From Nitrosomonas sp. Nm84 (lineage in GTDB: Bacteria > Pseudomonadota > Gammaproteobacteria > Burkholderiales > Nitrosomonadaceae), in the NCBI RefSeq assembly GCF_003201565.1, contig NZ_QJJP01000011.1:1-49644 (forward strand): a DNA stretch of 49,644 nucleotides, given 5' to 3'. The notes beneath the pieces are model-generated. The model saw nothing but the letters and a program-made list of their open reading frames with translations, was not told the origin of the DNA and ran no database searches. Shown one piece after another: positions 1-49,644 of this stretch. The stretch's first letter is position 1; every line of letters starts with the position of its first letter. The position numbers and the translations under genes are program-made.

Positions 1-328
1 AGCCCGGTGTGGTCGGTGGCAGCATAAATAAACCGGGGCGCGATGCTGCGGTGACAAAGGGCACTTTGGACATATCAAAAGTGCCGCTGCCGGGGTTGGC
101 TGCTGCAGCCGCAGGAGCTGCCGGTGCTGCCGGTGTTGTAGCAGCGGGTGCGTTCGTGTCGGCTGGTTTTGCTGGGGCCGGATTGGTTGCATGTGCTTGG
201 AAAGCCAAACACATGCCTCCGATACAGCAGCAGAAACGATAGAACTGAAGTTGTATGCTTTTGACGCAATGCACTTTTAATTCAGCAAAGGATTTTGCTG
301 AGAAAGAAAAAATGCTGGATGAATTCAT
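1..328 (-). CDS. Secreted protein, N-terminal part (runs off left edge)
   Basis: The frame is open from an ATG at 328 to the window edge, giving 109 residues. The start has a strong Shine-Dalgarno AGGAGT seven bases upstream. The N-terminus is a long polar stretch of about 30 residues, then a hydrophobic segment ending in AFQAHA, which looks like a signal peptidase I site (cleavage before TNPAPAK). A linker of about 30 residues made almost only of Pro, Ala and Thr follows, and then ordinary sequence (GTFDMSKVPF...). The protein is therefore exported, with a flexible tether before its folded part. I do not recognise the family from this fragment; an outer-membrane barrel is possible but unproven. 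An Ala/Gly-rich ORF antisense to it (9-242, plus) is its shadow. Confidence 0.75.
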   Translation of the reverse strand, partial: MNSSSIFSFSAKSFAELKVHCVKSIQLQFYRFCCCIGGMCLAFQAHATNPAPAKPADTNAPAATTPAAPAAPAAAAANPGSGTFDMSKVPFVTAASRPGLFMLPPTTPG

Positions 329-422
329 TACGAAACTCCTGTTGTCTGGATTAATGCGATATTAATTACGCGGCGCAAAACATTTTTAATGGTATGGTGT
401 TGTTTTTCCTAAACGATCTAGG

Positions 423-474
423 TCGCATATTATATGCGATAACAATTTATCTTAAAGCATTGATTAAATGCTTT
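423..474. promoter_or_regulatory. Two palindromes in the leader of the secreted-protein gene
   Basis: A 17-base perfect palindrome (TCGCATAT-T-ATATGCGA, 423-439) is followed by an 8-bp stem with a 5-base loop (AAAGCATT / AATGCTTT, 454-474). Both lie between the predicted transcription start near 525 and the start codon at 328, so they would be in the 5' leader or be operators. Function is not known. Confidence 0.35.
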
Positions 475-517
475 TGCACTAATTATTTTGGCTTAAGTTT
501 GATTTCCTAATATGTTG

Positions 518-573
518 AATATCAAATGCATTTAATATCAGTTATATAAAAGGCTCGCATTGATAAATATCAA
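518..573 (-). promoter_or_regulatory. FNR/ANR-type box with class II promoter and overlapping dyad
   Basis: Positions 560-573 read TTGATAAATATCAA, a perfect TTGAT-N4-ATCAA site as bound by the FNR/ANR/DNR family. On the minus strand a TATTAA -10 hexamer (532-537) lies 32 bases from the centre of the box, the spacing of class II FNR promoters. A 22-base near-palindrome centred on ATGCAT (518-539) covers that -10 and would suit a repressor. The only gene it can serve is the secreted protein at 1-328 (minus). The region 329-660 holds no gene. Confidence 0.55.
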
Positions 574-660
574 CAAGGCGCACTTTGTTGTAAATTTGTT
601 ACACAGGAATTGTGTGTACTGTTTGCCAAGAATTTCAGCAAAAGATCAATTGAAATGATG

Positions 661-1521
661 TTAGAAGTGCGTTTTAACAGGTAACCCGAGTGCCTTGATT
701 TTTTCACCATAAGCGATTAACCAGGATTCACTGACTTGAGAAAGCTGTGGTGCTTCGGGTTGCAATGAAGGGCGTGCAATCCCATAGAGTAAAACACCCT
801 GTAGCAATACCCCATCATTTTTCAGGCTTTTGATGAAACCAAGATAAGCATCGATTTCTGATTCACTGGGTGGCTTTCCATTGATTTGAAACACGCAGGT
901 TTGTAACCAAGTGGGGCAGAGCGATGTCGCGATTTGCAGGTGATGGCGAATTTTTTTTAAGCTGATTGTCGTGTTATTGATGCGTTGCCTTTCTTCAGCT
1001 AATGCGCGATCAAACTTGAACCACACTTCGCCATTCAATTGCGCCATGTGCTGTAATCCGGCTTGTACGGATTGACGATGAATTAAGCTGCCGTTTGTGA
1101 TCAATACCAACTTCAAATTTTTTAGCACATCGAAGTCTTGTATTATGCTGCCGATCAATTCGATGACTTGTTCAAACTCTTTGGCGCTGGTCGGCTCACC
1201 ATTGCCTGATAAAGCGATATCGTGAATTTTTCTGGCTTCTGGTGGCACATGCCGATGCATGAAATCACCATTTACCAATTCATGCAGGAAAGACCGCAGT
1301 TCAGTTTCGAGTTTATCTAAGTCGATGCGCGGGGCGGAGCCGCGTTTAAGCTCAGGCACTTGGCAATAAACACAGCGCCAGTTACAGGCGTTGTTAGGAT
1401 TAAGATTGATACCAATGGAAACACCGCCTGCACGACGTGACACCACCGGATAAACATATGTCAATCCAGCACTATCACGACTGTGATCGGTCGTTTTCAA
1501 TCGGTCAGAATTTGATGGCAA
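661..1521 (-). CDS. Radical SAM protein (COG0731-like Fe-S oxidoreductase)
   Basis: A 286-residue protein with a CX3CX2C cluster motif at C46, C50 and C53 (ACNWRCVYCQ), preceded by a GINLNPN strand and followed by a SGNGEPT segment that fits the second SAM-binding strand. These mark a radical SAM enzyme that binds a 4Fe-4S cluster and S-adenosylmethionine. The overall form resembles COG0731-type proteins rather than QueE, although it is divergent from queD with only 46 bases between the starts. The start is a TTG at 1521; no ATG lies near the N-terminus, so the exact start is uncertain. The substrate is unknown. Confidence 0.75.
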   Translation of the reverse strand: MPSNSDRLKTTDHSRDSAGLTYVYPVVSRRAGGVSIGINLNPNNACNWRCVYCQVPELKRGSAPRIDLDKLETELRSFLHELVNGDFMHRHVPPEARKIHDIALSGNGEPTSAKEFEQVIELIGSIIQDFDVLKNLKLVLITNGSLIHRQSVQAGLQHMAQLNGEVWFKFDRALAEERQRINNTTISLKKIRHHLQIATSLCPTWLQTCVFQINGKPPSESEIDAYLGFIKSLKNDGVLLQGVLLYGIARPSLQPEAPQLSQVSESWLIAYGEKIKALGLPVKTHF

Positions 1522-1567
1522 TGTTACAATCCCATTTATTTATTTTGGCGCTATAGAAATAGTACGT

Positions 1568-2017
1568 ATGTTAATTACACGCAAACTGGAATTTGATGCG
1601 GGCCATCGCATTTCAACGCACAACAGCCAGTGTCGTCATCTGCATGGTCACCGCTACATGATCGAAATTACGCTATCCGGTAACATTATCGCTGATGAAG
1701 GTGTTGCGCAGCAAGGCATGGTGATGGATTTTTCCGAAGTGAAACAGATTGCAAAATCAGCATTGGTGGATCACTGGGATCATGCATTTCTGGTTTATTC
1801 CGGCGATACCAAAGTTTTGCAATTTTTACAGTCGATTGAAGATCATAAAACGGTTGTGCTGGATGTTCAGCCCACCGCGGAAAATCTCGCTTTGATTGCT
1901 TTTGATATTTTAGACGACGCTTATCAGGATATTTACGGCAATCATCTGCAATTAGAACGGGTACGTTTATTTGAAACACCGAACTGTTGGGCAGATGCAT
2001 TGCGTGGAACGCAATAA
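1568..2017 (+). CDS. queD: 6-carboxy-5,6,7,8-tetrahydropterin synthase QueD
   Basis: This 149-residue protein of the 6-pyruvoyl-tetrahydropterin synthase fold converts dihydroneopterin triphosphate to 6-carboxytetrahydropterin, an early step of queuosine (7-deazaguanine) synthesis in the cytoplasm. Zinc ligands are visible as H13 (FDAGHR), H26 and H28 (HLHGHR), and the catalytic cysteine as C22. DHAF, PTAEN and the C-terminal LFETPNCWA segment also match the family. Length is slightly above the bacterial norm of about 120 to 140. It is followed after 21 bases by the TatD gene, so the two are probably co-transcribed. No preQ1 riboswitch is seen upstream. Confidence 0.93.
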   Translation: MLITRKLEFDAGHRISTHNSQCRHLHGHRYMIEITLSGNIIADEGVAQQGMVMDFSEVKQIAKSALVDHWDHAFLVYSGDTKVLQFLQSIEDHKTVVLDVQPTAENLALIAFDILDDAYQDIYGNHLQLERVRLFETPNCWADALRGTQ

Positions 2018-2038
2018 TTTTTTGAAGACTTAATAGCT

Positions 2039-2824
2039 ATGTTCATTGATTCACATTGTCATCTTGATTTTCCTGATCTCGCCAAAGATCTGGATGGACT
2101 GCTGCATAATATGCAGGAAAATCAAGTGACGCATGCATTGTGTGTAAGCGTTAACTTGCCCGATTTTCCCCGAGTCCGGGCATTGGCGGAAGCCCATGAA
2201 AATTTGTTTGCTTCAGTTGGCGTGCATCCTGACTATGAAGATCAGATCGAACCGCACGCGGATCAACTTGCCGAGTTGGCCAAGCATCCTAAGGTCATTG
2301 CCATCGGTGAAACCGGGTTGGATTACTTTCGCTTGCAAGGTGATTTGGAATGGCAACGGGAGCGTTTTCGCCAGCACATCCGTGCAGCGCGAAAAGTAAA
2401 TAAACCATTGATCATTCATACGCGCTCAGCCGCTGCGGATACGTTACGGATTATGCAAGAAGAAGGTGCTGATGACGTGGGCGGAGTGATGCATTGCTTT
2501 ACCGAAAGCTGGGAAGTTGCGCAGCAGGCGATTGCAATGAATTTTTATATTTCTTTCTCAGGCATCGTGACATTTAAAAATGCCGTGACTTTAAAAGAAG
2601 TCGCCAAGAATATCCGCCTGGATAGAATGCTGATCGAGACAGATTCGCCCTATCTGGCACCAGTGCCATTTCGTGGTAAATTAAACCAGCCTGCATTTGT
2701 GTGCCATGTGGCTGAAGAGATTGCGCGCCTACGTGGCGCTGAATTAGAAGAGATTGCAATAGCGACTACGGATAATTTTTTTAACTGTTTTAGAGTATCC
2801 AAAAATGGGCTATATGCTAGTTAA
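2039..2824 (+). CDS. tatD: TatD-family metal-dependent hydrolase (YcfH-like)
   Basis: A 261-residue TIM-barrel amidohydrolase with the family's metal-binding marks: DSHCHLD at residues 4-10, GETGLDY near residue 93, IIHTR, MHCF and ETDSPYLAP near the C-terminus. Family members act as metal-dependent 3'-5' exonucleases or deoxyribonucleases; YcfH-type proteins are common beside housekeeping genes. The stop overlaps the start of the ankyrin gene by 20 bases, which implies translational coupling. The start ATG is the first codon of the conserved FIDSHCH block, so no earlier start is needed. Confidence 0.93.
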   Translation: MFIDSHCHLDFPDLAKDLDGLLHNMQENQVTHALCVSVNLPDFPRVRALAEAHENLFASVGVHPDYEDQIEPHADQLAELAKHPKVIAIGETGLDYFRLQGDLEWQRERFRQHIRAARKVNKPLIIHTRSAAADTLRIMQEEGADDVGGVMHCFTESWEVAQQAIAMNFYISFSGIVTFKNAVTLKEVAKNIRLDRMLIETDSPYLAPVPFRGKLNQPAFVCHVAEEIARLRGAELEEIAIATTDNFFNCFRVSKNGLYAS

Positions 2825-3458
2825 ACTCCGTCTTTCGCTGATGGTTGTCATCATGCTCTTTTACTTACCACTTGATGCTTCCGCCGGGATTCAAGAGGAT
2901 TTAATTTTGGCGATAGAAAAGGGAAATTTATATCAGGTATCCGAGCTACTTAAAAAAGGTGCTAATCCGGATGTGCCGAATAGCGAGGGATACACGCCAT
3001 TGATGATGGCTGCGCAGACTAAGAATTTGAGACTTGCTGAGTTGCTAATGGATGTGGGGGCCAAGCTGGATATCCGCAACAAGTATGGTGAAACGGCGGT
3101 CATGTTGGCCAGCTATAACGGTCAAACCGAAATGGTGCGATTACTCTATACCAAAGGTGCGAAAATTAATCATAGTGGCTGGAATCCCTTGCTGTATGCG
3201 GCTTCCAACGGGCACTCTGACACCATTCGATTGCTCTTGACCAGCGACGCCGATATTAATTCGGTTTCGGATAATGGCACTACGCCATTGATGATGGCAG
3301 TCAGGGGAAATCATGAGGATGCGGTGTCATTGCTGCTTCACAACGGCGCAGATCCGGGTATTAAAAATGAGCAGGGTGACAATGCGCTCGATTGGGCGGA
3401 AAAAAGAGACCATCAAAGTATCGTGAAATTACTTAAAAGCCATGGTGCGACGCAATAA
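2805..3458 (+). CDS. Periplasmic ankyrin-repeat protein
   Basis: A 217-residue protein with a signal peptide (hydrophobic core VVIMLFYLPL, likely cleavage after DASA) followed by about six ankyrin repeats that fill residues 30 to 214, with recurring G-x-TPLMxAA and LLLxxGAD patterns. Ankyrin repeats bind other proteins; export suggests a periplasmic partner. The start could be ATG 2805 or ATG 2814 (three residues shorter); either overlaps the end of tatD, so translation is probably coupled. The partner cannot be predicted from the context. Confidence 0.85.
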   Translation: MGYMLVKLRLSLMVVIMLFYLPLDASAGIQEDLILAIEKGNLYQVSELLKKGANPDVPNSEGYTPLMMAAQTKNLRLAELLMDVGAKLDIRNKYGETAVMLASYNGQTEMVRLLYTKGAKINHSGWNPLLYAASNGHSDTIRLLLTSDADINSVSDNGTTPLMMAVRGNHEDAVSLLLHNGADPGIKNEQGDNALDWAEKRDHQSIVKLLKSHGATQ

Positions 3459-3494
3459 ATCTGATCAGCGTTTTTTCCTGCCAAGGTTTTAGCA

Positions 3495-4235
3495 ATGCGA
3501 TCCCTGCATGGAAAAGTCGCCATCGTTACCGGATCGTCACGGGGAATCGGCGCGGAGATTGCGTTTGCGCTAGCCAGTGCTGGAGCAAAAGTAGTCATCA
3601 ATTATGTAGAGAATAAGCCAGCGGCCGACAAAGTATGCGCGGCGATTTCCGGCACCGGCGGGGAATGCGTGGCGGTGCAAGCTGATATCAGCGATCCGAT
3701 TGCGGTGCGTAGGCTATTTGATACCACTTCCGAATATTTTAAGCAGATTGATATTCTCGTGAATAATGCCGGAATCCTGCTGTTTAAGGAAATAGCCGAC
3801 ATTCAGGATGATGAATTCAATCGTATTGTCGATGTGAATTTCAAGAGCGTTTTTTACACGCTACGTGAAGCAACGACAAAGCTTGCGGATCATGGGCGCG
3901 TGGTGAATATTTCCAGTACGGTGACGCGGATGATGTTGCCCAAGTACGGTGCATATGCCGCAACCAAAGCTGCCGTGGAGCAATTGACGCGAATTTTCGC
4001 CCGTGAAATGGGCAAACGAGGAATCACCGCCAATACGGTTTCACCGGGACCGGTCGATACGGAATTGTTTCGTGCGGGGAAAACCGCAGCGGATATTGAA
4101 CGCATGGCGACTATGGCTGCATTGGGACGGATTGGTGCAGCCAGCGATATCGCCAAAGTGGTATTGTTTCTGGTCAGTGACGAAGCCTGTTGGGTGACAG
4201 GGCAGGATATTGGCGTCAATGGCGGAATTATTTAA
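3495..4235 (+). CDS. Short-chain dehydrogenase/reductase
   Basis: A classical SDR of 246 residues, the usual length. The NAD(P)-binding TGSSRGIG glycine motif is at 12-19, NNAG at 90-93, and the active-site triad is S141, Y154 and K158 (YAATK). The C-terminal VSPGPVDTE and WVTGQDIGVNGG segments are typical of the FabG-like branch. Substrate is unknown: a ketoreductase acting on an acyl or small carbonyl substrate is likely. It sits 21 bases before alanine dehydrogenase on the same strand, which suggests one transcript but no shared pathway is obvious. Confidence 0.88.
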   Translation: MRSLHGKVAIVTGSSRGIGAEIAFALASAGAKVVINYVENKPAADKVCAAISGTGGECVAVQADISDPIAVRRLFDTTSEYFKQIDILVNNAGILLFKEIADIQDDEFNRIVDVNFKSVFYTLREATTKLADHGRVVNISSTVTRMMLPKYGAYAATKAAVEQLTRIFAREMGKRGITANTVSPGPVDTELFRAGKTAADIERMATMAALGRIGAASDIAKVVLFLVSDEACWVTGQDIGVNGGII

Positions 4236-4256
4236 CAGATAGGAATGGAGAATCAG

Positions 4257-5369
4257 ATGCGTATCGGCGTGCCTAAGGAGATTAAAATTCATGAATCCCG
4301 CGTGGGGCTGACGCCTACGGCGGTGCGTGAACTGGTTGCGCATGGTCATCACGTGATGATGCAGAAGAATGCCGGATTTCAGATTGATTTAGGCGATGAT
4401 AAATATTTGAGCGCAGGTGCAGAGATCGTTGAAACACCGCAGGAGATTTATGCCAGAGCTGACTTCATCGTCAAAGTAAAAGAGCCGCAGCCATCAGAGA
4501 TTCCATTGTTGCGCGAAGGACAGGTGTTATTTACTTATCTGCATCTTGCGCCTGATCCTGTGCAAGCCAAAGGTTTGATGGATTCCGGCTGTATTGCCAT
4601 TGCTTACGAAACGGTGACCGATAGCTACGGGGGCTTACCGCTGCTGGCACCGATGAGCGAAGTGGCCGGTCGCATGGCGATTCAAGCAGGTGCGCACGCG
4701 CTGGAATTGGATCAGGGAGGTCGCGGCATGCTGCTTGGTGGCGTATCCGGCGTACCTGCTGCGCGCGTCGTGGTTATTGGCGGCGGTGTTGTCGGGACTA
4801 ATGCGGCGCGTGTAGCCATGGGGGTAGAAGCCCATGTCACGGTATTGGATAAATCCATTCACCGGCTGCAACAGTTGGATTTTCAGTATGGTTCAAGGAT
4901 TAATACCGTTTTCTCGACAGTGGATGCATTGGAAGAGTATGTCGCTACAGCAGATTTGGTCATTGGCGCGGTGCTGATTCCAGGAGCGGCAGCACCTAAG
5001 CTGGTCAGCCGTGAATTGGTTAGTCGGATGAATCGTGGTGCTGTGCTGGTTGATGTTGCGATTGATCAGGGTGGCTGCTTTGCCACCTCCAAACCCACGA
5101 CATTGGCAGACCCCATTTTTACCGTGGATGGCGTAGTGCATTATTGTGTTTCCAACATGCCCGGTGCAGTCGCGCGTACTTCCACTTTCGCACTCAATAA
5201 CGCTACCTTACCGTTTGTGCTGGCGTTGGCTAATAAAGGTTACCAGAAAGCACTGGTGGATGATGTGCATTTGCGCAGTGGCCTGAATATTTATCGAGGA
5301 CGACTGGCGCATGAGGCGGTAGCGCAAGCGCTGGGACTGATGTATGTACCCGCGATGGATATGCTGTGA
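4257..5369 (+). CDS. ald: Alanine dehydrogenase
   Basis: NAD-dependent enzyme that interconverts L-alanine with pyruvate and ammonia. At 370 residues it has the family's usual size. Substrate-binding K75 (VKVKEPQ) and H96 (YLHLAPDP) are in place, as is the dinucleotide-binding VVIGGGVVG and the [15 protein letters not shown] block. I chose ATG 4257 over ATG 4245 because a GGAG lies seven bases before 4257 and the conserved N-terminus [10 protein letters not shown] starts there. In an ammonia-dependent organism the enzyme could assimilate or release ammonia through alanine, but that is inference. Confidence 0.93.
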
Positions 5370-5532
5370 CTGTAAAATTAGCATTACCGTCAGACGTTCC
5401 GCATGACGGCACCGGCAGTATTTAAAGGAACCATCCACTTCGTGCTCTTATGCTTTTCTTGTCATCTAATCGTTATTGATCATACGGTTGATATTGCACG
5501 TAGAATCATGGTCTTTCTTAGCGAATACAATG

Positions 5533-6783
5533 TTAAGAAGGTTGTGGAGGCACCTTTATCCATTCCCCTGAGCATTGCTTCACATTGGGATAATATCCTT
5601 CAGGATTACGGCAATAATACCAGTAATTATTTCTTTGCACGGGCGGGGCAGGGCGGGAAACAGTATTCTGCTGGATATAGGTTGGTCTAGGCGGTACAAG
5701 CGCCACTGGTGATGCTAATACTGGAGCACTTACAACTCCCACAGGATAACCGCCTAATGGATAATAGCTTTCAAAACGGCGATAGGGACCAAAAGCAAAA
5801 TTGTTATAGAAGCCGATGCCTCCCCAGTTATTGTAAAAACCGAAGCTGTTAAAGGGCGCAAAACCATAATAACCAAAACCGCCAAATGGACCAAAAGGAC
5901 TAAATGGGCCAAATCCAAAACCGAGTCCGAGGCCCACCCCTACCCCTAAGCCGAATCCATCATGATGGTGATGGCCGTGATGGTGATTCCAGTTGTTGTT
6001 CGGATCAGAGTTATTGTTGTTGCCAGCATTCTGATCTGTCTGAATATTATTTTGGATGTTAACATTCTGAGCGGTAGAACCATCTTGAGTGGTTCCGCTA
6101 CTCTGTGCCGCTTGATCGGTTGTGGTAGATTCATTGTTCTGAGCTGCTTGATCATTCGGAGTGTTGGAATTTTCAGTGGCAGCATCGTGATTTGAATCAG
6201 TATTATTCTGGTTGTCGGCGTTTTGAACAGAAGGATTATCCTGAGTGGTTCCATTGTTCAGCGTCGATGACCCGGTCTCGGCAGATTCATTGCTTTGGGT
6301 TGTCAAATTATCCTGCAGAGGCTCTGATGCGCTTTCTTGTCCTTGCGCAGACTCGATACCTTGGCCAGAATTATTATCTATTCCAGAATCGTTTGGTTGG
6401 TTAAACTCACCGGTTTGATTAAAGTCGTTTCCCTGATTGGGATCATTGGAGAATCCAGAGTTTTCTTGTGGATCAAACCCATCGTCTGGGTAGAAGGCAT
6501 CGCTTTGATCGAAATCACCTGGGTCGTAACCACCGCTGAAGTCATTACCTTGGTCGTAATAGTTGCCAGAATCAAAGCTGCCTCCGTCATAACCACTACC
6601 ATCAAAGCCGCCTCCATCATAACCACCGCCATCATAGCCACCACCATCAAAACCGCCTCCATCAAAGCCGCCGCCATCGAAGCCACCTCCGTCGCCACCT
6701 CCATCTCCGTCGGCTTTCACGAGACTTGCTGAAAATAATCCACACAGAGCGATAGCTATGCATGTTAATTTAAATTTTTTCAT
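5533..6783 (-). CDS. Secreted low-complexity protein with C-terminal YWYYC domain
   Basis: A 416-residue protein in four parts: a signal peptide (cleavage likely after SLVKA); about 50 residues of DGGGFDGGG/YDGGG repeats; about 180 residues rich in Asn, Gln, Ser and Thr; a His cluster (NHHHGHHHHD) and a Gly/Phe-rich GFGLGVGVG stretch. The last 45 residues are ordinary, with YWYYCRNPEGYYP and a second cysteine (KQCSGEW). That C-terminal motif recurs in small secreted proteins of proteobacteria, often behind low-complexity segments. Function is unknown; cell-envelope or metal binding is possible. SD GGGAG precedes the ATG. The repeats explain the many antisense ORFs here. Confidence 0.8.
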   Translation of the reverse strand: MKKFKLTCIAIALCGLFSASLVKADGDGGGDGGGFDGGGFDGGGFDGGGYDGGGYDGGGFDGSGYDGGSFDSGNYYDQGNDFSGGYDPGDFDQSDAFYPDDGFDPQENSGFSNDPNQGNDFNQTGEFNQPNDSGIDNNSGQGIESAQGQESASEPLQDNLTTQSNESAETGSSTLNNGTTQDNPSVQNADNQNNTDSNHDAATENSNTPNDQAAQNNESTTTDQAAQSSGTTQDGSTAQNVNIQNNIQTDQNAGNNNNSDPNNNWNHHHGHHHHDGFGLGVGVGLGLGFGFGPFSPFGPFGGFGYYGFAPFNSFGFYNNWGGIGFYNNFAFGPYRRFESYYPLGGYPVGVVSAPVLASPVALVPPRPTYIQQNTVSRPAPPVQRNNYWYYCRNPEGYYPNVKQCSGEWIKVPPQPS

Positions 6784-7161
6784 ATCTCCCTCGCCTCAAG
6801 ATTTTATACTAGTTGTTATCATATAGAGGAGAATCTGAATAGATACTGAATGAGAAGCAGGGTTTGCGGGTGAAAATTTCGGAGCTAGTGGGTATTTCGT
6901 GTCGACGGTGAAGCTGGATGGTCAGATGATCTGAATGTGTAAACGAGAAAGCAGGAAGATGAACGCGATGATCAGTTGAAACTAAGTATATAAATGTCGC
7001 TTCAACGGTGCGCAAAAATTTCTTTGATAAACTTTGGCAATACACCCCCGTTTTGCCGGAGGCGGCTTAACTTAATTTCAATTTTGTTCTGTAATACGCG
7101 TTATCAACAACAAGAATTACGCGTATTACAGTTACCATTAACAGAAATTTACTGAATAAAT
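6784..7161. other. Gene-free region with a hairpin near its right end
   Basis: This 378-base stretch lies between the start of the low-complexity protein and the end of the SbtB-like gene, both on the minus strand. It should contain the promoter of the former. No ORF in it has a convincing start or protein character. The only clear structure is the inverted repeat at 7089-7131. Confidence 0.5.
7089..7131. terminator. 13-bp perfect inverted repeat after sbtB
   Basis: CTGTAATACGCGT (7089-7101) and its exact complement ACGCGTATTACAG (7119-7131) are separated by 17 bases. It lies 30 bases past the stop of the SbtB-like gene, so it may form a transcript-ending or mRNA-protecting hairpin. No T-run follows on either strand, so a classical intrinsic terminator is doubtful and a protein-binding site is an alternative. 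Confidence 0.45.
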
Positions 7162-7479
7162 TTAGTATGAAACAGCAGGCCCTTCAACCCATTGGCAATC
7201 TGAAATCAGACACATGCCGCCTAAGCCTTTCATTGCCGGTCTTAGTTCGTTAAGTACTTTCTGTGCTTGTTCATTTTTACATGCAAGAATAACTACAACA
7301 TTCTCGTCTGTCAGGAATACATCATCAGGATTCCGTGCGCCTCGCGATCCATATCCACTTGCATTTTTAATGACAGTATATCCGCGTACTTCACTTCTTT
7401 CCAACAGGTCCATTAATTGTTCGAGCTGTTCTATTCCGATGACAATCTCGAATCTTTTCATTGCTATTGTATTATTCAT
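7162..7479 (-). CDS. sbtB: PII-like regulator SbtB of bicarbonate transport
   Basis: A 105-residue protein of PII-like size and fold pattern (KRFEIVIGIEQLEQLMDLLE... strand-helix opening, a YGSRGARN loop in the T-loop place, VVVILACKNEQAQKVLNEL as the second strand-helix). It follows the SbtA-type transporter by 46 bases on the same strand. In cyanobacteria SbtB binds adenyl nucleotides and gates SbtA; the same role is inferred here. I keep the ATG at 7479 because TGGAAA sits upstream of it and nothing similar precedes the ATG six codons later. The assignment leans heavily on the neighbour. Confidence 0.78.
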   Translation of the reverse strand: MNNTIAMKRFEIVIGIEQLEQLMDLLERSEVRGYTVIKNASGYGSRGARNPDDVFLTDENVVVILACKNEQAQKVLNELRPAMKGLGGMCLISDCQWVEGPAVSY

Positions 7480-7525
7480 AAGTCATTTCCAGGAAGATCA
7501 ATCATTAAATAAAATGTAATAATTT

Positions 7526-8482
7526 CTAAACTACGATGCTATGGAACCAATGCGACATTTCCCAGTAAATCGGTACACCAATGAATATGTTAAAGGGGAA
7601 AGTCACACCTAGAGAAGCTCCCAATGAAAGTGCCGGGTCTGCATCTGGCACCGCGATACGCATGGCTGCAGGAGCGGCGATATAGGAACAACTAGCATAC
7701 AAGACAGCCAGCAACATTGTGCCTCCCTCCGATAAACCAAACAGCCAACCCAAGTAAGCACCAAAAAATGCAGCCAACAGTGGAAATAGTATACCAAATG
7801 AAATGATGAATACACCTTTTGCTGCAACTACTTTCAGCCGTGCTGATGCCAGTAAGCCCATTTCCAACAGGAAGAAAGCCAGCACACCCATAAACAAATC
7901 CATAAACATTTTATCCAGCGGGGATACCAGATTCACCGCTCCGGCGTAATAACCAATCACCACACCCATTAGCAATAAATAAAGGCTTGTACCCGTCAGG
8001 ATTTCGTGCATCAACTTGCCCCACTGGGTTTTCTGACCGCCAGCACCCGCACGCGCCAAGATTGTGCCAGTTACCAGTGCCGGTATCTCCATCAATGCCA
8101 TAATCAACACCATATAGCCTTCGGAATACTCATCCTTTGCGGCCAAAAAAGCCACGCCTACGGCGAAAGTTACCGCACTCACCGAACCATAGTGAGCAGA
8201 AATGGCGCCTGCATCAGCTTGGGTGAATTTACCTAAAAATCTCAATATCGGGTAAGCCGTCAATGGAATCATCGCTGCTAAGACAACCATGGAACCTGCG
8301 ATAGGCAGCACTTCCATGATTTCATATTTGGCCATCGATACGCCACCTTTAAAACCAATGGCAATCAATAGAAAGATACTTAAGCTTTTATATAAAGCCT
8401 CGGGTATTTTTAGGTCAGATTTTATTACACCTGCCAAAACCCCGAATACAAAAAACAGTACAACTGGTTGTATAGTTGCCAT
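7526..8482 (-). CDS. sbtA: Sodium-dependent bicarbonate transporter SbtA-type
   Basis: A 318-residue inner-membrane protein with about ten hydrophobic segments in two similar halves, including the SAHYGSVSAVTFAVG and YIAAPAAMR blocks that mark the SbtA (former DUF897) family. It would bring bicarbonate into the cell with sodium, feeding carbon fixation. Cyanobacterial SbtA is longer, about 370 residues; the missing part is a cytosolic loop that is often short in other bacteria. It is transcribed first, with the SbtB-like gene downstream. The upstream gap of 150 bases carries a small inverted repeat at 8563-8597. Confidence 0.87.
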   Translation of the reverse strand: MATIQPVVLFFVFGVLAGVIKSDLKIPEALYKSLSIFLLIAIGFKGGVSMAKYEIMEVLPIAGSMVVLAAMIPLTAYPILRFLGKFTQADAGAISAHYGSVSAVTFAVGVAFLAAKDEYSEGYMVLIMALMEIPALVTGTILARAGAGGQKTQWGKLMHEILTGTSLYLLLMGVVIGYYAGAVNLVSPLDKMFMDLFMGVLAFFLLEMGLLASARLKVVAAKGVFIISFGILFPLLAAFFGAYLGWLFGLSEGGTMLLAVLYASCSYIAAPAAMRIAVPDADPALSLGASLGVTFPFNIFIGVPIYWEMSHWFHSIVV

Positions 8483-8562
8483 GCAAAACTCCCTCTTTAC
8501 TTAGTTATGTTTTATTTGATTTATTAATATTCTTACTTCTTGAGTCTGGTGACTGAATTGCC

Positions 8563-8597
8563 CTTCACACGGAAACGTTAACATAAGAAATGTGAAG
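8563..8597. promoter_or_regulatory. Inverted repeat upstream of sbtA
   Basis: CTTCACA (8563-8569) and TGTGAAG (8591-8597) are exact complements separated by 21 bases, between the end of the histidine kinase gene and the start of sbtA. It could be an operator for sbtAB or a weak terminator of the kinase transcript; the sequence does not decide. Confidence 0.3.
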
Positions 8598-8632
8598 AAT
8601 TCGTGAATAAAGTAAATACTATTTATCAAAGA

Positions 8633-9907
8633 TTAAGGGAGAATAATATGAAATGTGGTGCCCTTTCCAGGAATGCTGTCTACCTCGATGAGCCAACCAT
8701 AGTGATCGCAGATTCGTTTGACAATAGCGAGTCCGATACCTAGTCCTTGTCCTTGCGCGGAGCCGCGAAAAAAACGCTCATATAGCAGTGGCAAATAAGC
8801 GGGCTCTATTCCAATGCCGGAATCTGAAATTGACAGTCGTTGATTATTGAACTCAACTCGAATAAAGCCACTTTCAGTATACTGTACAGCGTTTCGAAGC
8901 AGATTCATCAGTGCGGTATGTAATGCTTGACGATTGAGTGTGACAGTAACTGCGGGTGCAATGTTAACTTGAAAATTCAGTTTTTTTCGATAGATTTCTG
9001 CGCATATTGGTTCAACTGCATCAAAAACACATTCGGCTATCGCAACGGGCTCCATAACGCCTAATGCTTGCTCGCGTGCCAGGAATAGTAAGGCTTGTAA
9101 TTGTTCGCCCATACGTGTGGCAGCTGCTTCAATCATCTTTATTCGATGATGCGCTCTGACGGGTAAATCAGGTATTGCAACCAGCAACTCACAACTGGTT
9201 AGGATGGTTGTAATCGGGGTCCTTAATTCGTGACTGATATTGGCGGTGAATTCTTGTTCACGTTGGAGCATGCGTTTAATACGGCTTTGAAAATCATCCA
9301 ATGCGTGCGCAAGTTGTGCCACTTCTTCATCCATGTCAGGCTGTGCCAGCAATCCAACCTGAATATCTCCAAGGGCTAGTAAGCTTACTCGCTCCGCTAA
9401 TTCTGTCACCTGCTTGATGAGTATTCCGGCAAGCAAGTATCCTACCACAAATGCAATGGCAACTACTATCACCCAAGATAACAGAATGAGTAGCCTCAGT
9501 TTACTTAATCGCTGTTGATGCAGCGAAATTCGGTAGGCTACAAGAAACTTCACTGCATTAGTAGTACGCACCAAAACATGAAAATCCTCAAGACCGTAGT
9601 AAATTCGATGATAGCCAGCTTGTAATCCACGTAAATAAGCAGGGATTTGTAACTCGTCGTCCATAGTATGGATAACATAGCTTTTGAGATGTGAGCCTAC
9701 TTGAGAAATGAAATCCGAGTGTTTTTGATAGCGATGAACAAGATGATCCATTTCCATTTCAATCACCTGTTCTATATGAGCTTCTTCGATATTATCCGAA
9801 GCAAAATAGAGAATAATACAAAGTGTCCCGACAATAAAAATGCTGAATGTTGCCAGCGCTACTGCAACACGGTAGCGCAGGCTATGTTCAATCGGGAATC
9901 TGATCAC
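8633..9907 (-). CDS. Sensor histidine kinase (EnvZ/QseC type)
   Basis: A 424-residue membrane sensor: TM1 at about 14-35, a periplasmic sensor of about 100 residues, TM2 at about 138-162, a HAMP linker, the phosphoacceptor H226 in ANISHELRTP, then the ATPase with N-box LMNLLRNAVQ, G1 ISDSGIGIE and G2 GLGIGLAIV. It autophosphorylates and passes phosphate to the adjoining response regulator. The start is a GTG at 9907 that overlaps the regulator's 3' end by 20 bases, so the two are translationally coupled. The signal is unknown; the periplasmic part has no motif I recognise. Confidence 0.92.
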   Translation of the reverse strand: MIRFPIEHSLRYRVAVALATFSIFIVGTLCIILYFASDNIEEAHIEQVIEMEMDHLVHRYQKHSDFISQVGSHLKSYVIHTMDDELQIPAYLRGLQAGYHRIYYGLEDFHVLVRTTNAVKFLVAYRISLHQQRLSKLRLLILLSWVIVVAIAFVVGYLLAGILIKQVTELAERVSLLALGDIQVGLLAQPDMDEEVAQLAHALDDFQSRIKRMLQREQEFTANISHELRTPITTILTSCELLVAIPDLPVRAHHRIKMIEAAATRMGEQLQALLFLAREQALGVMEPVAIAECVFDAVEPICAEIYRKKLNFQVNIAPAVTVTLNRQALHTALMNLLRNAVQYTESGFIRVEFNNQRLSISDSGIGIEPAYLPLLYERFFRGSAQGQGLGIGLAIVKRICDHYGWLIEVDSIPGKGTTFHIILP

Positions 9908-10577
9908 GAGAAGTCAAGCAGTAACCTAAACCATGAACGGTTTCGATAGGATCGTAACCCCCCGCTTTTGTGAGTGCGCGCCGCAAAATGTGCATATGAC
10001 TGCGCAATGTATCGCTGGTTTCCTGAACGTCTTCCCAGGCTTCCAGTTCGAGTTCTTCTCGGCTGAATACCCGACCGGGTTCACTCATCATCAGTGCCAA
10101 TAAGCGTATACACTTGGGTGGGAGCTTAACATTTTTATTTTCGAAACGAATGGTGAGGGTTTTAGGGTCAAAAGAGAGTTTGTCAAATTCCAGTTTACGA
10201 TTGGCGACTTTGCCAATATGTCTTTTATGCATCGCCAGCAGGCGAGCTTCGACTTCTTTTAATGCAAACGGTTTGATGAGATAGTCATCAGCGCCATATT
10301 CGAAACCAGTTAATTTATCCTCCAATGTATCACGTGCAGTCAACATCAAGATGGGCGTATCAATTTGTGATTCTTGACGCAGCTTCCGGCATAAGGTAAT
10401 TCCATTCATTCCCGGCAAGCCTAGATCAAGCAGAATGGCATCAAACCGTTGCGTGACAGCCAAATGAAGTCCAGCGATACCGTTAGCGGCTGCATCGGCG
10501 CTATGCCCTCGAGATTCCAGGAAGTCATAAAGATTGGCAGCGATGGCCAAATCATCTTCAATAATCAATATATGCAT
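9888..10577 (-). CDS. OmpR-family response regulator
   Basis: A 229-residue DNA-binding regulator with a receiver domain (acidic EDD at 7-9, phosphoacceptor D51 in LLDLGLPG, T80, K102 in LIKPF) and a C-terminal winged helix (about 125-225, ending in RSHMHILRRAL and ETVHGLGYCL). It pairs with the histidine kinase whose gene overlaps it. The order hemE, regulator, kinase on the minus strand with a 31-base gap after hemE suggests partial co-transcription. Its targets cannot be read here; the downstream sbtAB or the RND pump further upstream are only positional guesses. Confidence 0.93.
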   Translation of the reverse strand: MHILIIEDDLAIAANLYDFLESRGHSADAAANGIAGLHLAVTQRFDAILLDLGLPGMNGITLCRKLRQESQIDTPILMLTARDTLEDKLTGFEYGADDYLIKPFALKEVEARLLAMHKRHIGKVANRKLEFDKLSFDPKTLTIRFENKNVKLPPKCIRLLALMMSEPGRVFSREELELEAWEDVQETSDTLRSHMHILRRALTKAGGYDPIETVHGLGYCLTSRDQIPD

Positions 10578-10608
10578 ACAGTTACCTACGATGATAATTC
10601 AATTCTGT

Positions 10609-11682
10609 TTAAGTGCTCACCGAGTGAAATTTACGGCTTAATGTGTGCACAGCTTCTACCAGGGCCGCTGCATTTTCTGGAGGAGTAAACTGAGAAATAC
10701 CATGCCCCAGATTAAATACATGCCCACTGCCATTACCATAACTAGCGAGTACCTTTTCCACCTCCGCAGTGATGACTTCGGGTGATGCAAAAAGTATCGA
10801 TGGATCAAGATTGCCTTGCAATGCAACTTTCTCTCCTATACGCCGACGCGCTTCACCAATATCAATTGTCCAATCCAATCCGACAGCATCACAACCAATA
10901 TTTGCAATGGCTTCTAGCCACAAACCGCCACCTTTGGTAAAAACAATACTTGGAATTCGTGCGCCATCCTGCTCACGTTTTAATCCGGCAATGATTTGCT
11001 GCATATAACGTAGTGAAAATTCCTGATAAGCAGCCTGTGATAATGCGCCACCCCACGTGTCGAAAATCATGACAGCCTGCGCGCCGGATTCTATTTGCGC
11101 ATTCAGATAAGCCGTTACAGCTTTTGCATTGATATCCAGTATATGGTGCAACAGCTCGGGGCGTTGATACAGCATGGTCTTGATTTCACGAAATTCAGTA
11201 CCACCGCGACCCTCAACCATGTAACAGGCAAGTGTAAATGGGCTGCCGGAAAAACCAATCAGCGGTACTCGATTATCCAGCGCTTTGCGGATTTCTGAGA
11301 CTGCGTCCATCACGTAACGCAATTCCGCGCCGGGATCGGGAACCGTCAATGCATGAATTGCTTTTTCCTCACGCAAAGGGCGTTCAAACATAGGTCCTTC
11401 ACCGTGCGAGAAATATAAACCTAGACCCATTGCATCAGGAATCGTGAGAATATCGGAAAACAATATGGCAGCATCCAGCGGAAAACGTGCCAGTGGCTGC
11501 AAGGTCACTTCAGTCGCAAAACCTGGATTTTTGCATAGGGAAAGGAAATCACCTGCGCGCGCCCGTGTTGCATTATATTCTGCCAAATATCTACCGGCCT
11601 GGCGCATGAGCCAAACGGGTGTGTACTCCACAGGTTGTTTCATCAGCGCCCGTAGAAACGTATCATTTTTGAGTATTGTCAT
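10609..11682 (-). CDS. hemE: Uroporphyrinogen decarboxylase
   Basis: A 357-residue cytoplasmic enzyme that removes four carboxyl groups from uroporphyrinogen III to give coproporphyrinogen III in haem synthesis. The active-site [12 protein letters not shown] block (R27, R31) lies at the N-terminus, followed by [12 protein letters not shown] with the catalytic aspartate, [18 protein letters not shown] and the C-terminal FNLGHGI histidine. Length and start match the family. A strong haem demand is expected in an organism rich in cytochromes. The 173 bases before it (11683-11855) show no gene. Confidence 0.96.
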
Positions 11683-11855
11683 TAAAAAGCCTGTAGTTAT
11701 TGTTATTTTGGAAAGCTGTCCCTATACAAGCGGATTATTCTCTTATCATCGACAATATTACCAGCGAATAGCCATTCCGTATATTGCCAATCGGGTATGA
11801 GAAATAGATACCTTATAAAAATGAAGTGGTACGGTTAAAAATCAAGTGCGGAAAA

Positions 11856-12977
11856 TTAGTTCTCGGCAATCGTAAATACCCGTTGATATTCTTTAATTGC
11901 ATAACGGTCCGTCATGCCGGCGATATAGTCGGCAATTACCTGATATCCTTCGTGTTCAAATTTCTTCTGATATTCAGTGGGTAATAGGCGTATTTCCGAA
12001 CTGAAAGCCGAGAATAATTTTTCTATGGTATGGCGTGCTTTGTTGCTCATACGCACGACACGAAAATGCCGGTAAAGATTATCGTATAAAAATTTTTTTA
12101 ATTCTTGCTGTTCTTTTTTTATTTGCTGACTAAATCCGATGAGCGGCGGTGCTAGATGCACGTCGGTAAGACTATTCACACTGGCTTGCTTGATGCTCGT
12201 GGTACTTTGCTGAATTAAGTCGGTAACCAGCGTATTGATCATGCTGCGAATGGTTTCATACACCATGCGACGCTGCGGAAGCGACGGATATTTGCTTTTT
12301 ATTGGTGTGAGATGACGCGAAAAAATAGTAACTTCTTCCAGTTGATCCAACGTAATGAGGCCTGAGCGCAAGCCATCATCGACATCATGATTATTGTAGG
12401 CGATCTCATCTGAAAAATTTGCCAACTGGGCTTCTAACGATGGTCTTCTGTGTTGCAGAAAACGTTCTCCGAGTTCACCCAGTTTTGCGATATTCTTTTT
12501 GGCGACATGTTTGAGTATACCTTCGCGCGTTTCATAACAAAGATTAAGACCGCTAAAAGCAGCGTATCGTTCTTCCAGCACGTCAACAACCCGCAAGGAT
12601 TGGAGATTATGTTCAAAACCGCCATGATTCTGCATGCAATCATTCAATGTATCCTGACCGGCATGCCCAAATGGCGTATGTCCCAAATCGTGCGCCAGTG
12701 AAATCGCTTCCACCAAATCTTCATTCAGACATAAGTTTCTTGCGATCGAACGTCCTATTTGTGCAACCTCCAAGCTATGTGTCAGGCGCGTACGAAACAA
12801 ATCCCCTTCATGATTAACGAATACCTGGGTTTTGTATTCCAGTCGACGGAAGGCCGCGGAATGTATGATGCGATCGCGGTCACGCTGAAATTCGCTACGC
12901 CCTGCAGGCGGCGTTTCATGAATGACACGTCCGCGTGAGTTATTGGACGATACCGCATAAGCAGCCAATTTATTCAT
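11856..12977 (-). CDS. dgt: dGTPase-like HD-domain triphosphohydrolase
   Basis: A 373-residue protein of the deoxyguanosinetriphosphate triphosphohydrolase-like family, which cuts dNTPs to deoxynucleoside and tripolyphosphate. The HD metal site is visible as [13 protein letters not shown] and [15 protein letters not shown], with [14 protein letters not shown] later. The N-terminal GRVIHETPP and [11 protein letters not shown] segments are typical of the shorter type 2 proteins of beta- and alphaproteobacteria. It begins two bases after the stop of the aroK-aroB gene, so the two are one operon. Confidence 0.93.
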
Positions 12978-12979
12978 CG

Positions 12980-14677
12980 TTATTCATCGGTCATGCACGC
13001 TGATATTGTTTTACTGAGCAATGCAGGAGGGATGTCCGCGCGCATCACGGCTTCACCGATCCGATTTAAGAGGATGAAGCGCGTTTTTCCAGCATCCACT
13101 TTTTTGTCCAGCATCATCAGTTGCAAATATTTTTCCAATGGCATTTTGGGTACTGCAACAGGCAATCCGGCTAGGATAAAAATCTTACGGATACGTTGAA
13201 CATCAGCTTCACTGATGAGTTTCATGCGCTGGGATAATTCCGCTGCCAGCACGGTTCCGGCCGCCACGGCTTCGCCGTGTAACCAAACACCATATCCCAT
13301 CCCATTTTCAATCGCATGACCAAAGGTGTGGCCCAGATTCAGCAGAGCCCGTATTCCGTTTTCCCTTTCATCGGCGGCGACTATTTCCGCTTTATTCTCG
13401 CAACTGCGTTGGATGGCCTCATTTAAAATGATTGGATCACGTGCCAAAAGACGGCGCATATTTTGTTCCAGCCAATCAAAAAAGGCCGGATCGCGAATTA
13501 AACCATATTTAATAATCTCAGCCAGTCCCGCGCGTAATTCCCGATCAGGCAAAGTATTCAAAGTGGCGCTGTCGGCCAGAACCATGCGTGGCTGATAAAA
13601 AGCGCCAATCATATTTTTACCCAATCGATGATTGATGCCGGTTTTGCCGCCTACTGAGGAATCCACTTGTGCCAATAATGTGGTGGGGATCTGGATGAAC
13701 GGTACGCCGCGCAAGTAGGTTGCTGCTGCAAATCCGGTGAGATCGCCCACCACGCCGCCACCAAGTGCTAGTATCGTGGTGTTGCGTTCACAGTGGTTTT
13801 TCAGCAATGCATCAAAAATAAAATTTAGAGTTTCCCAATTTTTATGTGCTTCGCCATCCGGAATAATAATTGGAACCGATACGATGCCCAGTTTTTCCAA
13901 CGCCAGGCGCAATTTCTCCAAATATAATGGTGCAACAGTTGTATTGCTAACGATGGCAACTCGTTTTTGTGGTAAGCACGATAAGATCAAATCAGCTTTT
14001 CCCAGGATTCCATGGCCTATGTGTATCGGATAATTGCGTTTTTCTGATGAAATAGTGAAATCTACTGAAATGGTTTGCATAGTATTTTCATTGCCATTTT
14101 GTTTGATAGTATCGAGATTAATAGAAATTAGCTTATTGATAAGTTTTTGTATCAAGTAACGCACGCCTTGCTTGCTGCTATCGATGATGACATGTGCGGC
14201 TTCACGATAATAGGCGTCGCGTTGGATATAAAGTTCATGCAATCGTGCATATAAGTTTTGTGTCTGTAGCAGCGGTCTGTTTTTATCGTGCCGAGTGCGT
14301 CGGTGTAAATCATTGACCGATGCTCGCAGGTAGATGACGATGCCATTCTGTTTAAGTAGCTGGCGATTCTCCTCGCTCAACACCGCGCCACCCCCTGTAG
14401 CCAGAACGATATTACTTTTTTTAACCAGTTCAACCAGTACTTCAGATTCACGTTTGCGAAAGCCAGTTTCGCCTTCAATCTCAAAGATCACCGGAATTTT
14501 TACGCCGGTACGGTCCTGAATTTCATGATCCGAATCGATAAACGTCTTACCCAGGAAATTAGCCAGTGCTTTGCCAATGGTTGTTTTGCCGGCACCCATC
14601 ATGCCAACCAGAATGATATTGGTATCTCCCAGTTTTTTTTGAGCGGGCTGGAGTGTTTTTGTTTTGCTTAAATTCAT
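12980..14677 (-). CDS. aroK-aroB: Fused shikimate kinase / 3-dehydroquinate synthase
   Basis: One open frame of 565 residues joins two shikimate-pathway enzymes. Residues about 18-185 are shikimate kinase: P-loop GMMGAGKTT at 25-33, DSD at 48-50, FRKRE and LATGGGAV. Residues 200-565 are 3-dehydroquinate synthase: [36 protein letters not shown], the metal-binding GLAEIIKYG and [12 protein letters not shown]. The linker (about 186-199, [13 protein letters not shown]) has no stop codon. M200 is where a separate AroB would begin (ATG at 14078-14080) but no Shine-Dalgarno precedes it. In most betaproteobacteria aroK and aroB are adjacent, separate genes. Confidence 0.92.
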
Positions 14678-14742
14678 ACCTGTGATTGTAGCCGAATTAC
14701 CAGTCAGTACGCAGATTCACTTGCTGATTCAACGCGCCTGAC

Positions 14743-17700
14743 TCACTTACCCCGGGGTTTCCTGACAGGTTTATAGGATAGTGCCACCGGTGGCTGTGGT
14801 GCATTTCGCTTGCTTCCCGATGACTTGGAATTCTGTGTTCGTACAAACCAGGAGAAAAATAATGGCACAAATATCGTTGCAATCGTGGTTGCCATAATCA
14901 TTCCGCCAAAAACACCGGTTCCCATCGACTGCCGTGCTGCGGAACCCGCGCCAGTCGCAATGACCAAAGGAACGACCCCCAATATAAAAGCCATCGAAGT
15001 CATCACAATGGGCCGAAAGCGCAGTTGGGCCGACTGGATGGCTGCCTGTGTAATATCGACACCTTGTTTCATTCTCTGGTTGGCGAATTCGACCAACAGA
15101 ATCGCATTTTTTGCCGTCAATCCGATCAATGTCACCATGCCGATCTGAAAATAGATGTCATTCGGCATGTCGCGCAGCAAAATCGCAACCAATGCGCCCA
15201 TCATCGCAAAAGGAATGGCCATAATGACCGCCAATGGCAACGCCCAGGTTTCAAATTGCGCGGCTAATATCAAGAAAACCATCACGACGGCCAAGCTAAA
15301 AGCAAAAATTGCTGCCGACCCTATCTTTTTTTCCTGAAACGCAGCGCCGGTCCAAGCAATCTGATAGCCTTCCGGCAACGTTCTGGCTGCAATGTTTTCA
15401 ACCAAGGCAATCGCATCTCCGGAACTGACGCCGCTGGCACCGCTGCCCATGACTTTTGCCGACAACAATCCGTTGAACCGTTCCAGTTGTTCGGCACCTA
15501 CGATAGAATTTACTTTGCTCAAGGCTGACAAAGGAATCATCGAGCCGGATTCGGAACGAACATACACTTTGCCCAGATCCTCCGCTTTCATGCGATAAGC
15601 CGCTTCAGCTTGCAGTTGTACGCGATAAGTCCGTCCAGCGCGGTTAAAATCATTCACATACAATGAACCCATGGTGCTTTGCAGCGTGGCGTAGATGTCT
15701 GAAATGGGGACACCCTGTGCGATGGCCTTGGCTTCATCGACTTCAATAAAATACTGCGGCACCGACGATCGCAAAAAAGTATTTACGGTAGCCAGCCTGG
15801 GTTCCTGCCGCAAGGTTTGCATAAACTCATTGACTACACTGGCCAATTGCGCGGTATCAGAATTTGTGCGGCTCTGTACATAGAGTTCAAAACCACCGGT
15901 ATTGCCCAAGCCGCGTATCGCCGGTGGATTAAAGGCAATCGCTAGACCATCGGGTTGTTGTGCGCCAACTAGAAACAGCTTATTCACAATATCGGTTGCG
16001 GTAGTGGTACGCTCCGACCAATCTTTCAGTCGTACAAACATGGTCGAAACATTGGTCTTGTTGCCGCCGCCGATAAAGTCCAATCCATTGACTGCGAACT
16101 GAAAAGCCATGGCAGGCTCATTGGCCATTTCGGTAGTGATGGCACTTGCCGTTCTGATTGTTCTTGCAAGCGTTGCACCATCGGGTAGTATTACTGCCGC
16201 GATCACGTAGCCTTGATCTTCCGGCGGCACCAGACTGTCCGGAATATTTCTCACCAGATAAATCAGACCGGCAATCACCATTAGGAATATCAGCGCGCTT
16301 CTGGTGCTGTGGCGAAGACTCAGGCCGACCATGCCGACATAAAATCCGCGCATATGCTCAAACCGATTGTTAAACCAAGTAAAAAAAACGGACTGACGAT
16401 GCGTGGAGCGAAGTAAAACCGCGCATAGTGTGGGTGTCAGCGTCAAAGCCACAATGCCGGAAATAACGGCAGCGACCGCTACGGTCACTGCAAACTGTTG
16501 ATACAGTTCTCCGGCAATGCCACCGAGAAAAGCCACGGGTATAAAAACCGCCACCAGTACCATTGTCATCGCGACTACGGCGCTGGATACTTGTTGCATC
16601 GCTTTGATGGCCGCGTCAATCGGTGCTAGCTTTTCTTCCGATATTAATCGTTCGATATTCTCCAATACGACAATCGCGTCATCCACCACAATACCGATCG
16701 AAAGTACCATTGCGAACAGCGTCAGCGTATTAATCGAATAACCCAGTAGCCATAGCCCGGCAAAGGTGCCGACCAAGGAAATCGGTATGGCGATGATGGG
16801 AATCAGTGTCGCACGCCAGCTTTGCAGAAACACATAGACCACCAGAACGACCAGCAGCATGGCCTCTCCCAGAGTCTTGATCACTTCCCAGATGGATTCC
16901 TTAACAAACAGACTGGTGTCGTAGGAAATAACGTACTGCATGCCTTCGGGGAAATAATGCGTCAACTCATTCATCGTGGCTTTAACCGCTGACGCCGTTT
17001 CCAGGGCATTGGCGCCGCTACGCAAGAAAATACCAACACCCAAACCCGGTTCGCCGTTGAGCAGTGTACGCGTCGCATAATCTTGCGCACCGAGTTCAAT
17101 TCTCGCCACATCTTTCAGATACAGCACGCCGCGCGGTCCACCCGAGCGCAGGATAATATTCTCAAATTGCTCCGGTTCTAATAACCGACCTTTCGCGGTT
17201 ACGGAATAAACCAGTTGCTGATCAACCAATGCTGGCTCCTGACCTATTTTCCCGACGGCTTGCTGCGCATTTTGTGCTCGAATGGCGGTTGCGATATCGC
17301 TGGTTGTGATACCCAGTTGTGCCATGCGGTCGGGCCGTAGCCAAATGCGCATGGAATAATCCTGCGCACCAAAAATTCTCGCTTCACCGACGCCTGGTGC
17401 ACGCCTCAGATCATCCAGAATATTGCTGGTAATAAAGTTACTGAGAAACAGTGTCGTGTGTTTGGGGTCTTTGGAAGTAACCGCAAACACTATCAGCAGA
17501 TCATTGGAGCGTTTCTGAATAGTGATGCCCGTGCGTCTTACTTCATCGGGCAAGCGCGCCAATGCGGTATTAACTTCGTTGCTCACATTGAACGTGGCGC
17601 GATCAATGTCGATTCCGATTTCGAAGGTGATGGTAATCGTAAGCCGACCGCTCGAATCAGCACTGGAACTAAAGTACAACAGTCCTTCAATAGCGCTGAG

Positions 17701-17904
17701 CTTCTCCTCAATCGGTGCGGCCACGGTTTTTATCATCGTTTCAGCACTGGCACCCGGAAATGTTGCCGTCACGATAACCGTTGGCGGCGTTATCCGTGGA
17801 TATTGCTCGATCGGTAATTGCGTAGCAGCAGCCAATCCGGCAAGGACAATGATGATCGACAGAACCGATGCAAAAATCGGTCGCGTAATAAAAAATTTGG
17901 CCAT
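14743..17904 (-). CDS. RND multidrug efflux transporter (HAE1, AcrB type)
   Basis: A 1053-residue inner-membrane pump with the AcrB layout: TM1 at 9-28 (FASVLSIIIVLAGLAA), a porter loop, TM2-6, a second loop, TM8-12. The proton-relay pair of TM4 is seen in SIGIVVDDAIVVLENIER, and IPDSLVPPEDQGYV and GLTAKNAILLVEFA are family signatures. It would expel hydrophobic drugs, dyes or detergents using the proton gradient. The adaptor gene precedes it by 22 bases. No TolC-like gene adjoins, so the pump must borrow an outer-membrane channel encoded elsewhere. Confidence 0.95.
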   Translation of the reverse strand: MAKFFITRPIFASVLSIIIVLAGLAAATQLPIEQYPRITPPTVIVTATFPGASAETMIKTVAAPIEEKLSAIEGLLYFSSSADSSGRLTITITFEIGIDIDRATFNVSNEVNTALARLPDEVRRTGITIQKRSNDLLIVFAVTSKDPKHTTLFLSNFITSNILDDLRRAPGVGEARIFGAQDYSMRIWLRPDRMAQLGITTSDIATAIRAQNAQQAVGKIGQEPALVDQQLVYSVTAKGRLLEPEQFENIILRSGGPRGVLYLKDVARIELGAQDYATRTLLNGEPGLGVGIFLRSGANALETASAVKATMNELTHYFPEGMQYVISYDTSLFVKESIWEVIKTLGEAMLLVVLVVYVFLQSWRATLIPIIAIPISLVGTFAGLWLLGYSINTLTLFAMVLSIGIVVDDAIVVLENIERLISEEKLAPIDAAIKAMQQVSSAVVAMTMVLVAVFIPVAFLGGIAGELYQQFAVTVAVAAVISGIVALTLTPTLCAVLLRSTHRQSVFFTWFNNRFEHMRGFYVGMVGLSLRHSTRSALIFLMVIAGLIYLVRNIPDSLVPPEDQGYVIAAVILPDGATLARTIRTASAITTEMANEPAMAFQFAVNGLDFIGGGNKTNVSTMFVRLKDWSERTTTATDIVNKLFLVGAQQPDGLAIAFNPPAIRGLGNTGGFELYVQSRTNSDTAQLASVVNEFMQTLRQEPRLATVNTFLRSSVPQYFIEVDEAKAIAQGVPISDIYATLQSTMGSLYVNDFNRAGRTYRVQLQAEAAYRMKAEDLGKVYVRSESGSMIPLSALSKVNSIVGAEQLERFNGLLSAKVMGSGASGVSSGDAIALVENIAARTLPEGYQIAWTGAAFQEKKIGSAAIFAFSLAVVMVFLILAAQFETWALPLAVIMAIPFAMMGALVAILLRDMPNDIYFQIGMVTLIGLTAKNAILLVEFANQRMKQGVDITQAAIQSAQLRFRPIVMTSMAFILGVVPLVIATGAGSAARQSMGTGVFGGMIMATTIATIFVPLFFSWFVRTQNSKSSGSKRNAPQPPVALSYKPVRKPRGK

Positions 17905-17926
17905 GTGAGCAGAGTTTGTGCAGTTG

Positions 17927-19162
17927 CTATTGATTTAAAAACGCAGCATTCGAATGTGATGAAGGCAAAATATCTCGCGGTTGAGGATCAACCACTTTAC
18001 CAGGCGCTAATTTAATCATATTGTCTATCACCACTCTATCGCCTGCATTCAATCCATCCAGAATAATCCAATCCTTGCCGATCCAATCACCCACGCTGAC
18101 AGGGCGTTGTATCACGGTATTGTCTTCATTGATCACATAGACGTATCGACCCAAATCCGAAGTCAATACCGCAACCTGGGGCACCACGTAAACATTCCTG
18201 GTTTCTCCGGCAGTTACCCGCACGCGCACAAATTGACCGGGTAATATACGCTGATCGCTATTTTCAAAGGCTGCGCGTAGTAATTGTGTGCCGAGCAGCG
18301 GATCAATTTTACTGGCGGAAAAATTGATTTTGCCTGCTCGTGGGTATTCAGATCCATCGGGTAAGATCATTGTTACGCTATGTATGTTTTTTTCGTTTAA
18401 ATGACTGCCTAATTGTGCCACTTCGTTATCCGAAAAACTAAACTGCACCCATATCGGTGACAATTGAGTCAATGTCGTCATCAAACTACTATTGGCGGCT
18501 ACCAACGTACCTTCGGAGAAAAGTGCGCGGCCTGTCATTCCATCGACAGGTGCTTTGACAGTGGTGTAGGAAAGATTGAGCTCTGCTTGCCGTGCACGGG
18601 TTTTCGCCGCTTGTAAAGCAGCTTCTTCGATGGCCAGATCAGCTTTTGCCAAATCATAGGCGCGCTGACTGACAAAATTCTCAGCCAGTAATTGTCGCTG
18701 GCGATCTTCATCAATTTTGGCACGCGTGACACGTGCATTTTGCTCGCTCAGTAGGGCTTTTGCTTCTGTCAAGGCATTCTGAAAGGGCTCCGGATCAATT
18801 AAAAATAAAGATTGCCCTGCCTGAACTGCGGCGCCTTCCGTATAAAGGCGCTTGAGTAGTATGCCGCCCACTCGCGGACGGATTTCAATTTCTTTGGCAC
18901 CCTCGGTTTGCGCGATTGTTTCCAAACTAGTGGGCATGCTAACTGGTTTTGCAATCATGAATGTCGCTGCAATCGCTGCATCCATACGAGGCGTTTGTTG
19001 GGCTGACTTATTACCGCCACATGCAATCAATAATAAGCCAACTAATCCGCAACAGAAAAAAACAGCGCATGCTTTCTTAACTGATTTAACGGTTCGCGGA
19101 TATTTGAGATCACGCAATAGTGTAAAAAAATGATGAATTGTCATTCGGGATAATTGCTTCAT
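17927..19162 (-). CDS. RND periplasmic adaptor lipoprotein (AcrA type)
   Basis: A 411-residue membrane-fusion protein. A lipobox LIAC places the lipidated cysteine at C48, after a longer than usual N-terminus (about 30 residues before the hydrophobic core); an in-frame ATG at residue 7 is a possible alternative start. Next come a lipoyl-like half (IEIRPRVGGIL...TEGAAVQAGQSLFLID), a helical hairpin (residues 130-200), the second lipoyl half (TVKAPVDGMTGRALF) and beta-barrel segments (ITAGETRNVYVVPQVAV-like). It links the AcrB-type pump encoded 22 bases downstream to an outer-membrane channel. Confidence 0.93.
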   Translation of the reverse strand: MKQLSRMTIHHFFTLLRDLKYPRTVKSVKKACAVFFCCGLVGLLLIACGGNKSAQQTPRMDAAIAATFMIAKPVSMPTSLETIAQTEGAKEIEIRPRVGGILLKRLYTEGAAVQAGQSLFLIDPEPFQNALTEAKALLSEQNARVTRAKIDEDRQRQLLAENFVSQRAYDLAKADLAIEEAALQAAKTRARQAELNLSYTTVKAPVDGMTGRALFSEGTLVAANSSLMTTLTQLSPIWVQFSFSDNEVAQLGSHLNEKNIHSVTMILPDGSEYPRAGKINFSASKIDPLLGTQLLRAAFENSDQRILPGQFVRVRVTAGETRNVYVVPQVAVLTSDLGRYVYVINEDNTVIQRPVSVGDWIGKDWIILDGLNAGDRVVIDNMIKLAPGKVVDPQPRDILPSSHSNAAFLNQ

Positions 19163-19231
19163 ACGTTAGAGATTAAAAATCCAATCGATTATGCAAAAAC
19201 CACAAAACCGTAATAGGGTTCTGTATAATAA

Positions 19232-19296
19232 CTGAGATGATAGCTTGACGGATAATGTAGAAGTATTGCATATATGAAGATAAGATATTCCTCATA
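19232..19296 (+). promoter_or_regulatory. Possible promoter and operator of the copper-oxidase operon
   Basis: A TTGACG hexamer (near 19235) with an AT-rich CATATA about 17-18 bases downstream could be a sigma-70 promoter. Right after it, TATGAAGA (19273-19280) and TCCTCATA (19289-19296) form an inverted repeat with one mismatch and an 8-base spacer, placed as an operator would be. A 10-bp palindrome CCAGGCCTGG follows near 19340. A link to copper sensing is a guess from the genes downstream. Confidence 0.3.
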
Positions 19297-19456
19297 ATTT
19301 TACCTACCTACAGATAAACAGTTAAGTATGTGTACCTCCAGGCCTGGTATCAGATAGATACTGGTTATTAAAACGGGTATCGACTGTATACACATTGTGT
19401 GGCCTGATTAATCACATTTGTTTTAATTATTAAATAATTTTTAAAGGTGCGTTGAT

Positions 19457-21166
19457 ATGCCTATCCATTTATTTATTGCCATATTGACTTTCTACTTGAT
19501 GTTGTTCGGAGCCGGTGCTCAGGCATCGTTGAAGCTGCCTGAAACAGTGAAGGTCGATCCGGCTGCGTTAACTACAGAGCCGATGTGTGATCCGAAAATT
19601 TCATCCGCATGGCGGGAAGCTCAGGAAATTGAAGGTATCAAAATTGAAGCGTCGCCTGGGTGTAGTCCGGATAATCCCGCTTGGATTGCTGCAGCGGTTA
19701 AAGGAACCAATCGCATATCGATGGAAACTTTGATGAAAACAGGTCTTTCACCGGATGCCATCATTAAAACCGATGATCTGGATGGTGATGGCGATCCTGA
19801 CCGAATTATCATCAAGTTGGAGATCATGGAACTGAATGGCAAATCTCCCGATTTTCCAGGACTGCTGCCCACATTTGATATTGCACCTGGCGTACAACCG
19901 GGTGCATGGGTATTTGCTCCCAAAACGAGTGGTATGTCGACAGAGAATTTTGAGAGTGTGAGGGCTAATCCGTTACTTAGACTTCCTTCACCTGTTATTC
20001 GCGTCGAGGTTGGCGATATTGTACAAATCGTGTTGGAAAATACTCATTATTTTCCCCATAGTATTCATCTGCATGGTGTCGATCATCCTTTCTCTCATAA
20101 GGATCATGGCGGAAATGATGGTGTGCCGCAAACCAGTGAAAGGGAGCTAATGCCTGGAGAACGGCGTATCTATGAATTCCAGGCGCGCCAACCGGGTACC
20201 ATGTTTTATCACTGCCATGTTCAGACGCATACCCATTTAGCGATGGGGCTTGGCGGAATGATTGTGGTTGAAGAAAATAAACCGAATAACTGGCTGCAAA
20301 CCTTAAATATAGGCGCGGGACATGTTCGTCATCCATCCGTCGCTGTCAAAGAACAATTCGATCAGGAATATGATCTGCACTATCACGCGATGGACAAAGA
20401 ATTAACTGAGATCGTTCAGAAATATAACGATCCACGGCTTATTGCACGCGACATGAATCAACGTTATGACGCTACCGACTCAACTGAGGATTACTACACG
20501 CTGAATGGTTTGTCATTCCCATATACTTTAAGGGAATCTTTAATTGTCGTTGAGCCTGACCAAAAGATAAAACTGCGCTTGTTAAACAGTGGTGGCGAAC
20601 TTATCGCTATTCATACTCACGGTCACCACGCCACCATTACGCATTATGACGGTGTGGAACATAATCCGGTTGCGCAGATTATGCGCGATGTGTTCGACAT
20701 GGCGCCGGCGCAACGTCTGGATCTGAAACTGGAAACTGTCAATGATGGTAAACACAGTTATGGCGAAGGCGACTGGCTGATTCATGATCACCGAGAAAAG
20801 GGAATTACCACGAATGGTATGGCCGAAGGCGGCAGCATGAGTTCCATTGTTTATACATCTTATCTGGACGACAGCGGTTTGCCCAAGGTGAGTCACTTTG
20901 GTATCGATTTAAGTAATTTCTTTACTAAAGAATATTACGAGAGAAGGTATCCGATATGGCAGGATCTTGATGAAACGGCGAGTCTCGGTTCGCCTGCCGG
21001 ACAGTTGGGTGTTAATGCTGCGACGCAAACCTCGTTGCTTAATGCGCTATATGGATTGCTGATTGGACTTTTCGTCTATCTGGTTTTTGCTAAACGGGAG
21101 CAAATCAAACAAAGCGCTGTTGCAGCAGTTTCACGTCTAAAAAGCCCAAAAGGGAGTAACCAATAA
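19457..21166 (+). CDS. Two-domain multicopper oxidase, membrane-anchored
   Basis: A 569-residue periplasmic oxidase with a signal peptide (cleavage after GAQA), an N-terminal extension of about 100 residues with a DGDGDPDR calcium-like loop, two cupredoxin domains and a C-terminal membrane helix (LNALYGLLIGLFVYLVF). Copper ligands: HLHG near residue 202 and YHCHVQTHTHLAM near 252 in domain 1, HTHGHH near 385 and IHDH near 441 in domain 2. The cysteine of the type 1 copper occurs only in the domain 1 motif; the domain 2 motif reads HDH. This is the arrangement of type C two-domain oxidases. The substrate may be cuprous copper or an organic electron donor. SD AAAGGT precedes the ATG. Confidence 0.85.
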   Translation: MPIHLFIAILTFYLMLFGAGAQASLKLPETVKVDPAALTTEPMCDPKISSAWREAQEIEGIKIEASPGCSPDNPAWIAAAVKGTNRISMETLMKTGLSPDAIIKTDDLDGDGDPDRIIIKLEIMELNGKSPDFPGLLPTFDIAPGVQPGAWVFAPKTSGMSTENFESVRANPLLRLPSPVIRVEVGDIVQIVLENTHYFPHSIHLHGVDHPFSHKDHGGNDGVPQTSERELMPGERRIYEFQARQPGTMFYHCHVQTHTHLAMGLGGMIVVEENKPNNWLQTLNIGAGHVRHPSVAVKEQFDQEYDLHYHAMDKELTEIVQKYNDPRLIARDMNQRYDATDSTEDYYTLNGLSFPYTLRESLIVVEPDQKIKLRLLNSGGELIAIHTHGHHATITHYDGVEHNPVAQIMRDVFDMAPAQRLDLKLETVNDGKHSYGEGDWLIHDHREKGITTNGMAEGGSMSSIVYTSYLDDSGLPKVSHFGIDLSNFFTKEYYERRYPIWQDLDETASLGSPAGQLGVNAATQTSLLNALYGLLIGLFVYLVFAKREQIKQSAVAAVSRLKSPKGSNQ

Positions 21167-22164
21167 TGGCTAAGACTACAACAATTACTTTCTTACTTGT
21201 CGGTATTCTTACTTTCAGTGCAAGTGCTATTGCACAGCAACAAACCAAACCAAGCGAACATGATCAGCATGATCACAGTGGTCATGACATGAGTCAAGAT
21301 CAGCATGATCATAGTGGTCATGATATGAGTCAAGGCCAGCATGATCATAGCGGTCATAGTATGAGCAAAGACAGTGGTGCTGCGACGAATCATGAAAACG
21401 AACACGGCGCCGTTACGGATCATGGGCATGACCATGCCATCGATCACAGTGCTCATGATACTCATGCTACGGAGCATGGTGATCTCCAACATCATCATCA
21501 TATGGATCACGATCATCTCATGGATCATGAGGGCACCATGATTATGGGGCAAAACCTGGATAAACTTCCCAGTAGCTGTAAAAGTATCTCACAAGAAGTT
21601 GAGATAACCGTGCGTGCCGGCAGAAAATATGCCGCAAAATTCCCCGGAACGGCTTTCGCATTTGATCAACAACAATGGCATGTCAAGCCATGCTCGAAAG
21701 TAACCTTTCATTTTGTCAACGAAGATAATATCCGTCACCAATTCATGATGCATGGCTTGCCCAAATATCTTTATAAATATGGCATGTTTCACCTCGAAGT
21801 CACCGGTCCAAAAACCGTATCCGGCACGATTATTGTCCCGGGATCCGACGATACCTTCCTGGTGCACTGCGACATTTCCCACCATATGGAAAAAGGTATG
21901 AAGGCGCAATTGGTGGTTGGAAAAGGCGGGGAGAATATACCGAGTATTCCCGGTGTAACGCCATACAATGTCAATGATACCTATGAAGCGGAAAACTTAC
22001 CAAAAGTCTCCGATAAAGCTGAGCAAAATGCGGTGGTAAAGCAGATAACTGCGTTTACAAATAATAACTTGCAAAATTATGGCATGATGTTGATCGGTGT
22101 GCTTATTGGGTTGTTAAGCATCCCCTTGTTTAAGAAAATTCTTTTTCGAAAAAAGAGTGATTAA
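21166..22164 (+). CDS. His/Met-rich cupredoxin-like copper protein, membrane-anchored
   Basis: A 332-residue exported protein (signal peptide ending SAIAQQ) whose start overlaps the oxidase stop by one base (TAATG). Residues 25-125 are a His/Asp/Met-rich stretch, with three tandem copies of a QHDHSGHDMSQ-type unit and further HDH clusters, suited to bind many copper ions. Residues about 140-265 look like a cupredoxin: RHQFM (near 190) and VHCDISHHMEKGM (near 232) supply His, Cys, His and Met of a type 1 site. A C-terminal helix (MMLIGVLIGLLSI) and a basic tail anchor it. It probably stores copper for, or exchanges electrons with, the oxidase. Confidence 0.8.
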   Translation: MAKTTTITFLLVGILTFSASAIAQQQTKPSEHDQHDHSGHDMSQDQHDHSGHDMSQGQHDHSGHSMSKDSGAATNHENEHGAVTDHGHDHAIDHSAHDTHATEHGDLQHHHHMDHDHLMDHEGTMIMGQNLDKLPSSCKSISQEVEITVRAGRKYAAKFPGTAFAFDQQQWHVKPCSKVTFHFVNEDNIRHQFMMHGLPKYLYKYGMFHLEVTGPKTVSGTIIVPGSDDTFLVHCDISHHMEKGMKAQLVVGKGGENIPSIPGVTPYNVNDTYEAENLPKVSDKAEQNAVVKQITAFTNNNLQNYGMMLIGVLIGLLSIPLFKKILFRKKSD

Positions 22165-22195
22165 GTTGTAAAACGCTTTAAGCTAATGATTCTGT

Positions 22196-22242
22196 AACCA
22201 ATCGGATGATTCCAAATTTGAATTCGTCTGATTGGTTTTTTT
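22196..22242 (+). terminator. Rho-independent terminator of the copper operon
   Basis: AACCAATCGGATGA (22196-22209) pairs with TCGTCTGATTGGTT (22224-22237) over 14 bp, two of them G:U in RNA, with a 14-base loop and an immediate run of seven T. It lies 32 bases after the stop of the cupredoxin gene. Confidence 0.85.
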
Positions 22243-22360
22243 ATGAATTAATATCGCAGCGGTTAATCTCTTCAAATTATATTTCCCATTGCTTGCGGCG
22301 TAGAGTTTGTGGATGATGAATATTTCATCGCAAAAAAAGAACGATAATGATCCTAAACGT

Positions 22361-22810
22361 ATGAAAAAAATTGATATCAAAATTCTTGATGCGCGTTTAA
22401 ATGAGCAGCTTCCTGCCTACGCAACACCAGGCTCAGCCGGTCTGGACTTGCGCGCTTGTATTGAGCAGCCCATCACAATCAATCCGGGAGAAACCTGCCT
22501 TATTCCCACAGGTATTGCAGTGCATCTTGCTGATACGGGGTTGGCCGCATTAGTGCTGCCACGTTCCGGATTGGGTCACAAGCACGGGATTGTATTGGGG
22601 AATTTGGTGGGCTTGATTGACTCGGATTATCAGGGGCAGATTTTGGTTTCCTGCTGGAATCGTGGACAGACATCTTTCTGCCTTAATCCACTGGAGCGCA
22701 TTGCACAGCTTGTTGTCGTTCCCGTGATTCAGGTCGAATTCAATCGAGTGGATAATTTTGATCAGAGCCATCGAGGTGAAGATGGTTTTGGTAGCACGGG
22801 TAAACATTGA
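22361..22810 (+). CDS. dut: Deoxyuridine 5'-triphosphate nucleotidohydrolase
   Basis: This trimeric dUTPase of 149 residues splits dUTP to dUMP and pyrophosphate, keeping uracil out of DNA and feeding dTMP synthesis. All five motifs are present: [45 protein letters not shown] and [10 protein letters not shown] at the C-terminus. I start at ATG 22361 because [13 protein letters not shown] is the normal N-terminus; the frame could be extended to 22307 but gains only unconserved residues. It converges on ffh. Confidence 0.94.
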
Positions 22811-22929
22811 TACTTATTCTTGCAATGAATATGGAGCGGTTTTCGGCAAGAAAAATAACAGCAGGTGCACAAGTCATTGGATTGGAGAGAGCACCCGCAA
22901 CCGCTAATTGATAGCTTTTCAACGGTGTA

Positions 22930-24279
22930 CTAATGGAGACGAGGCAACATTCCCTTCAATCCACGCATCATTTTTGATATCCCTCCTTTATTCATCATCT
23001 TCATCATTTTCTTGGCCTGCTCGAATTGCGCCAGCAGGCGGTTGACCTCTTGTACGGACACTCCAGCGCCTGCGGCAATGCGGCGTTTACGCGAAGCTTT
23101 GAGGATCTCGGGTTTGGCGCGTTCTTGCTTCGTCATCGAATTAATAATACCTTCTGTCCGGCTAATTATTTTGTCGTCCACTTTTACATTTTGTGCTGCT
23201 TGACTGAATTGCGCAGGAAGTTTATCCATTAAAGCGCTCATGCCTCCCATATTGCGCATTTGTTGAAATTGCGCCTTGAAATCATCCAGGTCAAACGCCT
23301 TGCCTGATTTCATTTTTTTCATCAGCTTTTCAGCTTCCTGCTGATCAGCGCTGCGATGTGCTTCTTCAATCAACCCGAGCACATCACCCATACCTAAGAT
23401 ACGTGATGCCATCCGGTCGGGGTGGAATGCTTCCAAGCCTGTTAATTTTTCTGCAACACCGGTAAATTTGATTGGTTTGCCGGTAATGTGTTTGACTGAC
23501 AATGCCGCACCACCACGTGCGTCTCCATCGAGTTTGGTGAGGATGACGCCGGTCAAGGGCAATGCATCGGCAAATGCTTTGGCGGTATTAACAGCATCCT
23601 GTCCTTGCATTGCATCAACCACAAACAGCGTTTCAATCGGTTTTAACAGCGCTTCGAGCTCGCTGATTTCTTGCATCATAGCCTCATCAATACCTAATCG
23701 GCCGGCCGTATCAACGATCATCACATCGTGGTGATGTCTGCGTGCATAATCTAATGCGGCTGCACCGATTTCCCCAGGTTTCTGTCCGTCTTTAACGGGG
23801 AAAAAGTCGGCACCTGTTTGATTCGCCAGAAGCTCTAGTTGGTGAATAGCAGCTGGACGATAAATATCGCATGAGACTAATAATACTTTCTTTTTCCTCT
23901 GTTCCATTAGCCATTTTGCCAGCTTGCCGCTGCTGGTGGTTTTGCCGGCACCTTGTAATCCCGCCATGAGAATAACGGCAGGAGGTACAGTGGTGAGATT
24001 CAGATCAGTTTTTTCTCCACCCATAATGGCGATGAGTTCTTGATGAACTACGCCTACCAACGCCTGACCAGGCGTGAGGCTAGTCATCACTTCGTGGCCA
24101 ATCGCTTTTTCCTTGACACGTGCAATGAAATCTTTAACGACCGGTAAGGCGACATCAGCTTCCAACAATGCCAAGCGAATTTCGCGCAATGCTTGCTGGA
24201 TATTATCTTCAGTAAGCCTTGCTTCACCTCGTAATGTTTTTATTACACCGGCGAGCCGGCCGGTTAAATTCTCAAACAT
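22930..24279 (-). CDS. ffh: Signal recognition particle GTPase Ffh
   Basis: A 449-residue SRP54 protein that binds signal peptides of membrane proteins at the ribosome and delivers them to FtsY. The N domain is followed by the GTPase with GLQGAGKTTSSGKLA, DTAGRLGIDE and TKLDGDARGG, and the methionine-rich M domain fills residues about 295-449 (KKMMKMMNKGGISKMMRGLKG). Length is typical. The divergent gene is a YpjD-like membrane protein, a common arrangement in proteobacteria. Confidence 0.96.
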   Translation of the reverse strand: MFENLTGRLAGVIKTLRGEARLTEDNIQQALREIRLALLEADVALPVVKDFIARVKEKAIGHEVMTSLTPGQALVGVVHQELIAIMGGEKTDLNLTTVPPAVILMAGLQGAGKTTSSGKLAKWLMEQRKKKVLLVSCDIYRPAAIHQLELLANQTGADFFPVKDGQKPGEIGAAALDYARRHHHDVMIVDTAGRLGIDEAMMQEISELEALLKPIETLFVVDAMQGQDAVNTAKAFADALPLTGVILTKLDGDARGGAALSVKHITGKPIKFTGVAEKLTGLEAFHPDRMASRILGMGDVLGLIEEAHRSADQQEAEKLMKKMKSGKAFDLDDFKAQFQQMRNMGGMSALMDKLPAQFSQAAQNVKVDDKIISRTEGIINSMTKQERAKPEILKASRKRRIAAGAGVSVQEVNRLLAQFEQAKKMMKMMNKGGISKMMRGLKGMLPRLH

Positions 24280-24423
24280 ACTTAAAACCTCAAAAATTAG
24301 ATGGATGTAGAATAGCGCGATTGTGCAATTTTAAATAATTATCCAGGTTTGGCACTTTGAATTTGTTGAAGTGCCATGTAGACTAATCAGTTATTTCTGC
24401 TTCTTGAAAAAATCGTGATATCG

Positions 24424-25263
24424 ATGACCAGCATTTTAACTTATCTTGTGGCTTTTTTGCTTTATATACTGATCGGTTGGTATTTTTGGCGAAATATGTG
24501 GCATTCGTTACCATCAAAGATCGGTGAGCGTGAGTTTGTTACGGTTAACTGGATGCACTATGCCATGCTTGCTCCTTTGGCGTTGCATGCAGTAACGTTA
24601 TATCAATCAATGTTTATTGGGGCTGGATTGAGTTTTGGTTTAGGTAACGCAATTTCGTCCATTGTCTGGCTGACAGCGTTTATCTACTGGTTCTCGGGAT
24701 TCTTTAGTCGTTTGCAAGGATTACAAACTTTGGTTGCGCCCATTGCAGCCGCCGCCGCAATTGCAATTTTACTGCCATTGGTTTTCCCGTCTGTGAAACC
24801 CCTTGAGAATACTGAGTTGCCTGCGTTTAAAGCACATTTGCTGGTTGCTATGATGGCTTACAGTCTGTTAGCCATAGCGGCACTGCATGCTTTGTTAATG
24901 ACCGCGGTGGAGCGCCATTTACATCACCCGGCAGCACATTCATTATTAACAAACTTGCCGCCGCTGCTAGTGATGGAAAAATTGTTATTTCGTATTATCT
25001 GGGCTGGATTTGTTTTGCTGACTCTGACGCTGTTAAGTGGCGTAATTTTCTCAAAGGAAGTATTTGGTCAATCACTGACATTCTCACATAAAACCCTCTT
25101 TGGTTTTATCTCATGGGGCGTTTTTGCAGCGCTACTTACAGGCAGACAACTGTATGGATGGCGGGGTAGGATAGCTATTCGTTGGACATTAGCCGGATTT
25201 GTGACATTGTTGCTGGCATATATTGGTAGCAAGTTTGTGTTAGAGATTATATTGAATCGCTGA
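24424..25263 (+). CDS. YpjD/CcsA-like cytochrome c assembly family membrane protein
   Basis: A 279-residue inner-membrane protein with eight or so hydrophobic segments and the C-terminal pattern SHKTLFGFISWGVFAALL followed by GRQLYGWRGR, as in the YpjD/CcsA (cytochrome c assembly) family. CcsA proteins handle haem for cytochrome c maturation; the role of the YpjD branch next to ffh is not settled. A GTG three codons upstream (24415) could also serve as start; neither has a clear Shine-Dalgarno. Confidence 0.82.
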   Translation: MTSILTYLVAFLLYILIGWYFWRNMWHSLPSKIGEREFVTVNWMHYAMLAPLALHAVTLYQSMFIGAGLSFGLGNAISSIVWLTAFIYWFSGFFSRLQGLQTLVAPIAAAAAIAILLPLVFPSVKPLENTELPAFKAHLLVAMMAYSLLAIAALHALLMTAVERHLHHPAAHSLLTNLPPLLVMEKLLFRIIWAGFVLLTLTLLSGVIFSKEVFGQSLTFSHKTLFGFISWGVFAALLTGRQLYGWRGRIAIRWTLAGFVTLLLAYIGSKFVLEIILNR

Positions 25264-25424
25264 TGTCTTTTATTTATAGGATTACGCATCAATATAAAAA
25301 TCATTGTGTTGCATAATATCTAATTCATTGGGTACTGTAATTCTTGTATCCATGGATAACAAAACAATGAAAAAGTAAGAAGAGTAGCCATGATGCGAAT
25401 AGCTTAGGAATTGTAGAGAATAAG

Positions 25425-26231
25425 ATGATGAAATTATTGGCAAGAACGATGTCGTTTTCTTTATCGGGGATTTCTAGCCGGGGAGGGTACGCATTACTCG
25501 CTATCTTGTTCGTGGTAACTTTATTCGGATGTGTTTTTCCCAAAGAACCACAGGTTCTCCCAGTGGTTGAGCCAATTTCAGCACCAGTATCACATGGTGA
25601 AGAATTAAGAAATGAAATTGCGCGACTGGAAAAAATAATTGCGGAAAAAGATGAATTGATTAAAAACCAGAAAATTCGTCAACAAAGCCAAGCACACGTG
25701 CTTCGGGAAACCAATAAAGAAGCGACTCGTGCTCAAGTGAAGTTACATCGTTTAGCTACAAAACCTGGCACAGCTTCTGCTATTGCCGAGGTAGAGGCGA
25801 GTTTGGAGCATTTGAAACAAGCGAAAATTTCCTCATTTGATCAAATATTACAAACCCAAGCGCAGCGATTGTTAGAGACGGCTACATTATTTTACTCAAA
25901 AGATCAGTATGCTGCAGCGATGAATCATGTCGCACAAGCAAATAATTTTATTAGTTTGATATTAGATCAGAGCCGAAAGAAAGTATCGCATATTGATCAT
26001 TTCTTGCTTGAATTCCATATACCAGTAAGGTTACGCACTAACAAGAATGTCAGTTTACGCAAAGAACCTAATGCACACGCCCAAGTTTTGAGCACCTTGA
26101 AGAAAGATACCGTACTCGTGGCTAACGCCAATCAGGGACCTTGGTTGCGAGTTCAAAGCGATAAATTGCAAGGTTGGGTGTTGCATACAGCGGTAGAAAG
26201 AGAAGAAAGCCGTAATCCCGAGAAGGACTGA
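25425..26231 (+). CDS. SH3-domain lipoprotein with coiled coil
   Basis: A 268-residue protein with a signal peptide and lipobox LFGC (lipidated C36). Residues about 55-115 are a charged coiled coil (RNEIARLEKIIAEKDELIKN), 115-200 are helical, and 208-262 form a bacterial SH3 (SH3b) domain, with VSLRKEPN and a GPWLRVQS...GWVLH end. SH3b domains often bind peptidoglycan, so a periplasmic wall-associated role is likely. The stop codon TGA is already the first bases of the repeat element at 26229. Confidence 0.8.
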   Translation: MMKLLARTMSFSLSGISSRGGYALLAILFVVTLFGCVFPKEPQVLPVVEPISAPVSHGEELRNEIARLEKIIAEKDELIKNQKIRQQSQAHVLRETNKEATRAQVKLHRLATKPGTASAIAEVEASLEHLKQAKISSFDQILQTQAQRLLETATLFYSKDQYAAAMNHVAQANNFISLILDQSRKKVSHIDHFLLEFHIPVRLRTNKNVSLRKEPNAHAQVLSTLKKDTVLVANANQGPWLRVQSDKLQGWVLHTAVEREESRNPEKD

Positions 26232-26371
26232 AAAACTATCTGCGTTACCGCTGCAGTGTTAAAAACAGACTCAAAATGTTCATTGATTACGCATAAACTG
26301 CGCTTTTTCGTTTGTTTTTGCTTTGTATCGGCGGGGGCTTCTGTCTGGAAAACATTTTTCAACGGCCTGCT
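26229..26371 (+). repeat. Dispersed ~140-bp intergenic element, copy 1
   Basis: This copy shares long blocks with 30452-30588 and, inverted, with 34791-34930: AACTATCTGCGTT, GTGTTAAAAACAG, CATTGATTACGCATAA and CTGCGCTTTTTCG. The ends form an imperfect inverted repeat (CTGAAAAAC at the left, complement of GTTGAAAAATG at the right). It fills the gap between the converging SH3 lipoprotein and GGDEF genes. No transposase is encoded; a MITE-like or terminator-type element is likely. Confidence 0.75.
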
Positions 26372-26381
26372 AGGTTTTAGC

Positions 26382-28037
26382 TTAGGCAGCAGTGGGCTTA
26401 GGTTGCATACAGTAGGCTTGATTGCGCCCGGCATGCTTGGCTTCATAAAGTGCACTATCGACTCTAGAAAGTAGAATAGTTAATGATGTATCTTCCGGTT
26501 CACTTTGTATGATACCGATGCTTAGCGTCACATTGACTGTTTCGTGGATTGCAGTGCAATAAATACTGGCCACATGAGACCGGATGCGTTCAGCGGTTTT
26601 CACGGCTTCATCAACAGTTGTTTCGGTCAGAATGAGGATAAATTCGTCGCCGCCATAGCGCGCAGCAAAATCGACACTACGGATACAATGATAAATCTTT
26701 TTGGCCACAGTAGTTAATATTTCATCACCGGCGATATGCCCCAGACTATCATTCAGTGTTTTAAAATAATCAACATCGATCATAAGTACAGCAAAAGGGC
26801 GCTTGTTACGAGCGTATCTGGCAAGTTGGTCATTAATAATTAAATTAAGTTTGTTGCGGTTATAGAGTCCTGTAAGGCTATCTGTTATCGACAACGTTTC
26901 TAGTAATTGATTTTTTAGCTTCATCGCAGTGCTGGCAGCATCAATGTCAGCTTGATTTTGGCGCAATTTATCAGTCATCTGATTAAACATAAGTGTGAGT
27001 TGACCCATTTCGTTGCGCTGTGTAGTGGTCAACTCAACGTTCAGATCTCCCTTCACAATTTTTTCAGTTGCGCAAATTAGTCTTTGCAGAGGAATAACAA
27101 TGGCATGTCCCATTCTAAAAGCAATTGTGGTAACAATAAGTAGAATAGCGCTGATTAATCCGATGAATAAATTACGTTGTTGTATCCAAGCGGCATATAT
27201 GGATTCATAATTTCTGCTAGCTATGATTGTGATGGGAGGGGTTTCCGACGTGTAAGCCAAGCCGATCACTTTTTGTAGATGTAATCCTTGAAATATTTCA
27301 AATTCACCCGGATTATCTTGTAATCTCTGTAATGTTTTGGAATCAAGTGATACAGGGTTGTCAGCATCGGGTACTAAAATATTACTTGCCAACATAATGT
27401 CGCCATCTTTATCTAATAAAAGAACTTCACCCGGTGGCGATTTTGCTGAATCTTTTAAGCTCGATTGAATATTGCGTAAATCAAAAGTTACGATTAATGC
27501 GCCTAAAATATAATCATCAATCGATAATACGGGAACTGAAATACTGAGTGTTGCCGTTGTGTAATGTGTGTTCCAATGGGGTGGGATGACTACATTTCCC
27601 TGGATTGATGCACTTTCTGGCCAATTTTGTGGAAGTGGCACTGGAGTAGGCGATGCTATGTTACTGGCAACTATTTCACCTTCTGTATCAATTACAGTTA
27701 ATTCGAGTACCGTTTCCAGCTTCTTGTGTACAGATTTTAGATAGTGTTCTAATATCTTTTGCTGCGCTAACAATTTGTTCTTTTGAGATTGATCTGTTAA
27801 CGAAAGTCCTTCAATAAGAACCTTTGAAGTTGAAAGTTCGCGAGCGATATAAATTTGATCTTTTGTCCATAAATCTAGTTCACGACTCGCATGATTTGCC
27901 AAGGCGCGTAACTCACGTGTTACATTTTCGCTGATCATCACTTCATTTTGCTGAAACGAGAGTATTCCTAATCCTAATGAAGGGATTAAGGTGGCTAGAA
28001 TAGCGAAAATGATAATTTTGCTTTTGATACTTTTCAA
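26382..28037 (-). CDS. Membrane diguanylate cyclase (dCache-HAMP-GGDEF)
   Basis: A 551-residue protein: TM1 at about 8-28, a periplasmic sensor of about 250 residues with a double-Cache look (LELTVIDTEGEIVASN, VLLLDKDGDIMLAS), TM2 at about 284-308, a HAMP segment, and a GGDEF domain with an intact RYGGDEFILIL active site. It would make cyclic di-GMP from two GTP in response to a periplasmic ligand. An autoinhibitory RxxD site before the motif (RSVD, five residues upstream) is present. The ligand is unknown. Confidence 0.9.
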   Translation of the reverse strand: MKSIKSKIIIFAILATLIPSLGLGILSFQQNEVMISENVTRELRALANHASRELDLWTKDQIYIARELSTSKVLIEGLSLTDQSQKNKLLAQQKILEHYLKSVHKKLETVLELTVIDTEGEIVASNIASPTPVPLPQNWPESASIQGNVVIPPHWNTHYTTATLSISVPVLSIDDYILGALIVTFDLRNIQSSLKDSAKSPPGEVLLLDKDGDIMLASNILVPDADNPVSLDSKTLQRLQDNPGEFEIFQGLHLQKVIGLAYTSETPPITIIASRNYESIYAAWIQQRNLFIGLISAILLIVTTIAFRMGHAIVIPLQRLICATEKIVKGDLNVELTTTQRNEMGQLTLMFNQMTDKLRQNQADIDAASTAMKLKNQLLETLSITDSLTGLYNRNKLNLIINDQLARYARNKRPFAVLMIDVDYFKTLNDSLGHIAGDEILTTVAKKIYHCIRSVDFAARYGGDEFILILTETTVDEAVKTAERIRSHVASIYCTAIHETVNVTLSIGIIQSEPEDTSLTILLSRVDSALYEAKHAGRNQAYCMQPKPTAA

Positions 28038-28110
28038 CGCGAATATCCTTATAGCAAAAGGAATATTACAGTATGGTCAGTGTAGGAACATAACCGAATA
28101 AGGGTACTTT

Positions 28111-28207
28111 ATTACCTCTTTTTAATTTTTATAGCACCAATTTCCCGTTAACTTGGGGTGGGAAGCCCTTATTTAGGGTAACTCTTGATAGAGATAAAAG
28201 AGGTAAT
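28111..28207. repeat. 12-bp inverted repeat flanking a 97-base segment
   Basis: ATTACCTCTTTT (28111-28122) and AAAAGAGGTAAT (28196-28207) are exact complements 73 bases apart, and a small CCCT-TATTT-AGGG hairpin lies between. It stands between the end of the truncated haemoglobin gene and the start of the GGDEF gene, both minus. It may be a terminator-like structure or a very short mobile remnant. Confidence 0.4.
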
Positions 28208-28224
28208 TAGTATCTTAAGCTAAT

Positions 28225-28650
28225 TTAAACGATATGAAGCGCTATCGGTTGTTTATCTGGGTAATTATTAATTTGATAGCCTTGCCACAATCTGGTAGCA
28301 ATAAATGAAGCAACTGCGTCAGCATGATGTTGTAAGTTTGGATTACCAAGTTCTTCAGTCGTTTGACGAAAAAGTTTTAACCAGCGTTCAAATAGTTCTG
28401 CTGTCAGTTCCGGCAATGCAATATGTTTAGGCATGGGTGCACCACGGAATCGACTGGTTCCGCGTAATTGAGCAGACCAGAAATTAGTCATTTGCACAAA
28501 ATGTGCATCCCAATCAATGACATGCTCTTCAAAAATAGGGCCAAGTCCAGGATCTTTTCTAGCTTTTGCATAAAATGTATGAACAAGTTTTGCAATTTCT
28601 TCTTCAGTGTATAAACTTGGATTAGGTGTTGGAAATAGTGACTGATTCAT
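28225..28650 (-). CDS. Group III truncated haemoglobin
   Basis: A 141-residue globin of the group III (P) type, shown by the order YTEEEIAKLVHTFYAKARKD, LGPIFEEHV, DWDAHFVQMTNFWS, GTSRFRGAPMPKH and FERWLKLFRQT. The HFVQMTNFWS helix and the PMPKH segment with the likely haem-ligating histidine are characteristic. Members bind oxygen or nitric oxide, which would fit an organism that makes nitrogen oxides, but this is inference. I start at ATG 28650; the frame extends to a GTG at 28671. Confidence 0.88.
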   Translation of the reverse strand: MNQSLFPTPNPSLYTEEEIAKLVHTFYAKARKDPGLGPIFEEHVIDWDAHFVQMTNFWSAQLRGTSRFRGAPMPKHIALPELTAELFERWLKLFRQTTEELGNPNLQHHADAVASFIATRLWQGYQINNYPDKQPIALHIV

Positions 28651-28834
28651 AATTTTTATTCTGGATAACACTTATTAATAATAAAGATAAATAAATATGC
28701 GAAATTGCTTTTCTGTAAGTGAGACAAAGAAGTTTATCTTTCGTTCTGCGGATTGTCCAATTGTGATGTGATTTGAGCTATTGTTATATCAAGATCCATG
28801 TATGAAGACCATCTGACCAGGAGTATGAATTAAC

Positions 28835-30445
28835 ATGAAGGATTTATATGGGAAAGCGCTACTGCTTGACTCGGCGCTCACTAAGTCCACGGGATTTACG
28901 CGAGAAGAGCGTGAACGCTATGGATTACGTGGATTGATACCGTACGATGTTGCAAGCATCAATAAGCAAATAGAGCGTGTATTAGGTAGCATGCGTTGCA
29001 AAGGCACTGCTATTGAAAAATATATTTTTTTAAATGCTTTGTTGGAGCGCAATCAGCGGCTTTTCTACCGGACCATGATTGATCATATTGAAGAAATCAT
29101 GCCTTTGGTTTATACCCCGACTGTTGGTGAGGCGTGCAAAGAATTTGCACATATTTTTAGAAGGCCGCAAGGATTCTATATTACCCCTGAAGATCGTGGA
29201 GAAATTGCAACCATTTTAAGGAACTGGCCTGAAGAAGATATTCGCGTGATTGTTGTGACTGACGGGGAACGGATTCTAGGGTTGGGGGATTTAGGTGCCA
29301 ATGGTATGGGAATATCCATCGGCAAGGTTGCTTTATATGTCGCCTGTGCTGGAATTAATCCGGCACAATGCATGCCGGTAATGCTCGATGTTGGCACTAA
29401 TAATGTTTCTTTGCGCGAGGATCCGCTCTATCTAGGGTATCCGTATCCGCGGATCAGTGGAGATGTTTACCGGTCGCTGGTTGATGAATTTGTCAAAGCC
29501 GTTCAATTGCGTTTCCCGTATGCATTGATACAGTTTGAGGACTTTTTGACGCCGCATGCGTTTGAATTTTTAGACCGTTATAGCGGAGAAGTCCGCTGTT
29601 TTAATGATGACATACAAGGCACTGCCGCAGTTACATTGGCGGGCATCTATACTTCATGCCGTATTACTCGGAAGAGATTTTCCGATTTGAATATTATGTT
29701 CTTAGGTACGGGTTCTGCGGCTGGCGGTATTGCGGAATTGATGGTAGATGCATTCTGTGCGGAAGGATTAAGTAAATCACAAGCACAGCAGCGGCTGTGG
29801 TTTATTGACAGAAAGGGATTGGTGACATCAAGCAACGACAATATTAAACCGCGTATCAAGCCTTTTGCGCATGAGCACGTGGCACGCAGTTTTGTGGACG
29901 CCATTGGAGATATCAAACCTGACGTGCTGATTGGTGCCACCGGTGTAGCAGGGACGTTTGATGAGAACATCGTCCGTAAAATGGCAGCAGTCAATGAGCG
30001 TCCGGTGATTATTGCTCTATCAAATCCTACTTCGCATACTGAATGCACTGCTGAACAGGCTTACCAGTGGAGTGATGGGCGGGTCATTTTCGCCAGTGGT
30101 AGTCCTTTTGATGCGGTGCAATATAACGATCGGTTATTTAAATCGGCTCAAGGCAATAATGCGTATATTTTTCCAGGGATTGGTTTAGGTATTTACGCCA
30201 GCGCTGCGCGTGTTGTCACACAGAGTATGTTTTTAGCAGCTGCCCAAGTTCTGGCAGACATTGTTACCGAACAAGAAATTGATACTGGAGCAATTTATCC
30301 TGCGCTGACGCGTGTGCGCAAGGTGTCGCATGCCATTGCGGTAGCTGTTTGCGGGGTGGTAATTCATGAAGGATTAACGGATGCCAACTTGCCGGACGAT
30401 TTGGATAGTTATATCAGGTCGCTGATGTATGAACCGGATTACTGA
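28835..30445 (+). CDS. maeA: NAD-dependent malic enzyme
   Basis: A 536-residue cytoplasmic enzyme that decarboxylates malate to pyruvate with NAD(P). It shows the large-form signatures: LVYTPTVGEACKEF, VVTDGERILGLGDLG, the metal-site FNDDIQGTAAVTLAG and the cofactor loop FLGTGSAAGGIAE, then FASGSPF. The NAD form is preferred over NADP from its length and overall likeness to SfcA, but cofactor use cannot be read with certainty. A GGAG lies 11 bases before the ATG, a loose spacing. Confidence 0.92.
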   Translation: MKDLYGKALLLDSALTKSTGFTREERERYGLRGLIPYDVASINKQIERVLGSMRCKGTAIEKYIFLNALLERNQRLFYRTMIDHIEEIMPLVYTPTVGEACKEFAHIFRRPQGFYITPEDRGEIATILRNWPEEDIRVIVVTDGERILGLGDLGANGMGISIGKVALYVACAGINPAQCMPVMLDVGTNNVSLREDPLYLGYPYPRISGDVYRSLVDEFVKAVQLRFPYALIQFEDFLTPHAFEFLDRYSGEVRCFNDDIQGTAAVTLAGIYTSCRITRKRFSDLNIMFLGTGSAAGGIAELMVDAFCAEGLSKSQAQQRLWFIDRKGLVTSSNDNIKPRIKPFAHEHVARSFVDAIGDIKPDVLIGATGVAGTFDENIVRKMAAVNERPVIIALSNPTSHTECTAEQAYQWSDGRVIFASGSPFDAVQYNDRLFKSAQGNNAYIFPGIGLGIYASAARVVTQSMFLAAAQVLADIVTEQEIDTGAIYPALTRVRKVSHAIAVAVCGVVIHEGLTDANLPDDLDSYIRSLMYEPDY

Positions 30446-30451
30446 CAAGTC

Positions 30452-30588
30452 GTTGAGAAACTATCTGCGTTGCTGCTACTGTGTTAAAAACAGGCTCAGA
30501 ATGCTCATTGATTACGCATAAGCTGCGCTTTTTCGCCTATTTTTGCCTGGTATCGGCTGGCCTCAAAAACGATTCTCAACGGTCTGCT
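30452..30588 (+). repeat. Dispersed ~140-bp intergenic element, copy 2
   Basis: Same orientation as the copy at 26229-26371 and very similar along its whole length. The ends are GTTGAGAAAC (left) and GATTCTCAAC (right), which pair with each other; both carry the same A-to-G change relative to the GTTGAAAAAC form of the other copies. It lies six bases after the maeA stop and its right end supplies the stop codon region of serB. Confidence 0.75.
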
Positions 30589-31426
30589 AATTGGGGTGAC
30601 TAAATAAGTTGGTGACACCATCCAATCCTACATGATTGATTGAATAGGTTGCATAGTCTTTGACGATCGGTTTAGCGTGATAAGCAATACTGATTCCGGC
30701 TGCACCCATCATGCCCAGGTCATTGGCGCCATCGCCAATAGCGATAATCTGTTCACGTTGAATTCCCAACTCATCGCGCACTTGGTTTAATACGTGTGCT
30801 TTTCCTTCCCTGCCGATAATTTCCCCGATCACTTTTCCGGTTAATCGGTTATTCTCAATTTCCAGCACATTGGCGGCGGCATAATCGAGTCCCAGTTTTG
30901 CTTTAATCCGTTCAGTAAAGAATGTAAAGCCACCTGAAATGACCATGGTTTTTAAGCCGGCTATTTTAGCCTGTTGCAACATTTTTTCTGCACCGAGACT
31001 GAGCCGGACACGCTCATCATAAACTTTCTGCAGCGCTTCTTGAGATAGACCTTGCAATAGCGCGGTGCGACGTGTGAGGCTCTCTTCAAAACTGATTTCA
31101 CCTCGCATGGTTTGCAGTGTGATGGCAGCAACTTGCGGTTTGATATTGTGCATGTCGGCAATTTCGTCAATGGATTCAATCGCCAGCAGCGTTGAATCCA
31201 TATCCATTGCTATCAGTTTGAACTCAGAGAGTTTGCGATCGGGATTTACAAAAGCAAAATCCAATGCCGCTTCAGCGCAATAATCCGCTATATCGGCTGT
31301 ATCAGTGGCGTTTGTCAATCGGAAGGCTTGGCCGGTAATCCGCTCAATGCTATCTGCGTGGGAGAGTTTTGCAAGAGCTCGTAAGTCACTGTTACTAACT
31401 TCCAATCCTTGGATAATCAGATTCAT
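30587..31426 (-). CDS. serB: Phosphoserine phosphatase
   Basis: A 279-residue HAD-superfamily enzyme for the last step of serine synthesis. The nucleophile motif MDMDSTLLAIESIDE, the second motif VISGGFTFF, the conserved lysine (GREGKAH) and GDGANDLGMMGAAG are all intact; the first 75 residues are the small N-terminal domain usual for proteobacterial SerB. I start at ATG 31426 because the conserved protein begins there; the frame is open for 34 more codons upstream. It converges on maeA across the repeat element. Confidence 0.93.
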   Translation of the reverse strand: MNLIIQGLEVSNSDLRALAKLSHADSIERITGQAFRLTNATDTADIADYCAEAALDFAFVNPDRKLSEFKLIAMDMDSTLLAIESIDEIADMHNIKPQVAAITLQTMRGEISFEESLTRRTALLQGLSQEALQKVYDERVRLSLGAEKMLQQAKIAGLKTMVISGGFTFFTERIKAKLGLDYAAANVLEIENNRLTGKVIGEIIGREGKAHVLNQVRDELGIQREQIIAIGDGANDLGMMGAAGISIAYHAKPIVKDYATYSINHVGLDGVTNLFSHPN

Positions 31427-31478
31427 AAGTAGATAGTTATTTGTAATGTGCAAGGGTCGGATGAAAATGGAATATCCA

Positions 31479-32966
31479 TCATGGACTCCATTCGATGATC
31501 TGATTGCGGCCCGCATGTTTTGCAGCATACAGTGCGGAGTCAGCGGCTTTAATCATATCCATCGGTGCGTAAAAATACGTTGCGTCTTTTTCATTGGAGG
31601 CGACACCAATAGAGGCGGTAATATGAATGGTGTAATGATTATCCAATTTATAGTTAATGGCTGCAATCGCATCTTTCAATCGAGAAATAAGACTTCTTGA
31701 AGCAGTAAGTGTTGTGCCTGGTAGGATTAAAGCAAACTCTTCACCGCCATAGCGGCTGAGTGTGTCGTCCTGGCGCATTTGCTCGTAAATTGTACTGACG
31801 ACAGTGACCAGCAGCGAGTCGCCTGCGAGATGTCCGTGGGTATCGTTGACTTGCTTAAAATGATCCAGGTCAATGATGGCGATAGTGAGAGGGAGGTTAT
31901 ATTGCACGGACAAATTAAATTCGCGCCGCAGTGTTTCATCAAAATGTATCCGGTTGTGAGCACCAGTCAGCCCGTCGCGCTGCGACTTCTCTTCCAACTC
32001 TTTCACTCTCGACAGGCTATGGATTATCAGCAATTCTTTGGCCGCAGCCATGATTTCTGCCGCTTCGGCGGTGTGATGAATACGGATATCAAATAATTCT
32101 TCGATGGACTTTAAGCCAACTTCCATGAGCTTAATCACATCCACCAGTGCAGCATCGTCAAGTCCAAGCCAATTTTTGGCAGCTTCTGTTAAGGCTGTCA
32201 TTTTTTCGGTTTCTTGCGGATAAAGAAAATAATCTGCCAGGTAGCGAGATACAGCAACACAAGACTGTAGGTTGGGTCCTAAATCTCTGGGTTCCGGCTG
32301 GTTATGACTGGCGATGCAAGCCAGGGCGATATAATCAGGAATGTGCCATTTTTGTAACAGTGCGCAGCCCAGCTCATCATGTCCGGCACCAAATGTTTCA
32401 CGCTCTTTTTTAAGCAGTAAGTCGTGATCAACAGTCGGCGAAAAGATTTTTCCATATTCTTCGGGCATGATGGCTGAGAAGGCCAAGATACCGATTTCTT
32501 GTACTAATCCGGCTAGAAACAAATCATCCAGGAAGTTTAGATTCAGCTTTTCTCCGAGCGCGCGGCAGGCAAGTGCTGACGTAATAGACCGACGCCAAAA
32601 CATATCGTTATCAAAATCCAGCAGATTGCTCGATGCCGGTTTCTTCATGAGTGAATTGGCTAATGTAAAAGACAAGGCGATAACGATGACCGAATGCGTG
32701 CCAAGAATGCTGACCGCCTGCCGGACATTGGTTGCGACGCGACGGGATTTATATAAAGGTGCATTTGCTGTTTTAAGTAATTTTGCGGAAAGTACCGGAT
32801 CTAATGAAATATATTGGCAGGCAGCCCCTATATCTGCATCAGGATCATTTGCCAGTTCGATGATTTTGATAGCAACAGCGGGCAGACTTGGAAGTGTTGT
32901 GCAAAAATTAAGTCGTGATTTCAATTTATCATCAAGCACTTTATCATCCTTGAAATTAAATAACAC
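31479..32966 (-). CDS. HDOD-GGDEF signalling protein
   Basis: A 495-residue soluble protein. An HDOD domain occupies residues about 20-225 (TTLPSLPAVAIKIIELANDP, LDPVLSAKLLKTANAPLY, SILGTHSV), a helical linker follows, and a GGDEF domain with the active variant RYGGEEFALILPG ends it at about 335-495. The cyclase half should make cyclic di-GMP; HDOD domains bind partners in signalling. It has no membrane segment and lies 52 bases upstream of serB on the same strand. Confidence 0.9.
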   Translation of the reverse strand: MLFNFKDDKVLDDKLKSRLNFCTTLPSLPAVAIKIIELANDPDADIGAACQYISLDPVLSAKLLKTANAPLYKSRRVATNVRQAVSILGTHSVIVIALSFTLANSLMKKPASSNLLDFDNDMFWRRSITSALACRALGEKLNLNFLDDLFLAGLVQEIGILAFSAIMPEEYGKIFSPTVDHDLLLKKERETFGAGHDELGCALLQKWHIPDYIALACIASHNQPEPRDLGPNLQSCVAVSRYLADYFLYPQETEKMTALTEAAKNWLGLDDAALVDVIKLMEVGLKSIEELFDIRIHHTAEAAEIMAAAKELLIIHSLSRVKELEEKSQRDGLTGAHNRIHFDETLRREFNLSVQYNLPLTIAIIDLDHFKQVNDTHGHLAGDSLLVTVVSTIYEQMRQDDTLSRYGGEEFALILPGTTLTASRSLISRLKDAIAAINYKLDNHYTIHITASIGVASNEKDATYFYAPMDMIKAADSALYAAKHAGRNQIIEWSP

Positions 32967-33268
32967 TTATATAGTATTGAATAATATAGTGATTATTCTC
33001 TATTATATTATAAACATGGCATTCTTGCTCGTTTTCAAGAGAATTATTTGTGGGAGCTGGTAGGGATTATCCCTCTTATCTCTATTGATATGGTAGGAAT
33101 TCGTTGCTTATTCTAATTGAGCGGATGCTACATTGTTGGATTTTTCGTGAAATTGTTTTGATTATTTGAACAAAGCAGTTATAAGATGACTAATATTCCA
33201 TAGATTACATGGTATAAATTTGTATCAATGTGTTGCCTAAAAGAAAATTCTTGATAAAGGAGTCTGAT
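32967..33268. promoter_or_regulatory. Gene-free divergent region with a short palindrome
   Basis: This AT-rich stretch of 302 bases separates the HDOD-GGDEF gene (minus) from pepA (plus) and must contain both promoters. The one clear structure is the palindrome AGGGAT-T-ATCCCT at 33062-33074. No ORF in it is credible, and no -35/-10 pair stands out enough to call. Confidence 0.35.
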
Positions 33269-34765
33269 GTGGATTTTGGAATAAAAGTAGGAACCCCGGA
33301 GAAACAACGCGGAGCTTGTGCGGTGATCGGTATTTTTGAATCAAAAAAGCAAGCGGATTCGGCTAAAATCCTGGATAAAATCACGCAAGGGTATATTAAA
33401 AATATCCTTGCGCTCGGTGACATGGATGGTAAGGCCAATACGTCACTGTTATTGCATAATGTACCGGATACCCAATTCAAAAGGATTTTATTGGTTGGAT
33501 TGGGTAAGGAACAGGAGTTCAAGGAAAAAACATTTTTGGCGACACTCAATACTGTGTTGAGTGCCTTACAAAAAACAGCAGTTGCTGACGCAACAGTGTT
33601 TTTATCCGATTTTCCTGTTAAGGGGCGGAGCAACGAATGGAAGGTGACACAAACTATCATAGCCGCGACCAGCAACAGCTACCGGTTTGATCAGTTGAAG
33701 AGTAAGCCGGATAGCGTCCCGAGCAATTTACGTAAGATGGTGTTATGCATTAATGATCGTGCTGAATTGGCCGCCTGTGAAGTCGCTATGCAGCAAGGTT
33801 TGGCGATTGCACAAGGTATGAGCTTGGCAAAAGACCTCGGTAATCTTGCACCGAATATTTGTACCCCAACATACCTTGCCAAGCAGGCTAAAGATCTTGC
33901 CAAGACCCATAAAATGAAAGCATCGGTATTGGAAGAAAAAGATATGGAAAAGCTGGGCATGGGCTCGCTGCTGGCTGTGGCAAGCGGCAGTGAACAGCCG
34001 GCCAAGTTGATTGTGCTGGAATATTACGGATCAGGAAAAAAAGAGCATCCCATTGTTTTGGTAGGGAAGGGAGTGACTTTTGATACCGGCGGTATTTCAC
34101 TCAAACCCGGTGCTGATATGGATGAGATGAAGTTTGATATGAGTGGCGCCGGCAGTGTGCTGGGAACACTGTATGCGATCGCCGAAATGAAATTGCCGAT
34201 CAATGTGGTCGGAATCATTCCTGCCACCGAGAATATGCCTAGCGGTAAGGCGGCAAAACCGGGTGATGTGGTAACCAGTATGTCCGGCCAAACGATTGAA
34301 ATTCTGAATACCGATGCGGAAGGGCGTCTGATTCTATGTGATGCATTAACTTATGCGGAACGCTATAACCCGAAAGCAGTGATTGATATCGCCACTTTGA
34401 CTGGCGCATGTGTGATTGCACTGGGGAATTTTACGACGGGATTGATGAGTAATGATGACGCACTGGCTGCAGAACTGCTATCTGCTGGCGAGCAAGCGGG
34501 TGATCGTGCCTGGCAGTTACCTTTGTGGGATGAATATCAAGATCTATTGAGAAGTAACTTTGCAGATATCGCCAATATTGGTGGACGGGCTGCCGGAACC
34601 ATCACGGCTGCTTGCTTTTTGTCGCGCTTTACCAAGGAATATCGCTGGGCACATCTGGATATCGCAGGCACAGCATGGAAATCCGGCAAGGAGAAAGGTT
34701 CAACCGGACGTCCTGTGCCGCTGTTAGTGCAGTTTCTGATTGCACAGGCCAAAACGGCCAACTAA
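33269..34765 (+). CDS. pepA: Leucyl aminopeptidase (cytosol aminopeptidase, M17)
   Basis: A 498-residue hexameric metallopeptidase that removes N-terminal residues from peptides. The two-metal site is visible in VGKGVTFDTGGISLKP, DMSGAG and the family signature NTDAEGRLILCDAL. I place the start at GTG 33269 because AGGAG lies six bases before it and the protein then begins DFGIKVGTPEKQRG, as in relatives; the frame itself is open to a TTG at 33230, without a ribosome site. PepA also acts as a DNA-binding recombination and repression factor in E. coli; that role is not assumed here. Confidence 0.94.
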   Translation: MDFGIKVGTPEKQRGACAVIGIFESKKQADSAKILDKITQGYIKNILALGDMDGKANTSLLLHNVPDTQFKRILLVGLGKEQEFKEKTFLATLNTVLSALQKTAVADATVFLSDFPVKGRSNEWKVTQTIIAATSNSYRFDQLKSKPDSVPSNLRKMVLCINDRAELAACEVAMQQGLAIAQGMSLAKDLGNLAPNICTPTYLAKQAKDLAKTHKMKASVLEEKDMEKLGMGSLLAVASGSEQPAKLIVLEYYGSGKKEHPIVLVGKGVTFDTGGISLKPGADMDEMKFDMSGAGSVLGTLYAIAEMKLPINVVGIIPATENMPSGKAAKPGDVVTSMSGQTIEILNTDAEGRLILCDALTYAERYNPKAVIDIATLTGACVIALGNFTTGLMSNDDALAAELLSAGEQAGDRAWQLPLWDEYQDLLRSNFADIANIGGRAAGTITAACFLSRFTKEYRWAHLDIAGTAWKSGKEKGSTGRPVPLLVQFLIAQAKTAN

Positions 34766-34790
34766 ATGTGGTTCTTAGATTTGCTGATTA

Positions 34791-34930
34791 ACAGGCTGTT
34801 GAAAAACGTATTCGAGGCAGCCGTTGCAAGGCCAAAGCGGGCGAAGAAGCGCAGTTTATGCTTATAAGTGAGCATTTTGAACCTGTTTTTAACGCCGCAG
34901 CGGCAACGCAGATAGCTTTTCAGCACCTGT
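34791..34930 (-). repeat. Dispersed ~140-bp intergenic element, copy 3 (inverted)
   Basis: On the minus strand this copy matches the other two (CTATCTGCGTTGCCGC, GTTAAAAACAGG, GCATAAACTGCGCTTCTTCG), with a one-base loss in the middle. The ends read CAGGTGCTGAAAAGC and, inverted, CAGGCTGTTGAAAAACG, giving an imperfect terminal inverted repeat of about 16 bases. It follows the pepA stop by 25 bases and precedes holC. Confidence 0.75.
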
Positions 34931-35017
34931 TGATGGGTGAAGGCCAGCGGATTCATTCCATACTTTTGTGAATTAATCAGCAATAGCGACTTGTATGCAA
35001 TGCACATTGATCATTCG

Positions 35018-35458
35018 ATGACGCAAATTTTCTTCTATTCAGGATCCAATGATAAGTTGAAAACAGCTTGTCGACTATGTGCTAAGGCGGTACAACAAAA
35101 AATGAGCGTAATAATCTATATACCTGATACGGCATTAATTGAGCAGCTCGATGAATTGCTGTGGACGTTTTCCGCTACCAGCTTTATTCCGCATTGTGTT
35201 AAGCAGAGCGACAAGCAAATGACCGATATGACGCCGGTCATTTTGAGCGACCAGATACACCCGGATGATCATTTCGATGTGCTGCTTAATCTGCATCACC
35301 AGCCTCCACCGTTGCGTGATCAATTCGACAGACTGATCGAGATTGCGGGTGTTGCGCATGAGGACAAGCTGGCTGCCCGTGAGCGCTACCGTTTTTACAA
35401 GGATGCCGGTTACGAGATCCAGCATTATAATCTTGATGATGAACGGCCTGTTAAGTAA
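35018..35458 (+). CDS. holC: DNA polymerase III chi subunit
   Basis: A 146-residue protein of the HolC family, which links the clamp loader to single-strand binding protein. The N-terminus TQIFFYSGSNDKLKTACRLCAKA and the middle LDELLWTFSATSFIPHC, PVILSD and LLNLHHQPP segments are characteristic, as is the tail RYRFYKDAGYEIQHYNL. Start at ATG 35018 follows the family; ATG 35000 in the same frame is possible and no ribosome site decides. The gene order pepA, holC, valS is the usual one in proteobacteria. Confidence 0.88.
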   Translation: MTQIFFYSGSNDKLKTACRLCAKAVQQKMSVIIYIPDTALIEQLDELLWTFSATSFIPHCVKQSDKQMTDMTPVILSDQIHPDDHFDVLLNLHHQPPPLRDQFDRLIEIAGVAHEDKLAARERYRFYKDAGYEIQHYNLDDERPVK

Positions 35459-35485
35459 AGCTGTGGCAATGACGGTCTTTTTATC

Positions 35486-35842
35486 ATGAACGAAGATAAC
35501 GATACAACAGATCTCGATGACGCCAAGATATTGGCCAAGTTTACTAATTTACTGAATAAATACCAAAGCCAGGGCAGAGTAACGCATCCGGTTACCGCTA
35601 CCGCAACGGACATTCCCCCAGTAGATGGAATTTTGCCGGCAGCAGAGCCGGATGACATACCAACACTCACTGAAGTCGTGATACTTCATCCGTCGGTGAT
35701 TCAACCGCAACCGAAGCGCCGGAAATCTATTCAGCAGATACTGGATGCTGCGCTGGAAGATGTCCATATAGAAATGGATACGTCGGATAGAGAAGCTTTG
35801 GCGAATGCGTTGGAGATTCGTTTGACTGGTCAAGTCAAATAG
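35486..35842 (+). CDS. Conserved-looking hypothetical protein between holC and valS
   Basis: I do not recognise this 118-residue protein. It is acidic at its N-terminus (MNEDNDTTDLDD), has a Pro/Thr/Val-rich middle that is probably disordered, and a short C-terminal helical part (RKSIQQILDAALEDVHIEM). It has neither signal peptide nor membrane segment. It follows holC by 27 bases and is likely part of that transcript. Betaproteobacteria often have a small unrelated protein at this place. Confidence 0.65.
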   Translation: MNEDNDTTDLDDAKILAKFTNLLNKYQSQGRVTHPVTATATDIPPVDGILPAAEPDDIPTLTEVVILHPSVIQPQPKRRKSIQQILDAALEDVHIEMDTSDREALANALEIRLTGQVK

Positions 35843-35957
35843 TTGTACTCAAAAACTTACGTTATTTATATATTCCATCTGACAGATAGCGCCGACAAAG
35901 TGGTGTAAATTGAAAATGGAATCTGCCACTTAGCATACGTGCCGATAGGTCATCCGC

Positions 35958-35963
35958 TATAAT
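35958..35963 (+). promoter_or_regulatory. Perfect -10 hexamer before valS
   Basis: TATAAT lies 40 bases before the chosen valS start. No good -35 hexamer is seen at the right distance. The alternative upstream ATG at 35962 lies inside this hexamer, which supports the later start. Confidence 0.4.
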
Positions 35964-36003
35964 GACGGTCTTGTTTGTATCACTCAATCCAACTTTAAAT
36001 TTC

Positions 36004-38766
36004 ATGGAACTCGAAAAAAGTTTTGCCCCGAAACATATTGAAGATCGTTGGTATTCGATCTGGGAATCAACAGGTTATTTCAGACCGACAACTGCTGCAG
36101 GCCAATCCGCGTATTGCATTATGCTACCGCCGCCGAATGTGACGGGTACGTTGCATATGGGCCATGCGTTTCAACATACTTTGATGGATGCGTTGACGCG
36201 CTATCATCGCATGTTGGGTGATAACACGTTATGGCAACCGGGTACCGATCACGCCGGTATTGCTACTCAGATCGTGGTTGAGCGTCAATTGGACCAACAA
36301 AATCTTGATCGCCGCGAAATGGGACGGGAAGCATTTTTGCAACGAGTGTGGCAATGGAAAGAAGAATCCGGTTCCACCATCACGCGGCAAATGCGGCGCC
36401 TGGGTACCTCCTGCGACTGGACACGCGAGCGTTTCACCATGGATGCCGCTTTGTCACGTGCAGTGACTGAAGTGTTTGTGCGCCTGTATCGTGAAGGACT
36501 CATTTATCGCGGCAAACGGCTGGTAAATTGGGATCCGGTACTGCAAACCGCAGTGTCCGACCTGGAAGTGGTAGCAACCGAAGAAAATGGCTCCTTGTGG
36601 CATATCCGTTATCCCGTCGAACAAGCCGACGGTACTCAAGCGAACCCAGCAGAAGCCTTGATCGTTGCGACCACCCGCCCCGAAACCATGCTGGGGGATG
36701 TGGCGGTTGCCGTGCATCCTGACGATCCGCGTTATCAGCACCTGATTGGACGCCATGTGCGGTTGCCGCTGTGCGAACGCACTATTCCGGTGATTGCGGA
36801 TACCTATGTCGATCTGGAATTTGGCACCGGTTGTGTGAAAATCACACCGGCGCACGACTTTAATGATTACCAGGTCGGACAACGGCATCAGTTGGTGCCG
36901 ATCAATATTTTCACGCTGGATGGAAAAATCAACGAGCTGGCGCCAACCGAGTACCAAGGCATGGATCGTTTTGACGCCAGGAAAAAGATTGTTGGTGATC
37001 TGCAAGCGCGGGGGTTTTTGGTTGAAACCAAGCCGCATAAGCTGATGGCGCCGCGCGGCGACCGTACCAATACCATTATTGAACCAATGCTGACCGATCA
37101 ATGGTATGTCGCGATGGAGGGTCTGGCCAAACGTGGATTGGAAGTGGTTGCGCAAGGTGAAGTCAAATTCACGCCGGATAACTGGACGCATGTTTACAAT
37201 CAATGGTTGGAGAATATCCAGGATTGGTGCATTTCGCGTCAACTGTGGTGGGGACACCGCATTCCGGCGTGGTATGACGAAGATGGCAATGTCACCGTTG
37301 CCCATACGCTGGAAGAAGCACAGCAGCTCTCCGGTAAAAACAACCTGACGCAAGACGACGATGTGCTGGACACGTGGTTTTCATCAGCACTCTGGCCATT
37401 CTCGACACTGGGATGGCCGGACGAAACGCCGGAACTGAGAACATTTTTGCCGACGTCGGTGCTCATCACCGGGTTTGACATCATTTTCTTCTGGGTGGCG
37501 CGCATGGTGATGATGTCGCTGCACTTCACCGGCAAAGTGCCTTTTAAGGAAGTGTATATCACCGGCCTGATTCGTGATGCCGAAGGCCAGAAAATGAGCA
37601 AGTCCAAGGGGAATGTGCTGGATCCGCTGGATCTGATCGACGGCATCACCTTGCCGGATTTGCTGGCAAAGCGCACGACAGGATTGATGAATCCCAAACA
37701 GGCCGAATCCATTGAAAAAAATACCCGCAAACACTTTCCCGACGGCATTCCGGCTTTTGGGACCGATGCCTTGCGTTTTACATTCGCCAGCCTGGCTTCG
37801 CATGGTCGTGATATCAAATTTGACATGCAGCGGTGCGAGGGTTACCGAAATTTTTGTAACAAGCTGTGGAACGCAACTCGCTATGTGTTGATGAATTGCG
37901 AAGGTAAAGATACCGGGGTGGATGATACATTGCCGCTGCGCTATTCCGCACCCGATCAATGGATAGTCAGCCGCCTGCAGCAGGCGGAACATGCCGTTGA
38001 ACAGGCATTTGGCAATTATCGTTTTGATCTGGTGGCGCGTGAAATCTATGAACTGGTGTGGGATGAATATTGTGACTGGTATGTTGAATTTGCCAAAGTG
38101 CAGTTAAATAGTGACCAGGATTCGGTGCAACGCGCGACACGTCGCACTTTGGTGCGGGTATTGGAAGCCATGCTGCGGCTTGCGCACCCGGTCATTCCGT
38201 TCATTACCGAGGAACTTTGGCAGAAAGTTGCGCCCTTGGCAGGGAAAACAGGTGAGAGTATTATGTGCCAGCCCTATCCAGAAGCTAATGTGGCTCAAAT
38301 AGATAACAATGCCATACAGTCTATTGCTTTGCTGAAAGACATTATCAATGCGTGCCGTACATTGCGCAGTGAAATGAATCTGTCTCCGGCGTTACGAGTG
38401 CCGTTATTGGCAACGGGCAATCATTCGGTTCTAACGGAATTTTCACCTTATTTGCTGGCACTGGCCAAATTAGCGGAAATTGACTTTAAGCAGGATGAAT
38501 TACCCAATGTCGATGCGCCGGTCTCTATCGTGGGTGAGTTTCGACTCATGCTTAAAGTTGAAGTTGATGTCAAGATCGAACGCGAGCGTTTGATGAAAGA
38601 AATTGCGCGGATTGAAGTAGAAGTCAGTAAAGCAAAGTCAAAACTGACTAACTCCAGCTTTGTCGAGCGTGCACCCGCCAATGTAGTCGCGCAGGAACAG
38701 GAGCGATTAGCGGGTTTCAATGCGAAATTAGATAAATTGAAAGAGCAACTCGGTAAATTGGAATAA
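36004..38766 (+). CDS. valS: Valine-tRNA ligase
   Basis: A 920-residue class I aminoacyl-tRNA synthetase that charges tRNA-Val and edits misactivated threonine. The HIGH motif is LHMGHA near residue 50 ([15 protein letters not shown]), the editing-domain block [17 protein letters not shown] is near 222, and [12 protein letters not shown] near 531. The C-terminal coiled coil typical of ValRS runs from about 850 to the end. The start at ATG 36004 ([17 protein letters not shown]) is chosen because the 14 extra upstream codons have no family likeness. Confidence 0.96.
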
Positions 38767-38869
38767 TCGCTGCGCGAGTTTGGAAGGATCAAAGTGGCTG
38801 AACGCATCAGAATCAATTGGCGTAGTAGATAATCAACTAACGAAGTTATTTTTCTATATTGTGAGTCCT

Positions 38870-40087
38870 ATGATAAAGAAGATAAAAACTGATGATGTTC
38901 GACTCGGCATGTATATTCATGAGATCCGTGGGAACTGGTTAGAGCATCCGTTCTGGCGAAAATCATTCAAACTGGACAATCAGAAGGATTTCGACAAACT
39001 GCTGAATTGCAATATGGATGAGATATGGATTGATACCAGCAAAGGCTTGGATGTCGTTGTTGATGAAAAGCCGGCGGAATCTTCAGAGGCGTTGGATGCT
39101 GATGCAGCTAAACCACCCATAGAAGCACCGCGACCGGCTAAAAAAGCTTCCTCGCCAGTCTCGGTGGAAGAGGAGTTAAGTTCCGCAAAGGAAATACATA
39201 ACAACGCAAAAGAAGTGGTTACGACCATGTTTAGCGATGTTCGAATGGGTAAAGCGCTTGCAATCGAAGAGGTTGGCTTGTTGGTTGATGAGATTAGTCA
39301 ATCGCTGGAACGAAATACCAATGCATTGCTCAGTCTGGTTCGATTGAAAAACTCGGATGAGTACACTTATCTGCATTCGGTCGCGGTGTGCGTGCTTATG
39401 GTTGCGCTGGGCAGACAATTGGATTTGAATGGCGACCAACTCAAACAGGTTGGCGTTGCCGGATTGCTGCATGATATTGGGAAAATGGCGATACCGAGCG
39501 ATATATTGAATAAACCGGATAAACTGACGGATGAAGAACTTAAGATAGTCAAGCAGCACCCACAACGCGGTTGGAAAATACTGAAATCATGTTATCAAGT
39601 TGACGAAGTAGCCTTGGATGTCTGCTTGCATCATCATGAGCGTATGGATGGACGAGGGTATCCTGAAAAATTATCAGGCGATACGCTGACTTTATATGCG
39701 CGCATGGGGGCAGTTTGTGATGTATACGATGCGATCAGCTCGGATCGTTGCTATAAAAAAGCCTGGGGACCTGCTGAATCAATACGCAAAATGGCGTTAT
39801 GGAAAAACGGGCATTTTGATGAAGTCGTCTTTCATGCGTTTGTTAAAACAATCGGTATCTATCCCAACGGTACTTTGTTAAGGCTTAAATCCGGTCGACT
39901 GGGTGTAGTCATTGAGCAATCGAAGAAAAGCTTAACTACGCCCATTATCAAGGTTTTCTTTTCCGCTCGCGCCAATACACATATCCCAATGGAAATTCTA
40001 GATTTATCAAAAGGCATGGATAGTATTGAGAGTGTTGAAGACCCATTTAAGTGGCAGCTTGATGTCAGTATAATACAAGGCATCTGA
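38870..40087 (+). CDS. HD-GYP domain cyclic di-GMP phosphodiesterase
   Basis: A 405-residue soluble protein with an N-terminal DUF3391-like domain (about 1-130, IKTDDVRLGMYIHEIRGNWLEHPFW) and an HD-GYP domain (about 150-330) with HDIGKMAIP and HHERMDGRGYP intact. HD-GYP enzymes break down cyclic di-GMP to pGpG or GMP, so this protein opposes the two cyclases in the window. The start at ATG 38870 begins the conserved part; the frame is open 30 codons further up, overlapping nothing conserved. Confidence 0.9.
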   Translation: MIKKIKTDDVRLGMYIHEIRGNWLEHPFWRKSFKLDNQKDFDKLLNCNMDEIWIDTSKGLDVVVDEKPAESSEALDADAAKPPIEAPRPAKKASSPVSVEEELSSAKEIHNNAKEVVTTMFSDVRMGKALAIEEVGLLVDEISQSLERNTNALLSLVRLKNSDEYTYLHSVAVCVLMVALGRQLDLNGDQLKQVGVAGLLHDIGKMAIPSDILNKPDKLTDEELKIVKQHPQRGWKILKSCYQVDEVALDVCLHHHERMDGRGYPEKLSGDTLTLYARMGAVCDVYDAISSDRCYKKAWGPAESIRKMALWKNGHFDEVVFHAFVKTIGIYPNGTLLRLKSGRLGVVIEQSKKSLTTPIIKVFFSARANTHIPMEILDLSKGMDSIESVEDPFKWQLDVSIIQGI

Positions 40088-40118
40088 GATTTATTGCAAT
40101 CCGGATTTCAGCGATCCG

Positions 40119-41516
40119 CTAGCAGGAGATGGTTGATAGCTGTTCCGGAACGCATGCATTCCAGTGCAGTTTTTGCTCAATGGCGGTAACCAGAGCAGAA
40201 GCGTTACCAGACTCGCCGTGTACCACAAAAATTTTCTCTGGCATTGTCTGGAAATGGCTCAGCCAGTGGATTAAACCCGCTTGATCGGCGTGTGCTGAAA
40301 GTCCGCCAATGGTATAAATAGTAGCCCTTACGCGAACATCCTGGCCATAAATTCTGACTTGCCTGGCACCATCCACTAATCGCCTGCCCAGCGTTCTCGC
40401 AGCCTGAAATCCGGTAATCAATATGCTGCACTCGGGTCTGTCAAGATTATACTTGAGGTGATGCTTGATGCGTCCGGCATCGCACATGCCGCTGGCCGAT
40501 ATAATGATGATGCCGTGCTTCATTTGGTTGAGCTGCATGGATTCTTCAATATCCTGCACAAAGTGAATCCGGGGTTTTTGCACATTCTGATTCATCCATT
40601 GCAATGCTTCCGAAGTTTCCTGATCCAGCAGCGCAATATGCTTGAGCGTGATTTCCGTTGCTGCCCGAGCCATCGGTGAATCCACATAAATATCCATGTC
40701 CCCCAGCTTGCCCTGACGATACAGATCGGTCAGCAGGAACAATAAATCTTGTGTTCTGCCAACGGTAAAAGCCGGAATGATCACGTTGCCGCCTTTATGC
40801 ACCAGTGTATCGTTGATGGCATAAGCCAATTCATCGAGCGTGTCTGGCATACTGCGATGCAAGCGGTTACCGTAGGTTGATTCGATCAACAGGATATCCG
40901 CTTGTTGAATGGGCGTGGGATCGCGCACAATCGGATGACCGGGTTGTCCCAGATCGCCGGAGAATACAAATTTTTTGTGACCCGAATGCTGCTTGACCCA
41001 TAGTTCTATGATCGATGAACCCAGAATGTGCCCGGCATCACGGAAACAGCAGCGTATGGAAGGGTGGGGCGAAATGTTCGTATCGTAATCCACACGGTTT
41101 AATTGCTTCAGGAGCATTTCCGCCTGCGTGAGGGTATAGAGCGGCGCAAGTTCCTGCGTTGCGTGGCTGCGGCGGCGCGATTTATTGCGCCACTCGATTT
41201 CTTTTTCCTGAATATGCGCACTGTCTTTGAGCATGACCTGGAGTAAGTCCGCAGTTGCCGCTGTGCAATAAACCGGGCCGCGGAAGCCCCATGCGCTCAA
41301 GCGTGGCAATAAGCCGGAATGATCGATATGGGCATGGGTTAGCAAGACAAAATCGATAGTTTTTGGATCGAATCTAAAGGCAGTGCGGTTCTTTCTATCC
41401 GCTTCCCGCCCACCCTGAAACATGCCGCAATCGACTAAAAAGCGACCGGATCCCGTTTCAATAAGATAACTGGATCCGGTCACTTCGCCGACTGCGCCTA
41501 AGAAAGTAAGTTGCAT
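40119..41516 (-). CDS. Metallo-beta-lactamase fold beta-CASP nuclease
   Basis: A 465-residue protein with the metallo-beta-lactamase core (FLGAVGEVTGSSYL at the start, zinc motif LTHAHIDHSG, DAGHILGS, FSGDLG) and the inserted beta-CASP part (LLIESTYGNR, IPAFTVGRTQDLL, ISASGMCDAGRI), ending in a GGLSAHADQAGL and VHGE RMMBL-type segment. This is the layout of CPSF/Ysh1-like RNA nucleases found in many bacteria. The substrate is RNA by family; the precise target is unknown. It converges on the HD-GYP gene. Confidence 0.9.
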   Translation of the reverse strand: MQLTFLGAVGEVTGSSYLIETGSGRFLVDCGMFQGGREADRKNRTAFRFDPKTIDFVLLTHAHIDHSGLLPRLSAWGFRGPVYCTAATADLLQVMLKDSAHIQEKEIEWRNKSRRRSHATQELAPLYTLTQAEMLLKQLNRVDYDTNISPHPSIRCCFRDAGHILGSSIIELWVKQHSGHKKFVFSGDLGQPGHPIVRDPTPIQQADILLIESTYGNRLHRSMPDTLDELAYAINDTLVHKGGNVIIPAFTVGRTQDLLFLLTDLYRQGKLGDMDIYVDSPMARAATEITLKHIALLDQETSEALQWMNQNVQKPRIHFVQDIEESMQLNQMKHGIIIISASGMCDAGRIKHHLKYNLDRPECSILITGFQAARTLGRRLVDGARQVRIYGQDVRVRATIYTIGGLSAHADQAGLIHWLSHFQTMPEKIFVVHGESGNASALVTAIEQKLHWNACVPEQLSTISC

Positions 41517-41549
41517 GGTATTAAAGCTCCGATATTGTTTGGTAGCCTG

Positions 41550-42890
41550 TTAGAGTGTATTCAGCACATGTAATGTACCATCGACCAGCAAATCCATCTC
41601 TTGTTCACTGATGATATAAGGCGGCATAAAATAAATGGTTTTTCCCAACGGACGCAATATTAATTGTTGCTCCAAACCTGCTTGAAAGCACTTTGCTGCA
41701 AAATCGTGATCGTTCGTTTCGACCTCGAAAGCCCAGATCATGCCGCAGTTACGAAAATTTTTCACTTGGGGGTGGGCCGCAAGCGGTGCTGCAATCGTAT
41801 TCAGATACGCTGCCTTGGTTTTGTTTGTTTCAATGATTTGATCTCGTTCAAAAATATCCAGTGTGGCTAATGCTGCACGGCAAGCCAATGCGTTGCCGGT
41901 ATGCGAGTGCGAATGTAAAAAAGCGCGCGCTGTTTTGTCATCATAAAAAGCCTGAAAAATCGCATCCGGTGTCATAACGACCGACAGCGGCAGATAGCCG
42001 CCACTTAAGCCTTTGGATAAACACAAGAAATCCGGTGCGATGTCAGCTTGGTTGCAAGCAAATAGGGTGCCCGTGCGGCCAAAACCTACTGCAATTTCAT
42101 CGGCGATTAAATGAACCTGGTAGCGGGTGCAGATTTCCCGGGCGCGTTGCAGATAAACCGGATGGTACATGCCCATGCCCGTTGCGCCTTGAACCAGCGG
42201 CTCAAGAATAAGTGCAGCAATCTGCGCATGGTTATCGGCCAGGTGGCGTTCCAACACTGCCGCGGCACGGAGGGCATACGCTTCCGCTGATTCACCCGGT
42301 TCCGCATAACGCCAATCCGGCGTGGGAACATGCGTGCACGGGCGCAGCAGCGGTGCATAGGTTTCTTTGAAGATGGCTACATCGGTAACCGATAATGCCC
42401 CCAGTGTTTCACCATGGTAGTCATTCTGCAAACTGATGAAATGGTTCTTCTGCGGCTGTCCGCACAAAAGCCAGTAATGAAAGCTCATTTTTAATGCGAT
42501 TTCAATCGCCGAAGCACCATCGCTGGCGTAAAAACAATGTCCGAGCGAGCCGGGTGCGATGGTCTTGAGTCGCTCCGATAATGCGACAACCGGTTCATGA
42601 GTAAAGCCCGCCAGCATGACATGCTCTATTTTTTCAAGTTGATCGCGAATTGCCGCATTAATCGTAGGATTGGCGTGTCCAAAAAGATTGACCCACCAGG
42701 AACTGATCGAATCAAGATAGCGCTTGCCGGCAGCATCATAAAGCCACACACCTTTGCCGCTGACAATCGGAACGAGTGGGTAGGTTTCGTGCTGTTTCAT
42801 TTGTGTGCAAGGATGCCATACCGTTTCGAGGCTTCTTGTCTGGAGTTGTGCGGAAGAAGGTGGCGACGGTGTAGGGGTAGTGTTCAGCAT
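41550..42890 (-). CDS. bioA: Adenosylmethionine-8-amino-7-oxononanoate aminotransferase
   Basis: A 446-residue class III PLP aminotransferase for biotin synthesis, using S-adenosylmethionine as amino donor. BioA marks are WHPCTQMKQHE at the N-terminus, DSISSWWVNLFGHANP, YDGASAIEIALK-like FYASDGASAIEIALK, LIADEIAVGFGRTG and the PLP lysine in LSKGLSGGYLPLS. Other bio genes are not next to it. A 33-base gap separates it from the beta-CASP gene downstream. Confidence 0.94.
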   Translation of the reverse strand: MLNTTPTPSPPSSAQLQTRSLETVWHPCTQMKQHETYPLVPIVSGKGVWLYDAAGKRYLDSISSWWVNLFGHANPTINAAIRDQLEKIEHVMLAGFTHEPVVALSERLKTIAPGSLGHCFYASDGASAIEIALKMSFHYWLLCGQPQKNHFISLQNDYHGETLGALSVTDVAIFKETYAPLLRPCTHVPTPDWRYAEPGESAEAYALRAAAVLERHLADNHAQIAALILEPLVQGATGMGMYHPVYLQRAREICTRYQVHLIADEIAVGFGRTGTLFACNQADIAPDFLCLSKGLSGGYLPLSVVMTPDAIFQAFYDDKTARAFLHSHSHTGNALACRAALATLDIFERDQIIETNKTKAAYLNTIAAPLAAHPQVKNFRNCGMIWAFEVETNDHDFAAKCFQAGLEQQLILRPLGKTIYFMPPYIISEQEMDLLVDGTLHVLNTL

Positions 42891-43055
42891 GTTTATTAGA
42901 TGGAAAATTAAATTCAGTGGCGGTTTGTTTCAGATTGTATCGGTGGCGATGGCAAACATCCAGGAAAAGCGCTGTGTGCGTGAAAAGATAGCGGAATCTG
43001 AGCGGGTGCCTGGTATCCGATCACAATCGCCTGTGGGTATCAATTTGCGTCAGAA

Positions 43056-44546
43056 TTACGTGCCACAAAACGTTTGATACACACGCTCTGAAGGTGCTGG
43101 CGGAGTACGATAATCGTCATATTCCGGAACATCGGCGTATGGATTTGTCAGCGCCGCAAGCAGTCGTTGCATTGGCGAGTAATCCCCATGCTCAGTGGCT
43201 GCTGCCAGGGCTTCTTCAACGCGATGGTTGCGTGGGATGATCGCAGGGTTATGCTGCTGCATCAGGCAGAACGATGACTGTCTGGATTCGGACTGACGCG
43301 ACAGTCTTGCTTGCCAATGTGCGTGCCATGCAATAAATGCTGCATCATGGAATACGGCAGTAGTGGGCAAGGTTTCCGACGCCAGTGCACGGAAGCTGTT
43401 GGTGTAATCGGCCTGATGTTCTCGCATCAATGTCAGCAAGGCTTCGATGAGTTGAATATCTTCTGTTTCTTCAGTGAATAATCCCAATTTTTTGCGCATC
43501 CCGTCCAGCCAGTGGGTCTGATGAATATGCGGGAAAGCGTGGATAGCTTCTTCTGCCAGTACCACTGCTTGCTCTTGTACAGGATGGAGTAGCGGCAGCA
43601 GTGTCTCTGCAAAGCGTGCAAGATTCCACTGCGCCATATGGGGTTGATTGCGATAGCTATAGCGGCCATGATGATCGATCGAACTGAATACAGTATGCGG
43701 GTCGTACGCATCCATAAAGGCACAAGGGCCATAATCAATCGTTTCACCACTGATAGTCATGTTGTCCGTATTCATCACGCCGTGAATAAAACCAACCAGC
43801 GACCACTTTGCCACGAGCGAGGCCTGACGTTCAATTACTGTGTTCAAGAGTGCGAGATAGGGGTTCTCGGCTGAGCTAAGATCCGGGTAATGGCGTTGGA
43901 TAACATAATCGGCCAGAGTTTTAATGCCTTCTTCATCCCCCGTTCCCGCGATGTACTCAAATGTACCCACCCGAATATGACTGGCCGCTACACGGGTGAG
44001 AATCGCGCCGGGGAGCATGGTTTCCCGCATTATAGATTCACCGGTGGTGACGACAGCAAGGCTGCGTGTGGTGGGAATGTTAAACGCGTGCATCGCCTCA
44101 CTAATGATGTATTCGCGCAGCATGGGTGCAAGCGCCGCACGGCCATCGCCACGCCGTGAGAAGGGCGTTTGACCGGAGCCTTTCAGCTGAATATCAAACC
44201 GTTCTCCAGCCGGAGTGAGATGCTCGCCCAGTAATATCGCACGTCCATCGCCCAGCATTGTAAAGTTGCCGAACTGATGGCCGGCATAGGCTTGCGCAAT
44301 GGGGTGAGCCGAGTCAGGCAGTACATTGCCGGCAAACAGTTGCGCGGCTTCTTCCTCGGACAACGAACGAAGATCCAATCCTAGTGATTCTGCCAACGCA
44401 TGATTCAATACCGCTATCCATGGTGCGCGCACTGGTACCGGGAGGAGTTGCACATAGAAAGATTTGGGCAAACGGGCATAGCTGTTATCAAACCGCCAGC
44501 CAATGCGATCGTTCGTAGGTTTTATATTTGTTTTTGTGTGCACCAT
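43056..44546 (-). CDS. selO: Protein adenylyltransferase SelO (UPF0061)
   Basis: A 496-residue pseudokinase-fold enzyme of the SelO family, which transfers AMP from ATP to protein hydroxyl groups. [38 protein letters not shown] and [24 protein letters not shown], the last holding the metal-binding Asn and Asp, are family signatures. The C-terminal residues end in a CGT triplet with the cysteine third from last, the position used by selenocysteine in animal SelO. No operon partner is obvious; bioA follows after 165 bases. Confidence 0.93.
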
Positions 44547-44835
44547 ATTGTATGTGTTGCGTTAAGTATTATTTGTCGAGACAGGTATTGTAGAGTATAA
44601 GCCGATGAGACATGCTGTGCGGGAATAGGTTGCAAACGTTTTGCTGGGAAATTCCGCTACAACCGCCAATCAGTAAGTGGTAATAATCTGGAGTCGCTCG
44701 AATTAAAATGAAGAAAAAAGGTTGTTGGAAATTGGACTCATAGGGTCTTGATTTGAGATTCTAAGAATGTGCCTGCTTTAAGTATCCGCATCATTCAATA
44801 TCAAAATGAATTACTAACCATTTAAAGGCCACGCG
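44547..44835. other. Divergent gene-free region
   Basis: This 289-base region separates selO (minus) from the di-iron protein gene (plus). It should contain both promoters; I see no clear hexamer pair or palindrome. Confidence 0.4.
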
Positions 44836-45729
44836 ATGAATGCACCTAAGTTTCGCTCTATTTTTACACCTGCATCTAAACAAGAACGAACTAACAATTT
44901 TGAGAATTACTGGCTCTTTACTCAGCATCACAATGGTGAATTACTGGAAGAAGATAAAGATTTAGTAAAGAAACGTAATAAATTCAACTCCTTTAAAGAT
45001 AACCCGATTCAGTTAAGGGTGCCACTAGCCAACCCTGATGCTTTCTATCGTAATTATGTGGATATGCAGGATGATCCCAAGACTCTGGATCATATGACGC
45101 TAATGTTAACGGGCATGTATAAATTTGCTCGACATGAGTGGGTTGGCATTAAAGGTGCGTGGGATGCCGTGCCAAATATGGATAATTCACATTCAATTGA
45201 AGATAAGATCAGTCGTGTACATTTGGCAGAAGAGTTCTGCCATGTTCGTTTGTTCGATGAAATGTTGCGTACCTGCGGTTTGGATAAAGTAGAGTGGGTG
45301 CCATTAAGTCCGATTAAAGAAAAAATTTATGAGCAGTTTCCAAAGTTTCCCGATTTCTTACTGGATACACCTGCTTTTGTGACGGAATTAATGGGGGTTA
45401 CCTACTATCGCCATTTAAATCGTTTAATTGATGAGCTATTTGTAAATGAACCAGAAGTTCGGATGCGTCTCAAAGAACTGTTGGATGAAATTACGATTGA
45501 TGAAGTGGCCCACGTTGGACAGCGCAGAAATTTCATTGGCCCTGTCGGGATACGAGTTTCTAAATGGTTAGTTAAACCATTTTATACAATGTTTTTTAAT
45601 GATATCCCAGAAGTTGGCATACTATTTGATGTAAAACAAATGATCAATGATGGAGAATCTTTTGATTTCAATCAATTGCCTGATTATATTATCGAAAAAA
45701 GCTGGATTCCTTCTTACTGTAAAGTTTAA
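44836..45729 (+). CDS. Ferritin-like di-iron protein of unknown function
   Basis: A 297-residue, mostly helical soluble protein I cannot assign to a named enzyme. It carries a complete candidate di-iron ligand set in the order of four-helix di-iron enzymes: E101 (RHEW), E133 and H136 (ExxH, EEFCH), E184 (TELMG), E223 and H226 (ExxH, DEVAH). The spacings suit a helical bundle. There is no signal peptide. The last 60 residues are not part of the bundle. An AAAGG Shine-Dalgarno lies eight bases before the ATG. It has no operon partner; an IS remnant follows. It could be an oxidase, oxygenase or desaturase-like enzyme. Confidence 0.75.
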   Translation: MNAPKFRSIFTPASKQERTNNFENYWLFTQHHNGELLEEDKDLVKKRNKFNSFKDNPIQLRVPLANPDAFYRNYVDMQDDPKTLDHMTLMLTGMYKFARHEWVGIKGAWDAVPNMDNSHSIEDKISRVHLAEEFCHVRLFDEMLRTCGLDKVEWVPLSPIKEKIYEQFPKFPDFLLDTPAFVTELMGVTYYRHLNRLIDELFVNEPEVRMRLKELLDEITIDEVAHVGQRRNFIGPVGIRVSKWLVKPFYTMFFNDIPEVGILFDVKQMINDGESFDFNQLPDYIIEKSWIPSYCKV

Positions 45730-46413
45730 AAGCGTGTAACTTGATGTAGTGGAAGCAATCTCAATGACAGAAAGTGTCCTAGATTTTGTGCAAATAGTGT
45801 CTAATAGTAATGGGGCACTTTTTCGTTAAAATAAACTGTAGTAATTCAGACCTAATCTGACAATTGCCCGATTTGACGATGCGTCTGTTAGATCAAGCTC
45901 AGTTATTCAATGCGATGAATTTTATCGCCCCATTCTTCCTTTGCGTCAATTAAAGCAAGCTTAAGTATCAGCAATAGCAGATTCTCTGGTTTGATAAACA
46001 TTATCTGTCAGTGTCAGCCATTCACGTTTCAAGCGACTGAAGAAGCGTTCAATAATGGAATACCTCCTTATCGGATAGGACATGCATCGCGATTGCTTCC
46101 TGTCGAGTTTCAATCTATCAATTCATCGATTTCCTTCAAGAAATTCCCTTTCCGGGTGCGGCGAGTTGCATCATATTCCGAAAAACTCATGCCAATCACT
46201 TCAATAATCAGTTTTAGAACATAGTTATAACACCCGACCCAGTACCCTAGGATCGTTGCCGTGCAAAGGTTTCATTGAATGAAATAAGAAGTAAAAAGCG
46301 GCGTTTTACACGATTCAGCGATGCGGATATATGGGTAACATATTCCTACGCGATGTAGTTTCTTGCTTACATATTTCAATCTCATACGGTTTTAAAGACT
46401 AAGGATATACTTA
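45730..46413. mobile_element. Decayed insertion-sequence region
   Basis: There is no intact gene in this 684-base stretch. It contains a 40-codon remnant of an IS3-type transposase on the minus strand (45961-46083), a plus-strand segment coding LLPVEFQS like the extreme C-terminus of the same transposase type (near 46090-46115), and a short plus-strand open stretch (about 45857-45963, ...SSSVIQCDEFYRPILPLRQL...) I cannot name. An 8-bp inverted repeat AATGGGGC / GCCCCATT lies near 45812 and 45928. The parts are in opposite orientations, so more than one event has occurred. Confidence 0.55.
45961..46083 (-). pseudogene. IS3-family transposase OrfB fragment
   Basis: Forty codons on the minus strand encode a stretch with IIERFFSRLKREW and, 14 residues later, YQTRESAIAD. 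This matches the DDE integrase core end of IS3-family OrfB proteins, where a glutamate (here in IIERFF) is the last catalytic residue and the Y-x-TREEA segment follows. The upstream catalytic core is missing and a TAA ends the frame early. Confidence 0.7.
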
Positions 46414-46683
46414 ATGGCTATCAGTGTTCTGCAAGGTTTCACGCCTAACAATCGAAGCAATAAGCATGACTTAAATCTTAAAACCTATAACACAATAGCA
46501 ATCGAATCGCTTGTTGTTGAGCATGGTATGACCAACAATATGGCCGATTCAACTCGCACAAGACCAGTCGTGACCAATAGTGCGGTTGGGATTGCCAGTG
46601 TATTGCCTGCATTCTTATTTGCTCAAGATTTACGCGTAACGGCCATGGATAACTTTCAAATTGATTGGGTGGAAAATGGCTAA
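46414..46683 (+). CDS. Short ORF before the giant repeat protein, possibly its split N-terminus
   Basis: An 89-residue ORF with a good start (AAGGA seven bases before the ATG). The sequence begins MAISVLQGFTPNNRS and ends DNFQIDWVENG; it has no signal peptide and I do not recognise it. Its stop overlaps the ATG of the next gene by eight bases. If one base were removed from the AAAA run at 46673-46676, the two frames would join without a break, so this may be the true N-terminus of the giant protein, separated by a frameshift. It could also be a short coupled leader ORF. Confidence 0.6.
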   Translation: MAISVLQGFTPNNRSNKHDLNLKTYNTIAIESLVVEHGMTNNMADSTRTRPVVTNSAVGIASVLPAFLFAQDLRVTAMDNFQIDWVENG

Positions 46684-49644
46684 TAACTTTGTGCCAGTTA
46701 TTATTGGCAAATCGGCGATTACGGGTAATGAAGACAGTGCCATTTTAATTAACGGTTTTTCCGTTAGCGATAACGACAATCCATCGAGTCTCAGGGTTAA
46801 AGTGGGTGTCAGCCACGGTAGCTTGGCGCTTACCACGACAACGGGAATTACCGGAACGACTGCAGGCGCATCACTGGAGTTCGAAGGCAGCATTGCAAAC
46901 CTAAATACGGCACTCAATAGCCTGACTTATCAAAGCAACTTGAATTACTCCGGAGCGGACGGTTTGACGGTACAGGTCAGCGACGATAACGGTGTATCCT
47001 GGCATGACTATCTCGTCGATCAGCCCGGGAAGTTTTATAACTCAAACAATGGCCATTACTATGAATTCGTCAACGCTACCGGTATAACTTGGGCAGCTGC
47101 CAAAACTGCTGCGGAAAGCCGTACAGTCTACGGTTTGAATGGCTATCTGACAACGGTTACCTCGCAACTGGAAAATGATTTTATTAAACCGAAACTAGGT
47201 GGCATTAGATGGATGGGGTCTAGCGATGCAGCTACAGAGGGTGATTGGCGTTGGGTAACCGGACCTGAGGCAGGTACGCAGTTCTGGTCCGGAAATGGCT
47301 CTGGAAGTGCTATCGGTGGTTTATATAACAATTGGTACAGCGGAGAGCCGAATAATTACGGTGCGGGCGAAAATTATGGTCTTTTTTATCAGGCGGATAA
47401 GTGGGCTGATGCACCAAATAATTTTCTCAACTATGCAATAGGCTATGTTGTCGAATATGGCGGGACTGGATTCGGCACGCTGCAAACCGTACCGCTGACC
47501 GTCACGGTCAATGCAGTCAATGACGCTCCGGTTCTGAATAATCTTTCTGGCGATGCCGCCACGACGACAATCAATCAGGTTGTGCTAATCGATATCGGCA
47601 CGGTGGTCACCATCACCGATGTAGATACAACCAATTTCAATGGCGGTACCCTGGTTATCACCACCACATCCGGTACCGCCAACGGCAGCTTCTCCCTTGA
47701 TGGCGCCAATGCCGCTTCCGGTGGTAATAATACGGTCGCAGCGGGTGAAACCATCACCGTCGGTGGAACGACGATCGGTACCGTGCATGCCACCAATGAT
47801 GGCCAAAACGGCCGTACCCTGACCATCACACTCAATAGTAATGCGACCACAACCAATGTCGCCACATTGATTAAAAACATCGGCTTTGAGAGTGCTACTG
47901 CCGGTTTGCGTAATTTCAATCTTGCGCTATCGGAGAGCGACGGCCAAACCGCCAATGCCGCATTCTCAGTCGATGTTCAAAACAATCCGATGGTCAAGGG
48001 AAGATCGTCGGTAGCGGGTAACGAGGACACGCCGATCAGCATTACTGGATTGACCGTCAGCGATGCCGACAATCCCGCCAGCCTGACCGTCAAGATAGCA
48101 GCCAATCAAGGCTCCTTGACGCTGGGCACGACCACCGGCATTACCGGCACGACATCCGGAAATTCCCTGCAATTTAGCGGCAGCATTGCCAATCTGAATA
48201 CCGCCTTGGGCGGCCTGTCCTATCAAGGTAATTTGAATTATTCCGGAACGGACGATCTAACGATACAGGTCAGCGACGATAGCGGTGCGTCCTGGCATGA
48301 CTATTTCGTCGATCAGGTTGGGAAGTTTTATAACCCAAACAATAGTCATTATTATGAGTATGTCAGCATTTACGGGATAGACTGGGCAAGCGCCAAGGCA
48401 GCTGCAGAGAGTCGCACGCTATATGGTTTGAATGGTTATCTGGCAACGATTACCTTGCAATCGGAAAGTGATTATATTACCGCCAGGCTGGGTGGCTCGG
48501 GCTGGTTCGGGGCCAGTGATGCAGCTATCGAGGGTGATTGGCGCTGGGTAACCGGACCTGAAGCGGGTACGCAATTCTGGTCAGGGGCGGCGAATGGAAG
48601 CGCTGTGAACGGGCGCTATAGTCATTGGATATCCGGTGAGCCCAATGATCAATCGGGTGAAGACTATCCTAACCTTCTGTTAAATGGATTTTGGAATGAC
48701 GTTCCCGGGAACACACCCGGTATACAAGGCTACATCGTCGAATATGGCGGCACTGGATTCGGCACACTGGGAACCGTACCGTTGACCGTCACGGTCAATG
48801 CAGTCAACGATGCTCCGATTCTGAACAACCTGAACGGCGATGCCGCCGCGACGACAGTCAATTGGGCTGTGCCGATCGATACCGGCACGGCGGTCACCAT
48901 CACCGATGGCGACACAACCAATTTCAATGGCGGCACCCTGGTCATCACCACCACATCCGGTACCGCTAACGGAAGCTTCTCTCTGGATGGTGCCAATGCT
49001 GCTTCCGGCGGTAATCATACGCTTGCAGCGGGTGAAACCGTTACCGTTGGTGGAACGACGATCGGGACCGTGCATGCCACCAATGATGGTCAAAACGGCC
49101 ATACCTTGACTGTTACCCTCAATAGTAACGCGACCACAACCAATGTATCCGAATTCATTAAAAATATCGGCTACCAAAGCGCTACCGTCGGTTTGCGTAA
49201 TTTTAATCTTGCGCTATCGGAGAGCGACGGCAAAACCACCAATGCCGCATTCTCGGTCAATGTTCAAGACGCCCCGTCGATCAAGGGAAGATCGTCGGTC
49301 GCGGGCAACGAGGACACGCCGATCAGCATTAGTGGACTGACCGTCAGCGATGCCAATAATCCCGCCAGCCTGACCGTCAAGATCGCTGCCAATTACGGTA
49401 CCCTGACACTGGGCACCACCGCCGGCATTACCGGCACGACGTCCGGAAGTACCCTGCAATTTAGCGGCAGTATCGCTGATCTGAATACCGCCTTGGGTAG
49501 CCTGTCCTATCAGGGCAATTTGGATTATTCCGGAACGGACGATTTGACGATACAGGTCAGCGACGATAACGGTGTGTCTTGGCATGACTATTTCGTCGAT
49601 CAGGTTGGGAAGTTTTATAACCCGAACAATGGCCATTATTATGA
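46676..49644 (+). CDS. Giant repetitive surface protein with C-type lectin-like domains (runs off right edge)
   Basis: The frame from ATG 46676 stays open to the window end (989 codons), so the full protein is much larger. It has no signal peptide, which fits type I secretion via a C-terminal signal outside the window. It is built of units of about 430 residues: a cadherin-like part (GNEDxxIxIxG, VSDxDNPxSL), a C-type lectin-like domain of about 150 residues (KFYNxNNxHYYE ... GDWRWVTGPEAGTQFWSG ... SGEPN ... VVEYGG), and a second Ig/cadherin-like part (NAVNDAPxLNNL ... NFNLALSESDG). The EPN motif is in both complete lectin domains; WND is in the second, WAD in the first. It is probably an adhesin or biofilm matrix protein. 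Confidence 0.82.
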   Translation, partial: MANNFVPVIIGKSAITGNEDSAILINGFSVSDNDNPSSLRVKVGVSHGSLALTTTTGITGTTAGASLEFEGSIANLNTALNSLTYQSNLNYSGADGLTVQVSDDNGVSWHDYLVDQPGKFYNSNNGHYYEFVNATGITWAAAKTAAESRTVYGLNGYLTTVTSQLENDFIKPKLGGIRWMGSSDAATEGDWRWVTGPEAGTQFWSGNGSGSAIGGLYNNWYSGEPNNYGAGENYGLFYQADKWADAPNNFLNYAIGYVVEYGGTGFGTLQTVPLTVTVNAVNDAPVLNNLSGDAATTTINQVVLIDIGTVVTITDVDTTNFNGGTLVITTTSGTANGSFSLDGANAASGGNNTVAAGETITVGGTTIGTVHATNDGQNGRTLTITLNSNATTTNVATLIKNIGFESATAGLRNFNLALSESDGQTANAAFSVDVQNNPMVKGRSSVAGNEDTPISITGLTVSDADNPASLTVKIAANQGSLTLGTTTGITGTTSGNSLQFSGSIANLNTALGGLSYQGNLNYSGTDDLTIQVSDDSGASWHDYFVDQVGKFYNPNNSHYYEYVSIYGIDWASAKAAAESRTLYGLNGYLATITLQSESDYITARLGGSGWFGASDAAIEGDWRWVTGPEAGTQFWSGAANGSAVNGRYSHWISGEPNDQSGEDYPNLLLNGFWNDVPGNTPGIQGYIVEYGGTGFGTLGTVPLTVTVNAVNDAPILNNLNGDAAATTVNWAVPIDTGTAVTITDGDTTNFNGGTLVITTTSGTANGSFSLDGANAASGGNHTLAAGETVTVGGTTIGTVHATNDGQNGHTLTVTLNSNATTTNVSEFIKNIGYQSATVGLRNFNLALSESDGKTTNAAFSVNVQDAPSIKGRSSVAGNEDTPISISGLTVSDANNPASLTVKIAANYGTLTLGTTAGITGTTSGSTLQFSGSIADLNTALGSLSYQGNLDYSGTDDLTIQVSDDNGVSWHDYFVDQVGKFYNPNNGHYY
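46706..49644 (+). repeat. Long tandem repeat, period 1293 and 1287 bases
   Basis: Equivalent codons of the GNED segment begin at 46706, 47999 and 49286, and the codon of the conserved Trp at the lectin-domain start lies at 47000, 48293 and 49580. Two complete units and the start of a third are therefore present, all in one reading frame. Units two and three look closer to each other than to unit one. The array continues past the window. Confidence 0.9.

What the first reader, a model, noticed from the sequence alone, without database searches (positions are those of the whole stretch)
46676..49644. Giant adhesin with repeated C-type lectin-like domains bearing calcium motifs
Each ~430-residue unit contains a lectin-like domain of about 150 residues between cadherin-like parts. 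EPN is found in both full copies and WND in the second (WAD in the first), the calcium and mannose-type sugar motifs of animal C-type lectins. Such motifs are rare in bacteria. The protein could bind sugars of neighbours, hosts or floc matrix. The tandem copies allow for recombination and thus variable binding.
Basis: partly seen in the sequence, partly recalled or inferred. Interest (0 to 1): 0.75.

Follow-up and report, generated by a model that had tools for sequence, protein, structure and literature searches.

The report
Bacterial protein with tandem C-type lectins
A Nitrosomonas (ammonia-oxidising) bacterium encodes a large protein with calcium-binding repeats, likely exported by type I secretion, that carries three or more copies of a lectin domain resembling animal mannose-binding lectins, each likely held out on a split cadherin-like domain, so it would likely grip sugars of neighbouring cells or biofilm with the help of calcium.

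Summary
The frame from 46661/46676 runs off the window to contig position 52549 (1962 codons, one 180-N gap). [quoted passage not shown] RTX repeats and DUF4214 follow. Unit 2 models at pLDDT 95 and superposes on mannose-binding protein C at 1.3 Å over 114 residues. It keeps all five calcium/sugar ligands; unit 1 reads EPN/WAD, unit 3 DPN/WND. Of 302 relatives' domains covering the site, 260 have EPN, 24 QPD, and 276 keep all five ligands. Each CTLD lies where a cadherin-like domain would run into its last strand: the 'split domain' plan of known RTX adhesins, with a cargo not found in the papers searched. The genome has a complete PrtD-type type I system.

Corrections: five whole relatives have one unit. 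A stray 1107-bp contig matches both gap edges, so four or more units are likely. The 5' end lost about 450 residues that relatives have, leaving an out-of-frame 89-aa remnant; the gene may be decaying. No anchor was recognised, so 'adhesin' is unproven. Unit 1 looks mosaic; all segments are under purifying selection. CTLDs are uncommon in Pseudomonadota (7 or 10 of 299 genomes). Sugar binding is untested.

The parts
46414..46683 (+). 89-aa frame: remnant of the N-terminal region of the relatives, with two deletions against P0002; ends out of frame with the lectin frame
   Evidence: tblastn P0002 residues 162-233 to 46459-46665 (52.8% identity); the next match is P0002 537-706 to 46691-47200, so 303 residues are missing between
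46661..49644 (+). Main frame (TTG 46661 or ATG 46676), open to C11:52549 beyond the window
   Evidence: Pfam
46694..47023 (+). Unit 1, first part of the split cadherin-like domain (residues 12-121)
   Evidence: Big_9 match; comparison with uninterrupted domains
47024..47467 (+). Unit 1 C-type lectin-like domain (residues 122-269): EPN 47345-47353, Glu 47369-47371, WAD 47402-47410
   Evidence: Lectin_C; langerin match; motif positions
47468..47530 (+). Unit 1, closing strand of the split domain (VNAVNDAP)
   Evidence: strand order seen in the unit 2 model
47531..47983 (+). Unit 1 second cadherin-like domain (residues 291-441)
   Evidence: Cadherin_4 best stretch 279-348; repeat family D2
47987..48316 (+). 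Unit 2, first part of the split cadherin-like domain (residues 443-552)
   Evidence: Model pLDDT 95
48317..48754 (+). Unit 2 C-type lectin-like domain (residues 553-698) with all five site-2 ligands: EPN 48638-48646, Glu 48659-48661, WND 48692-48700
48755..48817 (+). Unit 2, closing strand of the split domain (VNAVNDAP)
   Evidence: Strand 266-271 of the model follows the CTLD; in uninterrupted relatives VNxVND follows directly; strand pairing was not measured
48818..49270 (+). Unit 2 second cadherin-like domain (residues 720-870)
   Evidence: Repeat family D2, 86% identical to the unit 1 copy over 300 nt
49274..49642 (+). Unit 3, first part of the split domain and first 13 residues of the CTLD; the rest lies behind a 180-N gap (C11:49645-49824), with DPN and WND after the gap

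Best explanation
This is a Nitrosomonas RTX protein with three or more C-type lectin-like domains, likely exported by type I secretion and predicted to bind mannose-, glucose- or fucose-type sugars through calcium. Shown by sequence or model: each ~430-residue unit has a cadherin-like domain whose closing strand comes only after an inserted ~145-residue CTLD, followed by a second cadherin-like domain; unit 2 has the CTLD fold and all five site-2 ligands; RTX repeats and DUF4214 close the protein; the genome holds a complete PrtD/HlyD/TolC set. Inferred: the C-terminal end drives export; calcium outside the cell folds the RTX part and stiffens the cadherin-like rod; each lectin stands out sideways from its split domain; several weak sites in a row give avidity for cell-surface or matrix polysaccharide. 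Units 1 (WND to WAD) and 3 (EPN to DPN) are predicted to bind more weakly or differently, so unit 2 is the likely working site in the sequenced part. The array likely grew from a one-unit form, with recombination. The copy in this genome has lost most of its N-terminal region and would start at an internal codon; whether it is still made is not known.
For: Lectin_C 39.3 bits against a cut-off of 22.6; langerin 1.4e-8; unit 2 model pLDDT 95.0, pTM 0.85; Foldseek and VIA rank animal C-type lectins first; motifs line up with CD23 in a profile alignment; 276 of 302 relatives' domains keep the five ligands by a rule that allows E or Q then N or D, 252 of 302 strictly E-N-E-N-D; split arrangement; RTX and DUF4214; PrtD, HlyD and TolC all over NCBIfam cut-offs and adjacent; dN/dS 0.10-0.27; one unit in five whole relatives.
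Against: No binding data. No calcium was modelled. Unit 1's alanine in WND and unit 3's DPN are found in none of the relatives' domains (0 and, apart from the stray contig P0121, 0 of 302), so two of three sites may be impaired. The 5' end is decayed. No anchoring module was recognised. Only 3 of 85 genus genomes hold the long RTX form. The exporter is not beside the gene.
Confidence: 0.66

Rival explanations
1. A decaying gene: the lectin array descends from a working protein, but in this strain the gene lost its start and N-terminal region and is no longer made.
For: About 450 residues lost in two deletions, the second out of frame; two of three lectin sites altered; an IS3-type transposase lies about 280 bases downstream; the stand-alone CTLD gene of the same genome is also degraded.
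Against: No stop in the 1962-codon frame outside the gap; RTX and C-terminal region intact and 71% identical to PY1 with dN/dS 0.14; ATG 46676 lies just before the upstream stop, so restart is possible; type I export does not need an N-terminal signal (recalled). dN/dS cannot date a recent loss.
Confidence: 0.35
2. A secreted matrix lectin and not a cell-anchored adhesin: the protein is released and cross-links polysaccharides of the biofilm.
For: No retention module recognised by Pfam or NCBIfam in the window or in P0002; RTX, DUF4214 and a PrtD-type exporter.
Against: The relatives' N-terminal region has no known fold and could anchor; my model of it failed. Known RTX adhesins have a similar extender and split-domain build (PMC12077191, passages).
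Confidence: 0.45
3. The CTLD binds protein or another non-sugar ligand, as intimin and invasin do, and the EPN/WND motif is inherited structure only.
For: CTLD folds serve many ligands (PMC6468738, passages); no sugar data here.
Against: The whole calcium and sugar ligand set, not only the fold, is kept in 276 of 302 relatives' domains, which structure alone would not ask for; intimin and invasin lack the long loop, which is present here.
Confidence: 0.15

Closest known systems
Nitrosomonas sp. PY1 protein W03_24290 (P0002; 'lectin-like protein' in UniRef)
   Same: Same family: split domain with CTLD (73% identical over 277 aa), second cadherin-like domain, RTX repeats, DUF4214
   Different: One lectin unit with EPN and WND; whole N-terminal region of about 540 residues before the unit
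Animal C-type lectins: mannose-binding proteins A/C, langerin, CD23
   Different: No cysteine in the known residues of the protein, so no disulfides; an extra TGPEAG..FW stretch against CD23 in the alignment; borne on a split cadherin-like domain of an RTX protein
RTX adhesins with split domains: AhLap of Aeromonas hydrophila, FrhA of Vibrio cholerae
   Same: Ligand-binding domain projecting from a split Ig-like domain, RTX part, type I export (PMC12077191 and PMC10865825, passages read)
   Different: Cargo there is a carbohydrate-binding module, peptide-binding domain, RTX-like or vWFA domain; the words C-type lectin do not occur in the AhLap paper's main text. No retention module recognised here
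Intimin and invasin CTLDs
   Same: CTLD fold in a bacterial surface protein (PMC6468738, passages)
   Different: They lack the long loop that holds the calcium and sugar site
Stand-alone CTLD proteins with a PEP-CTERM end in other Nitrosomonas
   Same: CTLD; EPN and WND kept in 8 of the 9 fetched loci L063-L071, the ninth (L070) not caught by my filter
   Different: About 180-230 residues, PEP-CTERM end, no RTX part

Membership tests
[quoted passage not shown]
   39.3 bits against 22.6, two stretches
Calcium-dependent animal-type carbohydrate-recognition domain | Five site-2 ligands (EPN, E, WND) | tested here: met
   Met in unit 2; not met in unit 1 (WAD) and unit 3 (DPN)
Calcium-dependent animal-type carbohydrate-recognition domain | Two conserved disulfides | tested here: not met
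   No cysteine in the known residues; 181 of 319 relatives' stretches also have none. So not filed as an animal-type CRD, only as a member of the fold superfamily
Calcium-dependent animal-type carbohydrate-recognition domain | Calcium-dependent sugar binding | not testable with these tools
   Needs purified protein
RTX protein of type I secretion | RTX nonapeptide repeats | tested here: met
   HemolysinCabind 60.7 bits against 23
RTX protein of type I secretion | Type I exporter in the genome | tested here: met
   TolC 299.5, HlyD 386.7 and PrtD 772.8 bits, each over its cut-off, in one gene cluster on contig C10; not adjacent to this gene
RTX protein of type I secretion | Export through that system | not testable with these tools
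   Needs a secretion assay
RTX adhesin (LapA, MpIBP, AhLap kind) | Ligand-binding domain emerging from a split Ig-like domain | tested here: met
   Sequence order against uninterrupted domains and strand order in the model; strand pairing not measured
RTX adhesin (LapA, MpIBP, AhLap kind) | N-terminal retention module | tested here: inconclusive
   No family matched the 89-aa remnant or the first 600 residues of P0002; the model of that region failed

The most novel reading that the evidence does not exclude
Bacteria hold their own calcium-dependent C-type lectin system that parallels the animal one: the same EPN/QPD sugar-specificity switch (260 EPN and 24 QPD of 302 domains, both in one protein in 8 cases such as P0013), often without the animal disulfides, and deployed in nitrifiers as cargo of split cadherin-like domains on type-I-secreted RTX proteins, where tandem arrays grow and recombine to change valency and sugar choice in the biofilm.
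Probability: 0.4. Interest if true: 0.72.

Novelty: new variant of a known kind. Interest (0 to 1): 0.52.

Why it matters
It joins two known designs that were not found together in the papers searched: the animal-type calcium sugar site and the split-domain display of RTX adhesins. The bacterial set shows both EPN and QPD forms, so the rule that predicts mannose- against galactose-type binding in animals becomes testable in a separate lineage, with often cysteine-free domains that should be easy to make in E. coli. For nitrifying biofilms it names a concrete candidate for sugar-based attachment, with unit number as a natural variable.

Tried and rejected
Diversifying selection on the lectin: not seen at segment level, dN/dS 0.10-0.27 in all 22 segment comparisons printed; several dS values are above 1 and so poorly measured, and single sites were not tested. 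Simple recent triplication: not supported; in a tree of 63 rows unit 1's front half does not pair with unit 2, which groups with PY1 and P0007 (well-supported branches force 2 changes). HlyB-type exporter: none of 43 matches passed the cut-off, and the best ones are other ABC exporters judged by length and neighbours; the fifth proved to be the PrtD-type gene. Fold of the relatives' N-terminal region: the model of P0012 with 7 rows failed, mean pLDDT 41.7, and was not used. Upstream transposon remnant: a transposase-like stretch was seen by eye on the minus strand within 45800-46420, but the downstream IS3 transposase does not match there, so it is unproven. Programmed frameshift at the end of the 89-aa frame: thought unlikely because 303 residues are missing at the same point. 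Diversity-generating retroelement: not tested.

Literature: no paper in the library holds four of the terms 'lectin C-type domain', 'C-type lectin', 'RTX', 'adhesin', 'cadherin-like'. Five papers hold one of six phrases for bacterial C-type lectins; I read passages of two, which concern LecB, intimin and invasin, and saw the other three as listings only. Nine papers hold both 'Nitrosomonas' and 'C-type lectin' and three hold 'Nitrosomonas', 'adhesin' and 'RTX'; of these I read passages of PMC7730722, which has no 'lectin', and saw the rest as listings. Most subscription papers are not in the library.

Full report
What is there. The window is G000:C11:1-49644, and its genome shares its genus with G058. 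G058 is taken to be Nitrosomonas sp. PY1, because P0002, named for that strain, lies on a contig of 2,710,791 bases, the length of G058's contig. The frame from TTG 46661 (or ATG 46676) is open to C11:52549: 1962 codons, 61 of them read as X because of a 180-N gap that starts at the base after the window's end. Residue numbers below count from TTG 46661.

Domains. Pfam finds Cadherin_4 (43.2 bits), Lectin_C (39.3) and Big_9 (38.5) in the window part, all over their cut-offs, and HemolysinCabind (60.7) and DUF4214 (37.7) in the part beyond. The repeat spacing is 431 and 429 aa. Each unit runs: about 110 residues of a cadherin-like domain, about 145 of CTLD, about 20 ending in VNAVNDAP or VNTVNDAP, then about 150 of a second cadherin-like domain.

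Is the site kept in relatives? I scanned the 239 homologs held (the 120 + 120 listed, less P0001, the window's own) with a profile of unit 1, unit 2 and PY1. All 239 gave at least one hit; of 319 aligned stretches, 302 cover all seven motif positions: 260 EPN, 24 QPD, 18 others. By a rule that allows E or Q, N or D, then E, N and D, 276 of 302 keep the five ligands; 252 are strictly E-N-E-N-D and 21 strictly Q-D-E-N-D. The listed homologs are those most like the query, so these shares lean towards EPN. QPD is found in 18 proteins, 8 of which also have EPN. The only DPN is in P0121, the stray contig discussed below, and no relative has alanine in WND. A tryptophan, which galactose-selective C-type lectins require (PMC8092209, passage), was seen between the motif and the next glutamate in 4 of 24 QPD loops, so galactose binding by these is not assured.

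Split domain. In cadherin-like domains of relatives without a CTLD, the VNxVND motif follows 10-19 residues after the end of the matched front part wherever the strict pattern was caught close by; other rows had no strict match or matched only in the next domain, though many show a similar strand there by eye. In units 1 and 2 of the window about 170 residues lie between. The model's last strand (266-271) comes after the CTLD. Split domains that project a ligand-binding domain are described for AhLap and FrhA (PMC12077191 and PMC10865825, passages read).

Export. The genome has one adaptor over the type I HlyD cut-off, at C10:53746-55014, out of 16 matches. Beside it lie TolC-type and PrtD-type genes, and all three pass NCBIfam cut-offs. 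At least 135 RTX repeat matches lie in the genome (150 of 256 candidates were scored), so this exporter probably serves many proteins. The C-terminal ends are alike (DGLILL here and in PY1), which fits a C-terminal signal; that reading is inference.

Relatives and unit number. In the genus, 15 of 85 genomes match a CTLD profile. Three have the long RTX form, G000, G058 and G420; the other 12 have frames of 179-291 aa. Five whole relatives have one CTLD each: P0002, P0003, P0004 and P0010 and the L072 frame of G420, all with EPN and WND. In a sample of the phylum, Lectin_C matches 7 of 299 genomes, own included, and 0 of 14 controls; the bacterial profile A3 matches 10 of 299, own included. So the domain is uncommon in Pseudomonadota, while 1,222 proteins matched the unit in the large database, where only the 7,985 candidates sharing most words were scored.

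The hidden unit. P0121 is a 369-aa translation on a 1107-bp contig. Its first 60 residues are identical to the 60 just after the gap, and its last 60 differ at 3 places from the 60 just before the gap. Its rear cadherin-like domain differs from all three units (121, 115 and 112 of 151 identical to units 1, 2 and 3), and it is not placed in G000. 1107 is the repeat period 1287 minus the 180 N. The simplest reading is that the gap is a collapsed repeat that hides at least one more unit. That the contig comes from this strain is inferred: its source is given as '-', as for the window's own protein.

History of the array. Between units 1 and 2, silent divergence is 0.60 in both front parts but 0.29 in the rear domain (0 of 5000 permutations reach the difference); for units 1 and 3 it is 0.66-0.67 against 0.39 (0 of 5000). 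Units 2 and 3 show no such contrast between front and rear (1333 of 5000). Unit 1 against PY1 shows a smaller contrast in the same direction (21 of 5000), while units 2 and 3 against PY1 show none (4016 and 4121 of 5000). So unit 1's front half is an older or foreign piece, and its rear half has been exchanged or homogenised within the array. A faster silent rate in unit 1's front is a weaker alternative. All dN/dS values are 0.10-0.27: purifying selection over the long run, which cannot date the recent truncation.

The 5' end. The frame 46414-46683 matches P0002 162-233, and the lectin frame matches from P0002 537; 303 residues are missing between, and the frame is lost. About 146 more are missing near the start (15 residues before the match here, 161 in P0002). 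ATG 46676 lies 5 bases before the upstream stop, so restart by coupling is possible but untested. An assembly misjoin at this point cannot be excluded.

Verdict. That it is an adhesin with variable binding is plausible but untested. The most useful result beyond the finding is the joint picture: a calcium sugar site kept across the listed bacterial CTLDs in both EPN and QPD forms, and its display on split cadherin-like domains of RTX proteins.

Noticed in passing
L006:5147-5542 (G000:C14:90147-90542): A second CTLD gene of the genome, 131 aa with a PEP-CTERM end. It reads EPR and LWGA where relatives have EPN and WND, and lacks the front seen in L063-L069: probably decaying.
   Followed up: partly
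L063-L069 and L071 (other Nitrosomonas genomes): Stand-alone CTLD proteins of about 180-230 residues with EPN, WND and a PEP-CTERM end: the genus seems to send the same lectin fold out by two routes.
   Followed up: partly
C11:49645-49824 (L005:3646-3825), just beyond the window: 180-N gap whose length plus the 1107-bp stray contig P0121 equals the repeat period of 1287: a likely collapsed repeat.
   Followed up: partly
L005:6829-7593, minus strand: IS3-type transposase (rve, HTH_21) about 280 bases behind the lectin gene; a transposase-like stretch by eye upstream of the gene is unproven.
   Followed up: partly
P0011, P0013, P0020, P0031: Homologs with 9, 7, 6 and 5 CTLD stretches; P0013 mixes QPD and EPN domains.
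   Followed up: no
P0035, P0041, P0043 and similar: The cadherin-like plus CTLD pair also stands near the N terminus of many proteins of about 600-1000 aa, some with Big or peptidoglycan-binding Pfam domains.
   Followed up: no
window 46661-49642: G+C of the frame is 0.516 against 0.459 for the window.
   Followed up: no
G000, several contigs (C1, C3, C8, C19, C40): At least 135 RTX repeat matches in many long frames, for one type I adaptor over its cut-off.
   Followed up: no
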